From the NCBI GenBank assembly GCA_002104985.1, contig MCGO01000014.1, positions 248,001-312,000 on the forward strand: 64,000 nt of DNA. Direction: 5' to 3'. The stretch is from Rhizoclosmatium globosum. Its lineage: Eukaryota; Chytridiomycota; Chytridiomycetes; Chytridiales; Chytriomycetaceae. Numbering within the stretch: the first letter of the stretch is position 1; the number at the start of each line of letters is the position of its first letter. Under the pieces are notes generated by a model. It ran no database searches and had not been told where the DNA came from. It worked only from the letters and a program-made list of their open reading frames with translations. This document shows positions 1-64,000 of the stretch, piece after piece. Position numbers and translations under genes: made by a program.

Positions 1-1592
1 CCATGAGCCACAACTTCCGCGCATGTCCCGTATCCGCATTTACCAACAACGACGTCACTTGCTTGAAGCAAATCAGGTACAAATGCATCTGCTGGTGCGA
101 TAGAGATATGGTCCTTTGGAGTAACATCGATGTAATCATTGAGGAGATCTCCCTTCGGTCCAGGCACAGCAATCAGAGTATGCCATCCAGGTGGCACTAT
201 AGTTTCTATGCTATAAGTAGGCTCATGGCGTTCCCAATTCGGATGGGTTGTGTCTGTAATGATTATTGACGTGTCACTGCCGGACAAAGTGGAGGATGTT
301 CCTGAAAGTTCGATTGAAATACTCTCTTTTTCAAGTTGCGGTGGTAGTGGAGGGAGTGGAATTGGTGTTGGGGCTCTGTGAGGTGAATCCGCACGTGAAC
401 GGCCAGCAGAGGTTGTCGTTACCGAGTGTCCCCCAAATGTAATCAAAACTACTTTGGCGTCAATGGGAATTCCCAGTGATGCTCGAAATACATCGCGAGG
501 TGTTCGTGCCATCCGCACTACCAAAGGCAAGTTGACGATTCGAGTATCCACCCTTGGTTTTGGAACATATTTCTCGGCGCCGTCCGGAAAGATTTTATGA
601 GCTAACTCTGCAGAATTTGATGTTGAATCCATATCAACCAAATCTGCAGTGTCCAGGACACTCCTTTCAAAGCTGCCAAACAGGCTCATATTGCTATCAA
701 CAGACTCTACAGTATTTGAATCGAAATATGGATTCGGAATCGCCCCTGTTTTGAAATCAGCAAAAGTCTAGTTCAGGAGAAGCGAAATTACCCGGCAAAC
801 GTAGCAGATAATCTACATTGGAATAAATTCGCCGCAGTGTTTTGCAGATAGCTTGACTTTGATGGCCTCTTTCAACATCATCTTCCAAAGCATTGATTCC
901 ATCAAATATCGCGTCAAACGTAAAGTTCGATAAAAGTACTGATTTGATTCCTATCCTCTATACAACGATTTAGTTAATGCATATAGTGAGGAATTTGAGT
1001 GACAAAGAACCTTAGCTGAGGCTGCGGGAATAAACGGCGCGTCTAACAGGACAACGTCCACCTGATTCTGACTCTTCAACCATATCACTTCATTTTCGAC
1101 TCTTTCCTCCCAATTTTGTAAGAACGAAGCCATATTTATGATGCCTGATAGTTTTTTTGCCAGGGTGTTCGTTAACCCTGCCTGTCAAGTCAAGTCACAA
1201 CTCCTCACTTGATTCAATATCAACAGATACAGCGTCTTTCTAAGAAATATTAAAAGAAGTTCGCGAGGAAATCGATGTGTATACCTGCGAGACACCAGGG
1301 TCGATTACATTGTGATCTAACCTCAGAAAGACTCGGCCGATATACCTGTCAGCCAACGGACTGAAGAGCTGTCCATTGGCTGCCACAACTGTCACTGTGT
1401 GCCCTCTTCGTGCCAACTCTTCAACAGAAACGACGACTCGACTGGATGTGAGCAGAACCAATCAGAATCATCAGGAACACGACGACGTGGAGACTCACGT
1501 GGCATGTCCTAACCCATGTCCTGTCGATGATTCATGAGTGTCGTGGCATATTGTAGGTCAGAAGTACCTGATACGTAAAAGACGGCGTGCAT
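1..1592 (-). CDS. L-arabinokinase-type glycosyltransferase-like protein (N-terminal part, runs off the window)
   Basis: The protein matches the glycosyltransferase-like N-terminal half of plant L-arabinokinase (ARA1) block for block. Exon 1 starts at 1592 with MHAVFYVSG and is spliced to HGLGHATRVV, the nucleotide-sugar-binding glycine motif. Next come RVFLRLDHNVIDPGV, an EVIWLKSQNQVDVVLLDAP segment, PLVVRMARTPRDVF, KVVLITFGGHS, and LLQASDVVVGKCGYGTCAE near position 1. At least three short GT-AG introns are needed, for example between ...FYVSG and HGLGH and after ...IDPGVSQ. In ARA1 a GHMP kinase domain follows this region; here the gene leaves the window before that point, so kinase activity cannot be judged. 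It may be a stand-alone MGT-like glycosyltransferase. The start was chosen because splicing joins it in frame to the HGxGHATR motif. Confidence 0.8.
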
Positions 1593-1666
1593 AAGTAAAC
1601 AAGTTTTGAAGTATAATTCGGTGGATCTTTTTTCATTGCTAACGATAATAAATGCATGCAAAGCCT

Positions 1667-4448
1667 CTACAGCTCATTTCCTTCACGTGTACTTCTCTTG
1701 TTACGAACGATAACGCTTCCCGAATTTCCTGAATTTCCACGCTTCTTATTGGAGCTGCAAGCTCCCTTCGAAGCCCAAGCCGCATCAGTTCCTGGCTGAC
1801 CACCAGCCCAATAACTTGCGACATAATTAACTCCCCCATAACTGACTTGGGAACCACTTCCATATCCTGAATAATCTGTCTTGAGGTACCAAGTCTTCCA
1901 ACATGCTGGTAAATTGCTGTTGCTTCCACTGCTTCCATTAGATGATGAAGTTGTTCCTGAACCGGATGGAAGCGATATAACTACTGAAGCGGGATCAACA
2001 AATACCTAAATGAACTTCGTGAGAACACAGTTTTAGATGAAAACAAGAACCCACCGAGCTAGTCGGACATGTGCTATCGTCTTTATAACACAATCCTCCA
2101 ACAGCTGTAGCCCCCATATACCAAATTTGCTGAATCGACACGTTGGGGACTGGATCCGAAGCGTAAACAACAGCAAGCGAACAAAGGTTGCCTAATTTTT
2201 TGATTTAGATGAATCCATTTCGCTCGCATGTCAATTACCATTAGTATTGCATGATCCTGAAGTACACGTCATAACGTCCGTCTTTCCCAAGCTCCGAACA
2301 TAGCTGATATTGTAGGTCGTCGATGGAGACCCAGCGCAAATAAAAGTAACAGTGTCTGCGATATACGTGTACTCGAGACGGTTTGGGTTGTATGCCTTCA
2401 CAACACTCATTTGAACAGACATGTCGGATGATTGAAGAACCCAGTAAACGTCTGAAAAAATATATATATATATAAATAGTCAGAAAATAAAAGCGTATTC
2501 GAAAGTGGGACTTACTGGGATCCTTGAACTCAAACGTATTTACACCTGAAGTGAATGGATTCACCCATGGATCGCTCTGTACATTGCAAGTGTTTTTATG
2601 TGCGGCACAATATTTTCCTGATGGATTGATGGGATTGATAGGATTGATAGGATTGATGGGATTGATTGGTGGCGAGTTTGCAGTAGTTGTCGTCGTGGTT
2701 GTTGATGAAGTGAAGTCGAAGTTGACGTGGACGTGGACGTGGAAGTTGAAGTTGAAGTCGAAGTTGACGTGGACGTGGACGTGGAAGTTGAAGTTGAAGT
2801 CGAAGTTGACGTGGACGTGGACGTGGAAGTTGAAGTTGAAGTCGAAGTTGAAGTCGTAGTTGTGCTTGTCAATGTGGTGGAAGTCGATGATGTTGACGTG
2901 GACGTGGACGTCGACGTCGAAGTTGAAGTTGAAGTCGAAGTCGAAGAAGTTGTAGTGGTTGTTGAACTTAGTGTCGTGGTTGACGTCGTTGTGGTTGACA
3001 CCAAATTCTAGATTTGATTTGTTAATTTTGGCTTAGGAATAAGCCAAACACCAACCGAAGTTCCGGGACAAGTAGCATCGTCTTTATAACAAAGCCCTCC
3101 TACGGCTGTTTTCCCCATATACCAAATCTGCTGAATCGAAACATTCGGGACAGGGTCAGTTGCGTTAACAACAGCTAGAGAACAAAGATTTCCTGAATTC
3201 TCTCGTTAGACTTAAAGATTTTAATCTAAATCAGATTAGATACCAGATGCGCTATCACAAGAACCCGCATCACAAGTGATGACTTCTGTTTTCCCCAACT
3301 TCTGAACATAATTTAAGTCATAAGACTTGTACGCAACTCCATTCGCATTGGTATTTCCTGGACAACTGAAAATGACAGTGTCCGCAATATACGTATACTC
3401 TAGACGACTTGGGTTATACACTTTGACAACATTGATTTGGACAGACATATCCGAAGACTGGACTACCCAGTTTAAGCCTGTTTGTGCAGGCTTCAGATGT
3501 TATCGATCAAGAATAAGAGCTTACCGATGTCCTTAAACTCAAACGTATTAACGCCGTGAGTAAAGGGGTTGACCCAAGGGTCACTCTGAATATTACACGT
3601 GTTTTTATGTGAAGAGCAGTATGTTCCTGGCGGATTGACGGGATTGATTGGATTGACTGGATTGTTTGGATTAATAGGGCATTTTGCGTTGTTGAAGTTG
3701 TGGTTGTGGATGTTGTAGTCGATGTTGATGTTGAAGTTGATGTGGAAGTCGATGTTGAAGTTGAAGTACTAGTGGTACTTGAAGTCGTTGTTGTGAATGT
3801 TGTTGTTGTCGAAGTTGTTGAAGTTGAAGTTGTGGTCTAGAGTGATGGTTAGACCATTTTATCAAGTAACAAATCCACAAACCGCTATTCCCAGGCAATA
3901 TTTGTCTCCTTTAAAGCAAAGGCCGCCAGTTGCTGAAGCTCCCATATACTGAATTTGCTGCACAGAAAGATTGGCGCAGGATCTTGCGCAAGAACCAAAA
4001 CCAAATTGCAATATCCCCAGGGTTGATTCGTACATTTTCCAGCTTGACAGTTAAGTACAACAGATGTTTGTCCTGCTTTGACATCTGCGACAGTGTAAGT
4101 CTGATCAGTCGGACCAGCCTTGTTCCCCGGACATATAAACCGAATCATATCCGTGATATAAACGTTTTCACCACGGTTTGGGTTGTATTTTTGAGCAATG
4201 TTGATTTGGACAGAGAGTTCGGATGATTGAATCGCCCAAGCTAAGCCTAATTACCACATTGAGTTCTTCAGATAAAATGGTTGAGAGGACGTAAAGGTTA
4301 TACCTTCCGTGTGATATTCGTAAGACAGAATACCCGAAGTGAACGGGTTGACCCAGGGATCCGATTGAATTTGGCAAGACCCTTGTGTAAAGCCACAGAA
4401 TTGAGCGGAAGCTGCAGTCGCGATAGCAAGCAATATTATGGATGACAT
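1667..4448 (-). CDS. Secreted protein with three Cys-containing repeats, Ser/Thr linkers and a C-terminal chitin-binding CBM5/12-like domain
   Basis: The protein begins with a signal peptide (MSSIILLAIATAASAQ) and then carries three copies of a roughly 150-residue module. Each copy has a DPWVNPFTSG-type segment, an SSDMSVQ(I/M)(N/S)VVK(A/V)YNP segment, (N/R)RLEYTYIAD and a Cys-Gly-Ser-Cys loop. Modules lie at about 4448-3880, 3600-3050 and 2580-2010. They are separated by Ser/Thr-rich linkers that look O-glycosylated and vary in length. The last exon (stop 1667-1669) reads ACWKTWYLKTDYSGYGSGSQ, then VSYGGVNYVASYWAGGQPG and WASKGAC, the aromatic layout of a type-3 chitin-binding domain (CBM5/12). 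Several short introns interrupt the modules. The module family itself is not one I recognise. A cell-wall or chitin-surface role is inferred from the signal peptide and CBM. Confidence 0.75.
2718..2843. repeat. 42-bp minisatellite, three copies
   Basis: A 42-bp unit starting GAAGTTGACGTGGACG repeats at 2718, 2760 and 2802, then grades into looser GTTGAAGTC repeats to about 2960. On the minus strand it encodes the Ser/Thr linker of the secreted chitin-binding protein, so its copy number sets the linker length. Confidence 0.85.
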
Positions 4449-4667
4449 TGTTTCACAGCTCTGTTGATTGGTGTGGAAGTTTCAGATGTGTGAAATTTGA
4501 TTGGAATTCCAATTCATCCAATCATTTTGGGTTTCATTTCTAAAGACTCAAGTCACGCTGAATTTTACTTTGCTTTCAATAAATACATCGGACATAAATT
4601 ACGAATACCACTTATGTTTTTCCCAGCCGATTCTGAGATCACATAAAATCAAATAATCATCACAAAC

Positions 4668-5264
4668 ATGAATTCAAACATAATCCCGCTACTTCTCGCC
4701 GTAATCTTCAACGTAAATGTGTTCAATCTGACTTCAATGTTTCTCGCTGAATGCTCAAACATACATCGTCAGGTCTCTCTTGCACAACAGCCGAATGCAA
4801 CCACATCCACCTGTTTAACAGACTCATCCTGTCCTCCAGGCCAACTCTGCAACCTTGTCCGTCATACTCCATCCTATGGTATCTGCCAACCACCACGTGA
4901 ATATAACGAAACATGCGGCCGCTTTGACTCTGTCCATCAGTTTCGATGTGCACCAAACTTGGCATGTTCTGTGACATCGAGATCCGGGCGGGTCAATTAT
5001 GAGGGAACGTGCCTTGTCTCGGATGGCGCAAATTGTGGAGGTTATATGCAGTTGAAGTGTGCCAAGTGGCTAGTCTGTTCAGTTCGTACTGGGGGAAATG
5101 AAGTGTCGCCGGTGTGTGTATTCCAAAAAGTGTTGCTATCACGCAACGCTAATCCATGTATAATAAACATATCTCAAACTTTGTTATCTATATATTCGTG
5201 CCTTGTATTCTATTTGTTTGATTTTGTTCCTGTTGAAGGCGGGACTTCGGACGTGTCAAAGTAA
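4668..5264 (+). CDS. Small secreted cysteine-rich protein, function unknown
   Basis: This 198-residue ORF starts with a hydrophobic, signal-like stretch (residues 5-28, with LLLAVIFNVNVFNL). About ten cysteines follow in residues 48-150, including CLTDSSCPPGQLC, YGICQPP, CAPNLACSV and CAKWLVCS. This spacing resembles small disulfide-knotted extracellular modules, but I cannot name a family. The last 45 residues are hydrophobic and lack cysteines. They may instead be read-through past an unrecognised splice site, because the codons after VCVFQK look unlike the rest. The gene is divergent from the chitin-binding protein gene, with about 220 bp between starts, so the two may share a promoter region. 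Confidence 0.6.
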   Translation: MNSNIIPLLLAVIFNVNVFNLTSMFLAECSNIHRQVSLAQQPNATTSTCLTDSSCPPGQLCNLVRHTPSYGICQPPREYNETCGRFDSVHQFRCAPNLACSVTSRSGRVNYEGTCLVSDGANCGGYMQLKCAKWLVCSVRTGGNEVSPVCVFQKVLLSRNANPCIINISQTLLSIYSCLVFYLFDFVPVEGGTSDVSK

Positions 5265-5305
5265 AGTTTGACAGGTGCAAACGAGTTTCAATTATCACAC
5301 TTGAA

Positions 5306-8300
5306 ATGAAGCTTCCCAATGATAGTGGCTCAGGGAGTCGCAGATTCCTTGGTCGTAACCGAAGGCTCTTGATTGTGATTGCTGTTATCGTCGGACTCCT
5401 GTATCACTTCAATGCCACATCTTCCAAACATGAAACTAAAGCCATACCGACCGTCTCAGACTCAGGGAGTGCGTCACCTTCCAAACAAACTTAATAACGT
5501 TCACTAATCTTTGCACATTAGAAACGCATCCTTCCATCCTTTATTACAACAGACACAGTGCCTGCACAAATAACATGAAGCACGTTACATCCCGCCTTGG
5601 TCTCAACTTTACTCAGCTTCGCCCGGGATTCCTCGGCGACCTTGGAATGCGCGCTGGACGCGCGAATGATCTCATCAACGACGGCTTCGTCGCTTCTCTC
5701 TGCCAGGGATGGGATGTGATAATTATCGCGGATACACTCCCCGACGCTCGACCCATCCTTCAATCCCTACTCAGCAAAAATCCAGCGGACCGTTGCAAAT
5801 CCAAAATTGTTGTTGAATTGACGAACCGCTTTGATTGGGGTGTATTTGATTTCGACGAGTACCATGAATTGATTTGGGAGGTTTCGAAGGCGAATCCAGA
5901 TAATTTGTTTTGGGTTGCGAATAACGCGTTTGAGGCGAAAGTGATGGCTGATGATTGTCTTGCCAGTCCAGAGTTTCGTATTTTGAGGCCGTCAGGAGTG
6001 TCCGATGTTCCTGCAGGGGTACTTTTGATTATTTCATATACCTGAACTAATTTTTTAATAGAATGTGCCGAAAGAACTGTCTCAACTGGCCATGATTCGT
6101 GAGCTTGATAAATCGGAGGTACTTGGAACATGCAGTGGATGAAAATGCCGTTTCATCGAAATGTCGGACATTATGGAGGCCCAAAGACTCTCAAGAAGTA
6201 TAAAGCATACGTGAGTTTCCTTACCAAGTCTCAACCATGAAGCTCTACGAAAACTTGGCGGAAGGTGTTGTAATGCTGTTTCCGTCATCTGAGTTTTTCC
6301 AAGAATGATTGAAGTGAGTTACATTGTCTTTCGTCCTCATTTCTTACCAATATTTCAGAAACGCATCCACGCTTTCGGCCCATGGGAAATGCTCCGTCGA
6401 ATGGGCGCAGACTGGCACCAGTACATGGACTACTACGTTCCTGAAATCAGTCCCTATGTATACTACTTCAATTCGTGGAAAGAGTTGCACGAGATGCTCC
6501 AAAAGCCAGTCGATAAACTTGATTCCAAAAATGTCCGAGAAACGGCACCAAAAGCGTACAAAAAAATTGTCGACCAAATGCTTAACGGATGGGCTGAATT
6601 GTTTGAAGAAATGGGATTCAACGTTCTCGTTGATGGTCAACCAAGGACAAAGGAAACTGGAATCCTGAAATTCAAAGTTCCCACCAAGTATGCCCAACCA
6701 AAGGATGTCGAACAGTGGCGTCATACGTATGAACGCATCAAGGCTTGGAAGTCTTTTGAACGTGAGGAGCAAAATAAGATTTGGGATCGTAACGAGAAGG
6801 CATTGGATGGAATTGAAAAGAAGATTAAGGAGTATGCCAAGTCTGGAAACGTATTAGAAATGATGAAGAGGGAGGCTTTGTTTGCGGCTGATCAGCTGCA
6901 GTACCAAGTCTTGGATTATTTGAATGGAGAACTGGGTCAGAAAAGTGAAGCTCTGTTTGGAGGAAGTCTCGTTGGAGTGTCCACATTTGACGCTGTCACG
7001 ACCATCAAGGAGCTCATTCAAAAGTACGAAGCTGCTCCATTGAAAGAGTATAAACACTGTGACTACTTTGTGTTTGGGTTCTACAGCCGCTTCCTTCGCA
7101 TCTTCCACACACTGTCCACTCAAACAATCCCTGAACTTGCATCCTTCCAAACAACGGAGATGAAAGCCAAACTCAACCAATTCACTTCGGAGCTCTCAAA
7201 GATTCTATATCCATGGCTGTTATCCAAGAAGCACCACGAAACTCTTGGTGAAGTTTCTGCTTCCTTCAAAACTCAACGTGGAATCGTATTCACCTTCCCA
7301 ACGAGCGGCTTCAACCGTGGCGTCCACTTGATTCTCACAATCCGAAACATTCTAAAGTGTAACCTCCCCATCGAAATATTTTACAACGGCGACCAAGACC
7401 TCGTGAAAGCAAAACGCGACATTCTCGCAAAATTACCGGGATCCATCACGTTTGTCAACCTCCAAGAACGTTTACCCAATGTGAAAGATGTGTTTGGGTA
7501 CAGCATCAAACCATTTGTCATTCTCGCCTCGTCCTTCCGTGAAGTCATCTTTTTGGATGACGATGTCACGTTACTTCAGAATCCTGACACGTTCCTGGCG
7601 GAAAGCAAGTTGTGGAAGGATTATGGATCCATCTTCTTTTTGGACCGTAGTTTTAGTCGCGGGAACAGTGAGTGGGTGAGATCGTTCCTCACTATGCCAA
7701 GTTTGGTGGCCCAGAAGAGTCGGTACATGACAAACGTGTCTCGCGATGAACAAGAGAGCTCTATGGTTGTGTTGGATAAGGGAAGGCTTCCGGTCTTGCA
7801 CAGTCTTTTGACTGCCTGTCACATGAATCTGAAGGAATCAAGAGACGAAGCATTGCATAAACATACTCATGGTGAGTCTTTCGAAATTCCTAATTTTTTA
7901 TGAAGCTAATCTCATTTTCGTAGGGGACAAGGAGTCCTTCTGGATTGCACACGAGATGCTCCGAGTTCCTTACAAATTCGTACCTGGTATCGGTGGAGCC
8001 GCAGGATTTTTCCGAACAAAGAACGGTGTTCAAGAGCCTGAAGTTGTATGTGGCCCCCAATCTCATATCGATGAGAAAGGCCGTCTCATTCACTTCAACG
8101 GACTTGTTCTTTCGCACAAGGATGATTTGCATAAGGGCTATATTGACTTCCATCACTTTGTTGCACCAGTGAATGAGAATCCTGGAAACGTAGATATTGG
8201 CTATCATCCATGGTGTGTGCACTCAAGGCAACCTGAACAGGAAGTCATTGAGATGAACGAGTATGAAAAGGGAACGATAAAGCAGATTATCGACTTGCAT

Positions 8301-8357
8301 AAAACACTGGTCGCGTCAAAGTTTGAGTTTCCTTTCCCATTGAGAAGGGGTGATTGA
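5306..8357 (+). CDS. GT71 (MNN1-type) alpha-mannosyltransferase-like type II Golgi protein with an extra N-terminal glycosyltransferase-like domain
   Basis: Exon 1 (5306-5468) encodes a short cytosolic tail and one membrane anchor (LLIVIAVIVGLLYHF). The next part contains GWDVIIIADTLPD and, after frame corrections, YGGPKTLKKYKAY and FPYQVSTMKLYENLAEGVVM, which looks like a retaining-glycosyltransferase fold. The C-terminal half is GT71-like: FPTSGFNRGVHL, EVIFLDDDVTLLQNP with the DxD-type metal site, EQESSMVVLDK and HTHGDKESFWIAHEM. Clear introns are 5469-5521 (GTGCGT...TTAG), about 6020-6061, 6313-6358 and 7872-7922. Three one-base frame breaks lie between 6118 and 6312, so the annotated span needs repair there. 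MNN1-family enzymes add terminal mannose to glycans in the Golgi. Confidence 0.8.
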
Positions 8358-8445
8358 AAACTATTTGTAAATATAACCGAACTTCTGAATAATAAACACG
8401 AATAATGTATTTGAAATTCCCACTTGCAAAAAAGAGAGCCTGCAT

Positions 8446-10291
<1,846 letters not shown>

Positions 10292-10636
10292 TTTGTTTTG
10301 GAAGTGTCAAAGTGGTGCCAAAGTGGTGAAAAGAAAAAAGAAAGAGTGAACACACCTTATTGCATCTATTCTAGCATTACTTTACGAAACGCGAAGAAGG
10401 CATGCATAAGTATGAAAGCAAAACGCACCTTTTGACACCCAATCGCACAACCTTTTCCCACCTCTCACCAACAACAGCTGCTACAGCAACAACGGCAAAG
10501 GAAGAAGAGAAGGAGAAGACGATACATCATTCAATTCTCACTGCTGTTTTTCAGATTCCTCATTCGTCTCCCTCTCCATTCGAACTGACAACAAACCCAA
10601 CCTCCTTCCCACCAACCAATCATCGTGTTCAAAACG
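10292..10636. other. Intergenic region upstream of PRMT3
   Basis: I see no gene here. The plus-strand reading frames are rich in Ser/Thr/Pro and have no recognisable motif. A purine-rich run (GGAAGAAGAGAAGGAGAAG) lies near 10500. Confidence 0.5.
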
Positions 10637-10708
10637 AGGTCGTATCCGGATTCGAACCGGAGTTACTGGTATCAAAAACCAGGGTGATCACCACTACACT
10701 ATACAACA
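10637..10708 (-). tRNA. tRNA-Gln (TTG)
   Basis: The 72-nt cloverleaf reads 5'-TGTTGTATAGTGTAGTGG on the minus strand. The anticodon stem CTGGT/ACCAG closes the loop TTTTGAT (anticodon TTG), and the T-arm is TCCGG-TTCGAAT-CCGGA. Acceptor pairs 2-71 to 7-66 form, with one G-U wobble, but position 1 (T) faces C72. This is either a one-base sequence error or an unpaired end. It lies between PRMT3 and the Mei2-like gene. Confidence 0.85.
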
Positions 10709-10959
10709 CGATAACAAGGAGAGGATAATAATATTACGGTTTTCCAACCAAACCAGACCAAACGTTTCGCGAACTATTCGTTTGCGTAGCAGTCGATATA
10801 CATAAGGACTGTTAATTTTTAGAGCAGTGCACTTGAGAAGATAACGTAACGAAAAGGTTTTTTGATATTCCAACTAACATAGCAATATTATACGAAACAG
10901 AAGCAATAAATAATGAAGCTGCAATGTCCAATAATGTCCCAAGTCCCCAGCACAGGAAT

Positions 10960-13213
10960 TCAAGGTTTTCCACCACTTGCACTAACCCCACTCCCAGCTC
11001 CTACACGACTGAACAAAACATCACTTCTCGCTCTCATCCCACCGGCATCAGGTTTCGGAAACGGCATCGGCTGGCCCTTCTCAGTGCCATTCGAATGGAA
11101 CAGTCTTGGACGGTATGCAGCGGGCTCAAGAAGAACAGGTGAATTGCGGAATTGATCGATAAATTGCTGCTTGCCTTGGATTTTCGCGCTGTCAAGAAAA
11201 AGATTATATGTACCTTCATAATACTCTAAACGTACGGAACAAGCACGGCGACTTTAGACGACTTGAATTTGGGCCTGAAGGACGAAAAGAATTGATTAGC
11301 GTCATGTATAGCAAGTAAAATGCGCATCATCGAAAATACCAAAGCTGCCCGCTAATACGAGTTGAAAACGAAACAATCGACATTGGATCAATGAAGCTAA
11401 AACGCAAGTAATCGAAAGAGGGGAGAAGGAGGGAGAAAGAGGGGATAGAAAATCAGAAATCGTAATCGAAATAGAATAACTAGAGAGAAAATACTTGATA
11501 AATGCATCTAAAAAAACTTTTAGCAGTCTTAATAGCGTCAGACAAGGTACTCAACAGCCAACGTTACACTGATTCACAAAGTCCATTCGAAGGTAGAAAA
11601 AGTCAAAAGTTCCTTGATGCGTCTCGTTCACAAAGTCCATCAACATATCCTGGGTGTATCTGGCGAAAAGATTAATTTGTTGACAAAGTACACACTGAGA
11701 CAGAGTAGAGGCGACGAACCTATTTGGAACATTCTTGAGCATTACCGATGTTCTTGTATCACGTCCAATCGCAATATCTTGCATAACAAAGTTCTTCTCG
11801 TCCAACGGTTTCAATTCAGAGACTTCCGACTTTTGGAGGCCACTGCTACTCTGCTTTTCGCTGTCTATGGGAATGGCCGACTTTTTGAGGTGTCTGGCAG
11901 AGGCCAAAACAATTCCTTCTCCGCCACAGGCTTCGGTTTGGGACGGAATGGAACGTTCAATGGGCTCTCTCCCCAACGAATCAATCGGAGAATTGATATC
12001 CATGACTTTGGACGAAACTGGAATTTGGAACGAAGACTGGTATGGTAGAGTTGGACTTCCGGGACTTCTAACCAACGGAGATTCCAAACAAGGTGAAGAT
12101 AAGCTGGAGCTCACGGAAGAAGAGGAAGAAGTAGAAAACGAGCGCGACTTTTGAATATAGCTCGTATCAAGTTTTAAGAGCTGGAATTCATAGTGCAAGG
12201 ATGGAGAGTTCGGAGAATGTTTTGTTGATGCAGGTGAAGAAAGGTGGCTGAGGGTAGGAGTGTTTGGCCATGGTGATAATGGAGTTTGAGAGATTGCAAC
12301 AGCGTTGGAATACGGCGTAAGAGAGGGAGATGTGTTTATGGCTGGTGGAAGAAGTCGTGTTTGGGGGCGTGGCTCAGAGAGTGGCTTGATGAATATAGTG
12401 CGTCACAGGGATCATCGTTTAGGAACGAAAAATCAGTACCTCCAAGCCAAAGATCGTTTGAAGCGACAGATGATTCTGGAGAAACGTCCTGAGCGAAATG
12501 AGTGAATTCCAACACACTACATTCACTGCTCGCTTGCGTTTCCTCGGCGGCTGGTACGGAATAGCTCTATTCAGAGAATTTTAGATCTACTATGGTACCA
12601 CAGTGGTCCAACAAGGTGACGTACCAATGTATGAAAGCAGTCTTTGGTCCGCAAACAGTCCCTAGCCCTGAAAAATTCAACAACGGCGGTGTTTGAGCAT
12701 TCAGATAGCTGTAGAACGAACGAATCTCTCCAAACTGAGAAAGTCGGTTCTGAATCGAAACAGAATGTCAGACCAAGCACGTACTGTCATACTCAGTATC
12801 ACCTTCCACTCATGAACACACTCCCGCCTTCCCCAATCCACATCTCCAATCACAAACGAAACATCTTCAAGCGCCATCACACAGTCCCAGTCACGCTCGT
12901 CTGTTTCCCTGAATTCGCCAGTCGCAACGTCAACAGCCAAGCACCCGTCGCGCTGCAGAAAACACTGGACTTCCGCCAACGTCGCAAATACTTTGAATTC
13001 GCCGATCCATTCGAATCCGAAGAACGCAGAGGCGTCGCGAATGTCTTCAAACACGAACACAGCATCAACTTGGGCATCGTTGCGTGACTTTTGCGGACAA
13101 ACGCGGCAGTGGAAGACAAGTGGTTGCTCAGATTCGGACAAGGAAAGGTGGGAGAGAACGGGATGAAGTTGTGACGCGAGGATTCGCGCTGCAATAGCAC
13201 GCGTTATTTCCAT
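10960..13213 (-). CDS. Mei2-like RNA-binding protein (C-terminal RRM_2 domain)
   Basis: The C-terminal part is the Mei2-type RRM: TSVMLKNVPNRF, spliced to YTQDMLMDFVNETHQGTFDF, then FVNQCNVG, SFIDPMSIVSFSTRISGQLW, PKFKSSKVAVLV and AKIQGKQQFIDQFRNSP. At least two introns split this domain, with acceptors ending CTTCAG and TTGACAG. The N-terminal part (from 13213, MEITRAIAARILASQ) contains RRM-like pieces, such as RLSQFGEIRSFYSY followed in another frame by TAVVEFFRARD. The middle is a Ser/Pro-rich linker. At least two frame breaks occur, one in a run of five C (minus strand) at about 12365 and one near 12700. In fission yeast Mei2 drives meiosis by sequestering RNA-elimination machinery; plant homologues act in development. 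Which RNA is bound here is unknown. Confidence 0.8.
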
Positions 13214-13297
13214 CGTAAATTTACTTCATAATCAATGGGAGACAGAAAAGAATAAAGTAAATGATAAGGAATATAGAAGAAAAGTGAGAAACCAATG

Positions 13298-16176
13298 CTA
13301 AACGTAACGTCTGTTTCCGCCTGAAGTGATATAGTATGTTCCACCTCTTGGTCCTGTGTACAACTGGCGGCCACCATACCCGCCTCCACCAAAGCCGCCA
13401 AAGCCACCACCCTATTTTTTTCGAAATTTCAGCAACATTATTTAAAAAGTAGTCAAGACTGTACCATCATCATGGACATAAGGGCTTGACTCTCCATTTG
13501 CTGTTGCCTCTCCTGTTCTCGAGCTCTCTCCCGTTGCCGTTCTTCCTCCATCGCTTGGTAACGGGCGGCTTCCTGTCGTTGACGCTCTCTCGCCTCTTCT
13601 TGCTGCGAAGAATATTTTGAAGTTCGCGTTCAGCCTCCCTTTTTCTCTGTTGCTCAGCTTCACGCAATTGATTCTGTCTCTGCACTTCTGCCAAATATAT
13701 TTGTTTTTGTCTTTCAGCTTCCTTTCGTTCCTGTTCTTGCTGTAACTTGGCTTGCTTTTCAATCCACTCTTTCTCCTTTCTTTCCGCTTCTCTTTTCGAA
13801 GTTGGGCCTCTCGGGCTTTGAAGCAATCTCCTCTTGCTCTTTTCTGAGAGATTCAGCCATTTGGGCCAACTCCTTTTCTTTAGCCATTTCAAGATACTCA
13901 CGTCGTGCACGTTCTTCATTGAATTTAGCTTCTTGCTGCTGAGCCTCATACTCTAGTTGCTGACGTTGTATTGCCAACTCTTTCTGGAGGAGCTCTGATT
14001 CCCGCTCAAGATTCTTTCGCATTTCTACAATATTCTGCTCCATGGCTTCCAAACGCAATTCAAGACTCTTTTTGTCATTTTTGGCCCTTTCTAGCTCCTT
14101 TTGTGCCTCACGTTCCTTTGCTTCCATCTCTTGGACTAACTCCGCGTCCTTCATTTCACGCGCTTCTTTCAGCAACTGTTGCAATTCCCGTATCTTTTCT
14201 TCTAACGAGTCCTTTACAGCTTTCACATCTCGATTTAGTTCTTCCCCAGTGCTAGTCTCGCTAAATTTCTTGTTTTCATCCACGATTTCCATTTGAATTT
14301 TAAGCTTGTCAGGGGCAAAGGTAGCAAACTTTTTCAGAACTTCAACGGCATCATTTACTTGAGAGATTCGTGTTTTGATACATGTATCCGATGAGATATT
14401 GCGCCTAATACAAACCTTAATTCTAATCAAATCAAATCATGAGTTACTTACGTCGCTGTGATCGTGATCTGCAGCTTTTTTAAAATTCAATTGCGGATAC
14501 ATAATCTTGACTTACTCCTCGACCCAAATAGAATAAAATTCCCAGCCTATACTGCGACTAATAAAGAATCAGCACCAGGAAGTGATATTAGTAAAAAAAT
14601 ACTTGAGACACAGGGAGCGAGTATTCTCCCAGTGTGATTCCTTGTGAAACTGCTTTCCGACTCCACTCTTCACATTTTTGAAAGTCTTGTTTGTCTCCAT
14701 ATACTCGACCAAGTGCATTATAAGCCTGCTTATTAGACCAAGCATAAATTCAACTCAAAACTTTACCAAAACGTCACCCTTGTTCGCAGCGGCCAAGTAA
14801 TATTCAACAGCTTTATCCAGGTCTTTTGCAACGCCCTTTCCATATTCATATAACATTCCAAGCCGAAATTGCGCCCCTGAAAAGTTCTTCGCTGCTGCTT
14901 TTTCGTAATAACTTTTGGCAGTTGCTATGTCAACGCGATCCACGCCACGGCCTTTCTCAAACATAAATCCAATATTTCTTTGAGACTGAAAAATTATTAA
15001 TAAATTGTAAACTGTAAATGAATAATACAATAGCTTCCCCTTGATCTGCAGCCTTTTGATACCACTTCGCTGCTTCTGTATAATTCTCTTTCTTGTAATA
15101 CATTGTCCCCAAATTATTTTGCGCCTGAGTTTATGTCAACGCGTATGGATTAAAATATTTTACCAACCTTCGCCAGACCAGCTTGAGCTGCCTTGAAATA
15201 CCATTCAAACGCTTCAGTATCATTTTGTTCAATGTTATCAAACGATGAATCATATTTAACACCCAGCCGAAACTGGCTCTCTGCGTCTCCATTTTCAGCT
15301 GCTTCAATTAATGCATCGAGCGGTTTCTTAGTGGATACCACAGCTCCGTTGCTTGGTGCAATAATTGATCCTAGCATAGTAATAAGTTTTTCAAAGTCAA
15401 TATTTTTAGCGATAGTATCATCGTAGACAGCATCTCCAGCAATAAAGCCAATGGGACTTAGTCTCCAGCTGGAAGGCTTGCTACCAACTACAATAACAAT
15501 AAATGGTATTTTAACAGCAGTAGCAATGAACTTGAACTCTCGACGGCAGTTTTCAGAAGCGGCGTATTCGTCCGACACACAGATGATGGCATACTTGGTT
15601 GGCAATATTGCGTTGCAAAGGGCATCAAAAAGAGTTTTTCCAACTCCAATTCTGTCAACGTCAAGCCAGGTAGTATACCCATGTTCTGTCAACTTTCGAG
15701 CCAAATCTCTTGGATCACAATGCCCATAGTTTCCTTTCGCCGTTTACTACGGCCTCTTTCGAATTTGCCCAACAATAACTCATAAAAATTGACCATGGTT
15801 GGACAGAGGCCTGGGTGGCTTTTGGAATAGCAGTGGAACTAGGGCTGTTAACAGTGGAAGGTACTGATGTAGAGCTGTCATTTTCAATCAGGATATTCCA
15901 CTCCTTCATATAGTTTTTAGTCTGTTCTTCCAGTAATTTACGCTGATCGTTGTAGTCGGGCAGTTGTTGAGTCCAAATTGCAAACTTTGGTGAGTTCGCA
16001 TCGGTTTCATCAATTTTCGTGATAAGATCGTCGCACTTGCACCGAAGAATAGAGGAATCATGGTTCAATTTGCTTAACTTTTGGATAATCGCGTCTCTGT
16101 TCATGATTAAGTGTCGGGCTGCAACTGCCTTCACTGGAACAAGAGATTTTCTTGGTTTGACCGATTTCTTTTGCAT
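13298..16176 (-). CDS. TIR domain - Sel1 repeats - coiled coil - basic-adaptor tail protein
   Basis: After about 120 residues of leader the TIR domain reads WSIFMSYCWANSKEA, DPRDLARKLTEHGYTTWLDV, YAIICVSDEYAASENCRREF. The glutamate in CRREF sits where NAD-cleaving TIR domains have their catalytic Glu. Sel1-like repeats follow (DAESQFRLGVKYD, AFEWYFKAAQAG, GAQFRLGMLYEYGKGVAKD, KAVEYYLAAANKG). Next is a roughly 300-residue, Glu/Arg/Gln-rich coiled coil. The last exon encodes a Gly/Phe/Tyr stretch and the ending QLYTGPRGGTYYITSGG-NRRYV (stop 13298-13300). That ending matches the small PBCV-specific basic adaptor domain, known from chlorovirus signalling-type proteins. A one- or two-base frame break near 15745 splits the TIR domain. 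Sel1 arrays usually serve as protein-binding scaffolds. An immune or cell-death role is only inference. Confidence 0.72.
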
Positions 16177-16389
16177 TTATGCTCTGCAACGGCAGGATAA
16201 TCCCTTGTTTGAGACAAGAGATTTACGATTATTTACTGCGCGGTCCTCTCCAATATCCTGACTTCTCAGATAGAATTGACTTTCACAGGTTCTAGCACAA
16301 CACCTTCTAACATAGCTAGTGAATAATCATGCCGTTCAATACAATAAAGTAAGAAGTAAGAAGTAAGAAATTTCATTTCGTCAACAGGA

Positions 16390-18983
16390 ATGTCACGGGC
16401 AGTCACAACGCTTCTCAGTGCGGCAGGCCAGGCGGTCGCCACACTCGATGCGCAGTTGAGCGACGCCATCAGCGGAGCAACGACACCGAAAAGCGGCGTT
16501 GGGGCAGCGGGGGCGACGTCGTCTGTTGTTGTTGGGAAAGTAGCGTCGTTGGTGGACGATGCCGTTGCGCACTCGTCGCTCAACTTGGACGCAGCGCTGC
16601 GGGTCTGCGATTTAGTGTCCGAGAAGCAGAACTCGTAGTACGTGTGTTGCTTTTAATTGCGGAGAAGGAAGGTGGTGGGTAACCAGTTGCACAGCCCGAG
16701 AGAGGTCGCCTTCACGTCCTCAAGTACGTCAACCAGCGATACGATACTATTGCCGCTTTGAACTCTATTGGCGTAAGTCGCGTGGGTTTGGTGATCTGGG
16801 CCTAACTGTGGAGGTAGATGATGGAGTCGGATCGACACAGACCCCCGCAGTTCCGCCACGAGACAGTGGCTCTCAACGCACTTGGAGTAAGCCAGCTTGG
16901 AGCTATGAAATATCAATAACTCTCTTCAACAACTTAGCTTCTTGATATGCTCGTCAAAAACTGTGGATACCCGTTCCATCTAATTATTGCCTCCAAAGAG
17001 TTCCTCAATGAGCTCGTGAAACGATTTCCGGAGAAGCCAACGGTATGAGGAAAGGGAGATATGGGCCCGATTGTTGAAAACTCATCGTCAACCCCCATAG
17101 ACTGGAAATGTTATTCAAATTCGAATCTTGGAGTTAATCCAGCAATGGAATTCGACACTTTGTGTCCACTCACGATACCGAGAAGACTTTAAGCACATAA
17201 CGGACATGTACAGACTTCTTTCGTACAAGGGTAAGCCTTGCGAATTGGTTTAAATTTGTTCATATTATTCTGAAAAGGATACCGATTCCCTGGAGTATCA
17301 ACTGACTCAGCGCTGTTCTCACCGCGCCTACAACAATGTTGAAGTCGGAAGAAGAAATGGAGGAAGAGGACCGTGTGGCTCAGGGGGCAGTTGAGTAGTC
17401 GATCCTTTTTCTATCTTAATGAGACTAAACGTATTCAAATATAAAGAAATTACAAGAACTTCTTCGCCTTGGAACCCAGCAGCTCTGGAACAGGCGAATG
17501 AACTCATGAAAATTCTCTCGGTTACGAGACAGAAAGAAACCAGACTACAAACGTGCAGTTGAGACTGAGATAGACCGAATCGAATCAAAAGCTGTGGCTT
17601 GAATGATCTTTTCGAGCAATCCAATCCATCCGACAGAAAGATTGATGTACGTAGTTGGAAACAGTTCTTGGTTCTAATTCCGACAGGAACTTCTGGCCGC
17701 CACAAATCAGCACAAAGCCGAATTCAATCTCTTATCTCTAATGGTGAACAAGAAGAACGAATGGGTAAGTTCCTCGGCCATCGAGACGGGAAGCTAAACT
17801 CACATAGAACGCCTCCTTCTCATAAATGACTATATCAACACAACTCTCGAGAACTACACAAAATTCAGGACTGGTCAATCATTTTCAAAGCCCCACCTCC
17901 CGTCTCCTCAAAATTCGCATCCACCTGCATCGTCGCCTGTCGTTTCACCGGCTACTGGTGCTATCAGTCTGATTGATTTTGATGACACCACAATCCCAGC
18001 ATCTTCGCCATTTTCTGTGGGCAACTTTCAAATTCCAGCAACCACCACGTCTGGCCCATCAAGTGTACCACCGCCATCAGGGCCAAGTGGGCTTGGAGAC
18101 TTGAAGGATTTAGACTTTTTCGGAAGCAGTGCGCGAGTTCAGCAACCACTGCAGCAACCGACTCTTCTTGGTGGAAGCAATCTTGGTGGGTTTGGCGGAT
18201 TGAATGCGATCCCTGTGATGGGACCTGGATTCGGAACTCCTTTGGCTGCTTTGCAGAAACCTTTGACCACGAGTCCATCGTTTGGCGGTGCTCCTCCTCT
18301 TACTGCAGGTATGTTGTCATTAAATCCGAATGATTTGCTAACAGGCTTTCAGCTCCTATTGGAGGAATACTACCACCTCAAGCTCAACAGCCACAGCCTG
18401 TATTAAGCTCCGTTAATTTGTTGAACCAAAGTTTGGATATGAGCTTCGGAAAGAATACAGGAACTCCTGTCAACACTCCTGTTGTTGCCGCTGCGCCTCC
18501 AAGTCTCATTTCGCCACTTCAGAACCTTTCTCTATCCTCAGAGCCAAAGGATGGTAAAGTTTGAAAACAAATTTATGACTTAAATACTGACTTAAAGACC
18601 ACAGTCAAATTGTTCAACAAAAACGGTCTTCAAATCAAACTCAAATACACACGAGATTCCCCTACTTCCATTCAAGCGACTGCAACGTTTATCAACACAA
18701 CGCCAGTTTCTTTCGAGCAACTTGTATTCCAGGTCGCTGTTCCAAAAGCGATGCAGTTGACTATGCAGCCATTGTCCGGAACAACTGTCCCTCCTCTGAA
18801 TCAGGCACAGGTTACCCAGGCATTGAAAATCGTGAACCCAACTTCGGTGGGTTGATTTATTTGGTTCATAACTAGTGTACTGATCAAGTAAACATGCAGG
18901 ATGCGTTGAAGATTCGGTTCAAAGTTTCGTATGACTTGAATGGCGCAGATGTAGAAGAATCGGGCGAGTACGTATTTCAGTGA
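16390..18983 (+). CDS. GGA: GGA-type clathrin adaptor (VHS - GAT - hinge - GAE)
   Basis: The VHS domain is assembled from several exons: LNLDAALRVCDLVSEKQNS, HVLKYVNQRYDTIAALNSI, then HETVALNALG, LDMLVKNCGYPFHLIIASKE, FLNELVKRFPEKP, GNVIQIRILELIQQWNSTL and RLLSYKGYRFPGV. A GAT-like helical region (around EEEMEEEDRVAQGAKLQELL) comes next. The Pro/Gly/Gln-rich hinge contains a clathrin-box-like LIDFD within SLIDFDDTTIP. The C-terminal gamma-ear (GAE) begins VKLFNKNGLQIKLKYTRDS and ends ALKIRFKVSYDLNGAD. GGAs sort cargo at the trans-Golgi network through Arf-GTP (GAT), acidic-dileucine cargo (VHS) and accessory factors (GAE). The gene starts about 210 bp from the divergent TIR gene. Exon edges in the GAT region are uncertain. 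Confidence 0.85.
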
Positions 18984-19103
18984 TGTTTGAGTGATTGTGA
19001 GGTGTGTAAGGAGTGTTGTTTCTTTCATTTTATACTTTTTATGACTTTATCTGTAACAAAGAGCATTTGAGAGATGGATTCATCGTTTATTTGGATTTGC
19101 ACG

Positions 19104-20750
19104 TTATTTACTACAAAGAGCGTTCAAGAATATCACTGAATTTGCATTCGTATACGCTGTTCGTGAATGATCTGTGGCATGAGCGTGAATCCAGTCTCCG
19201 ATGACTGGGTCGCCGCTAACACCAAGTCTATGAAGCTGGGCTCCATTTTGATCCAAGTAGAGGAATCCGTGCTTCTTTGACAATCGTTTCGCAGCATCAT
19301 TAATGTATCGCGCTGGGAACCCATGTCGTCCAACGAATGGATTCACTGCAACATACACCTTCAACTTGGCCAAATCCTTCAATTCCTTCATCACGTAATC
19401 TATCTGTCCCTCATAATCCGTCAAGGTATAATTTAAATCCGGTTTCGTTGCAAAGGCACTCAAATCATGCAGCCCACTTGTGTACACCAACACATCCTGC
19501 TTCTTCGACAACTTCTGCTCCCATCGCCCACCTTTTGGGAAATACTCTTCCGCAGGAAAGGATAACTTGTCTTCCCAGTGATGACAGAACTCAGGATACG
19601 AAATCTTGAATTTCGTCCATTCTACGAAAAGCGGGTTTCTGAACGCAGAAGCGCCTTGTCCATTCCAACACGGGATTTCAGTTGCACCCCAAATATGAGT
19701 GATAAAATTGTTGGGTTTTCCAGGACGTCCTGGCATCGGGAAAGATTGCTCGCGGTTCCCACATTTGGAGAGCGGACATTCTGTGACGGGTTCCGGGATA
19801 CGTGCGTCGCCGAGTTTGAATGCGAGTCGGGATACGAGGTCCGTCATGTTTTCTTCGAGGGTTGAGTCGCCGAGGAATGTAATGTTTTTGGAGTGGAGGC
19901 AGGTGTGGGATTCTTGAGGGGTGTAGTAGTACAGTTGGCAAGTGGCGGGGAGGAAAACCAGACGGGATCCGGCACGGCTGGAGGAGGAGGTGTATGGGAA
20001 CAAGTCTGATGAGATGTATCGACCGCCTTGTTGGAGGTTCTCTAGCATCGCTGGTTTGCAGATAGGGAGCTTTTTGAGGTGTTTTTCAAGACGTTCTTGT
20101 GGTGAAGATGTTGCTGATGGTTCGGTAATATGCAGTTCGAATTGATGGAGCTTGTCAAGTTTAGGTGCATCAAAGTATGACTTCTTGTCCCAACCAGGTA
20201 ATTCCCAGGGCGCAGAATCATGATGCAATAGTCCTTCCGAAAATAGTGCCGCCTTAAAAGTTCCAGCCACGAACATGTTGATTGAGAACTGGTGGCGATG
20301 GTGAGTTGGGGTTAGACACAATACAACGTCAGATACCTCAACTCCGTCATTGAGATCCGTTGAGGATGGGAACAAGAACTGTCTCTCCAAATCATGCTCT
20401 ATTACTAACAAATACGCTGTGCGTTGTGCTGGTTTCGAATTGGGAACAACACGAAGTTTCGTCACAGTTCCAGCAACGATCGCCGTCGAATTCGTAAGAT
20501 ACATTGATTCATGTGGCAGTTCAATCAGAGATTCACTGGGCAACGAGCTGGCAGTATTGACTGAAAGATCTTGGACTTCAGATTGAGTGTTCGATGCAGT
20601 GCTTCGTGTGCTCAAGAAAGCAAATGTGAAGGCGAAAGCAGATCCGAAATACAGAACAATTGCGATAATGAGAACCAATTTGATTTGTCGTTGCCGTGAT
20701 GGTGCAGACGTGTTGTCCAGCTGGAGCAACCTTAGCAGGTCCATTGCCAT
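19104..20750 (-). CDS. Type II membrane PC-esterase/SGNH-like protein
   Basis: This is an uninterrupted 548-residue ORF. An N-terminal cytosolic segment precedes one membrane anchor (LVLIIAIVLYFGSAFAFTFA). The luminal part has the SGNH/PC-esterase signature ITFLGDSTLEENMTDL (GDS block) and, near the C-terminus, GDWIHAHATDHS, which supplies a D-x-x-H pair. This layout is shared by PC-esterase proteins such as TBL-type polysaccharide O-acetyltransferases and NXPE-like proteins. Cysteines such as CPLSKCG and EIPCWNG probably form disulfides. An acyl-transfer or esterase role on a Golgi or cell-surface glycan is inferred; the substrate is unknown. The gene is tail-to-tail with GGA (120 bp apart) and starts about 140 bp from the divergent epsilon-tubulin gene. 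Confidence 0.75.
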   Translation of the reverse strand: MAMDLLRLLQLDNTSAPSRQRQIKLVLIIAIVLYFGSAFAFTFAFLSTRSTASNTQSEVQDLSVNTASSLPSESLIELPHESMYLTNSTAIVAGTVTKLRVVPNSKPAQRTAYLLVIEHDLERQFLFPSSTDLNDGVEVSDVVLCLTPTHHRHQFSINMFVAGTFKAALFSEGLLHHDSAPWELPGWDKKSYFDAPKLDKLHQFELHITEPSATSSPQERLEKHLKKLPICKPAMLENLQQGGRYISSDLFPYTSSSSRAGSRLVFLPATCQLYYYTPQESHTCLHSKNITFLGDSTLEENMTDLVSRLAFKLGDARIPEPVTECPLSKCGNREQSFPMPGRPGKPNNFITHIWGATEIPCWNGQGASAFRNPLFVEWTKFKISYPEFCHHWEDKLSFPAEEYFPKGGRWEQKLSKKQDVLVYTSGLHDLSAFATKPDLNYTLTDYEGQIDYVMKELKDLAKLKVYVAVNPFVGRHGFPARYINDAAKRLSKKHGFLYLDQNGAQLHRLGVSGDPVIGDWIHAHATDHSRTAYTNANSVIFLNALCSK

Positions 20751-20893
20751 TGTCAGGTTTGAACACTAAAAACACTTGCATTGTTATCGCTTTTCCAATC
20801 ACGATGAGGCTTGTACTTGTTTGAGTATTTTGAGAGAACTATTCTTGTATAGTCCCGCCAAGCACTTCCTTCTTGAAATTGACTTTCGTGTGA

Positions 20894-22579
20894 ATGCCAC
20901 AGTGCATAGTAATCCCAGGTACAAAGTCATGCATCCAGTATATTCTACTAATACGAGCTTCAGTTGGACAATGCGGGAATCAAATCGCCAGCCGCTTCTT
21001 TGACCTCGCGCTGCAAGAAATGGCTGCAGCAGAGCCGTCACAGACATTGGCAACATCCACCTTCTTTGAGTTCGTACAACTAAGGACACTTGGAATAACC
21101 TTATTAATCTGGCTTTAGAAAGCATAGGAAGACACTTCGCGCGAGGGCTGTGCTTGTTGACATGGAAGAAGGTGTCGTGGGCCAAACCCTCACCAGTCCC
21201 CTTGGATCTCTCTTTGGAAGCAATCAAGTCGTCGCAAGTAACTCTGGAAGTGGAAACAACTGGGGTGTTGGATATCGCACCTACGGGACCGAATATGGTG
21301 AAGAACTCTCAGAAAAGATTCGCGCACAAGCCGAAGTCTGTGATTCGTTACAGTCGTTTTTTATGATGAATTCTCTTGGCGGGGGTACTGGCAGTGGATT
21401 GGGCTCTTTATTATTGATCTTCTTGCGGACGAATATCCTCATATTTATCGCTTTGCGACGGCAGTCTGTCCCTTCTGAAGATGATGACGTTGTGACGTCT
21501 CCGTATAATGCATTATTGTCGTGTCGCATCTGATTCAGTCAGCCGATTGTGTGCTTCCAGTTGAGAATCAGGCTCTCATTGATATTTACAACAAAGTGTC
21601 AGCCGGCGTAAAGAGAGAAGTTGGTTCGGAGGGCACTAAAATACGGAGTGCAAGTGGGAGTATTGCTGTCAAGTCAGTGGTTGATAGTGGGCAACGCGCT
21701 TTTGGAGGAATGTGTGCAGGTGCTCGCAAAAAGCAGCCTTTTGATGAAATGAACAACATCGTGGCCAACTTGATCATCAATTTGACGAGGTGAATCCCCC
21801 CGGTGCTGGATGTAATCGATGACTGATCACCCATCAGCTCAATGCGTTTCGAAGGGTCTATGAATGTAGATATCAACGATATTGTGACGAATCTGGTTCC
21901 TTTCCAAACAGAAAGTTTCTCTTGTCAAGTATGACACCGCTGTTTACACTTGCTGATGTGAATATACCATCAAGGAGGTACGTGATTTCTACACTTCTAA
22001 ACTCTTTTTTTTAATGCTCTGATTTATGTAGACTCGATCAAATGTTCACAGATGCGTTCTCGAAAGATTGTCAGCTCATCAAAGCAGATCCAAAGTCGTC
22101 TACATACTCGCTTGTGCTTTAATGATACGTGGACAAGTTGAAGTATCTGATATCCGTCGCAATGTCGATAGGTACGGGGTTTCTGTCGGTGGTGAGGTTA
22201 AAACCTGGGAACTTGACAGGGCAAAATCTTGGTTGCAATTTGTACCTTGGAATCAAGACGGTGGAAAACTGGTCTATGCTCTGTTCCTCCATTAGGACAG
22301 GTGAGAGTGAAGAGTTTAAACAACATCTGACCAAGTTTTAGACTCACAGCCTTCTCACGTTATCCAATAATACATGCATAGCTGATTCGTTGGATCGAAT
22401 GCGCAGCAGATTTATGAAATTGTATAAGCGGAAGGTATGGTTCGTTGTACAAACCTATGTTTTCTAATTTCGAGGTTGTAGCGAATTTACATCATTATTT
22501 ACAGTACATTGACAAACAAGAATTCGCGGATGCATTACAGAGTGTCCAGTCTCTCATTAAAGAATATCGCAATTCATGA
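20894..22579 (+). CDS. TUBE1: Epsilon-tubulin
   Basis: Exon 1 reads MPQCIVIP and a 44-nt intron (GTACAA...TTCAG) joins it to VGQCGNQIASRFFDLALQEM, the tubulin N-terminus. Further tubulin blocks are VLVDMEEGVVGQTL, SGSGNNWGVGYRTYG, SLGGGTGSGLGSLL (GTP-binding loop), EDDDVVTSPYNALLS, DCVLPVENQALIDIYNK, FDEMNNIVANLIINLTR, MTPLFTLADVNIPSRR, FVPWNQDGG and LCSVPPLGQ. The DMEEGVV, CVLPVENQ and LADVNIPSR blocks identify epsilon- rather than alpha-, beta- or gamma-tubulin. Frame breaks near 21425, 21475, 21530, 21905 and 22262 are each repaired by one base and leave the motifs intact. Epsilon-tubulin is a centriole/basal-body protein, found in lineages that keep triplet microtubules, so it supports a flagellate fungus. 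Confidence 0.88.
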
Positions 22580-22609
22580 ATAAATTACATGAATAAGTTT
22601 GCATAACTT

Positions 22610-24163
22610 ATGTCAAATCCTCTCCTTACCAACTCATCCGTTACCGACCACGAAAGTGATGCTGAATCCTCCGCTTCTGAAGCCCTCGCAGCAGATGATG
22701 AAGAAGTCGAGCAGATTGCAGGAGTTACGGTTTCAGTTACTCATGGCACACCCCTCACACGACTCACACACACCTTTGACGAAATCAGAACGGGTCTCTC
22801 CATCGAACGCCTTTCAAGCTGTAAGGCTACCAAACTACCCAATCAAAACATGACTCTAAACCTGGAAGGATTGCAGGAAAGCCACAGTCCAAGGCATCGT
22901 CAACCTGACATCTCCTCAACGACTCACCCATGTATCACACCCTTTCGGAACTCTATTCCAATCACTTGGCTTCACATCAAAAGAAATCTGTAAATCTGCG
23001 CGGGACCATGTTCGCCTGTGTTACACCGACGGATATCCTGCTGTATCCTGAAGAAGCTCTGTTTCTCGTTGAACGTGGATCTATGGTTCTGCATGACCAC
23101 ATTGTTGCGGAGAAGTTGAGTGGAGCCGTGGACCGCGTTGCGAAGGGGGTTTTGGATGGGAAGAAGCATTTGGGGGAGGACTTGAATGTGTGTTTGGGGA
23201 CTGTGGGGTCGCTTTCGCTGCAAGAATGTTATGCGGTTTTGTTGGGGCCTGGGAGGTGCACACTTGCTCAGTATCAGGTGTATGCGTATTTGAGGAGGGC
23301 GGGTTATGTTGTGTTTCGGCATGATCCTGTTTTGGTTTCTAAACTGACTGCTGATTCAACGAATGTTGGAGTTGATGGTTCTGCGAGTAATGCGGCGTCT
23401 GTTATCGCGTCGCCTGTTGGTCTCCCAAACCTGAGTTTGCCTACGACATTATTAACGAAATGGGGTTCAATACACCGATGGATTGTTCCAATATTTTTCG
23501 TATTATTAAAGAGTGGAGGACGGTTTCGGTGGCGACGAGGTTCGTTTGATTGTCTTTATTTTGACAACCTCTTGATTCTTGTTTCGCAGCTATGAAAAGT
23601 CACGTTACCATGCGCAAGTTTATTCTCTATTCTTCTCGTGCTGTTTGGAAGTGGCTCTTTGCCCGAGTTTCCATGATATGTTGGAGCGTGCTGTGGCATC
23701 GATCAAAAGGTGCGTTCCTTGTGGTTTTTAATTCTGAGATAAAAGTCGTTGATAGTTCAATTTAGCTCTGACGACTTCAGGCTTTATTCCCAACAAAGTG
23801 TCTCTGCTCCAAAAGTAAAGACAGAACTTGTCCCTGATTTTGACGTCTACCATCCAAATTCAAACTTCAAAAAGAGTACTCGCAGCGTACCTGATATTTA
23901 TCTCTCCGTGTTCAGGTAAGTTGAGCTTGTTCGTTTCAGTCCTACCTGAACCTCTGTCATATCGTAGTGGAGACGACGCAGTTCCTCATGGAAAGGACTT
24001 GGAATCGTTATTCAAACTTGCGCGAGCATCTGGACCCATCAAGAGACCTTTGATCAAAGTTGCAATTGTGGAGCAAGGAAGGATGTCATTTCTTGGACTG
24101 AATGACACCCTTGTGGATCCGCTCGATGAAGAAACCAAATACCAAGGAAAGAAGCGTAAATAA
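22610..24163 (+). CDS. SEN54: tRNA-splicing endonuclease subunit SEN54
   Basis: The diagnostic region reads LYPEEALFLVERGSMVLHDH, then SLSLQECYAVLLGPGRCT and LAQYQVYAYLRRAGYVVFRH, the conserved N-terminal core of Sen54. A following segment gives DFDVYHPNSNFKKST and VPDIYLSVF, spliced to GDDAVPHGKDLESLFKLARA. The protein ends in basic KYQGKKRK. Upstream, LTHVSHPFGTLFQSLGFTSK is in a different frame, so at least one base error lies near 23030. Sen54 is the non-catalytic partner in the four-subunit endonuclease that cuts tRNA introns. The same window holds at least eight intron-containing tRNA-Tyr genes, which are natural substrates. Three or more short introns are present. Confidence 0.82.
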
Positions 24164-24259
24164 ATGACAGTGTTATGAGAAGCACTCAAACGAGAAGTCC
24201 TGAAACGAAGGTGGTTGCCTTATGTTTGAATCTCCAAAATTTTTAAATCAAAAGCTTGA

Positions 24260-25334
24260 ATGAACGCAACATCCGGCGATGGAGGGCTTTCCACTGCAAG
24301 CTCAAGCTGGCAGTCGATCAGTCTGATCATCAGCGTCTTTTTCTATGCCATGTCGTTCGAAAGCATGCTTCGAGGATTGGGGTGCTCGATACACCAACTG
24401 TGGGCTCGAAGTGATGGACGGTTTCTCCCTGGCTTGATTGCAGGATACAATGTAGCAGCGATCATTCAAACCATGTGCGTGATGGCATTCTTTAGCGGAG
24501 TGATCCAACAGGGAGCTTGTGGGATGGTGGGGTTCATGGGGTACGGATTTTATCATGTCAATATGATAGCCTTTAGTGAGTAGACCCCATATGTAAAGAT
24601 CTGCAAATGCTTATGATTATGGATGAAATAGGCTTGTTCTTGTTGTATCGGACGTACTTTGTCTGCTCGCAAAACCAGATCTTTCTTGTTCTTGCTGTTA
24701 TCACTATGGCGAATCGAATAGGCTGGGCTCTTTATGATGTCGCTACGTCTCATACTGTATGGATGGATGAATATCAGTTCTGCAATCTTGATAGCAACAC
24801 GTTTGTATTGACTGCATACCTGGCAAGTGATATGGCGACAGATATTCTGTGCACAGTAGCAACTGTAATGGTCAGTTTCAGATACGTCAAAACTGATCTC
24901 CGAAAGCTCTTTCTGTGCTCGTGTTGGAGAATGTGATTCGCACGGTGTTTGTCTCTGCGATACAAGCCGTGTCTGTATGGTGTAATATCACACAGCAGGA
25001 TCCAACATGGGCCAATGTAATTGCAGGAATAGAAACGTATGTGGTTACCCAAGCCATCAATTCAGAATTCTGGTGGTTTCAAGTAAGGAACAAGGCCTTG
25101 GGTGACGATTTCAAGCTTGCGCTTGAACAAACAGAAGATAGCAATAATGTAGAAGTAGTAAATCATAAGTATCCATTAGTGGAACTGTCGGCAAAACTTG
25201 CTTCTTTTTTTCGCTCACTTCCTCAACCTCTTTTGCTTGACTGGCATCCAGGCCGCTCGCCAACCATATACCACAGCAATGAAGAGCTCACAATTAAAGA
25301 AGGCAACGTCGGCAGCAGCCAGGCAAGCTATTGA
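24260..25334 (+). CDS. Multi-pass membrane protein, receptor-like, unknown
   Basis: The translated exons contain about seven hydrophobic segments, for example SISLIISVFFYAMSF, LIAGYNVAAIIQTMCVMAFF, IFLVLAVITMANRIGWALY, FVLTAYLASDMATDILCTVA and NVIRTVFVSAIQAVSVW. Loops are short and the cytosolic tail contains ALEQTEDSNNVEVVNHKYP. One intron lies at about 24575-24630. A one-base frame break near 24925 joins RYVKTDLRK to LSVLVLENVIRTV. No GPCR family motif is certain. The topology resembles the 7TM proteins that are expanded in chytrids, but ligand and signalling role are unknown. Confidence 0.6.
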
Positions 25335-25370
25335 TTGTACAGCATAGCAAAGGGTGTATCTAATATTAGC

Positions 25371-28275
25371 ATGGTTGCAGCTCACACAAAATCACCGACT
25401 TCTTCCGCAAACCAACGCCTTCAACCACATCAGCAGCAACCAAAGAAGCCGAGTCCGAAACAACTGCGAATTCCGCCACTGTTGCGCAGTCGTCGTCCGA
25501 AGCCGAAGCCGAAGCCGAGTCCATGTCCAAATCCACGTCACAAACAACGGCCGCATTCGCCACAATCGCCAATTCCTGTTCCACATCGACAAAACAAGAT
25601 CAAGTTTCTGTGATCGACGTTGTTGACGAAATGGCGATGGATGTTGACGTGGACCACCGCCGCCGAAACAGTCTTCCGCTGTTTGATCCCGCCGACGACA
25701 ACGACGACAACCTCGGCGACGACCCGGTCGACTTCAAAGCGGATCTGTCGGTGCTCGAGGAAATCAAGGCCGTGGTCATGGACAGAGACAGAGACAGAAC
25801 CAGGGAGAATGCCTCAAATGCTGACACCCCCGTGTCAACTGTCTCGTCAACCGTCTGCACGAAACTGTCAAAGAGTCCTCAGAAAAAGTGTGTTGTTTTT
25901 GAGGAGGACGATGATGATTTGGACATTTTGCTTGGTTCCTCCTACGACTTTGTTTCCTCATCCTCTGACTACAAGCCTGAATCAATGATGTGAGTTTATT
26001 TTTCTTGACCAGGGCGTGGCAGCTCTGTTGGATGTTAATCTCCTTTCCATCCGGCTAGTCCTCAAACCCCTTCAACTTCATCCATTTCAACGTCAACCTC
26101 CACAACCAAAACAAAGAAGCTTTCACAACTCGAAAAACTGGATTCAATCATGGGAACCTCAAAGCGTTCATCAAAACACGCCTTCTCGCTTGATTCATTG
26201 CTCAAGGATAAAATGAAGCGAGAAAAACAGATTGAAGAGGCGAAAGCGATTGATTCTATGCTGAAAAAGGTATGAAAGACCTAGGAGAAGTTGGGGACAG
26301 GAACGGTTCTGGAGTTCGACTGTGTGGAGGAATGGTTAAAGCATCCAATGCAACTATCTATCGGATACTGCGGAAACGAAATTGATGGATACAGCGATTG
26401 ATTGATGTGACAAAGTTAGGTCGATGAAGTCTGAAAATGGAATGACAGGTGATTGATTGTCGGGGTGAACATGGGCTGCGAGTATATAGCAAACGGCGAT
26501 TGAAAAATATGTATTCCGTTTTCACTTACTTACCTTATGCACAGACGGCGGACGAAAACTCTGACCCAGACGTGAACGCATCATCAGAAAAGTATTTGGA
26601 TCGTATCATTGGAGACTGGACGACACACTTCAACCACATCGGCACTCCTGCCACAACGCGAAAGAAGCGAAAGGCTCGTGATGTGGAATCTGACGCTGAT
26701 TCAGATGACGATGATATTCCCGCTGAAATCAAGTCAACACACACTCTGCAAAAGAATAAGAAGCGGATGCAAGAGATGGTGGTTGAAATGATGAAGGGCG
26801 GGTCTGTTGAGAGTTTGATTGTGTTTGATGCGATCGAGGAACTCAAGGCTCCCTCTGTTGTTTTGAAGCTTGACGTTGCGTCGGATGATCAAATTGGACA
26901 GACTGTGGCTCAAGCTCTTGGTGGTGAGTTTGTTTGTGTTGTGGTATTCCCAAAACTCATGATTTGACATCCTCAAAGATACGAATCAATGCGAACAGTT
27001 CCTCTTGTCGGGCGCTCTGGCTCAAACAGTTACATCCTCAAATGGAATTATCCAGAAAGCCTTTGTGAATGGCTCTTTGACATTGCCTGCTACTCCTCAT
27101 CAGAAACGATGGCTTCCAGTGCAGCAAATCCCTGAGCAGATACTTTGAAGCATCAAAAGATCAGTCTTGGATCATAAACCCCTCTGTATTTAAGCAAGCT
27201 CTTACTTCCTATGGATTCCATACCAATATCTTTGATTCAAACGGCGGCAACATCACATCTTTCATCAAGTCCGTGCCTCGACTGGCGAAACAGAACTCTC
27301 AATTAGATCAGCTTAATATCGACTCATTACATTCATTCAATCTGTCTCTTGTGTAGAATTGTATATCTCTTGTTTGACTAACCGGTGAGTTCTTTTCCGC
27401 CCAATTTGACAGCCCATTGACGATTCTAGTTCAGATGGAAATACTACCCCAAAAATCATTGAAGACACTCTCACCTTTTGGTAAAGCTCTCAGTCGACAA
27501 CCGCGTCGTTTTTGCCACCGCCGGGCTGTTGGCCGATTCCGTAGCGAAAATTGCTCGAGTTCTTACAACAGATGAATCTCTGACGGATACATCTCCTTCA
27601 TTCCAATACATTGTCGACAGCCTTGCAGTATTTGCTGGATCAGATCCGCTATGGCAGGACGCCTTGATTTGTAAACCCAGCTCGGCTTTGGTTGGTTCCA
27701 TTGCTGCATCTGTTGCGACTGGATGTCCTTTGAGAAACGGTGTTGGATTCATGTTCAGGGTCCGGAAAGCTGTTGCGGCTATTTGTGTCGTGAAAAGCGG
27801 CGATGAGGGAGGATTCAGGAAATCTGAGGATGGGGATGCGAATGGTGTTGGATTTGGCGGTTCTGAAGAATCAGTCAGTGACACAAGTTTCCTCAATTTG
27901 ACGAACGTAGTGTCCAAGTACTCTGTGTTCCGACACGAACGGACTTTATGCGCCTTGCATCTCGAATTCAGGTTCTTTCAGTTGCTGTTGGGGTGTATCA
28001 GGTGTGAAGGAGAATTTGGCGGATGCGACGGAGATGAAGACTGTACTGGATAGAATGCATGGAAGTATTTCAGATACCTCGCAACTCGCTATGGATCGTG
28101 TTTGGGTATGTTTTTTTGTTGTTTCACTTTTTTTCTCCTCCCCCCTTCCCTTCACTAAATTTTTGGATTCTGCATACAGGCTAAAGAATGCATTCACGAT
28201 TTGAAAACGTTTATTGAACTGTGCTTGCCTAGAAAGGCAAACCAGCAGACATCTGTAAATGAGTACTTTAAATAA
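25371..28275 (+). CDS. Probable SMC5/6-associated CANIN-domain protein (SLF2/Nse6-like)
   Basis: The N-terminal part is acidic and Ser/Thr-rich and begins near KITDFFRKP, which resembles the core of a PCNA-binding PIP box. The best family clue is SLDSLLKDKMKREKQIEEA, the start of the CANIN domain (SMC6/NSE5-interacting) known from SLF2-type proteins. The rest is alpha-helical: DRIIGDWTTHFNHIG, QCEQFLLSGALAQTV, FVNGSLTLPATPHQKRWL, FLVKLSVDNRVVFATAGL, a helical repeat-like region, and KECIHDLKTFIELCLP ending NEYFK. SLF2/Nse6-type proteins load the SMC5/6 complex at damaged or stalled DNA. The start is uncertain: the PIP-like frame has no ATG, so a small first exon or an indel is needed. Introns include one of about 277 nt near 26271-26547. 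Confidence 0.55.
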
Positions 28276-28451
28276 CCGAAGAGTATTTCTGCATCTGATT
28301 CTTTTTTTGAAAACCAAACAACAACATTGTGCCTATCTCTATCTATCATTATCTATTGATGCCTTGTCAGAATAAACTAATTGTTCTCGGCTCGTGAGGT
28401 TGCGATTTGAAGGAGGTTGGGTGTATCGACAGACAGACCCATACATATAAT

Positions 28452-30006
28452 TTATTTTTTACGAATCCATCGAGAAATATAGAACGCGTCGGTTCCGTGT
28501 ATATTCGGCAGCAGTCGTATTGACGAGACAGTTTTGGTTTCCTCGTTTGGTAATCCCGGCAACAATGCACTCGTGAGTTCCTCCCCAAACACATCATATA
28601 GATATCCTGGACTGAAAGACTCTCCATATTCCTGATTAAACCAGTTTGTGACTTCCGAGCATTCCGCATGATTGAATGTGCACGTTGCGTACACGAGAGC
28701 ACCACCCGGTTTTACCAGTTGTATGGCTTGTTGGAGAATGGACTTTTGGAGTGGAGGAAAGATGGAGAGGCTGGTTGGATCAATTTCCCAGCGAACATTG
28801 GGACCACGACGTAGCGTTCCCAATGACGAGCATGGTGCATCCACTAGGACGACATCAGCTAATGCGCCGTTTGTTGCAGCAAGGATATCTGGGATATTGA
28901 GTGACGCGAGTGATTCCGTGGTAGTACCGGTATAAGTACCGGTAGAAGACGACGACATGTCTCCACCACGTCCGCCATTCACAACTTCCGAGTTGGAACA
29001 TATATACATAATTTGTAAGCCAGTTGAATGCGTGTTTTGTTTCTCTATCCTTGTTTTCGCCTGCATCAATGTTTTTGGATCGACATCATGGCACACAAGA
29101 ATGCCTCCTGGTACCGTATTTGTTCCCCATCAAAAGTCCCACGCATTAGGTCCAGGAGATGCAGCGCTTTCCCACCACGACCGCAACACAAATCAATGAC
29201 CACCATTCCACTTTGGCACCTGTTGCAATAGAAATCAACTGAGAACCTTCATCTTGTACTTCAAAGCATCCGTCCTTGTTGAATGGATTATTTCGAATTT
29301 CCGGTTTGGATTGTCCCGTGACACGAAGGCCTGCAGTAGAATATAGGTAGGTTCTGTGACAATGTTTACAGATTTCAAGTCTTTGATGAGAGATTCACGG
29401 GTTGTTTTGAAGAGGTTTGCACGAAATACGGGAGCAGGAGGATGATTCAATGCGTCAGCGAAAGCGTCTTGTTCGATTGTCGTTGGGAAAGATGCAATGA
29501 TGGTTTCTGAGAGCCAGGTTGGTAAGCTGAAGTAGGAAGAAGGAACAACGTCCTTTCCGAGGGCCACACACACGAGGCGACATCAAACTTCTGAATGGAT
29601 TGAATTGTTCGTGACCGAGGTCAGCGATGCGTACTCGAGCCATTCGAGGACCAAGTCGACAGTGTCAAAGTATTTCGCTCTTCAAAGAGAGGTAAGCAGT
29701 GACGAGAGCGATTGCCGCGTGGTTCTCCGAGAGCGAATCGAGTGGTTCGAGTGAATGCACCGAAAGACAAGTCGCCAGAATGTGCTTCAATCTGGATCGC
29801 AGACTCGCCGTTCCAAACAGGCGCCGGGCAATTGTCCGTCGTTCGTCGTTTGCCAGGCCCAGGACACTTTGGCCGAGTCGCAGCGTCGCAGTCAGAACTC
29901 GTTCGGCGGTGGCACTGGGCGGTGGCGCTACAGAACAACTCAGAATTCGGACAAGACCGTCAACGAGAAGTTGTTGCCACTTCAAGTTGGCCTTGTCTTG
30001 GTTCAT
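28452..30006 (-). CDS. NOL1/NOP2/Sun (RsmB-like) RNA cytosine-5 methyltransferase
   Basis: The N-terminal helical part (MNQDKANLKWQQLLVDGLVR, then RRTIARRLFGTASLRSRL) is NusB-like in character. The catalytic part has EVQDEGSQLISIATGA, the SAM motif MVVIDLCCGRGGKALHL (in a shifted frame), LVDAPCSSLGTLRRGPNVRW (motif IV Cys) and GGALVYATCTFNHAECSEV (motif VI catalytic Cys). The protein ends at FYISRWIRKK. Two cysteines in PCS and TC define m5C RNA methyltransferases. The SLGTLRRGPNVRW form is closest to the RsmB-like branch, which acts on rRNA in bacteria; the eukaryotic target is uncertain. Frame breaks occur near 29100-29200 and 29640. A second ATG at 30051 would add a hydrophobic leader, so 30006 is preferred. 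Confidence 0.8.
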
Positions 30007-30065
30007 TCTTCCTTCAACAAAAACAAAACAAAACAACAAAAACAAAAACAATCAAACAAAACACA

Positions 30066-30883
30066 ATGCCAGTCGCGCCAGCCCAATCGCCGCTTCTCGC
30101 CGCCCAGAATGTTCCCGCCCCGCTCTTTATCCAGGCCGGTGCTTCGAACGCGCAACACTTGGCCGATGCCGGTGAGTATCGCGAAGAAGTGAAACGCAGA
30201 CGCCTTGCCATCCTCCTTCGGCGACCGATGCGGACGAAAGTGCTGCAAAGGTGTGGCATTCTCAGTTGTGCTGCGTAAACCGTTCTTTCATCCTCACCGA
30301 TTTCTGGTTTTAGGTATACGAGTCCGAAATCGCAACAGACCTGTCCCCTGGACTCCAGGCCATGATGACTGCTGCTCTCATCAAAGCCTTACCAAATGCC
30401 TTACTTAATGCCTTCCAAATGCCTTGGCTGTGGCTCTTGCTCCCATCCACGCTGAACTCGCCAAAACATTGCCAATCATCCAACTCACGAACCAAGGTGC
30501 CAACTTGCGAACAAGCTGACAGCTTCAAAAATATCGAACTGCTTACTGATATAGGAGCGTTACTTGCGAACCAAAGAGCTCGACACCTTAACGCACACCT
30601 TTACGCGAAATTGACGGACCCAAGCACACTCACGTATTCGTCCCATTGTTAAAGAAATTGCCGGTCACCCACCACGCTCGCCAAACAACCCAAGCTTAGT
30701 TATTGCTGCCGTCGGAGATTCCTTTCCTTCTACTATCAACTTTGCTCCAACCACCTCCACTGCATTTACTCTCTCACCGACCCACAAATTGATGACTTGA
30801 GCTGGTTCCACAATGTCGAATTCGCGACCGGTGCTCCCATCGCTGAGAGACAACAAGCTGTTTTGAATTTTTATATCATTTGA
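30066..30883 (+). CDS. Small hypothetical protein
   Basis: Exon 1 encodes MPVAPAQSPLLAAQNVPAPL and then FIQAGASNAQHLADA, before a GTGAGT donor at about 30173. Later segments look coding in mixed frames: SEIATDLSPGLQAMMTAALI, LAVALAPIHAELAKTLPIIQ, PRSPNNPSLVIAAVGDSFPS, and an end TDPQIDDLSWFHNVEFATGA...VLNFYII with stop at 30881-30883. Two or more one-base breaks are needed. I do not recognise the family. It is divergent from the RNA methyltransferase gene, with starts 60 bp apart, and converges on the DNA methyltransferase gene with only 48 bp between stops. Confidence 0.45.
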
Positions 30884-30931
30884 ATTAGCAACAATGGGGA
30901 ATGATATAATGAATGCATGTATCATGTCACA

Positions 30932-33915
30932 CTAAAATCTATTGTTGTTGATCCAAAGAAAGTTGATTGCACATCCAATCGCGAATGCGAGCTCACGCGG
31001 AACAGCGTTTCCAATCTGTTTCGACAATGCATTCCGATTCTTGGTTGCCAACTGTTCCCTCCCGTACTCGTCATACAGCTTCTCAATGTCGGTATCGCTG
31101 AAGCCTTGTGCCCGTGCGCGCTCATACAGACTCAACATTCTGTTTTCGGTTGGATGATATCGTGGCGAGTTTTTGATTACACTGTTTGTGATTGTGCGGA
31201 ACATTCCGTTGAGTTTCAGGCGATATTTGTCGGGAATCGCATCTTCCTGTGCACCATCAATGAAATGGAGGGGCGGATTTGGTCGTTGGTTGTATGGTAC
31301 AGCTGGTGGAAGACCTCCGATACAGTCGTTCACGGTTATTTGGCGGCAAGGTGCACTCAACACTGGTTTCATTCCTGCCTGCGACAGTCCATCTGGCGTT
31401 TTAATGAACGACCCAATCAACTTGTTTTTGTTGTCAAAGTAATGCGAAGCGACAGGGAATTCTGGCAAGACTTTGTCTTTTGCTGTTCTATGACTGTTAG
31501 CTGCTACAAGACAAACTCCCCCGACAACAAGTCACCTGCCACGATAATTATAACCCGGTTTCTATCTTGAGCAGAACCATGATATCCAGAGTTGAGAACT
31601 TCAAACCGAACTTGCATTCCGAAGGACAGAAAGAATCCAATCAGTCGCTGTTGTTTCTTCAGAGTGACACAACGTTCGTTATACGCCCATTTACCTGAAA
31701 CATGACGACACTACTACCGTTCTCTTCGGGCCATCTCTTGTGCCTCATAAATTCCTATGTTGATTTTTCAGGTATGTCATGCGTTATGAAGATGGGTACT
31801 CACGTCACATTCTCCACAATCAGGAAATCCAATTCAGGTAAACACTCGACAATATGCGCAATCTCAACAATAATTGCACGACCACTCTCTTTTGGATAAC
31901 GGTTAATGATGGTATAGTCTTGACAAGGTGGACTGGCGATCACCAGGTCATATCGGCTCTCTTTGATTTGTTCAGGATGGTTACGAGCTTCCCAAGCGGC
32001 GTCTTGGAGAAACTCGTTGATGCACTGCTTTTCGGCGATTTGTTTGTTGTGGATGGCGTTATACGAGCGAATTGCATATGACCAGGAGTCGACTGCACAG
32101 GATGGGGTACCAATCTGAGAATCGGCTATACCTTTCGACTGAAAGATAAACTGATTAGAAATCTTAGGAGGGATAGATGTTTACAACGTCGTACATAGTT
32201 TCCAGTTCCTGAAAATGCATCCAAAATTCGCATCTCACGTTTTGGTAGGTTCACTGGATATCGATCGGCCTGTTCCTCATCACGAATAAAAAACTGCAGC
32301 ATTTAACGTGAGTCGTGGGTTTACAAGGTTTAAAGATGATGTGTACATACTCGTCGTCCTGCACCATTGTATTGAACAGCAAAAGATTGGGATACTCCAT
32401 CCCAATACTCAACGAAGCATTCCGCTTTTGACACACGAGCAATCTCTTTCCACCCGACAAGAGACGTCAAAACATCAGTCCATCGAAGTTCGTTGATTGT
32501 ATTTTCGACTCTTTCAAAGACTCGTACAACGAGAATCGGTTCATCCGCCTCTGAATCAAACTCTACGATTTCAACAACATCGTCCAACACGGTACCCCGA
32601 AATTCGAAATCAAACGGGACGTTTTGAAGTGAATAGAACTTCCCAGGCTGAAACGTCCTCTTTTTCGCGAGAGTGATTGCGTGAGCTTCCATTTGATTTA
32701 CGTTCGTGTTTTTCACTGTCCATTCAAGTTCATTGTCTGTATTAGGACAATGACAAAGGTCGAACGGTGTCCCTTTTGAAGTCAGGAACTCTGGAGGAAT
32801 GTTGCTGAAAACAAAGTCGTCCACACAGTAATAAGATGGTGCAAAATAATCGTATCCGTCAGTCAGTTGATTGGTGTATGACACTGATATGATTCTGATG
32901 ATGGAGTCAAAGTGGAGCCAGCCATGGTAGCAGTTACATTCAGATGTTTGGAAAAGCAACTCCTCCATCAGTACATCTCCAACAGCTCCTATGTAGGTTT
33001 GATTGGCAAGGCTGTAATAGTTAGCATTGGAGTTTGACTAATGTTGATGAAGACTCACTACAAGTTGACAAACCGGATTCCTTTCGCACTCACTGCAGTA
33101 ACTCGTGCCATCCATTTCCCATCCTTGTCCCAGTTAAGCTCAACAAAATCGCCTACTTGAACGTTGTGTTCGTCATAATCCATCAGATCTCGTTCATTGT
33201 CGGGATATTGTAGTTCAGAACCAGGTGAGCGCGTAAAATCGTATTTATGACTGCCGCATGTCATTTCTGGATCCTCTTCATAGTACTTTCCATATACTTC
33301 CTCAAAGAAGATGGCAGTGCGTGGGCCCATAGGTTTCTTTTGATACACGCTGTCTTCATCATCGCTAGAAACGTTGCCACTGGAATTGCTCCTGATGCTC
33401 TCGGAATCGCTGATGATGATGGCGAATTCGTCATCGCTTGAGTCGAGCCTTATAACTATTTCTGCATCTGAGTGGGAATCTGTGTGTGAATGTGCGTGGG
33501 AAACTGGCATTGAATCAGAATCAGAATCCGAAGGCTCTGACACCGACTCAGAATCTGAACTTGATAAAATAATCATCACGTCGTTTGCAGGACAGCTGAT
33601 ATCAGATTCGTGAGCTGAGTCGGAACTGCTGAGAAGTATGATAAGGTCATCATCGCTTGGATAATCCATGTTGATTGAATCATGTTGCTGTGCCTGCACA
33701 GAACTATCTCGAATATCACCATTAGATTGTCTTATGGGCAATGCGCGTTGTTTCTTGAGTGTCCTCATGCTTGGCGGTGATTCGAGTAGCGGTCGTTTAT
33801 CAGTATGAGTTGAGGAGGTGTATCTGGTGCAAGGAGAAACAGCACTTTTCGTTATATCGGACTCATTGACGACCACGTTGGCAGCAAGTCGCAAAGGTTT
33901 TCGCACTGTGGTCAT
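30932..33915 (-). CDS. DNA (cytosine-5) methyltransferase, DNMT1/DIM-2-like
   Basis: A roughly 200-residue acidic Ser/Asp-rich N-terminus precedes a BAH-like module (VQVGDFVELNWDKDGKWMAR, VTAVSAKGIRFVNL). A region with several Cys and His (SECNCYHGWLHF, DLCHCPN) and a second BAH-like stretch follow. Catalytic motifs are all present: motif I MRILDAFSGTGN, motif IV VIASPPCQDYTI (catalytic PCQ), motif VI LDFLIVENVT, motif VIII QDRNRVIIVAGD and motif X KQIGNAVPRELAFAIG. The protein ends WINNNRF. This order fits maintenance-type or DIM-2 enzymes that act with replication or heterochromatin. There are five or more short introns. An active cytosine methylation system in this organism is therefore likely. 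Confidence 0.87.
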
Positions 33916-34080
33916 CTTGTCAGTTGTCAGTTGGAGGAAAAGAAAAGCTGTGAACGAAGAAAAGCAATGAACGAGAGTGAGAACAGACGTTTTTCACTAA
34001 TCCATTTATTCCACTCTCAAATCCAGCACAAATATAATGAAACAAACAAGCAAGGAGGACTGAAGTTGAATGCGACGGGT

Positions 34081-34889
34081 TTATGAATGATGTGGATTCT
34101 GCAATACTATGAGAATGTATTCCTTATCTATGAAACAAATATGCGACTGTTAATATCCTATGGAAAATAGCCACAAATGATGTATTACCCGGTGCGACCA
34201 TAATTTCATGTTTCTTTGATCGAATTCTCAAGAACGTGAGATCATTCTGGAATATTATTAAAACATGAATCGAGAAGTATCAGGACAGGCAATCAAAGAG
34301 AAATTTAGGAGGGTAGGACGCTGATGAGGCTGGTGCGAAGCTCACGGATGGTTGGGAATATCTATCTTCGTTCATTGTCTACATTGCAGACTCGAATCCA
34401 GCACGACTTAGACTCCTTCCGCTTTAAAAGCCAGGCAGTTCTTTTCCTTGACCTCCCTCAATACTGTTCTGGGAAATGGGTATTGACAGGTACCTGAGGA
34501 TCCAAGTCCCTCACAACGGACCTCGCCTTTGCAGCAAGTTGAGTAATCAAAGCAGCGTGCTGAATAGTTTTGTCGGCATCCAAGGTAGTTCTAATCGGGA
34601 TTCCTTCGAGGTTGACAATGACAATTCCCTCGACACCTTTGTGAGCGGCTAGTCGTTTGATGGTTTCCTCGACCTCTGACTTGAAAATTAAAGTTTGAGT
34701 TAGTAATTACTTCCTTGAGGAGGAATTGGATGGTATAAGGGGGCAAGAGTCTGATATTGATGGACTTGTACTGGTGTTTAGTGAAAGGAGAGAGCTTCAC
34801 CGCACAACATATACACAGTTCCGTAACTCTTCAACAGTATTGCGAAGGGTTTGTGAAGTTCAAGGGCAATCACTGAGTCAACGCACCAT
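34081..34889 (-). CDS. DYNLRB1: Dynein light chain roadblock-type (DYNLRB)
   Basis: Four exons give a 97-residue protein, almost exactly the family length. Exon 1 (34889-34887) is only the ATG. Exon 2 (34679-34494) gives [20 protein letters not shown]...SVVRDLDPQ. Exon 3 (34246-34189) gives [19 protein letters not shown]. Exon 4 (34127-34081) gives [15 protein letters not shown]. The first intron has donor GTGCGT directly after ATG and a perfect TACTAAC branch point about 20 nt before acceptor TTTTCAAG. Roadblock light chains form homodimers on the dynein intermediate chain, in both cytoplasmic and ciliary dyneins. The ATG overlaps the ATG of the divergent RCC1-like gene in the palindrome CATG. 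Confidence 0.9.
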
Positions 34890-36745
34890 GCGAGTGTTTT
34901 CAGGCTTCTTTTCTTCAGCTCAAACAAACACACCAAAGCCAATGTTTTCACGGGCAACAACGTCGCGCCCGTCCCTTCTCGGCCTCGCGCGCACCTTCAG
35001 CACAAAGCCGCCACCACCAATGTCACCAATGTCACCAATTTCACCAAAGTTGACGCCGTTTCCCGCGCACATCGACGAGACCGCGCGTCCGTCGCCCACG
35101 CCGCACCCGGCCTTCGAGTCAGCCGAAGACGCAAAGCGCACCCGCATCGCCGCATTCGTTGGCGCCGTCGTTGTCACCGCCGCGGTTCTCGGCGTCGCCG
35201 TTGCAAACACGGACGCAGAACAACAGAAATCGGAAGAGCCGCAAAAGAAGGGCCCCGCAATCGCTACAGTTTCTCTCGCTCAAATGGACCAGGTCAAAGC
35301 CGCAAGAGATGCGCCGGGCGTGTGGATCTGGGGGAACAAACGTGCGCAGCCAGAGCGTGTGACGGTGTTTGATGGAGTGCCTCTGCGGGACTTGCAGTTT
35401 GCAAAAGACGGGGAAACTCTTGTTGCTGTCGATGCAGCTGGATCAGTGCTCGTGTATAGTGCGTCGTTGGGTCCTCGTGCCGTCGAAACACTGGTGAATG
35501 CAAATGTGGCCCAGGTTGCTGTCACAAAGGAATCAATCCTTGCTCTTACAAAATCGGGTGTCCTCTACTCTATCGAACTGCAAAAAATTAGGGAAGGCTT
35601 AGGTGCACGAGCATCATCGTCAAATGAAGGAACAAAGACTGTGTCCACTCAACAAAGCTGGCACGGTGGACTGCTGGGTGCCTCGCTTGCAGGTCTCGCA
35701 ACTGATTCAAATGCTGTTCAGAAAGTTACTTCGTCAGAAAGACTTCAGGCTATTTCAGCTGGAAACCACCACGCTCTCGCTCTCTCGACTTCTGGAAAAC
35801 TCTATTCTCTTGCTACAACCTCCTCCGATATCTCCAACAAATACGGTCAACTTGGTGTTGGCGAAACACCCGTAGTCGTCGCCCCATCCACATTACACCC
35901 TGTCTCTGGCCTAAGTAACATCAAAATATCTCAAATCGCTACGGGATCGGCTTTTAATGCAGTGAGAAGTATTGATGGTCATGTCTACGTGTGGGGATCC
36001 AACAAATACGGTCAGCTCGGAACTGGAAACAAAGCCAAAGATATTGCCTACTCTTCAACTCCCTTACTAATGGCCGGATTGTCCTCGATTACAACCAACG
36101 AAAAGAAGTGTTCTTGGATTGCTGCAGGTGGAGACACTGCTGTCATTGTGCTGGATAGCCATGATGCGGCGGAAGTCTATTCTGTTGGAATGGGGCAATG
36201 GGGTCAGCTTGGTTTTGGAAACGTGAGAATTCCGTTTTCGTGTTTTCGATCTCTAACCGCCATCAATCAAACAGTTTGTCCATGTTTCCAACACACCAAC
36301 CAAAATACCAATACTTTCAAACCTCTCAGAATACTCGGAAGCTCAATCTCGTGTAGTTCCTATTCGCGTGTCTAACGTGACTATGGGGCCAACTCACGCA
36401 TTTGCTGTTCTCGGAAACGCTTCTACCGAATTTGGACGAGATGTGTTTGCCTGGGGAGCCAATGACAAAGGTCAACTTGCGAGAGCAGATGGAAAGAAAG
36501 GAAATTCGGCGATTCCTATCTCAGTGGTGCCAGTCTTGAAGCAGGAGGGTCAAAATGGCGAGGAAGCTGAAAAGGCGGAAGGAATTGCGGCTTTGTTTTG
36601 GGAGGCTAAAAATGTTGGTCGATTGCAGATTGCAGGTCCTGGAAAGTCCTCAGGAGGTGTATTATGGGGAGGGGCGACAGTAGAACAAGGGTTTGCGTGT
36701 GGCGAAGGGTTGAGTGCATTGTATTCAAAAGTTGTTCCCATTTAA
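34888..36745 (+). CDS. RCC1-repeat mitochondrial protein (Fmp25-like)
   Basis: The N-terminus is rich in Arg/Ser/Thr (MFSRATTSRPSLLGLARTFS), as in mitochondrial targeting peptides, and is followed by one membrane segment (IAAFVGAVVVTAAVLGVAVA). The rest is a beta-propeller of RCC1-like repeats: GVWIWGNKRAQPERV, ISAGNHHALALSTSGKLYSL, HVYVWGSNKYGQLGTGN, SVGMGQWGQLGFGN, and DVFAWGANDKGQLARADG. One intron near 36222-36273 splits a repeat and a frame break follows. Yeast Fmp25 is a mitochondrial RCC1-type inner-membrane protein with a role in respiratory-complex assembly; assignment to this group is by layout only. The start could be 34888 or the internal ATG at 34942, which makes the better presequence. 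Confidence 0.72.
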
Positions 36746-36869
36746 TCATTCAAACATACAATCATCCTCTCAATGTGTTTTTCATTGACATAAAAAGTAA
36801 CCTAAAAACCTTCCAAACCTCTTGTAACAGACCCAATATCATGACCACTCCGAAACTAAACAAAACCAA

Positions 36870-36938
36870 TCCCAGATAGTATAGTGGCTAGTATCCGCCC
36901 CTGTCACGGGCGAGACCGGGGGTTCAATTCCTCTGGAG
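36870..36938 (+). tRNA. tRNA-Asp (GTC), damaged copy
   Basis: It matches the intact array copies through the anticodon loop CTGTCAC, then has one extra G in the T-arm and lacks several bases in the 3' strand (TTCAATTCCTCTGGAG). The T-arm no longer pairs cleanly. It marks the left edge of the tRNA array, 124 bp after the RCC1-like gene. Confidence 0.8.
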
Positions 36939-36999
36939 CGCTTTGATAAATCATATGAAATGTTTATGAAAAATAGGAGCATTTGATCAAAGCAAACAT

Positions 37000-37067
37000 G
37001 CAGTAGTTGTATAGTGGTTATTATGCTGCTTCCAAGCATGCGACCGGGTTCGAATCCGGCTACTGCA
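37000..37067 (+). tRNA. tRNA-Gly (TCC), damaged copy
   Basis: It differs from intact copies only by lost bases inside short runs, for example CC to C in the anticodon stem and CCC to CC on both sides of the T-arm. This pattern favours sequence error over decay. The anticodon TCC is kept. Confidence 0.82.
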
Positions 37068-37145
37068 CGGTCTTTTGAACTTTTGTATGGTGTGTCATTA
37101 TGAGAATGACAGTCAAATCAGAAGGAAATGAGGATTGCGAGTAGT

Positions 37146-37226
37146 CCGATGATAGCTCAGTGGTAGAGCATCTGACTGTAATGTGAACATGATATCAGGA
37201 GGCCCGGATCGACCCGGGTCGTCGGA
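37146..37226 (+). tRNA. tRNA-Tyr (GTA) with intron, damaged copy
   Basis: One T is missing in the D-loop (CAGTGGTAG) and C-runs in the variable/T-arm are shortened. The intron and anticodon GTA remain. Confidence 0.82.
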
Positions 37227-37280
37227 CTTTTTGAAACGATGAAAGTCGGCGGATGCAGGTTGAAGCCATCTGCATCAGAA

Positions 37281-37326
37281 GTCCTGTTGGCGATTGGGAG
37301 CGCAGGTTCGAATCCTGTGCAGGACG
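37281..37326 (+). pseudogene. tRNA-Ser (GCT) with internal deletion
   Basis: The acceptor 5' strand GTCCTGT and the T-arm through AGGACG are present, but about 36 nt holding the D-arm and anticodon are gone. It cannot make a functional tRNA as written. Confidence 0.85.
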
Positions 37327-37521
37327 TGATTTTATTTACATTCTTGATTTCTGGATTGCAGAAGAGAAGGAAAGAGATTTTTCGCCATCCTTTCCTCTAT
37401 TTATGCCAGCTGTTAATGCTTGGCGGTAAAAAATGACACTTCAGAGGATAGGAAGTCTATTTTGTGGTTGTTGCGCAGTATAATGCGAAACTTGGTATGT
37501 TAAGTCTTGCAAGTGTCATCT

Positions 37522-37578
37522 GCTCTATTAGCTCAGTTGGTTAGAGCGTGGTGCTAATAACGCCAAGGTCACAGGTTC
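37522..37578 (+). pseudogene. tRNA-Ile (AAT), 5' part, cut by an insertion in the T-loop
   Basis: Bases are identical to intact copies from GCTCTATTAGCTC through the anticodon loop CTAATAA to ACAGGTTC. The sequence then departs into unrelated DNA (TGGGACAAC). The missing 3' part of the gene lies 8.6 kb away at 46175-46196. Confidence 0.92.
37574..37578. repeat. Left 5-bp direct repeat GGTTC at the element junction
   Basis: GGTTC is the start of the tRNA-Ile B box and T-loop. The same 5 bp recurs at 46175-46179. Identity with the intact gene stops exactly at this pentamer on both sides. Confidence 0.85.
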
Positions 37579-37591
37579 TGGGACAACTAAA

Positions 37592-39374
37592 ATGGGCAGA
37601 AAAAATTTCACCCTCTCAGAAAAAGGCCCCAGAAAACGAATGCGATTGGGCAAGAAACAAACAAAGAAACGGGCTCTGGCCAATCAGACAACGCCGATGG
37701 CTTCTGGAAGGACAACGTGAAGGACAATGAGGATGGCTGGTGAGTAGAAAGTCATCGACGCTCCACCACCGCAAAACTGACCCTTTCACACAGCAAAAAG
37801 CAGTTCGCTCTGGGTACAGCGCAGATGAAGCATCGCTCGGGACATGTCATTGACCTCACCGGATTCGACGACGACGACGGCGATGAAGACGGCGCTGACA
37901 ACGGCCAACGAAGTCCTGCGAAACGACTGCGCACCTGTCAAACCACCACCGGCACCACAACTACCATCGACTTGACAAAGGACGACGACGACGACGACGA
38001 CGAGATTGAGAACAACGGTGCCGAAGTACGTCCAAACCCCAACAGACAAATCCTCCTTCGTTCCTTCCCTGACCTGCTACCTTCACACACGTCCTTTGCA
38101 TTGCTCCCTCCATTCTTTCTTTCTACTCGCAGCGACGAATGCTTACATTCGTCCTCGGGAAACGGATTTGAAGTTGGTGGCGGAGTCAATCCTAGTCAAT
38201 CCTGTTCACTCGCGCTGTTGCCATCTCTCGTCTCCAAGTCTGAACACAGCAGCTGGTATACTAACAATATTTGAAAAAGGCGGCTCGGATCTCAAGTTCG
38301 TGTCCAAGCGGTGTCATATTCATTGACGAAGACGAATGGGAATCGCTGCCGGAACCTCTCAGCGACGAATACTGGAAAGCTGAAGAGACATTCTTTGCCG
38401 AATTAGAAAGGTTTGGACTTGCTTCTTTGATGGGTCTGAGTTGACACAGAATACATAGTTCGGATTCTGATACAGACGTAGGACTTCCCAACAGCTCATC
38501 CTCGTCCAAAAACCCGCCTTCTGTCTTTCCACCAACTCCGTCAAAGCCGTTTTTGTCGTCAAATCTCAAGAAAATTCTCCGAATGAAACGAAAAGCTGGA
38601 CTTCGGGAAATCCTCCTTCAACTTGGGGACTTCTCTGCTGCAGCAAAGATTGTATGTCTGGAACAGAAAGTCGAGGCTGTGGTTTCAAAGTTAGAAGGGT
38701 GTCAGTTTGTTGTCGAGAACGGGGTTGTAGTGTTTGCGTTTGACGTTGGAATCAAGAACCTTGGATGGGTTATTGTAGTCCGAACAGGGGAAGGATCTAT
38801 TGAATTACTTAAGTCGGGATGCTGTGCGATTGTAGCAACGACTGCCGGCATCAATGCGTTGGAATTGGATGAACTGGTTCGTGAAACTATGGAGAGCATT
38901 ATTGGTCAGTTGCCTGACAAGTATGCTGGTATTCCTCGTCGGTTCTTAGTGGAGAGACAGTCGTTGCGTCCACGATACAATCCACGTCTCAAACGGTGTT
39001 TAGGCCCACCCATGGATTCAGTTCGAAATAGTATTGTAGAGCATGTTCTTACTTCAGTTCTCAACGGGTTGTTTCGGAGGTGTGTTGTAAATGTCGATCC
39101 TTGTCATGTCGGGAGCCATTGGAAACGTCTGCACCCTGATTTGATGAAGAACATTGTTGTCCGCAACCGGGATTCCTCTGAAGAATATAAGCAGTATATA
39201 ATCAAGAAAGGGAATGCCATAAAGTTGGTTGAAGAGTTGTCACAATCTCGGGATATTACTGGAATGGGAGACTTGGTAGCAGATGCAAGACGTAATCATC
39301 ACGTCTGTGATGCCGCTATTATTGCTGTGGCCTGGTTGGATTGGGTGGATGCTGCTCTTAGATTCTCACTATAG
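37592..39374 (+). CDS. RuvC/RNase H-fold resolvase-like nuclease (A22/Ydc2 type)
   Basis: The catalytic region is a continuous 273-residue ORF from 38553. VVFAFDVGIKNLGWVIV supplies the first Asp, RRFLVERQSLRPRYNPR the Glu, and NHHVCDAAIIAVAWLDW the last Asp. This Asp-Glu-Asp order and the GIKN and ERQ motifs resemble Holliday-junction resolvases of the mitochondrial Ydc2/CCE1 and poxvirus A22 group. The N-terminal part is very acidic (IDLTGFDDDDGDEDG, TIDLTKDDDDDDDE) and includes VIDL/TIDL motifs that resemble SUMO-interacting sequences. Segments IFIDEDEWESLPEPL and HSSDSDTDVGLPNS are separate exons. The start is unsure; an ATG lies 14 bp inside the element's left end. A role in processing element circles or integration intermediates is inference. 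Confidence 0.72.
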
Positions 39375-39406
39375 AGCATTTATTGAAATAAATGTCAGCT
39401 TTGTAA

Positions 39407-41366
39407 CTAATGGTAATACATAAATCTTGAACGAGGAGGTTTCCCCGTCTTCGTTTTGATGTCAGTTAACACTTTCGACGCTGTAAAACCTGTTCCGCGA
39501 AGGCATCCAAAGAATTCTTCAACGTCGCTTTTGGAGGCAAAAGGAATTGGCAATGTCGCAGTCTTCGCTCCTTTCTTCTTCGCTGCCTTTTTAATGTCCC
39601 TCATCTTGTTGGCACAAAGTTCCTGGAACTTGAAGCGAACCGTTTCGTTTCCAAAAAGGAATTGAACGCCCATAACGAATTCTCCCCCTGTTGCACTGAA
39701 TACCTCCTTGTACTTCTCCATCATAACAAACTTAAGGCAACGGTCGTACGTATCTTGGCTTACTGGTTTCAGGTGACGGCGATTAATCAGCTCCCCAACA
39801 CATGCACCACATGCACCACAAGGATCACAGGTTTCTTCGAAGTACTTCAAAAGTTGCTGCCACCAACATGTTGGCTGTTGAAAGAAGTCTTCCATGAGTG
39901 ACGCAGACTTTGCTCGATTTTCATACAGCTCATTGTAGCGACTACTGATTTCTTCCGCAACTTGAGCTTTATCCTGAGCTGTAAGAGCGATAACAGCGGG
40001 AGTATGGTCGTAATTGGAAAGGTCTTTGTTCTTGAAACCCTTGAAAGTAATCATTCCCTTGTTGGCCAGTTGAACAAGAACCCATTGAATAATAAAAGTA
40101 TCTTTTTCATCACACGGAACCGGCGTCAAAACCTTTGGAACTTGAAGTAGTTTGCTCACAAGATCTGTAAGATCTTTCGTTGGTACTTGATAGGATAAAA
40201 TCAAACTTGAAACAAGACCAACATCGTCGGAACAGTAGAACGTTTGGCAAATGGACTGGACACCATCTCGACCAGCGCGACCAATTTCTTGACTGTAGCG
40301 TTCCGGAGACTGAGCAATTGTTGCGTGGATAACAAAGCGAACATCGGGCTTGTCAATACCCAATCCAAAAGCGACAGTGGCAACAATAACCTTGTACACT
40401 CCGTTCGAAGATTCCTTGAACCATTTCTCTGTATCAAGTCGCTCGGCAGTAGTCATCCCCGCATGGAACGATCTGCATTGAAACTGGTTTCCAGAATACA
40501 AAGTCAAGTATGTGGCCAATTCTTCTGTATCCTTTCGGAAAAGACAGTAAATGACTCCATCGCCAGCAAAAGGACTATTTTTCTTCAAATTCGACACCAC
40601 AGCTTGAAAGATATCCTCCTTCTTCGTCTCATGACTTGTTTGAATACAACGTAAGACCAAATTTCTCCGAACGAGTGGCATTTTGAAAATGAACTCATCC
40701 CGAACGTTAAAAGACAGTTTCAGAATTTCAGTTACTTCAGGAGTGATGGTGGCTGAGAGGCACAACACGCGTTTGGGTGAGAGCAGGGTTGCGATAGTCT
40801 TCATTAACAAGTACTTTGGTCGAAACGCGTTTCCCCACTCTTCAACCAGATCTAATGCTCCAATTAGAACTTCGATATCAAACTGGTGACATCTTACGAG
40901 CTTCGTCAATGACTAACAAATCCAGCGGAACTCCTTGCATGGTCTGAACAAACTCTTGAGAACAGAGCTTCTCCGGAGAAGCAAATAGAATCTTGACTTT
41001 ACTGCTCTTGAAGGCAGAGAGAACGCTCGAAGCTTCCTCTGCAGTATGTTAGATTTTTGAAGTGACAACTAATCACAACCCACCTAACGTTTGATCCGAG
41101 TCCCAAAATCGTGCTTCGATGTTTCTCGACGTCAAATAATTGACTTGATCGTGACTGAGAGCCCGAAGTGGTCCAACGACAACAGTCTTTTGGAGTAGAA
41201 CTGCAGGTAACTGATACAGGAGCGACTTCCCACCTCCAGTTGGCAGCTTCGCGATCACATTTTCGCCATTCATGATTGCTCTGATAATCTCTTCCTGATT
41301 GTGTCTGAAATTGGAATGACCAAAGTTGGCCTTCAATACAGTGACAAGATCGTAAGGTGCCAACAT
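39407..41366 (-). CDS. RecQ-family DNA helicase
   Basis: The start MLAPYDLVTVLKANFGHSNF is followed by RHNQEEIIRAIMNGE (Q-motif-like) and AKLPTGGGKSLLYQLPA (Walker A). Motif II is restored by removing a 45-nt intron (GTAAGATG...GCATTAG), which joins VIDEA and HLVEEWGNAFRPKY to give DEAH. LCLSATITPEV is motif III. GVIYCLFRKDTEELA, CRSFHAGM, VATVAFGLGIDKPDVRFVIH and SQEIGRAGRDG are motifs IV-VI. The C-terminal Cys cluster CDPCGACGACVG matches a RecQ zinc-binding domain. RecQ enzymes unwind 3'-5' and process recombination intermediates. The gene lies between the recombinase and resolvase genes inside the element, so it is probably element cargo and not the host's housekeeping RecQ. Confidence 0.9.
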
Positions 41367-41418
41367 TGATGATTTATTGAAAAGAGAAGAGAGAGAGAAG
41401 AGAAACAAAACAAACCCA

Positions 41419-44400
41419 TCACTTTTGGGGTTTTGCAATTGTAGCTGGCTTTTTGCCTACTTTCGTTTTCTTGGTTGCTGGTGGTTCGACAGTGGTTTGT
41501 GCACTTGCGACAGAGGATGCTGGCTTTGGTAGAATAGGCACAAGTTTCCTGGTATTACGTTTAAAATGAGAATAATCAATTAAAGGATAGCCATACCTTG
41601 GTGTAAACAACGTTGTTCGGTCTTTGTTGAAATTGTCAACAATTTTATCTGCGACTGTGGCTGGATAACCCTCCTTCGGCCGGCCTGGAATTGCACTGAG
41701 TTCATTATCCGCAATAGTTTGTGCCTTCTTTGCTCCAACTGGATCCGCGCCATCTTCAGTCTCGTCTCCAGTCTTCATGAGCTTCCGTTTCAAGGCACGA
41801 TTTGCAACAGGAGTAGTATGCTTTGACGCCGCTGCATCAAACTTTCTCATTGTGTTAACGGCTTCGTACATTTGTGAGGCATTTGGCTTGCCAGTATCCA
41901 AGTATGCACACACAGTGACCAAATCGCGTTGCCCACTTGAGGTTCGTTCGCTTACGAAGGATCCAATTCTCGATAGCTTCGATATCAGTGTGGAATTTGC
42001 ACGAGATTCATTTGCTTTTCTCCAACCTGGGTGAGACGCGTCAAGAGCTTTGAATTTTTGGAAAACGTGGAATACAGCCAGTGAACTTTTGATCATCGAG
42101 AGATCTTTTGAGAGTAAAACGTTGGGAATCGGGGATCCAATAGTTCCAAGAAATGGACCATTGTCATATGCACAGTAAAAGCCAATAGATTCATGAAGCC
42201 CCGTGTTGCTGTTAGCACACCAAGGCGGCAGAGACGGCTTTTCCGATGCGCTTGCTGTGACTGGTGCAGGGTTCACAACAGATGCTGTTGGAGTTGAAAT
42301 CAATTTTGCATTGAAAGGTATGGCACTTTTGGTCGAAAATGTGGACGGCGGTGCGTTTGTTGTGGGTGTTGTTACAGCTGTTGGCGACGATGAAACCGGA
42401 GCTGATGGAAAATTGGACTCCGGAGTAGATGGAATCGCAACAGAAGTAGCAGTGATCTTCGGTTTCATAGGTGTCATTGGAGTCACACGTGTCGAAGACA
42501 GTGAACGTTTTGTAAGTTCAAAAAGCTGCATCCCTTGATAACGAAGCATTTCATTCTGGTCATCAATCTTTTCGTGCAGCTTTTTGATGAGGTCTTGTTG
42601 TTGCGCAATAAGTTGAATTTGCGTTTTGATTCTTCTGCAACACGCTGCAAAATGGCAACTAAAGCAGGATCTGCCTAGTAAGAGTTAGCAATAATTGAGT
42701 GGCATCCAAGAACATTACCTTCAATCGATCATCTGCAATCATATCTCCCGCAGTGTAGCCAGCATCAAGTCTGTCTTCAGCTTCTCCAATTCGCTTCACC
42801 CAGCTCCCCCAACGTTCGTGAGTAAACGGCCAAGATTTCAACGTGTACTTCATTTTCCAATATTTGCGATGGCAAAGAGCAGCCAAGCACTAGAATGTAT
42901 TTTAGAGTGTTTAGTGACAATGTACAACTTACTTGAAGACCCCGGACAATAATAAAGGCCAACGTCGGTTTTGATATTTTGGTTGTAACATTGTCATCTG
43001 GCGATTCCTCTGTGAAGGCAAATTGTAAATCCTCACACGACTGTTCAAATTCAACATCTCGAACATCCAAACGAGGATTCCAATATACTTCGCCTTCCTC
43101 TAATTCTGCTAACTTTAAAAGCACATCAAGACGAGGTATTTGCTGCAAGTATACTCCACGTCCGACTTCCATCTGATACCATCCTATCGACATCAAATCC
43201 TCAACTTGAGCCCCGCGCTGTAATGCACCAAGACCGGCAACTTTGCGACCTTCATGAAGTGCGCGCGATGTTTGTATCCCCGCCTTTTCTTTTCGTGACT
43301 GAACATTTCGGGCAACAGTTTTCGTGTGCATTGCCGCATCAACATTTCGATGAGACGGCGGAAAGAGCTTTCGATCTTTCCAGCTATCAAAGTTTGCAAA
43401 GTCTGGAGCGGTGTCTGCGTTATTCTTCAAGTCCTTTCGCCACACAAATCGATCAAGCAGGTGAATCCCAATTGCTCCAATCGCATCAAGAACACAATCA
43501 CGATTACTGATACAGCCAATAATACGAGGAGGACTTAGTGTAGTTCGAGTGTCGGTCTTCCATGTTGGCAACAAAAATAAGAGACCAAACACGCTCCCAT
43601 GAATTCCGGATTTGTACTCGTGCACGGCTAGATGACTAAGGTTCATGTTCGTGGCTTCGTTTGTTCGATTCATTGTTGCTGTCGCCTGACATTCCATACT
43701 CCACGACCGTATTTGCTGCTTGAGACGGCCTCGTTTATCATCCTCCAACATGTCAATCATATATGGCCGATAGTTTTTCCGCGATTCGCGGAACTCCAGA
43801 AACGTTCCTTTCATTACATCTGGATTTTCTTCATATTTTCGGCGGTTGTAATTTCGAATGGCATCATCCATATGGGCTCCGGCATCGTCGCACTTTGATG
43901 GATTCGGCAAGGGTACAGGTGTTTGAATCAATGCAATAATTACTGATGTAATATTTCCCCACAAGCCTTTCACTTTTGCGAGAGTTGACTAAGATGCGTG
44001 ATTAGCGGTTATGCAAACTAGAGATTGCACTTACAATTTTTTGCCCAAGGAATGGTTGTTTCTTGATTTCCGTGGCAATGCCTTCGTCAAGATCTTGATC
44101 CGCAACAAGATCATCGACTTCGTCTCTAATTTCCGATGGATCTGGAACATCTCGCAATGGCTTATTCTCAATATATTCCAATAAAGCTTGAAGATTCGCC
44201 CAGTTTGGGAACATCCAGTCAAAGCAGTGATCCCCGTTTGCACGCATGGCAAAAATAAAATTCTGGACAAAGAGTTAAAAGAAAAGAGAGGGAGGAAAAT
44301 AAGGTGTGTACCTCAACATGATGCAAGCTGGTTCGATCCGTTTGAAGCGTCTTCTTTCGTTTTGGATCAGTCAGCCTCCCAGTTAAGACTTTGGATCGAG

Positions 44401-44962
44401 TGATGAAGGAGGATATATTGTTTGGTGCAGGATGGTACTCCATTATAAGGAACATCAAGAATTCGAAATACTCAGTCCGAAATATTCCAAGTGCTTCAAA
44501 GTACGACCACATTGCATTAAGTGGATTTTTGATTCTAGAGTCCTCAACGTTGTTCATTGCGCGTAACACTGCAACTTCACGCTGCAGAAGAAAGTCGGGA
44601 TAATCGGGGTGAACAGGTTCCATTCCTTCAAACTCAGCAGTGCGCATGAGAATCCATTTACTCTGCAAATATTTTGGAATTGTGTCTGACGGCGCGGTCG
44701 GCTTTGGTTCAAGAGTAAATTCCGCTCGTGTGGAAGAGACAACAGCTCCGGAGCAATCAGTGTAACAACCAAGAGCAACACTTTTATCTGCTTTCCGAAG
44801 AATACTAAAACAGTTCCCATGCGCCGGCGCAGAACAAAAGTAACATAATATTTGTTTCACCAACGGCACTGGCTTGTTACATACACAGCACTCAACGCTG
44901 TGAGCGGACAGGCTCTCGATGTCACCGTTTGGTGTCACTTGATCTGAATTCGGTTCGTTCAT
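41419..44962 (-). CDS. Crypton/Ndc10-like tyrosine recombinase with N-terminal PHD-like finger
   Basis: The N-terminus (ATG at 44962) has a Cys/His cluster (ECCVCNKPVPLV, ILCYFCSAPAHGNCFS, ALGCYTDC) of PHD-finger spacing. After helical N-terminal regions the recombinase core reads MNRTNEATNMNLSHLA (box-I Arg), then much later SRALHEGRKVAGLGALQRGA (H-x-x-R), DLMSIGWYQMEVGRGVYLQQ (Trp and candidate nucleophile Tyr) and IPRLDVLLKLAEL. This HxxR...GW...YL..IP order is that of Cryptons and the Ndc10 fold. Next come a coiled coil (LIAQQQDLIKKLHEKIDDQ) after one frame break near 42610, and a Pro/Thr-rich linker. A C-terminal domain follows (ATVADKIVDNFNKDRTTLF, YPLIDYSHFKRNTRKL) that I do not recognise; the usual GCR1_C domain is not obvious. 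Confidence 0.82.
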
Positions 44963-45020
44963 ACTTGATTGCAATCCTAAAGTCGTAAGAAATTACTAAG
45001 TAAACAGAAAAAGGAGGGAC

Positions 45021-45761
45021 GAAAATAGCAGAGCTTCTGCCTCCTCGGCAGGCTCATCGGCAGGGGACATTTACCTTGAGTTGTGAATGAAACGACAATG
45101 ACTGGCTTTCGGCTTCGAACGATGTTTTTACTATGAACGCAAAGTTAGGGCAATCAAAAATAGCAGAGCTTCTGCCTCCTCGGCAGGCTCGTCGGCAGAG
45201 GAGTTACCTCCTTGACTGAACTGAAGATTGCGGCGGGTTCGAGCAATGTTTTTACTATGAATAGGGAGTTAAAACGATCAAAAATAGCGCAGCTTCTGCC
45301 TCCTCGGCAGGCTCGTCGGCAGGGGGGGGGGGGGGGGGGGGGGGTGTTTACCTTGAGGTTTGTGGCTGTGGTCGGTGAGTATTTTTGGGCGGCTTCGAGT
45401 GATGTTTTTACTATGAACCGAGAGTTTTAGAGAGCGAAAATAGCGTAGCTTCTGCCTCCTCGGCAGGCTCGTCGGCAGGGGGGAGGTACCTTGTGACGTA
45501 AGGACAGTTTGCGGACGACTTTTGCTACGGCTGCGAGAAGTATTAGAACGTCGATTTATGATGAAAGTCAAAGAATAAAACGAAAATACCAGAGCTTCTG
45601 TCTCCTCGGCAGGCTCGTCGACAGGGTTGTTGTTTGTTGGCTTTTGGGTTGGGCTGCGAGTCTAATAGAACACGTTAGATGAGCGTTTTTAATATGAAGA
45701 TGGGGTTTAGGGCGACGAAAATAGCAGAGCTTCTGCCTCCTCGGCAGGCTCGTCGGCAGGG
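45021..45761. repeat. Six subterminal repeats of about 130 bp with a hairpin core
   Basis: Copies of AAAATAGCAGAGCTTCTGCC followed by TCCTCGGCAGGCTCGTCGG start at 45021, 45156, 45280, 45436, 45582 and 45716. The core CTGCCTCCTCGGCAG can fold as a 5-bp hairpin and GGCAG recurs downstream. A second shared motif, TTTTTACTATGAA, lies 25-40 bp upstream in several copies. All copies face the same way and lie between the recombinase start and the right end of the element. They may be recombinase-binding sites or part of the recombinase promoter. Confidence 0.88.
45322..45344 (+). repeat. Homopolymer run of 23 G
   Basis: The run directly follows the third subterminal repeat. Its length in the consensus is probably unreliable, and it could form a G-quadruplex. 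Confidence 0.9.
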
Positions 45762-46174
45762 GTAGGGGTAGTCGTTCGGTTGTTCGGTGATCGAGTTGGA
45801 GTCCAGACAATCGCCGCCGCACTCACTCAGTTGCCGTCGCCGAAGCCAAGCAGCCCGTCCGCTTAGAGGCACCACGGACACTTCTTGTTTCGCTGGCAAG
45901 TAGAGGGGGTGGCAGTGCAGTGGAAAGCGGTGGTAGTGCGTTGGTGATGCTGCCGTATTCGGACACGGCCGTCGCCGCCGTCTAGAGGACCTGGACCGCC
46001 GCGAGAGAGGGGAGAAGGAGAAGAAAAAGAAGGGGAAGGAAGGAGAAGAAGGGGGGATGCGAAAGGAGGGGGGTTTGCCGCTTACGTTCTGGCCGGGACG
46101 GGTACGCCTTTCTGCCACTCAGAAAAAGTCCTTTCTGGTTTTCTGGATAACACCTAGATGGCCAGAGGTGTAGG

Positions 46175-46196
46175 GGTTCGATCCCTGTATGGAGCA
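46175..46196 (+). pseudogene. tRNA-Ile (AAT), 3' part
   Basis: GGTTCGATCCCTGTATGGAG then CA equals bases 53-74 of the intact tRNA-Ile, and the array spacer follows without a break. It is the partner of 37522-37578. Confidence 0.92.
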
Positions 46197-47143
46197 TAGC
46201 ACATTCAAAACCCTTCCTTTTATTTGTCCAATGTAATAACTGCAGCCAAATCAGATATTATTCTGCTCCAGTGATGATGATTTAACACCAGCAGCTTTTG
46301 TGCCATCATACTGCTATAGTTTGGCTCAGTTCCTGCAATCTTTAAGATCAGAGGTTTGTGTTCAGTCACAATTCCTTGTTCTCATTTGTCATTTTGACAT
46401 CAAAACATGATTGGTTGGAGCTAATTATAAATGCACAAAGGCGCTGTAAGAGAAATAAACATTATTATCAGTTCCTTACAGAGATCAAAACTTGCAAACA
46501 CTTGCACAAAACTTGCAAGCATAATATGCATGTAATTTTCTGTCAATTTCTACATTTTTGTCGTTTTGCGTTGGCATTCTTGCTTTTTGCGCAACAATTA
46601 CAAACAAAAGCCAACCAAAACTTATTTCTGTTTTCGGTTCTTTTCTCCCTCTCCCTCTCGCTTGTCCCTTGTCCCTCGTCCCTCTCTCCTCTTCCCTCTT
46701 CCCTGTCCTCCCTTCTCAATCTTTTTCTCCAATACATTGAATACAATGTTCTGACTCAGCATCTTTCTTGAAATTCTTCTGTTTCAATAGGTTAACATTT
46801 TTAACTTGTTATTGTTTATACAAGATGTATGTAAACCTCCACAAACAATTCACATTACTTGTAATTAAATTAACATACTGTTATGCCACCAAATATTTCT
46901 AAATAAAATAAATACCAACACATATTCAGTGATTCTGTTCTCTATGCTAACAGTTGTCTTATTACCGCATATAACTTTTGTTATTGAACCCCTTAGACAG
47001 AGGTCCATTGAAAGAATTATTCTTTCAGCAACAGGAAAGTCTGTGCATGAGCCAACTTACACTAAGAGAATCTTGATGAAAGAATTAAGTGAATGATGAA
47101 AGAATAAAGTAACGAGTATCACTAAACAAAGGCAGCATCACAA

Positions 47144-47215
47144 TCCCAGATAGTATAGTGGCTAGTATCCGCCCCTGTCACGGGCGAGACCGGGGTTCAA
47201 TTCCCCGTCTGGGAG
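47144..47215 (+). tRNA. tRNA-Asp (GTC), unit 1
   Basis: The acceptor TCCCAGA/TCTGGGA pairs fully. The loop CTGTCAC gives anticodon GTC and the T-arm is CGGGG-TTCAATT-CCCCG. Length is 72 nt. Confidence 0.97.
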
Positions 47216-47290
47216 CGCTTTTGATAAATCATACTATGAAATTGTTGTATGAAAAAAGATAGGGACGCCATGTTGATCAAAGCACAACAT

Positions 47291-47362
47291 GCAGTAGTTG
47301 TATAGTGGTTATTATGCCTGCCTTCCAAGCATGCGACCCGGGTTCGAATCCCGGCTACTGCA
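47291..47362 (+). tRNA. tRNA-Gly (TCC), unit 1
   Basis: The acceptor GCAGTAG/CTACTGC pairs fully and the loop CTTCCAA gives TCC. A C28-U42 mismatch in the anticodon stem (CCTGC/GCATG) is present in every unit. Length is 72 nt. Confidence 0.97.
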
Positions 47363-47457
47363 CGGTCTTTTGTACTTTTGTCATGGTTGGTGTGTCAAGT
47401 ATGATGAACATGACTGTCAAACTCAAGAAAAGAAAAATGAGGATTCTGCGAGTACGT

Positions 47458-47543
47458 CCGATGATAGCTCAGTTGGTAGAGCATCTGACTGTAATGTGAA
47501 CATTGATATCAGGAGGCCCCCGGATCGACCCCGGGTCGTCGGA
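47458..47543 (+). tRNA. tRNA-Tyr (GTA) with 13-nt intron, unit 1
   Basis: The acceptor CCGATGA/TCGTCGG has one G-U pair. The anticodon loop CTGTAA is followed by a 13-nt intron (about TGTGAACATTGAT) before the 3' stem TCAGG. The T-loop is ATCGACC, with A where T54 is expected. A CTTTTTTG terminator follows. Confidence 0.95.
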
Positions 47544-47603
47544 CTTTTTTGAAGGGATGGAAAGTCGGCGGATGCAGGGTTTGAAGCCATGTGGCATCAG
47601 AAA

Positions 47604-47685
47604 GTCCTGTTGGCGGAGTGGTTAACGCGGCGCCCTGCTAAGGCGTTTCCCTTTGGGAGCGCAGGTTCGAATCCTGTGCAGGACG
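47604..47685 (+). tRNA. tRNA-Ser (GCT), unit 1
   Basis: The acceptor GTCCTGT/GCAGGAC has one G-U pair. The loop CTGCTAA gives GCT, and the long variable arm TTTCCCTTTGGGAGC marks a class II tRNA of 82 nt. Confidence 0.97.
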
Positions 47686-47882
47686 TGATTTTATTTACAT
47701 TCTTGATTTCTGGATTGCTGAAGAGAAGGAAAGAGATTTTTCGCCATCCTTTCCTCTATTTCTGCCAGCTGTATAATGCTTGGCTGGTAAAAAATGACAC
47801 TTTAGAGGATAGGAAGTCTATTTTGTGGTTGTTGCGCAGTATAATGCGAAACTTGGTATGTTAAGTCTTGCAAGTGTCATCT

Positions 47883-47956
47883 GCTCTATTAGCTCAGTTG
47901 GTTAGAGCGTGGTGCTAATAACGCCAAGGTCACAGGTTCGATCCCTGTATGGAGCA
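47883..47956 (+). tRNA. tRNA-Ile (AAT), unit 1
   Basis: The acceptor GCTCTAT/ATGGAGC has one G-U pair. The loop CTAATAA gives AAT and the T-arm is ACAGG-TTCGATC-CCTGT. Length is 74 nt. This is the intact form of the gene that the element interrupts. Confidence 0.97.
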
Positions 47957-48904
47957 TAGCACATTCAAAACCCTTCCTTTTATTTGTCCAATGTAATAAC
48001 TGCAGCCAAATCAGATATTATTCTGCTCCAGTGATGATGATTTAACACCAGCAGCTTTTGTGCCATCATACTGCTATAGTTTGGCTCAGTTCCTGCAATC
48101 TTTAAGATCAGAGGTTTGTGTTCAGTCACAATTCCTTGTTCTCATTTGTCATTTTGACATCAAAACATGATTGGTTGGAGCTAATTATAAATGCACAAAG
48201 GCGCTGTAAGAGAAATAAACATTATTATCAGTTCCTTACAGAGATCAAAACTTGCAAACACTTGCACAAAACTTGCAAGCATAATATGCATGTAATTTTC
48301 TGTCAATTTCTACATTTTTGTCGTTTTGCGTTGGCATTCTTGCTTTTTGCGCAACAATTACAAACAAAAGCCAACCAAAACTTATTTCTGTTTTCGGTTC
48401 TTTTCTCCCTCTCCCTCTCGCTTGTCCCTTGTCCCTCGTCCCTCTCTCCTCTTCCCTCTTCCCTGTCCTCCCTTCTCAATCTTTTTTCTCCAATACATTG
48501 AATACAATGTTCTGACTCAGCATCTTTCTTGAAATTCTTCTGTTTCAATAGGTTAACATTTTTAACTTGTTATTGTTTATACAAGATGTATGTAAACCTC
48601 CACAAACAATTCACATTACTTGTAATTAAATTAACATACTGTTATGCCACCAAATATTTCTAAATAAAATAAATACCAACACATATTCAGTGATTCTGTT
48701 CTCTATGCTAACAGTTGTCTTATTACCTCATATAACTTTTGTTATTGAACCCCTTAGACAGAGGTCCATTGAAAGAATTATTCTTTCAGCAACAGGAAAG
48801 TCTGTGCATGAGCCAACTTACACTAAGAGAATCTTGATGAAAGAATTAAGTGAATGATGAAAGAATAAAGTAACGAGTATCACTAAACAAAGGCAGCATC
48901 ACAA

Positions 48905-48976
48905 TCCCAGATAGTATAGTGGCTAGTATCCGCCCCTGTCACGGGCGAGACCGGGGTTCAATTCCCCGTCTGGGAG
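48905..48976 (+). tRNA. tRNA-Asp (GTC), unit 2
   Basis: Identical to the unit 1 Asp gene. Confidence 0.97.
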
Positions 48977-49051
48977 CGCTTTTGATAAATCATACTATGA
49001 AATTGTTGTATGAAAAAAGATAGGGACGCCATGTTGATCAAAGCACAACAT

Positions 49052-49123
49052 GCAGTAGTTGTATAGTGGTTATTATGCCTGCCTTCCAAGCATGCGACCC
49101 GGGTTCGAATCCCGGCTACTGCA
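49052..49123 (+). tRNA. tRNA-Gly (TCC), unit 2
   Basis: Identical to the unit 1 Gly gene. Confidence 0.97.
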
Positions 49124-49218
49124 CGGTCTTTTGTACTTTTGTCATGGTTGGTGTGTCAAGTATGATGAACATGACTGTCAAACTCAAGAAAAGAAAAATG
49201 AGGATTCTGCGAGTACGT

Positions 49219-49304
49219 CCGATGATAGCTCAGTTGGTAGAGCATCTGACTGTAATGTGAACATTGATATCAGGAGGCCCCCGGATCGACCCCGGGTCGT
49301 CGGA
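49219..49304 (+). tRNA. tRNA-Tyr (GTA) with intron, unit 2
   Basis: Identical to the unit 1 Tyr gene, including the intron. Confidence 0.95.
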
Positions 49305-49364
49305 CTTTTTTGAAGGGATGGAAAGTCGGCGGATGCAGGGTTTGAAGCCATGTGGCATCAGAAA

Positions 49365-49446
49365 GTCCTGTTGGCGGAGTGGTTAACGCGGCGCCCTGCT
49401 AAGGCGTTTCCCTTTGGGAGCGCAGGTTCGAATCCTGTGCAGGACG
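49365..49446 (+). tRNA. tRNA-Ser (GCT), unit 2
   Basis: Identical to the unit 1 Ser gene. Confidence 0.97.
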
Positions 49447-49643
49447 TGATTTTATTTACATTCTTGATTTCTGGATTGCTGAAGAGAAGGAAAGAGATTT
49501 TTCGCCATCCTTTCCTCTATTTCTGCCAGCTGTATAATGCTTGGCTGGTAAAAAATGACACTTTAGAGGATAGGAAGTCTATTTTGTGGTTGTTGCGCAG
49601 TATAATGCGAAACTTGGTATGTTAAGTCTTGCAAGTGTCATCT

Positions 49644-49717
49644 GCTCTATTAGCTCAGTTGGTTAGAGCGTGGTGCTAATAACGCCAAGGTCACAGGTTC
49701 GATCCCTGTATGGAGCA
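49644..49717 (+). tRNA. tRNA-Ile (AAT), unit 2
   Basis: Identical to the unit 1 Ile gene. Confidence 0.97.
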
Positions 49718-50659
49718 TAGCACATTCAAAACCCTTCCTTTTATTTGTCCAATGTAATAACTGCAGCCAAATCAGATATTATTCTGCTCCAGTGATGATG
49801 ATTTAACACCAGCAGCTTTTGTGCCATCATACTGCTATAGTTTGGCTCAGTTCCTGCAATCTTTAAGATCAGAGGTTTGTGTTCAGTCACAATTCCTTGT
49901 TCTCATTTGTCATTTTGACATCAAAACATGATTGGTTGGAGCTAATTATAAATGCACAAAGGCGCTGTAAGAGAAATAAACATTATTATCAGTTCCTTAC
50001 AGAGATCAAAACTTGCAAACACTTGCACAAAACTTGCAAGCATAATATGCATGTAATTTTCTGTCAATTTCTACATTTTTGTCGTTTTGCGTTGGCATTC
50101 TTGCTTTTTGCGCAACAATTACAAACAAAAGCCAACCAAAACTTATTTCTGTTTTCGGTTCTTTTCTCCCTCTCCCTCTCGCTTGTCCTTGTCCCTCGTC
50201 CCTCTCCTCTTCCCTCTTCCCTGTCCTCCCTTCTCAATCTTTTTTCTCCAATACATTGAATACAATGTTCTGACTCAGCATCTTTCTTGAAATTCTTCTG
50301 TTTCAATAGGTTAACATTTTTAACTTGTTATTGTTTATACAAGATGTATGTAAACCTCCACAAACAATTCACATTACTTGTAATTAAATTAACATACTGT
50401 TATGCCACCAAATATTTCTAAATAAAATAAATACCAACACATATTCAGTGATTCTGTTCTCTATGCTAACAGTTGTCTTATTACCGCATATAACTTTTGT
50501 TATTGAACCCCTTAGACAGAGGTCCATTGAAAGAATTATTCTTTCAGCAACAGGAAAGTCTGTGCATGAGCCAACTTACACTAAGAGAATCTTGATGAAA
50601 GAATTAAGTGATGATGAAAGAATAAGTAACAGTATTACTAAACAAAGGCAGCATCACAA

Positions 50660-50731
50660 TCCCAGATAGTATAGTGGCTAGTATCCGCCCCTGTCACGGG
50701 CGAGACCGGGGTTCAATTCCCCGTCTGGGAG
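50660..50731 (+). tRNA. tRNA-Asp (GTC), unit 3
   Basis: Same sequence as unit 1. The flank just upstream has lost several single bases. Confidence 0.97.
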
Positions 50732-50806
50732 CGCTTTTGATAAATCATACTATGAAATTGTTGTATGAAAAAAGATAGGGACGCCATGTTGATCAAAGCA
50801 CAACAT

Positions 50807-50878
50807 GCAGTAGTTGTATAGTGGTTATTATGCCTGCCTTCCAAGCATGCGACCCGGGTTCGAATCCCGGCTACTGCA
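50807..50878 (+). tRNA. tRNA-Gly (TCC), unit 3
   Basis: Same sequence as unit 1. The 3' flank starts to differ here (GTCTTTTGACTTTTG). Confidence 0.97.
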
Positions 50879-50966
50879 CGGTCTTTTGACTTTTGTCATG
50901 GTGGTGTCAATATGATGAACATGACGTCAAACTCAAGAAAAGAAAATGAGGATTCTGCGAGTACGT

Positions 50967-51051
50967 CCGATGATAGCTCAGTTGGTAGAGCATCTGACTG
51001 TAATGTGAACATGATATCAGGAGGCCCCCGGATCGACCCCGGGTCGTCGGA
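50967..51051 (+). tRNA. tRNA-Tyr (GTA) with shorter intron, unit 3
   Basis: The intron is one base shorter than in other units (GAACATGATATC); the mature sequence is unchanged. Confidence 0.94.
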
Positions 51052-51111
51052 CTTTTTTGAAACGATGGAAAGTCGGCGGATGCAGGGTTTGAAGCCATCT
51101 GGCATCAGAAA

Positions 51112-51193
51112 GTCCTGTTGGCGGAGTGGTTAACGCGGCGCCCTGCTAAGGCGTTTCCCTTTGGGAGCGCAGGTTCGAATCCTGTGCAGGACG
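51112..51193 (+). tRNA. tRNA-Ser (GCT), unit 3
   Basis: Same gene as unit 1, but the flanks are now of the shorter-unit type (AAACGATGG upstream, ATTGCAGAAG downstream). Confidence 0.97.
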
Positions 51194-51389
51194 TGATTTT
51201 ATTTACATTCTTGATTTCTGGATTGCAGAAGAGAAGGAAAGAGATTTTTCGCCATCCTTTCCTCTATTTATGCCAGCTGTTAATGCTTGGCTGGTAAAAA
51301 ATGACACTTCAGAGGATAGGAAGTCTATTTTGTGGTTGTTGCGCAGTATAATGCGAAACTTGGTATGTTAAGTCTTGCAAGTGTCATCT

Positions 51390-51463
51390 GCTCTATTAGC
51401 TCAGTTGGTTAGAGCGTGGTGCTAATAACGCCAAGGTCACAGGTTCGATCCCTGTATGGAGCA
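51390..51463 (+). tRNA. tRNA-Ile (AAT), unit 3
   Basis: Same gene as unit 1. The spacer after it is the shorter type. Confidence 0.97.
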
Positions 51464-52349
51464 TAGCACATTCAAACCCTTCTTTTATCTGTCCAACGTA
51501 ATTACTGCAGCCAAATCAGATATTATTCTGCTCCAGTGAAGATGCTTTTGTGCCATCATATTGCAAAGTTTGGCTCATTTCCTGCAATCTTTAAGATCAG
51601 AGGTTTGTGTTCAGTCACAATTCCTTGCTCTCATTTGTTATTTTGACATCAAAACATGATTGTTGGAGCTAATTATAAATGCACAAAGGCGCTGTAAGAG
51701 AAATAAACATTATTATCAGTTCCTTACAGAGATCAAAACTTGCAAACACTTGCACAAAACTTGCAAGCATAATATGCATGTAATTTTCTGCCAATTTCTA
51801 CATTTTTGTCGTTTTGCGTTGGCATTCTTGCTTTCTGCGCCACAATTACAAACAAAAGCCAACCAGAAAAATTATTTCTGTTTTCGCTTCTTTTCTCCCT
51901 CTCCCTCTCGCTTGTCCCTCCTCCCTCCTCTTCTCAATCTTTTGCTCCAATACAATGTTCTGACTCAACATCTTTCTTGAAATTCTTCTGTTTCAATAGG
52001 TTAACATTTTTAACTTGTTATAGTTTATACAAGATGTATGTAAACCTCCACAAACAATTCACATACTTGTAATTGAATTAACATACTGTTATGCCACCAA
52101 ATATTTCTAAATAAAATAAATACCAACACATATTCAGTGATTCTGTTCTCTAGCTAACAATTGTCTTATTACTGCATATAACTTTTGTTATTGAACCCCT
52201 TAGACAGAGGTCCATTGAAAGAATTATTCTTTCAGCAACAGGAAAGTCTGTGCATGAGCCAACTTACACTAAGAGAATCTTGATGAAAGAATTAAGTGGA
52301 TGATGAAAGAATAAGTAACAAGTATTACTAAACAAAGGCAGCATCACAA

Positions 52350-52421
52350 TCCCAGATAGTATAGTGGCTAGTATCCGCCCCTGTCACGGGCGAGACCGGG
52401 GTTCAATTCCCCGTCTGGGAG
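52350..52421 (+). tRNA. tRNA-Asp (GTC), unit 4
   Basis: Same gene as unit 1; the first Asp gene preceded by a short-type spacer. Confidence 0.97.
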
Positions 52422-52496
52422 CGCTTTTGATAAATCATGCTATGAAATTGTTGTATGAAAAAAGATAGGGACGCCATGTTGATCAAAGCACAACAT

Positions 52497-52568
52497 GCAG
52501 TAGTTGTATAGTGGTTATTATGCCTGCCTTCCAAGCATGCGACCCGGGTTCGAATCCCGGCTACTGCA
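52497..52568 (+). tRNA. tRNA-Gly (TCC), unit 4
   Basis: Same gene as unit 1. Confidence 0.97.
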
Positions 52569-52659
52569 CGGTCTTTTGAACTTTTGTCATGGTGTGTCAA
52601 TTATGATGAACATGACAGTCAAACTCAAGAAAAGGAAAATGAGGATTCTGCGAGTACGT

Positions 52660-52745
52660 CCGATGATAGCTCAGTTGGTAGAGCATCTGACTGTAATGTG
52701 AACACTGATATCAGGAGGCCCCCGGATCGACCCCGGGTCGTCGGA
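52660..52745 (+). tRNA. tRNA-Tyr (GTA) with intron, unit 4
   Basis: The intron reads TGTGAACACTGAT, with C in place of T at one site; this form is shared by units 4-8. Confidence 0.95.
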
Positions 52746-52804
52746 CTTTTTTGAACGATGGAAAGTCGGCGGATGCAGGGTTTGAAGCCATCTGGCATCA
52801 GAAA

Positions 52805-52886
52805 GTCCTGTTGGCGGAGTGGTTAACGCGGCGCCCTGCTAAGGCGTTTCCCTTTGGGAGCGCAGGTTCGAATCCTGTGCAGGACG
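52805..52886 (+). tRNA. tRNA-Ser (GCT), unit 4
   Basis: Same gene as unit 1. Confidence 0.97.
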
Positions 52887-53081
52887 TGATTTTATTTACA
52901 TTCTTGATTTCTGGATTGCAGAAGAGAAGGAAAGAGATTTTTCGCCATCCTTTCCTCTATTTATGCCAGCTGTAATGCTTGGCTGGTAAAAAATGACACT
53001 TCAGAGGATAGGAAGTCTATTTTGTGGTTGTTGCGCAGTATAATGCGAAACTTGGTATGTTAAGTCTTGCAAGTGTCATCT

Positions 53082-53155
53082 GCTCTATTAGCTCAGTTGG
53101 TTAGAGCGTGGTGCTAATAACGCCAAGGTCACAGGTTCGATCCCTGTATGGAGCA
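53082..53155 (+). tRNA. tRNA-Ile (AAT), unit 4
   Basis: Same gene as unit 1. Confidence 0.97.
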
Positions 53156-54046
53156 TAGCACATTCAACACCCTTCTTTTATCTGTCCAACGTAATTACTG
53201 CAGCCAAATCAGATATTATTCTGCTCCAGTGAAGATGCTTTTGTGCCATCATATTGCAAAAGTTTGGCTCATTTCCTGCAATCTTTAAGATCAGAGGTTT
53301 GTGTTCAGTCACAATTCCTTGCTCTCATTTGTTATTTTGACATCAAAACATGATTAGTTGGAGCTAATTATAAATGCACAAAGGCGCTGTAAGAGAAATA
53401 AACATTATTATCAGTTCCTTACAGAGATCAAAACTTGCAAACACTTGCACAAAACTTGCAAGCATAATATGCATGTAATTTTCTGCCAATTTCTACATTT
53501 TTGTCGTTTTGCGTTGGCATTCTTGCTTTCTGCGCCACAATTACAAACAAAAGCCAACCAGAAAAATTATTTCTGTTTTCGCTTCTTTTCTCCCTCTCCC
53601 TCTCGCTTGTCCCTCCTCCCTCCTCTTCTCAATCTTTTGCTCCAATACAATGTTCTGACTCAACATCTTTCTTGAAATTCTTCTGTTTCAATAGGTTAAC
53701 ATTTTTAACTTGTTATAGTTTATACAAGATGTATGTAAACCTCCACAAACAATTCACAATACTTGTAATTGAATTAACATACTGTTATGCCACCAAATAT
53801 TTCTAAATAAAATAAATACCAACACATATTCAGTGATTCTGTTCTCTAGCTAACAATTGTCTTATTACTGCATATAACTTTTGTTATTGAACCCCTTAGA
53901 CAGAGGTCCATTGAAAGAATTATTCTTTCAGCAACAGGAAAGTCTGTGCATGAGCCAACTTACACTAAGAGAATCTTGATGAAAGAATTAAGTGGATGAT
54001 GAAAGAATTAAGTAACAAGTATTACTAAACAAAGGCAGCATCACAA

Positions 54047-54118
54047 TCCCAGATAGTATAGTGGCTAGTATCCGCCCCTGTCACGGGCGAGACCGGGGTT
54101 CAATTCCCCGTCTGGGAG
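54047..54118 (+). tRNA. tRNA-Asp (GTC), unit 5
   Basis: First gene of the run of identical 1698-bp units. Confidence 0.97.
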
Positions 54119-54193
54119 CGCTTTTGATAAATCATGCTATGAAATTGTTGTATGAAAAAAGATAGGGACGCCATGTTGATCAAAGCACAACAT

Positions 54194-54265
54194 GCAGTAG
54201 TTGTATAGTGGTTATTATGCCTGCCTTCCAAGCATGCGACCCGGGTTCGAATCCCGGCTACTGCA
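54194..54265 (+). tRNA. tRNA-Gly (TCC), unit 5
   Basis: Same gene as unit 4. Confidence 0.97.
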
Positions 54266-54356
54266 CGGTCTTTTGAACTTTTGTCATGGTGTGTCAATTA
54301 TGATGAACATGACAGTCAAACTCAAGAAAAGGAAAATGAGGATTCTGCGAGTACGT

Positions 54357-54442
54357 CCGATGATAGCTCAGTTGGTAGAGCATCTGACTGTAATGTGAAC
54401 ACTGATATCAGGAGGCCCCCGGATCGACCCCGGGTCGTCGGA
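54357..54442 (+). tRNA. tRNA-Tyr (GTA) with intron, unit 5
   Basis: Same gene and intron as unit 4. Confidence 0.95.
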
Positions 54443-54502
54443 CTTTTTTGAAACGATGGAAAGTCGGCGGATGCAGGGTTTGAAGCCATCTGGCATCAGA
54501 AA

Positions 54503-54584
54503 GTCCTGTTGGCGGAGTGGTTAACGCGGCGCCCTGCTAAGGCGTTTCCCTTTGGGAGCGCAGGTTCGAATCCTGTGCAGGACG
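54503..54584 (+). tRNA. tRNA-Ser (GCT), unit 5
   Basis: Same gene as unit 4. Confidence 0.97.
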
Positions 54585-54779
54585 TGATTTTATTTACATT
54601 CTTGATTTCTGGATTGCAGAAGAGAAGGAAAGAGATTTTTCGCCATCCTTTCCTCTATTTATGCCAGCTGTAATGCTTGGCTGGTAAAAAATGACACTTC
54701 AGAGGATAGGAAGTCTATTTTGTGGTTGTTGCGCAGTATAATGCGAAACTTGGTATGTTAAGTCTTGCAAGTGTCATCT

Positions 54780-54853
54780 GCTCTATTAGCTCAGTTGGTT
54801 AGAGCGTGGTGCTAATAACGCCAAGGTCACAGGTTCGATCCCTGTATGGAGCA
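54780..54853 (+). tRNA. tRNA-Ile (AAT), unit 5
   Basis: Same gene as unit 4. Confidence 0.97.
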
Positions 54854-55744
54854 TAGCACATTCAACACCCTTCTTTTATCTGTCCAACGTAATTACTGCA
54901 GCCAAATCAGATATTATTCTGCTCCAGTGAAGATGCTTTTGTGCCATCATATTGCAAAAGTTTGGCTCATTTCCTGCAATCTTTAAGATCAGAGGTTTGT
55001 GTTCAGTCACAATTCCTTGCTCTCATTTGTTATTTTGACATCAAAACATGATTAGTTGGAGCTAATTATAAATGCACAAAGGCGCTGTAAGAGAAATAAA
55101 CATTATTATCAGTTCCTTACAGAGATCAAAACTTGCAAACACTTGCACAAAACTTGCAAGCATAATATGCATGTAATTTTCTGCCAATTTCTACATTTTT
55201 GTCGTTTTGCGTTGGCATTCTTGCTTTCTGCGCCACAATTACAAACAAAAGCCAACCAGAAAAATTATTTCTGTTTTCGCTTCTTTTCTCCCTCTCCCTC
55301 TCGCTTGTCCCTCCTCCCTCCTCTTCTCAATCTTTTGCTCCAATACAATGTTCTGACTCAACATCTTTCTTGAAATTCTTCTGTTTCAATAGGTTAACAT
55401 TTTTAACTTGTTATAGTTTATACAAGATGTATGTAAACCTCCACAAACAATTCACAATACTTGTAATTGAATTAACATACTGTTATGCCACCAAATATTT
55501 CTAAATAAAATAAATACCAACACATATTCAGTGATTCTGTTCTCTAGCTAACAATTGTCTTATTACTGCATATAACTTTTGTTATTGAACCCCTTAGACA
55601 GAGGTCCATTGAAAGAATTATTCTTTCAGCAACAGGAAAGTCTGTGCATGAGCCAACTTACACTAAGAGAATCTTGATGAAAGAATTAAGTGGATGATGA
55701 AAGAATTAAGTAACAAGTATTACTAAACAAAGGCAGCATCACAA

Positions 55745-55816
55745 TCCCAGATAGTATAGTGGCTAGTATCCGCCCCTGTCACGGGCGAGACCGGGGTTCA
55801 ATTCCCCGTCTGGGAG
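55745..55816 (+). tRNA. tRNA-Asp (GTC), unit 6
   Basis: Exactly 1698 bp after the unit 5 gene. Confidence 0.97.
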
Positions 55817-55891
55817 CGCTTTTGATAAATCATGCTATGAAATTGTTGTATGAAAAAAGATAGGGACGCCATGTTGATCAAAGCACAACAT

Positions 55892-55963
55892 GCAGTAGTT
55901 GTATAGTGGTTATTATGCCTGCCTTCCAAGCATGCGACCCGGGTTCGAATCCCGGCTACTGCA
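55892..55963 (+). tRNA. tRNA-Gly (TCC), unit 6
   Basis: Same gene as unit 5. Confidence 0.97.
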
Positions 55964-56054
55964 CGGTCTTTTGAACTTTTGTCATGGTGTGTCAATTATG
56001 ATGAACATGACAGTCAAACTCAAGAAAAGGAAAATGAGGATTCTGCGAGTACGT

Positions 56055-56140
56055 CCGATGATAGCTCAGTTGGTAGAGCATCTGACTGTAATGTGAACAC
56101 TGATATCAGGAGGCCCCCGGATCGACCCCGGGTCGTCGGA
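56055..56140 (+). tRNA. tRNA-Tyr (GTA) with intron, unit 6
   Basis: Same gene and intron as unit 5. Confidence 0.95.
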
Positions 56141-56200
56141 CTTTTTTGAAACGATGGAAAGTCGGCGGATGCAGGGTTTGAAGCCATCTGGCATCAGAAA

Positions 56201-56282
56201 GTCCTGTTGGCGGAGTGGTTAACGCGGCGCCCTGCTAAGGCGTTTCCCTTTGGGAGCGCAGGTTCGAATCCTGTGCAGGACG
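56201..56282 (+). tRNA. tRNA-Ser (GCT), unit 6
   Basis: Same gene as unit 5. Confidence 0.97.
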
Positions 56283-56477
56283 TGATTTTATTTACATTCT
56301 TGATTTCTGGATTGCAGAAGAGAAGGAAAGAGATTTTTCGCCATCCTTTCCTCTATTTATGCCAGCTGTAATGCTTGGCTGGTAAAAAATGACACTTCAG
56401 AGGATAGGAAGTCTATTTTGTGGTTGTTGCGCAGTATAATGCGAAACTTGGTATGTTAAGTCTTGCAAGTGTCATCT

Positions 56478-56551
56478 GCTCTATTAGCTCAGTTGGTTAG
56501 AGCGTGGTGCTAATAACGCCAAGGTCACAGGTTCGATCCCTGTATGGAGCA
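56478..56551 (+). tRNA. tRNA-Ile (AAT), unit 6
   Basis: Same gene as unit 5. Confidence 0.97.
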
Positions 56552-57442
56552 TAGCACATTCAACACCCTTCTTTTATCTGTCCAACGTAATTACTGCAGC
56601 CAAATCAGATATTATTCTGCTCCAGTGAAGATGCTTTTGTGCCATCATATTGCAAAAGTTTGGCTCATTTCCTGCAATCTTTAAGATCAGAGGTTTGTGT
56701 TCAGTCACAATTCCTTGCTCTCATTTGTTATTTTGACATCAAAACATGATTAGTTGGAGCTAATTATAAATGCACAAAGGCGCTGTAAGAGAAATAAACA
56801 TTATTATCAGTTCCTTACAGAGATCAAAACTTGCAAACACTTGCACAAAACTTGCAAGCATAATATGCATGTAATTTTCTGCCAATTTCTACATTTTTGT
56901 CGTTTTGCGTTGGCATTCTTGCTTTCTGCGCCACAATTACAAACAAAAGCCAACCAGAAAAATTATTTCTGTTTTCGCTTCTTTTCTCCCTCTCCCTCTC
57001 GCTTGTCCCTCCTCCCTCCTCTTCTCAATCTTTTGCTCCAATACAATGTTCTGACTCAACATCTTTCTTGAAATTCTTCTGTTTCAATAGGTTAACATTT
57101 TTAACTTGTTATAGTTTATACAAGATGTATGTAAACCTCCACAAACAATTCACAATACTTGTAATTGAATTAACATACTGTTATGCCACCAAATATTTCT
57201 AAATAAAATAAATACCAACACATATTCAGTGATTCTGTTCTCTAGCTAACAATTGTCTTATTACTGCATATAACTTTTGTTATTGAACCCCTTAGACAGA
57301 GGTCCATTGAAAGAATTATTCTTTCAGCAACAGGAAAGTCTGTGCATGAGCCAACTTACACTAAGAGAATCTTGATGAAAGAATTAAGTGGATGATGAAA
57401 GAATTAAGTAACAAGTATTACTAAACAAAGGCAGCATCACAA

Positions 57443-57514
57443 TCCCAGATAGTATAGTGGCTAGTATCCGCCCCTGTCACGGGCGAGACCGGGGTTCAAT
57501 TCCCCGTCTGGGAG
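57443..57514 (+). tRNA. tRNA-Asp (GTC), unit 7
   Basis: Exactly 1698 bp after the unit 6 gene. Confidence 0.97.
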
Positions 57515-57589
57515 CGCTTTTGATAAATCATGCTATGAAATTGTTGTATGAAAAAAGATAGGGACGCCATGTTGATCAAAGCACAACAT

Positions 57590-57661
57590 GCAGTAGTTGT
57601 ATAGTGGTTATTATGCCTGCCTTCCAAGCATGCGACCCGGGTTCGAATCCCGGCTACTGCA
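57590..57661 (+). tRNA. tRNA-Gly (TCC), unit 7
   Basis: Same gene as unit 6. Confidence 0.97.
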
Positions 57662-57752
57662 CGGTCTTTTGAACTTTTGTCATGGTGTGTCAATTATGAT
57701 GAACATGACAGTCAAACTCAAGAAAAGGAAAATGAGGATTCTGCGAGTACGT

Positions 57753-57838
57753 CCGATGATAGCTCAGTTGGTAGAGCATCTGACTGTAATGTGAACACTG
57801 ATATCAGGAGGCCCCCGGATCGACCCCGGGTCGTCGGA
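57753..57838 (+). tRNA. tRNA-Tyr (GTA) with intron, unit 7
   Basis: Same gene and intron as unit 6. Confidence 0.95.
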
Positions 57839-57898
57839 CTTTTTTGAAACGATGGAAAGTCGGCGGATGCAGGGTTTGAAGCCATCTGGCATCAGAAA

Positions 57899-57980
57899 GT
57901 CCTGTTGGCGGAGTGGTTAACGCGGCGCCCTGCTAAGGCGTTTCCCTTTGGGAGCGCAGGTTCGAATCCTGTGCAGGACG
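57899..57980 (+). tRNA. tRNA-Ser (GCT), unit 7
   Basis: Same gene as unit 6. Confidence 0.97.
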
Positions 57981-58175
57981 TGATTTTATTTACATTCTTG
58001 ATTTCTGGATTGCAGAAGAGAAGGAAAGAGATTTTTCGCCATCCTTTCCTCTATTTATGCCAGCTGTAATGCTTGGCTGGTAAAAAATGACACTTCAGAG
58101 GATAGGAAGTCTATTTTGTGGTTGTTGCGCAGTATAATGCGAAACTTGGTATGTTAAGTCTTGCAAGTGTCATCT

Positions 58176-58249
58176 GCTCTATTAGCTCAGTTGGTTAGAG
58201 CGTGGTGCTAATAACGCCAAGGTCACAGGTTCGATCCCTGTATGGAGCA
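58176..58249 (+). tRNA. tRNA-Ile (AAT), unit 7
   Basis: Same gene as unit 6. Confidence 0.97.
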
Positions 58250-59140
58250 TAGCACATTCAACACCCTTCTTTTATCTGTCCAACGTAATTACTGCAGCCA
58301 AATCAGATATTATTCTGCTCCAGTGAAGATGCTTTTGTGCCATCATATTGCAAAAGTTTGGCTCATTTCCTGCAATCTTTAAGATCAGAGGTTTGTGTTC
58401 AGTCACAATTCCTTGCTCTCATTTGTTATTTTGACATCAAAACATGATTAGTTGGAGCTAATTATAAATGCACAAAGGCGCTGTAAGAGAAATAAACATT
58501 ATTATCAGTTCCTTACAGAGATCAAAACTTGCAAACACTTGCACAAAACTTGCAAGCATAATATGCATGTAATTTTCTGCCAATTTCTACATTTTTGTCG
58601 TTTTGCGTTGGCATTCTTGCTTTCTGCGCCACAATTACAAACAAAAGCCAACCAGAAAAATTATTTCTGTTTTCGCTTCTTTTCTCCCTCTCCCTCTCGC
58701 TTGTCCCTCCTCCCTCCTCTTCTCAATCTTTTGCTCCAATACAATGTTCTGACTCAACATCTTTCTTGAAATTCTTCTGTTTCAATAGGTTAACATTTTT
58801 AACTTGTTATAGTTTATACAAGATGTATGTAAACCTCCACAAACAATTCACAATACTTGTAATTGAATTAACATACTGTTATGCCACCAAATATTTCTAA
58901 ATAAAATAAATACCAACACATATTCAGTGATTCTGTTCTCTAGCTAACAATTGTCTTATTACTGCATATAACTTTTGTTATTGAACCCCTTAGACAGAGG
59001 TCCATTGAAAGAATTATTCTTTCAGCAACAGGAAAGTCTGTGCATGAGCCAACTTACACTAAGAGAATCTTGATGAAAGAATTAAGTGGATGATGAAAGA
59101 ATTAAGTAACAAGTATTACTAAACAAAGGCAGCATCACAA

Positions 59141-59212
59141 TCCCAGATAGTATAGTGGCTAGTATCCGCCCCTGTCACGGGCGAGACCGGGGTTCAATTC
59201 CCCGTCTGGGAG
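59141..59212 (+). tRNA. tRNA-Asp (GTC), unit 8
   Basis: Exactly 1698 bp after the unit 7 gene. Confidence 0.97.
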
Positions 59213-59287
59213 CGCTTTTGATAAATCATGCTATGAAATTGTTGTATGAAAAAAGATAGGGACGCCATGTTGATCAAAGCACAACAT

Positions 59288-59359
59288 GCAGTAGTTGTAT
59301 AGTGGTTATTATGCCTGCCTTCCAAGCATGCGACCCGGGTTCGAATCCCGGCTACTGCA
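59288..59359 (+). tRNA. tRNA-Gly (TCC), unit 8
   Basis: Same gene as unit 7. Confidence 0.97.
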
Positions 59360-59450
59360 CGGTCTTTTGAACTTTTGTCATGGTGTGTCAATTATGATGA
59401 ACATGACAGTCAAACTCAAGAAAAGGAAAATGAGGATTCTGCGAGTACGT

Positions 59451-59536
59451 CCGATGATAGCTCAGTTGGTAGAGCATCTGACTGTAATGTGAACACTGAT
59501 ATCAGGAGGCCCCCGGATCGACCCCGGGTCGTCGGA
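59451..59536 (+). tRNA. tRNA-Tyr (GTA) with intron, unit 8
   Basis: Same gene and intron as unit 7. Confidence 0.95.
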
Positions 59537-59596
59537 CTTTTTTGAAACGATGGAAAGTCGGCGGATGCAGGGTTTGAAGCCATCTGGCATCAGAAA

Positions 59597-59678
59597 GTCC
59601 TGTTGGCGGAGTGGTTAACGCGGCGCCCTGCTAAGGCGTTTCCCTTTGGGAGCGCAGGTTCGAATCCTGTGCAGGACG
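59597..59678 (+). tRNA. tRNA-Ser (GCT), unit 8
   Basis: Same gene as unit 7. Confidence 0.97.
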
Positions 59679-59873
59679 TGATTTTATTTACATTCTTGAT
59701 TTCTGGATTGCAGAAGAGAAGGAAAGAGATTTTTCGCCATCCTTTCCTCTATTTATGCCAGCTGTAATGCTTGGCTGGTAAAAAATGACACTTCAGAGGA
59801 TAGGAAGTCTATTTTGTGGTTGTTGCGCAGTATAATGCGAAACTTGGTATGTTAAGTCTTGCAAGTGTCATCT

Positions 59874-59947
59874 GCTCTATTAGCTCAGTTGGTTAGAGCG
59901 TGGTGCTAATAACGCCAAGGTCACAGGTTCGATCCCTGTATGGAGCA
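59874..59947 (+). tRNA. tRNA-Ile (AAT), unit 8 (last of the array)
   Basis: Same gene as unit 7. About 475 bp of spacer follow before the array homology stops. Confidence 0.97.
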
Positions 59948-60422
59948 TAGCACATTCAACACCCTTCTTTTATCTGTCCAACGTAATTACTGCAGCCAAA
60001 TCAGATATTATTCTGCTCCAGTGAAGATGCTTTTGTGCCATCATATTGCAAAAGTTTGGCTCATTTCCTGCAATCTTTAAGATCAGAGGTTTGTGTTCAG
60101 TCACAATTCCTTGCTCTCATTTGTTATTTTGACATCAAAACATGATTAGTTGGAGCTAATTATAAATGCACAAAGGCGCTGTAAGAGAAATAAACATTAT
60201 TATCAGTTCCTTACAGAGATCAAAACTTGCAAACACTTGCACAAAACTTGCAAGCATAATATGCATGTAATTTTCTGCCAATTTCTACATTTTTGTCGTT
60301 TTGCGTTGGCATTCTTGCTTTCTGCGCCACAATTACAAACAAAAGCCAACCAGAAAAATTATTTCTGTTTTCGCTTCTTTTCTCCCTCTCCCTCTCGCTT
60401 GTCCCTCCTCCCTCCTCTTCTC

Positions 60423-61157
60423 TTAACTCTTCCCATTTTCCCCTACTTGCCTCACCACCCTTCATCGGGGTTTGAACCATAGGCCCCTGATATTTCACTG
60501 CTACAGAAGCAGCAGATCTTAACTGTTGAGCTAGTTGGATGTTGTATGACACTGCTAAAAGAATGCAAGATAGCCGAGGAGCAAGAGGTCATCCAGGGGC
60601 CGGGGACTCAGCCCAATTCAATATACACGGGCTTGTGCAATCTGGTATGCACGGGTTGTGTAACTTCGTAAAATCTGGAGATGAGACCTTGTTTGACGTA
60701 ACACAGTCCTTAGAAATCAAGTCACGAATATGAAGCAAAGCATTTCAGAAAATGCTAAATAATTATAAGAGTTGACGTTTAGAGATATTAATTATCTAAT
60801 GCTTGCTGTCTAACACTGACTTGCGGATCCAGTAGAAGGTGCTTCCTGCTTGATTTTTGTTCCAGTTTCATTTTATCAATAGATGATTCAAAATATGTCC
60901 TTCATGGATTTAATTGAGTTTTCTCTGCATTACAAACAAAATGTGAGCCTCTCAGTAATTTATTTTAAATAAACAGTGACAAATAAGCAGTGGAACACTC
61001 AGAGGAATTCACGATTGCTACACAGAAACACAGAGAGAGGGATTTACAGTTGTGATTGGCTAAATAGATACAATGCTAACAGTTTCTCAGTTCACTTACT
61101 CGATTCACCTAGCTCTGAGATCAGCGACAGCACAAGTTGGACATCGGATCAGATTGA
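60423..61157. other. Array edge and gene-poor DNA with a degenerate tRNA-like segment
   Basis: Right after the array breaks off, the minus strand has a Pol III A-box-like TAGCTCAACAGTTAAG (about 60518-60533) and a B-box-like GGTTCAAACCC (60468-60478), at tRNA-like spacing. The stems do not pair well, so this is a decayed tRNA or a tRNA-derived SINE head. The remainder to 61157 is AT-rich and shows no convincing gene. Confidence 0.4.
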
Positions 61158-61683
61158 GAGTCCTTGAGTACTCCCATGAACAATACCTGATGGGAAACAA
61201 CCTTGCTTCTGCCACACAGGCAGCGTAATCCGTTTTTGATCACCAAAAGACTGCTGGATCTGACTATTTTGAGTCGCAACTGTAGCATCTCGGCCCATGT
61301 CCCTCGTCAAGGAAGGATGTACATTGCAAACTCCTTCAGCTGTAGGCTGCAGCTCTATTGTCCAGTCTTAGATAGAGTGCAACCAAGATAGCGACTCACT
61401 GATATAACTGTCGCATTGGAGCTCTGTTAGAGGAAGGCATTGGATCAATAATTGAGGGACCAAGACAGTGAAGGTATTGTCCACCAACTTGGTGTTCTTC
61501 ACTCTGTTTCGCATAAGATAGTAGATTGTGAGATGGCAATGCTTGTTTACAACGTTTAAAAACAGTGGATGAAGGTAGGCTGATGGTGTGACTGCGAGGG
61601 CTGGTGGACGATGGATTTCTGGAAATGCTGGATTTCACAGATTTGCAAAATCCAACAGGCAGTCCCCCCCCCCTGGAGGTCAT
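61158..61683 (-). other. Possible exons of an unrecognised gene
   Basis: Two minus-strand open stretches lie end to end. The first (61683-61396) contains SRNPSSTSPRSHTISLPSS and QVGGQYLHCLGPSIIDPM. The second (about 61358-61158) contains LQPTAEGVCNVHPSLTRDMG and FGDQKRITLPVWQKQGCFPS. A GTGAGT donor sits between them near 61398. Composition is protein-like (Ser/Gln/Pro-rich) but no family is evident and the splice phases do not join cleanly. It could equally be a gene relic. Confidence 0.25.
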
Positions 61684-62224
61684 CTAGAGTGACAGGATGG
61701 TGGCTCTGCCCCAACTCTATTTATGTCTTTTCTGGTTCAAAATTATTTTTGAAAAATTTGTCTGTAATTGGTTTTTGGGAGGGGATTGGTTAGATCTCCA
61801 GCAGAGATTCAAGAATCCCGAAACGAAGCAGCAAACAATGAACTTAAACCAGTTCCGTGCAAATTTTCTTACTAATGCCAATTCCTCAACAACTAGATGA
61901 AATATGATAAATTCATTAATACTCCGTATTATTCTATTACTTAAATAAAGTGAATCTATCAAAACTGGATTTTATTGAGTATGGAATGAAAAATACCCAT
62001 AGAAGATAAGCTTTGTGGAAATTGTTCAGCAATTCATTTATTATTCATTAAACGAATCATATATCTTTTTTGGGGTGAATTGGTTCATTTTGTCATCTTC
62101 ATTGTTGGCCGAGCTTCACCGATGTCCATTACAAAACGTGACAAACAATTTTTCAGGTTCAAGACAGGATTTGAACCAGCACGTGAATTGAACCAATTAA
62201 ATCTCCATCAATGAAAGAAAAGGG
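61684..62224. other. AT-rich intergenic DNA
   Basis: I see no gene. A stretch near 62160 (TCAAGACAGGATTTGAACC) has a weak B-box-like sequence without a partner. Confidence 0.5.
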
Positions 62225-62230
62225 TATAAA
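62225..62230 (+). promoter_or_regulatory. TATA box of the 62283 gene
   Basis: TATAAA lies 53 bp before the ATG. The paralogous gene at 63904 has the same arrangement. Confidence 0.5.
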
Positions 62231-62282
62231 GAGAGAGCTATCCAGGAGGAAAGTTTCAAAAGTATCATACAAAACAAAAACA

Positions 62283-63156
62283 ATGAAACATTCTTCTTCT
62301 ACAACTCCTGCCAGTTCCTCTCATCGAGACCCTTCCAACTTTGGTGCCACGGAATTTCATGCTGACGTTGAGGCTCAGGCTGAACTCGCTTTGTTCTTGC
62401 GCACTCTGATTGATGGTGACACAACTCCCAAGGGTACTGATGTGAAGGACGCTTGTCCAGCACTCAGAAAGTACGAGACCCCCACTTTGAACTCTAAAAT
62501 TAGACAATTTTGGCAAAAATTGAAACGTGACAAGAGTGAGTATCTAATTTAATAGCTTTACTTTTACCGTCATAGACTGGAATCCAGCTGATGATCAGCA
62601 ACCCATGGTACTTGGAAATGTTGGATCCTCTGATTCTGTTGCAGGACGTTCCAATGGAATTTCTGTTGGTATCAGAACTACTGCCAGTGCCAAACGTCTT
62701 AGACTTCTTGAGAATGGCTCCGATCCTGACGAGGCTGACGGTGAAGGTGATCTCCACACTGAGGACTTGGAACAACTCCTCAACTGCCGCCCATTGGCTG
62801 TGCCCCGCCCAAAACCTCTGGCCACTTTCTCCAGTGCCAACCTTTGTCCTGCTGCTTCTGCCAATTCAACTCAGGCTTCAACTGCTGTTAAGCTTGCCTA
62901 CACACGTCTTGGTAATCAAAACAGCCAGTTTAACTCCAACTTTCGTATGCATGAAGTCTTTGATGGGGTTGACGGCAAAAGTCTCAGCTACTGTTACATT
63001 TTGATTTGTTTGCTCACCGTTATGCGCTGGGAGGTCAATATTGTTGGTGACAGGAAAGTGCTCAACTATGCATTTTGGCCAAAAACTATGAACCCTTCTG
63101 ATTTCATTGATCGGAAACACCCCGAGTTTGAAAATGCTGAACCGCTGCCATTGTGA
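62283..63156 (+). CDS. Hypothetical protein, member of a local paralogous family
   Basis: Exon 1 (62283-62535) starts MKHSSSTTPASSSHRDP and carries FGATEFHADVEAQAELALFL. A 40-nt intron (62536-62575) joins it to NWNPADDQQPMVLGNVG, and exon 2 continues to NAEPLPL. The 62283 start is chosen over the upstream in-frame ATG at 62211 because a TATA box lies between them. Later segments (DGKSLSYCYILICLLTVMRW, KVLNYAFWPKTMNPSDF) have no family I know. The segment FGATEFHADVEAQAEL has a clear counterpart in the gene that starts at 63904. Confidence 0.55.
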
Positions 63157-63849
63157 AGTATTTCAGGAGCGTCACTATACACCATAAGTCAATAGGGGTG
63201 GTCAAAGATGGGTGTTTTGGACAATTTTCGCAAGTGCGAAAAGCGAAGTTTCGAACTGTTCAAAATCAGCTTTTCGAATCCAAAAGCGAACCCATGGCTC
63301 GCTTTTCAACTTTGCTTTTGAGAGCCGCTTTTGAGTTTCGCTTTTTGATTTCGCTTTTCACCACCCAATCCGCTATGACAAAACACATCAAGAGGTTGTG
63401 GTTCGAAACTGCACCTCTGACCGTCCCTCGTCCCTGGTTTCGAACCGCCGCTTTTCAAAATGATGAAAGTGCGCTTTTCAAATGCCCCAATGTTTGCTTT
63501 TCAATTTCTCCATTTTCTTAACTTTGACCACCAGAGATAGACTCAAAATTTCCGTGAATCAAATATTAGCAAGTTTAATTAATAGGGTCAGATTACTTTT
63601 CAGTGAGAAAAAACCAACAAGACCCACAGTGCAGTGAATAAAACTACAGTAAAATTTCAGTGTATATAACAAAGAACTTGGGCAATGAATCACATTTGTT
63701 TTTTGAAACAGTTTGATTATTTTTTGGTTTGATTTGGTACAAGTTTGAATCTCGAACCGTTCAAAAAAAATTTTGTGGGGTGGCACGAGCCCCTCTCACA
63801 AATTAATTCCAATCAAATTGAATATATCTCCAAATAAATAAAAAACTGG
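63157..63849. other. Intergenic DNA with clustered GCTTTT/AAAAGC motifs
   Basis: Between about 63225 and 63515 the hexamer-like GCTTTT (or AAAAGC) appears roughly a dozen times, often as CGCTTTTCA. No gene is evident. The downstream half is AT-rich. Confidence 0.5.
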
Positions 63850-63857
63850 TATAAAAA
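63850..63857 (+). promoter_or_regulatory. TATA box of the 63904 gene
   Basis: TATAAAAA is followed by a pyrimidine-rich stretch (TTTTCTCCCACTCTCTTCTC) and ATG 47 bp downstream, as in a strong focused promoter. Confidence 0.55.
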
Positions 63858-63903
63858 GCGGTAGTCTCATACTGTTTTCTCCCACTCTCTTCTCTAAAAG
63901 CCA

Positions 63904-64000
63904 ATGAGCTCGTCCTCTTCAACTCCCCAGCAGCGTTGGGCCAAGCTAATCTTGGTGCTATTGAGTTCCACAAAGACACAGTAGCCCAAGCCCAATTGGT
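63904..64000 (+). CDS. Paralogue of the 62283 gene (5' end only)
   Basis: The start reads MSSSSSTPQQRWA, and a +1 frame then gives NLGAIEFHKDTVAQAQL, which aligns with NFGATEFHADVEAQAEL of the neighbour. The frame change is probably one extra or missing base near 63940. The rest lies outside the window. Confidence 0.5.

Follow-up and report, generated by a model that had tools for sequence, protein, structure and literature searches.

How an 8.6-kb insert came to interrupt the T arm of a tRNA-Ile gene, with GGTTC at both of its ends, and whether the enzyme responsible is encoded within it, are the questions raised by this locus of Rhizoclosmatium globosum. The window analyzed (the whole stretch of 64,000 nucleotides, C46:248001-312000) was examined together with the 56.9-Mb assembly (420 contigs) to which it belongs.

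The interrupted tRNA gene and its counterparts

The 5′ half of the tRNA-Ile gene occupies positions 37521..37578 (plus strand) and ends in GGTTC (37574-37578). The left junction reads CACAGGTTC up to 37578 and continues with TGGGACAACT. On the other side, the insert ends in GAGGTGTAGG (last bases GTAGG) and the tRNA-Ile 3′ part, GGTTCGATCCCTGTATGGAGCA, follows from 46175, GGTTC and the 3′ half together covering 46175..46197 (plus strand). With a single GGTTC counted, the element is 8601 bp long (37579..46179, no strand assigned), and contigs C93 and C330 contain the same ends. ARAGORN makes no tRNA-Ile call at 37.5 or 46.2 kb of the window. It calls eight intact tRNA-Ile(AAT) genes between 47882 and 59873, all eight with the uncut sequence, and every one of these units matches exactly the 79 bases that end at the left junction. 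The first-pass annotation had described a tRNA-Ile gene split at these coordinates with GGTTC at both junctions, and had taken the eight nearby intact copies as the empty site; the junction sequences and the uncut neighbors bear out both statements.

The tRNA genes of the window are arranged in units of about 1.7 kb, in which ARAGORN calls tRNA-Asp, tRNA-Gly, tRNA-Ser and tRNA-Ile; a fifth tRNA, called by Rfam only, is probably an intron-containing tRNA-Tyr. When compared to the next unit, the remainder of the unit left of the insert (709 versus 796 bp) shows 24 deletions, no insertions and 45 substitutions, a pattern suggestive of decay or of a poor consensus.

The left end, used as a query against the assembly, yielded 12 matches: three that run into the element (C46, C93 and C330), the eight intact tRNA-Ile genes and one half-match on C359. 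The right end gave 11, corresponding to the same three contigs and the same eight genes. On C93, the element is flanked by a tRNA-Asn 5′ half on the left and by GGTTCGATCCCAGTATCGAGCG on the right; joining both flanks yields an intact tRNA-Asn(GTT) gene. Uncut versions of it are present on C364 and C123, with 95.6 and 94.3% identity, respectively, to the C93 flanks over 2 kb. The left flank of C330 is the same as that of C93, and its right flank, GGTTCGATCCCCACCTTGGGTG, is the 3′ half of a tRNA-Arg(TCT) gene. This 22-mer occurs 14 times in the genome, 13 of them outside C330. In the 16 bases that follow it in C330, C359, where the tRNA-Arg gene is uncut, shares 15, and the other twelve sites share 5-8. 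The C330 contig is short and, aligned to C46, shows 28 gaps, 27 of them of a single base. As its two flanks derive from two places, it is probably an assembly chimera in which two insertions were joined, or else the product of a rearrangement.

We also looked for copies lying outside tRNA genes and lacking GGTTC, which would speak against the targeting proposed at first: the copies on C46, C93 and C330 all adjoin tRNA halves with GGTTC. Chance does not account for the insertion, since both ends turn up again at the corresponding position of other tRNA genes in the genome. Over the 8.4-8.6 kb compared, 22 substitutions separate C46 from C93 (8443 aligned bases) and 11 separate C330 from each; the spread has therefore been recent. 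The segments of C93, C364 and C123 are 4-6% apart; the spread of the element thus postdates their separation.

The recombinase gene and a second lineage

A gene for a tyrosine recombinase with a finger-like N terminus was modeled with GT-AG introns on the minus strand (41419..44962). Its exons are 44962-44312, 44262-44035, 43988-42933 (the catalytic region), 42889-42719 and a last one from 42674. The model agrees with protein P0001 of Rhizoclosmatium JEL0117 (99% identity over 92%), the one homolog found in the protein search. Near the C terminus, the last exon of the window copy shows a frame change (63 codons versus 418 in C93, where the frame stays open).

No recombinase family of Pfam matches the window protein, and GCR1_C matches neither this protein nor P0001. 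The evidence for its type came from the weakest recombinase match, on contig C268, where both a recombinase gene and a putative nuclease gene are found. The C268 recombinase matches NDC10_II (PF16787) with an E-value of 4.1e-7 and 29.8 bits, above the cut-off of 26.3. The window protein aligns to it over 316 residues at 24.7% identity (E 6e-14; the C268 model used here lacked one exon). Residues R401, K437, H538, R541, W563 and Y573 do not vary among the three proteins of the alignment; this is the order expected of the catalytic residues of a tyrosine recombinase. The assignment of the recombinase to the NDC10_II type is thus supported at the sequence level, for the window protein by way of its C268 homolog, and the initial proposal of a Crypton/Ndc10-type enzyme holds. 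An exon-by-exon genome search with PF16787 gave a single match, on C408 and below the cut-off, and missed these recombinase genes. The AlphaFold model of the catalytic exon had a mean pLDDT of 33.6. Two PDB sequence searches with the recombinase returned three unrelated chains at E > 1 in one case and none in the other.

The C268 element allowed the insertion site of a second lineage to be defined. Its recombinase-promoter-side end adjoins GGTTCAATTCCCCGTGAGGCCCC, which has one other genomic occurrence, inside an intact tRNA-Pro(TGG) gene. The 5′ half of this gene matches 45 sites with at most two mismatches, one of which is on C268, about 7 kb away and in the expected orientation. The junctions read TCCGGG|GGTCTACTG and TTTCTG|GGTTCAATT, and the uncut gene reads TCCGGGTTCAATT. 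The cut is again in the T arm, of tRNA-Pro in this case, and in the same orientation as in the window lineage; the exact shared core is GGG only. The recombinases of the two lineages are about 25% identical, and CTCTCAGAAAAA was recognized by eye near the left end of both.

Truncated relatives, 44-47% identical over part of the protein, were detected on C312, C5 and C35. They are located in near-identical duplicated stretches, and neither a B box nor a tRNA junction was found in the stretches read.

Companion genes and short repeats

Two further genes lie within the element. At the left end, a probable RuvC/Ydc2-like nuclease gene with introns (37592..39374, plus strand) begins at the ATG at 37592, where R. 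globosum protein P0003 also starts. The match to Pfam Ydc2 is weak and below threshold (11.8 bits versus a cut-off of 23, E 0.19), and full-length P0003 matches no Pfam family. A PDB search with the nuclease profile returned three RuvC chains at insignificant E-values (1.7-2.5). The AlphaFold model had a mean pLDDT of 38.2, and the three homologs found in the protein search are all from Rhizoclosmatium. When the window-lineage nuclease was used as a tblastn query at 1e-3, its counterpart on C268 was not found; in the alignment, both proteins are 26% identical and the acidic positions are conserved. At the N terminus, the nucleases of both lineages carry acidic I-D-L-T or I-I-D motifs, which to us resemble SUMO-interaction motifs. 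Judging from these similarities, the protein is probably RuvC-like.

The second gene encodes a RecQ-type helicase (39407..41366, minus strand; GT-AG splice model with exons 41366-41084, 41038-40898 and 40851-39407), with Pfam matches to DEAD (6.1e-24) and Helicase_C (2.7e-21). It belongs to the window lineage alone, as tblastn found no RecQ helicase in the C268 stretch. The element had been described at first as cargo-bearing. Additional genes are indeed present; their status as cargo is doubtful, since the RuvC-like protein and the RecQ helicase resemble, and may well be, the element's own machinery.

Among short sequences, a repeat of the D7 family, CTCAGAAAAAG, is found next to both ends in the same orientation (37606..37628 and, with 83% identity, 46109..46131; both plus strand). 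The left copy is a possible recombinase-binding site. Beside the right end lies a 6-bp inverted repeat, ACACCT...AGGTGT (46150..46171, plus strand); no terminal inverted repeat appeared among the pairs listed for the element. Upstream of the recombinase gene, six 54-nt repeats (AAAATAGC..AGCTTCT; 45017..45766, plus strand) approach the right end. C93 carries five of them, C330 six and C268 one short counterpart. A 34-nt segment with an 8-bp hairpin (38126..38159, plus strand) is identical in the C268 element. It is not specific to these elements, since its inner 21-mer occurs 20 times exactly in the genome (backwards control, 0).

Target choice and mode of integration

The sequence GGTTCGATCCC is present in all three window-lineage targets (tRNA-Ile, tRNA-Asn and tRNA-Arg) and is longer than GGTTC. 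This 11-mer has 60 genomic sites versus one for the backwards control; the looser GGTTCRANYCC has 926 versus 410. All eight junctions examined (two each on C46, C93, C330 and C268; C93 and C330 share their left one) adjoin tRNA halves in a single orientation. The B box is whole at the right junction; the left one keeps the A box and interrupts the B box. At none of the junctions is a tRNA called, so the insertion leaves the gene unrestored. The initial idea that the recombinase targets the GGTTC of B boxes was upheld as to the B box (Ile, Asn, Arg at one junction, and Pro in a distant relative). It had to be modified as to the sequence: in the window lineage the target common to all three genes, GGTTCGATCCC, extends beyond GGTTC, and the C268 junctions share GGG only. 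A resemblance of the right end to a tRNA variable loop (AGGT-N5-GGTTC) was considered as well; with P values of 0.058 and 0.031 (best of four tRNAs, versus random 16-mers of the element), it is not relied on.

The targets belong to multicopy families: in addition to the eight intact tRNA-Ile genes of the window, there are 13 other tRNA-Arg and 45 tRNA-Pro sites, and 40 matches to a query ending in the tRNA-Asn 5′ half. Disruption is presumably tolerated since these families are multicopy, and the earlier suggestion that the insertion is harmless to the host is plausible.

We are highly confident that the insert is a Crypton-like integrative element that uses tRNA B boxes as attB and disrupts the gene without restoring it. 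Directly in support are the constancy of the ends, of the position within the tRNA and of the orientation from one tRNA gene to another, the empty sites and the homology of the recombinases. Ends and orientation that do not vary, a short core common to both partners and a tyrosine recombinase are hallmarks of attP x attB recombination. We infer that the element has a circular form (attP, with GGTTC as its core), which the recombinase would join to the B box of the T arm (attB, GGTTCGATCCC in the window lineage). The predicted circle junction reads ...GTAGG-GGTTC-TGGGAC... The element would land in one orientation, the end with the nuclease gene facing the 5′ half of the tRNA gene and the recombinase-promoter end facing its 3′ half. 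The tRNA gene is cut and left unrestored, at a cost presumably borne thanks to the copy number of the target families. The RuvC-like protein, in both lineages, and the RecQ helicase, in the window lineage, would probably act in the element's own recombination or replication.

A different route to the same sites would be tethering, in which a Pol III factor bound at the B box (e.g., TFIIIC) recruits the recombinase and the DNA core plays a minor part. Retrotransposons adjacent to tRNA genes exploit Pol III factors, according to the available part of PMC5006619. The use of T arms by two lineages with diverged recombinases and the small core at the C268 junctions fit tethering; the exact GGTTC junctions of the window lineage, the single orientation and the presence of GGTTCGATCCC in 3/3 targets speak against it, the last point favoring at least some reading of the sequence. 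We regard tethering as a rather unlikely explanation; both mechanisms may be partly true.

Misjoining of contigs through repeated tRNA sequence could, in principle, mimic such insertions, and the mixed flanks and 28 gaps of C330, as well as the poor array unit left of the insert in the window, point in that direction. C46, C93 and C268, however, each carry both halves of one tRNA gene, cut at the same position, and empty sites are known. We judge an artefact very improbable as a general explanation, reject it for these three contigs and keep it for the mixed flanks of C330. A Dada-type DDE transposon making a short target-site duplication within tRNA genes is more improbable still: such elements do enter tRNA and snRNA genes (PMC8869645, available part), but no DDE transposase was found among the element ORFs scanned (part of the short ones included), a single orientation is used and both lineages have kept the recombinase. 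A viral origin found no support, no relatives of the recombinase or the nuclease having been found in viral contigs.

Having weighed these alternatives, we file the insert as a Crypton-like element which behaves in the style of prokaryotic tRNA islands, without repair of the target. In the available part of PMC3212892, Cryptons are described as eukaryotic DNA elements with a tyrosine recombinase and direct repeats of 4-6 bp, for which a circular form is proposed; the main text there makes no mention of tRNA. Shared with them are the kind of recombinase, the lack of long terminal repeats and the short end repeats (GGTTC in C46, C93 and C330, GGG in C268). The differences are the tRNA-gene target, the additional RuvC-like and RecQ genes and GCR1_C, which was not found in the present element; given this lack of a GCR1_C match, we do not file it as CryptonF. 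Prokaryotic islands in tRNA genes restore their target (PMC4383910, available part). A tyrosine recombinase, a tRNA gene as attB, a short core and a fixed orientation are common to both; the eukaryotic host, the NDC10-type recombinase and the unrestored gene set the present element apart. The parallel to bacterial tRNA-targeting elements drawn at the outset therefore stands for the tRNA attB with its short core and fails for gene restoration, no tRNA being called at the junctions.

The remaining comparisons concern eukaryotes. Dada elements of fish resemble the insert in entering multicopy tRNA genes and differ in having a DDE transposase, with 6-7-bp duplications (PMC8869645, available part). 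Nimaviruses and phaeoviruses, which infect crustaceans and brown algae and carry a tyrosine recombinase, likewise integrate site-specifically, although into other targets: telomere repeats, 28S rDNA or a dinucleotide (PMC10871703, PMC13236599, available parts). In cryptophyte Polinton-like viruses, some of which have such recombinases, no tRNA genes lie within 1 kb of the sites, as far as the available part of PMC12220804 reports. Starships are also fungal and moved by a tyrosine recombinase, but they are far larger and belong to Pezizomycotina. Their captain family is DUF3435, for which Pfam gave no match in P0001 or in the window or C268 recombinase.

Among the matches listed in a search of titles and abstracts of the open-licence literature, no report was found of a Crypton, or of another eukaryotic element with a tyrosine recombinase, lying within a tRNA gene. 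tRNA genes have long served as the recombinase targets of bacterial and archaeal islands, and the eukaryotic tRNA-targeting elements that we know of use other enzymes. We tentatively advance, at somewhat less than even chances, that the two lineages represent a separate eukaryotic integrative superfamily, with at least two lineages and the B box as attB. Such a superfamily would be built around a finger-bearing NDC10-type recombinase and a RuvC-like junction nuclease of its own with SUMO-interaction-like motifs, and the whole B box at the recombinase-promoter end could remain a TFIIIC binding site and either insulate the element or drive it. A eukaryotic tyrosine-recombinase element in tRNA genes is a sign of convergence on the best-conserved part of these genes. 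It provides a naturally occurring integrase for a short sequence found in many of them, and the question of why tRNA genes are favored as landing sites becomes testable in a fungus.

A hairpin segment common to two lineages

A 34-nt segment containing a perfect 8-bp hairpin is identical in the insert of the window (38126–38159) and in the distant second-lineage element that lies in a tRNA-Pro gene (C268:67692–67725), the proteins of these two elements sharing only about 25% identity. Its inner 21-mer, CGACGAATGCTTACATTCGTC, occurs 20 times exactly in the genome and 27 times when up to two mismatches are allowed; the backwards control occurs 0 times. Three other loci with the 21-mer were read (L067, L068 and L069), and there the element's proteins have no significant match.

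A truncated recombinase relative and a possible further recombinase family

More than 13 kb are near-identical on three contigs (C312:316001–336000, C5:133001–146450 and C35:157001–177000; loci L037–L042), and these stretches bear a truncated relative of the recombinase, with 44–47% identity in part. At C408:37314–37682 (L070), a 584-codon open frame matches the Pfam family NDC10_II with 21.3 bits, below the cut-off of 26.3; it perhaps represents another recombinase family.

Target genes and flanks

The tRNA-array unit that flanks the insert on its left (36866–37578) differs from the next unit by 24 deletions, 0 insertions and 45 substitutions. Many of these differences fall in single-base runs, and the unit looks like the product of either decay or poor consensus.

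At C359:16118–16165 (L021) there is a 48-base 5′ half of tRNA-Ile whose continuation differs; the uncut tRNA-Arg gene is about 2.3 kb away. This tRNA is either broken or intron-bearing.

C93, C364 and C123 are related segments, being either duplications or haplotypes. Each has three similarly spaced tRNA-Asn sites, and the element is present only at the middle site of C93. Contig C330 (L035) has its left flank from the tRNA-Asn place and its right flank from the tRNA-Arg place, reflecting either rearrangement between two copies or an assembly chimera.
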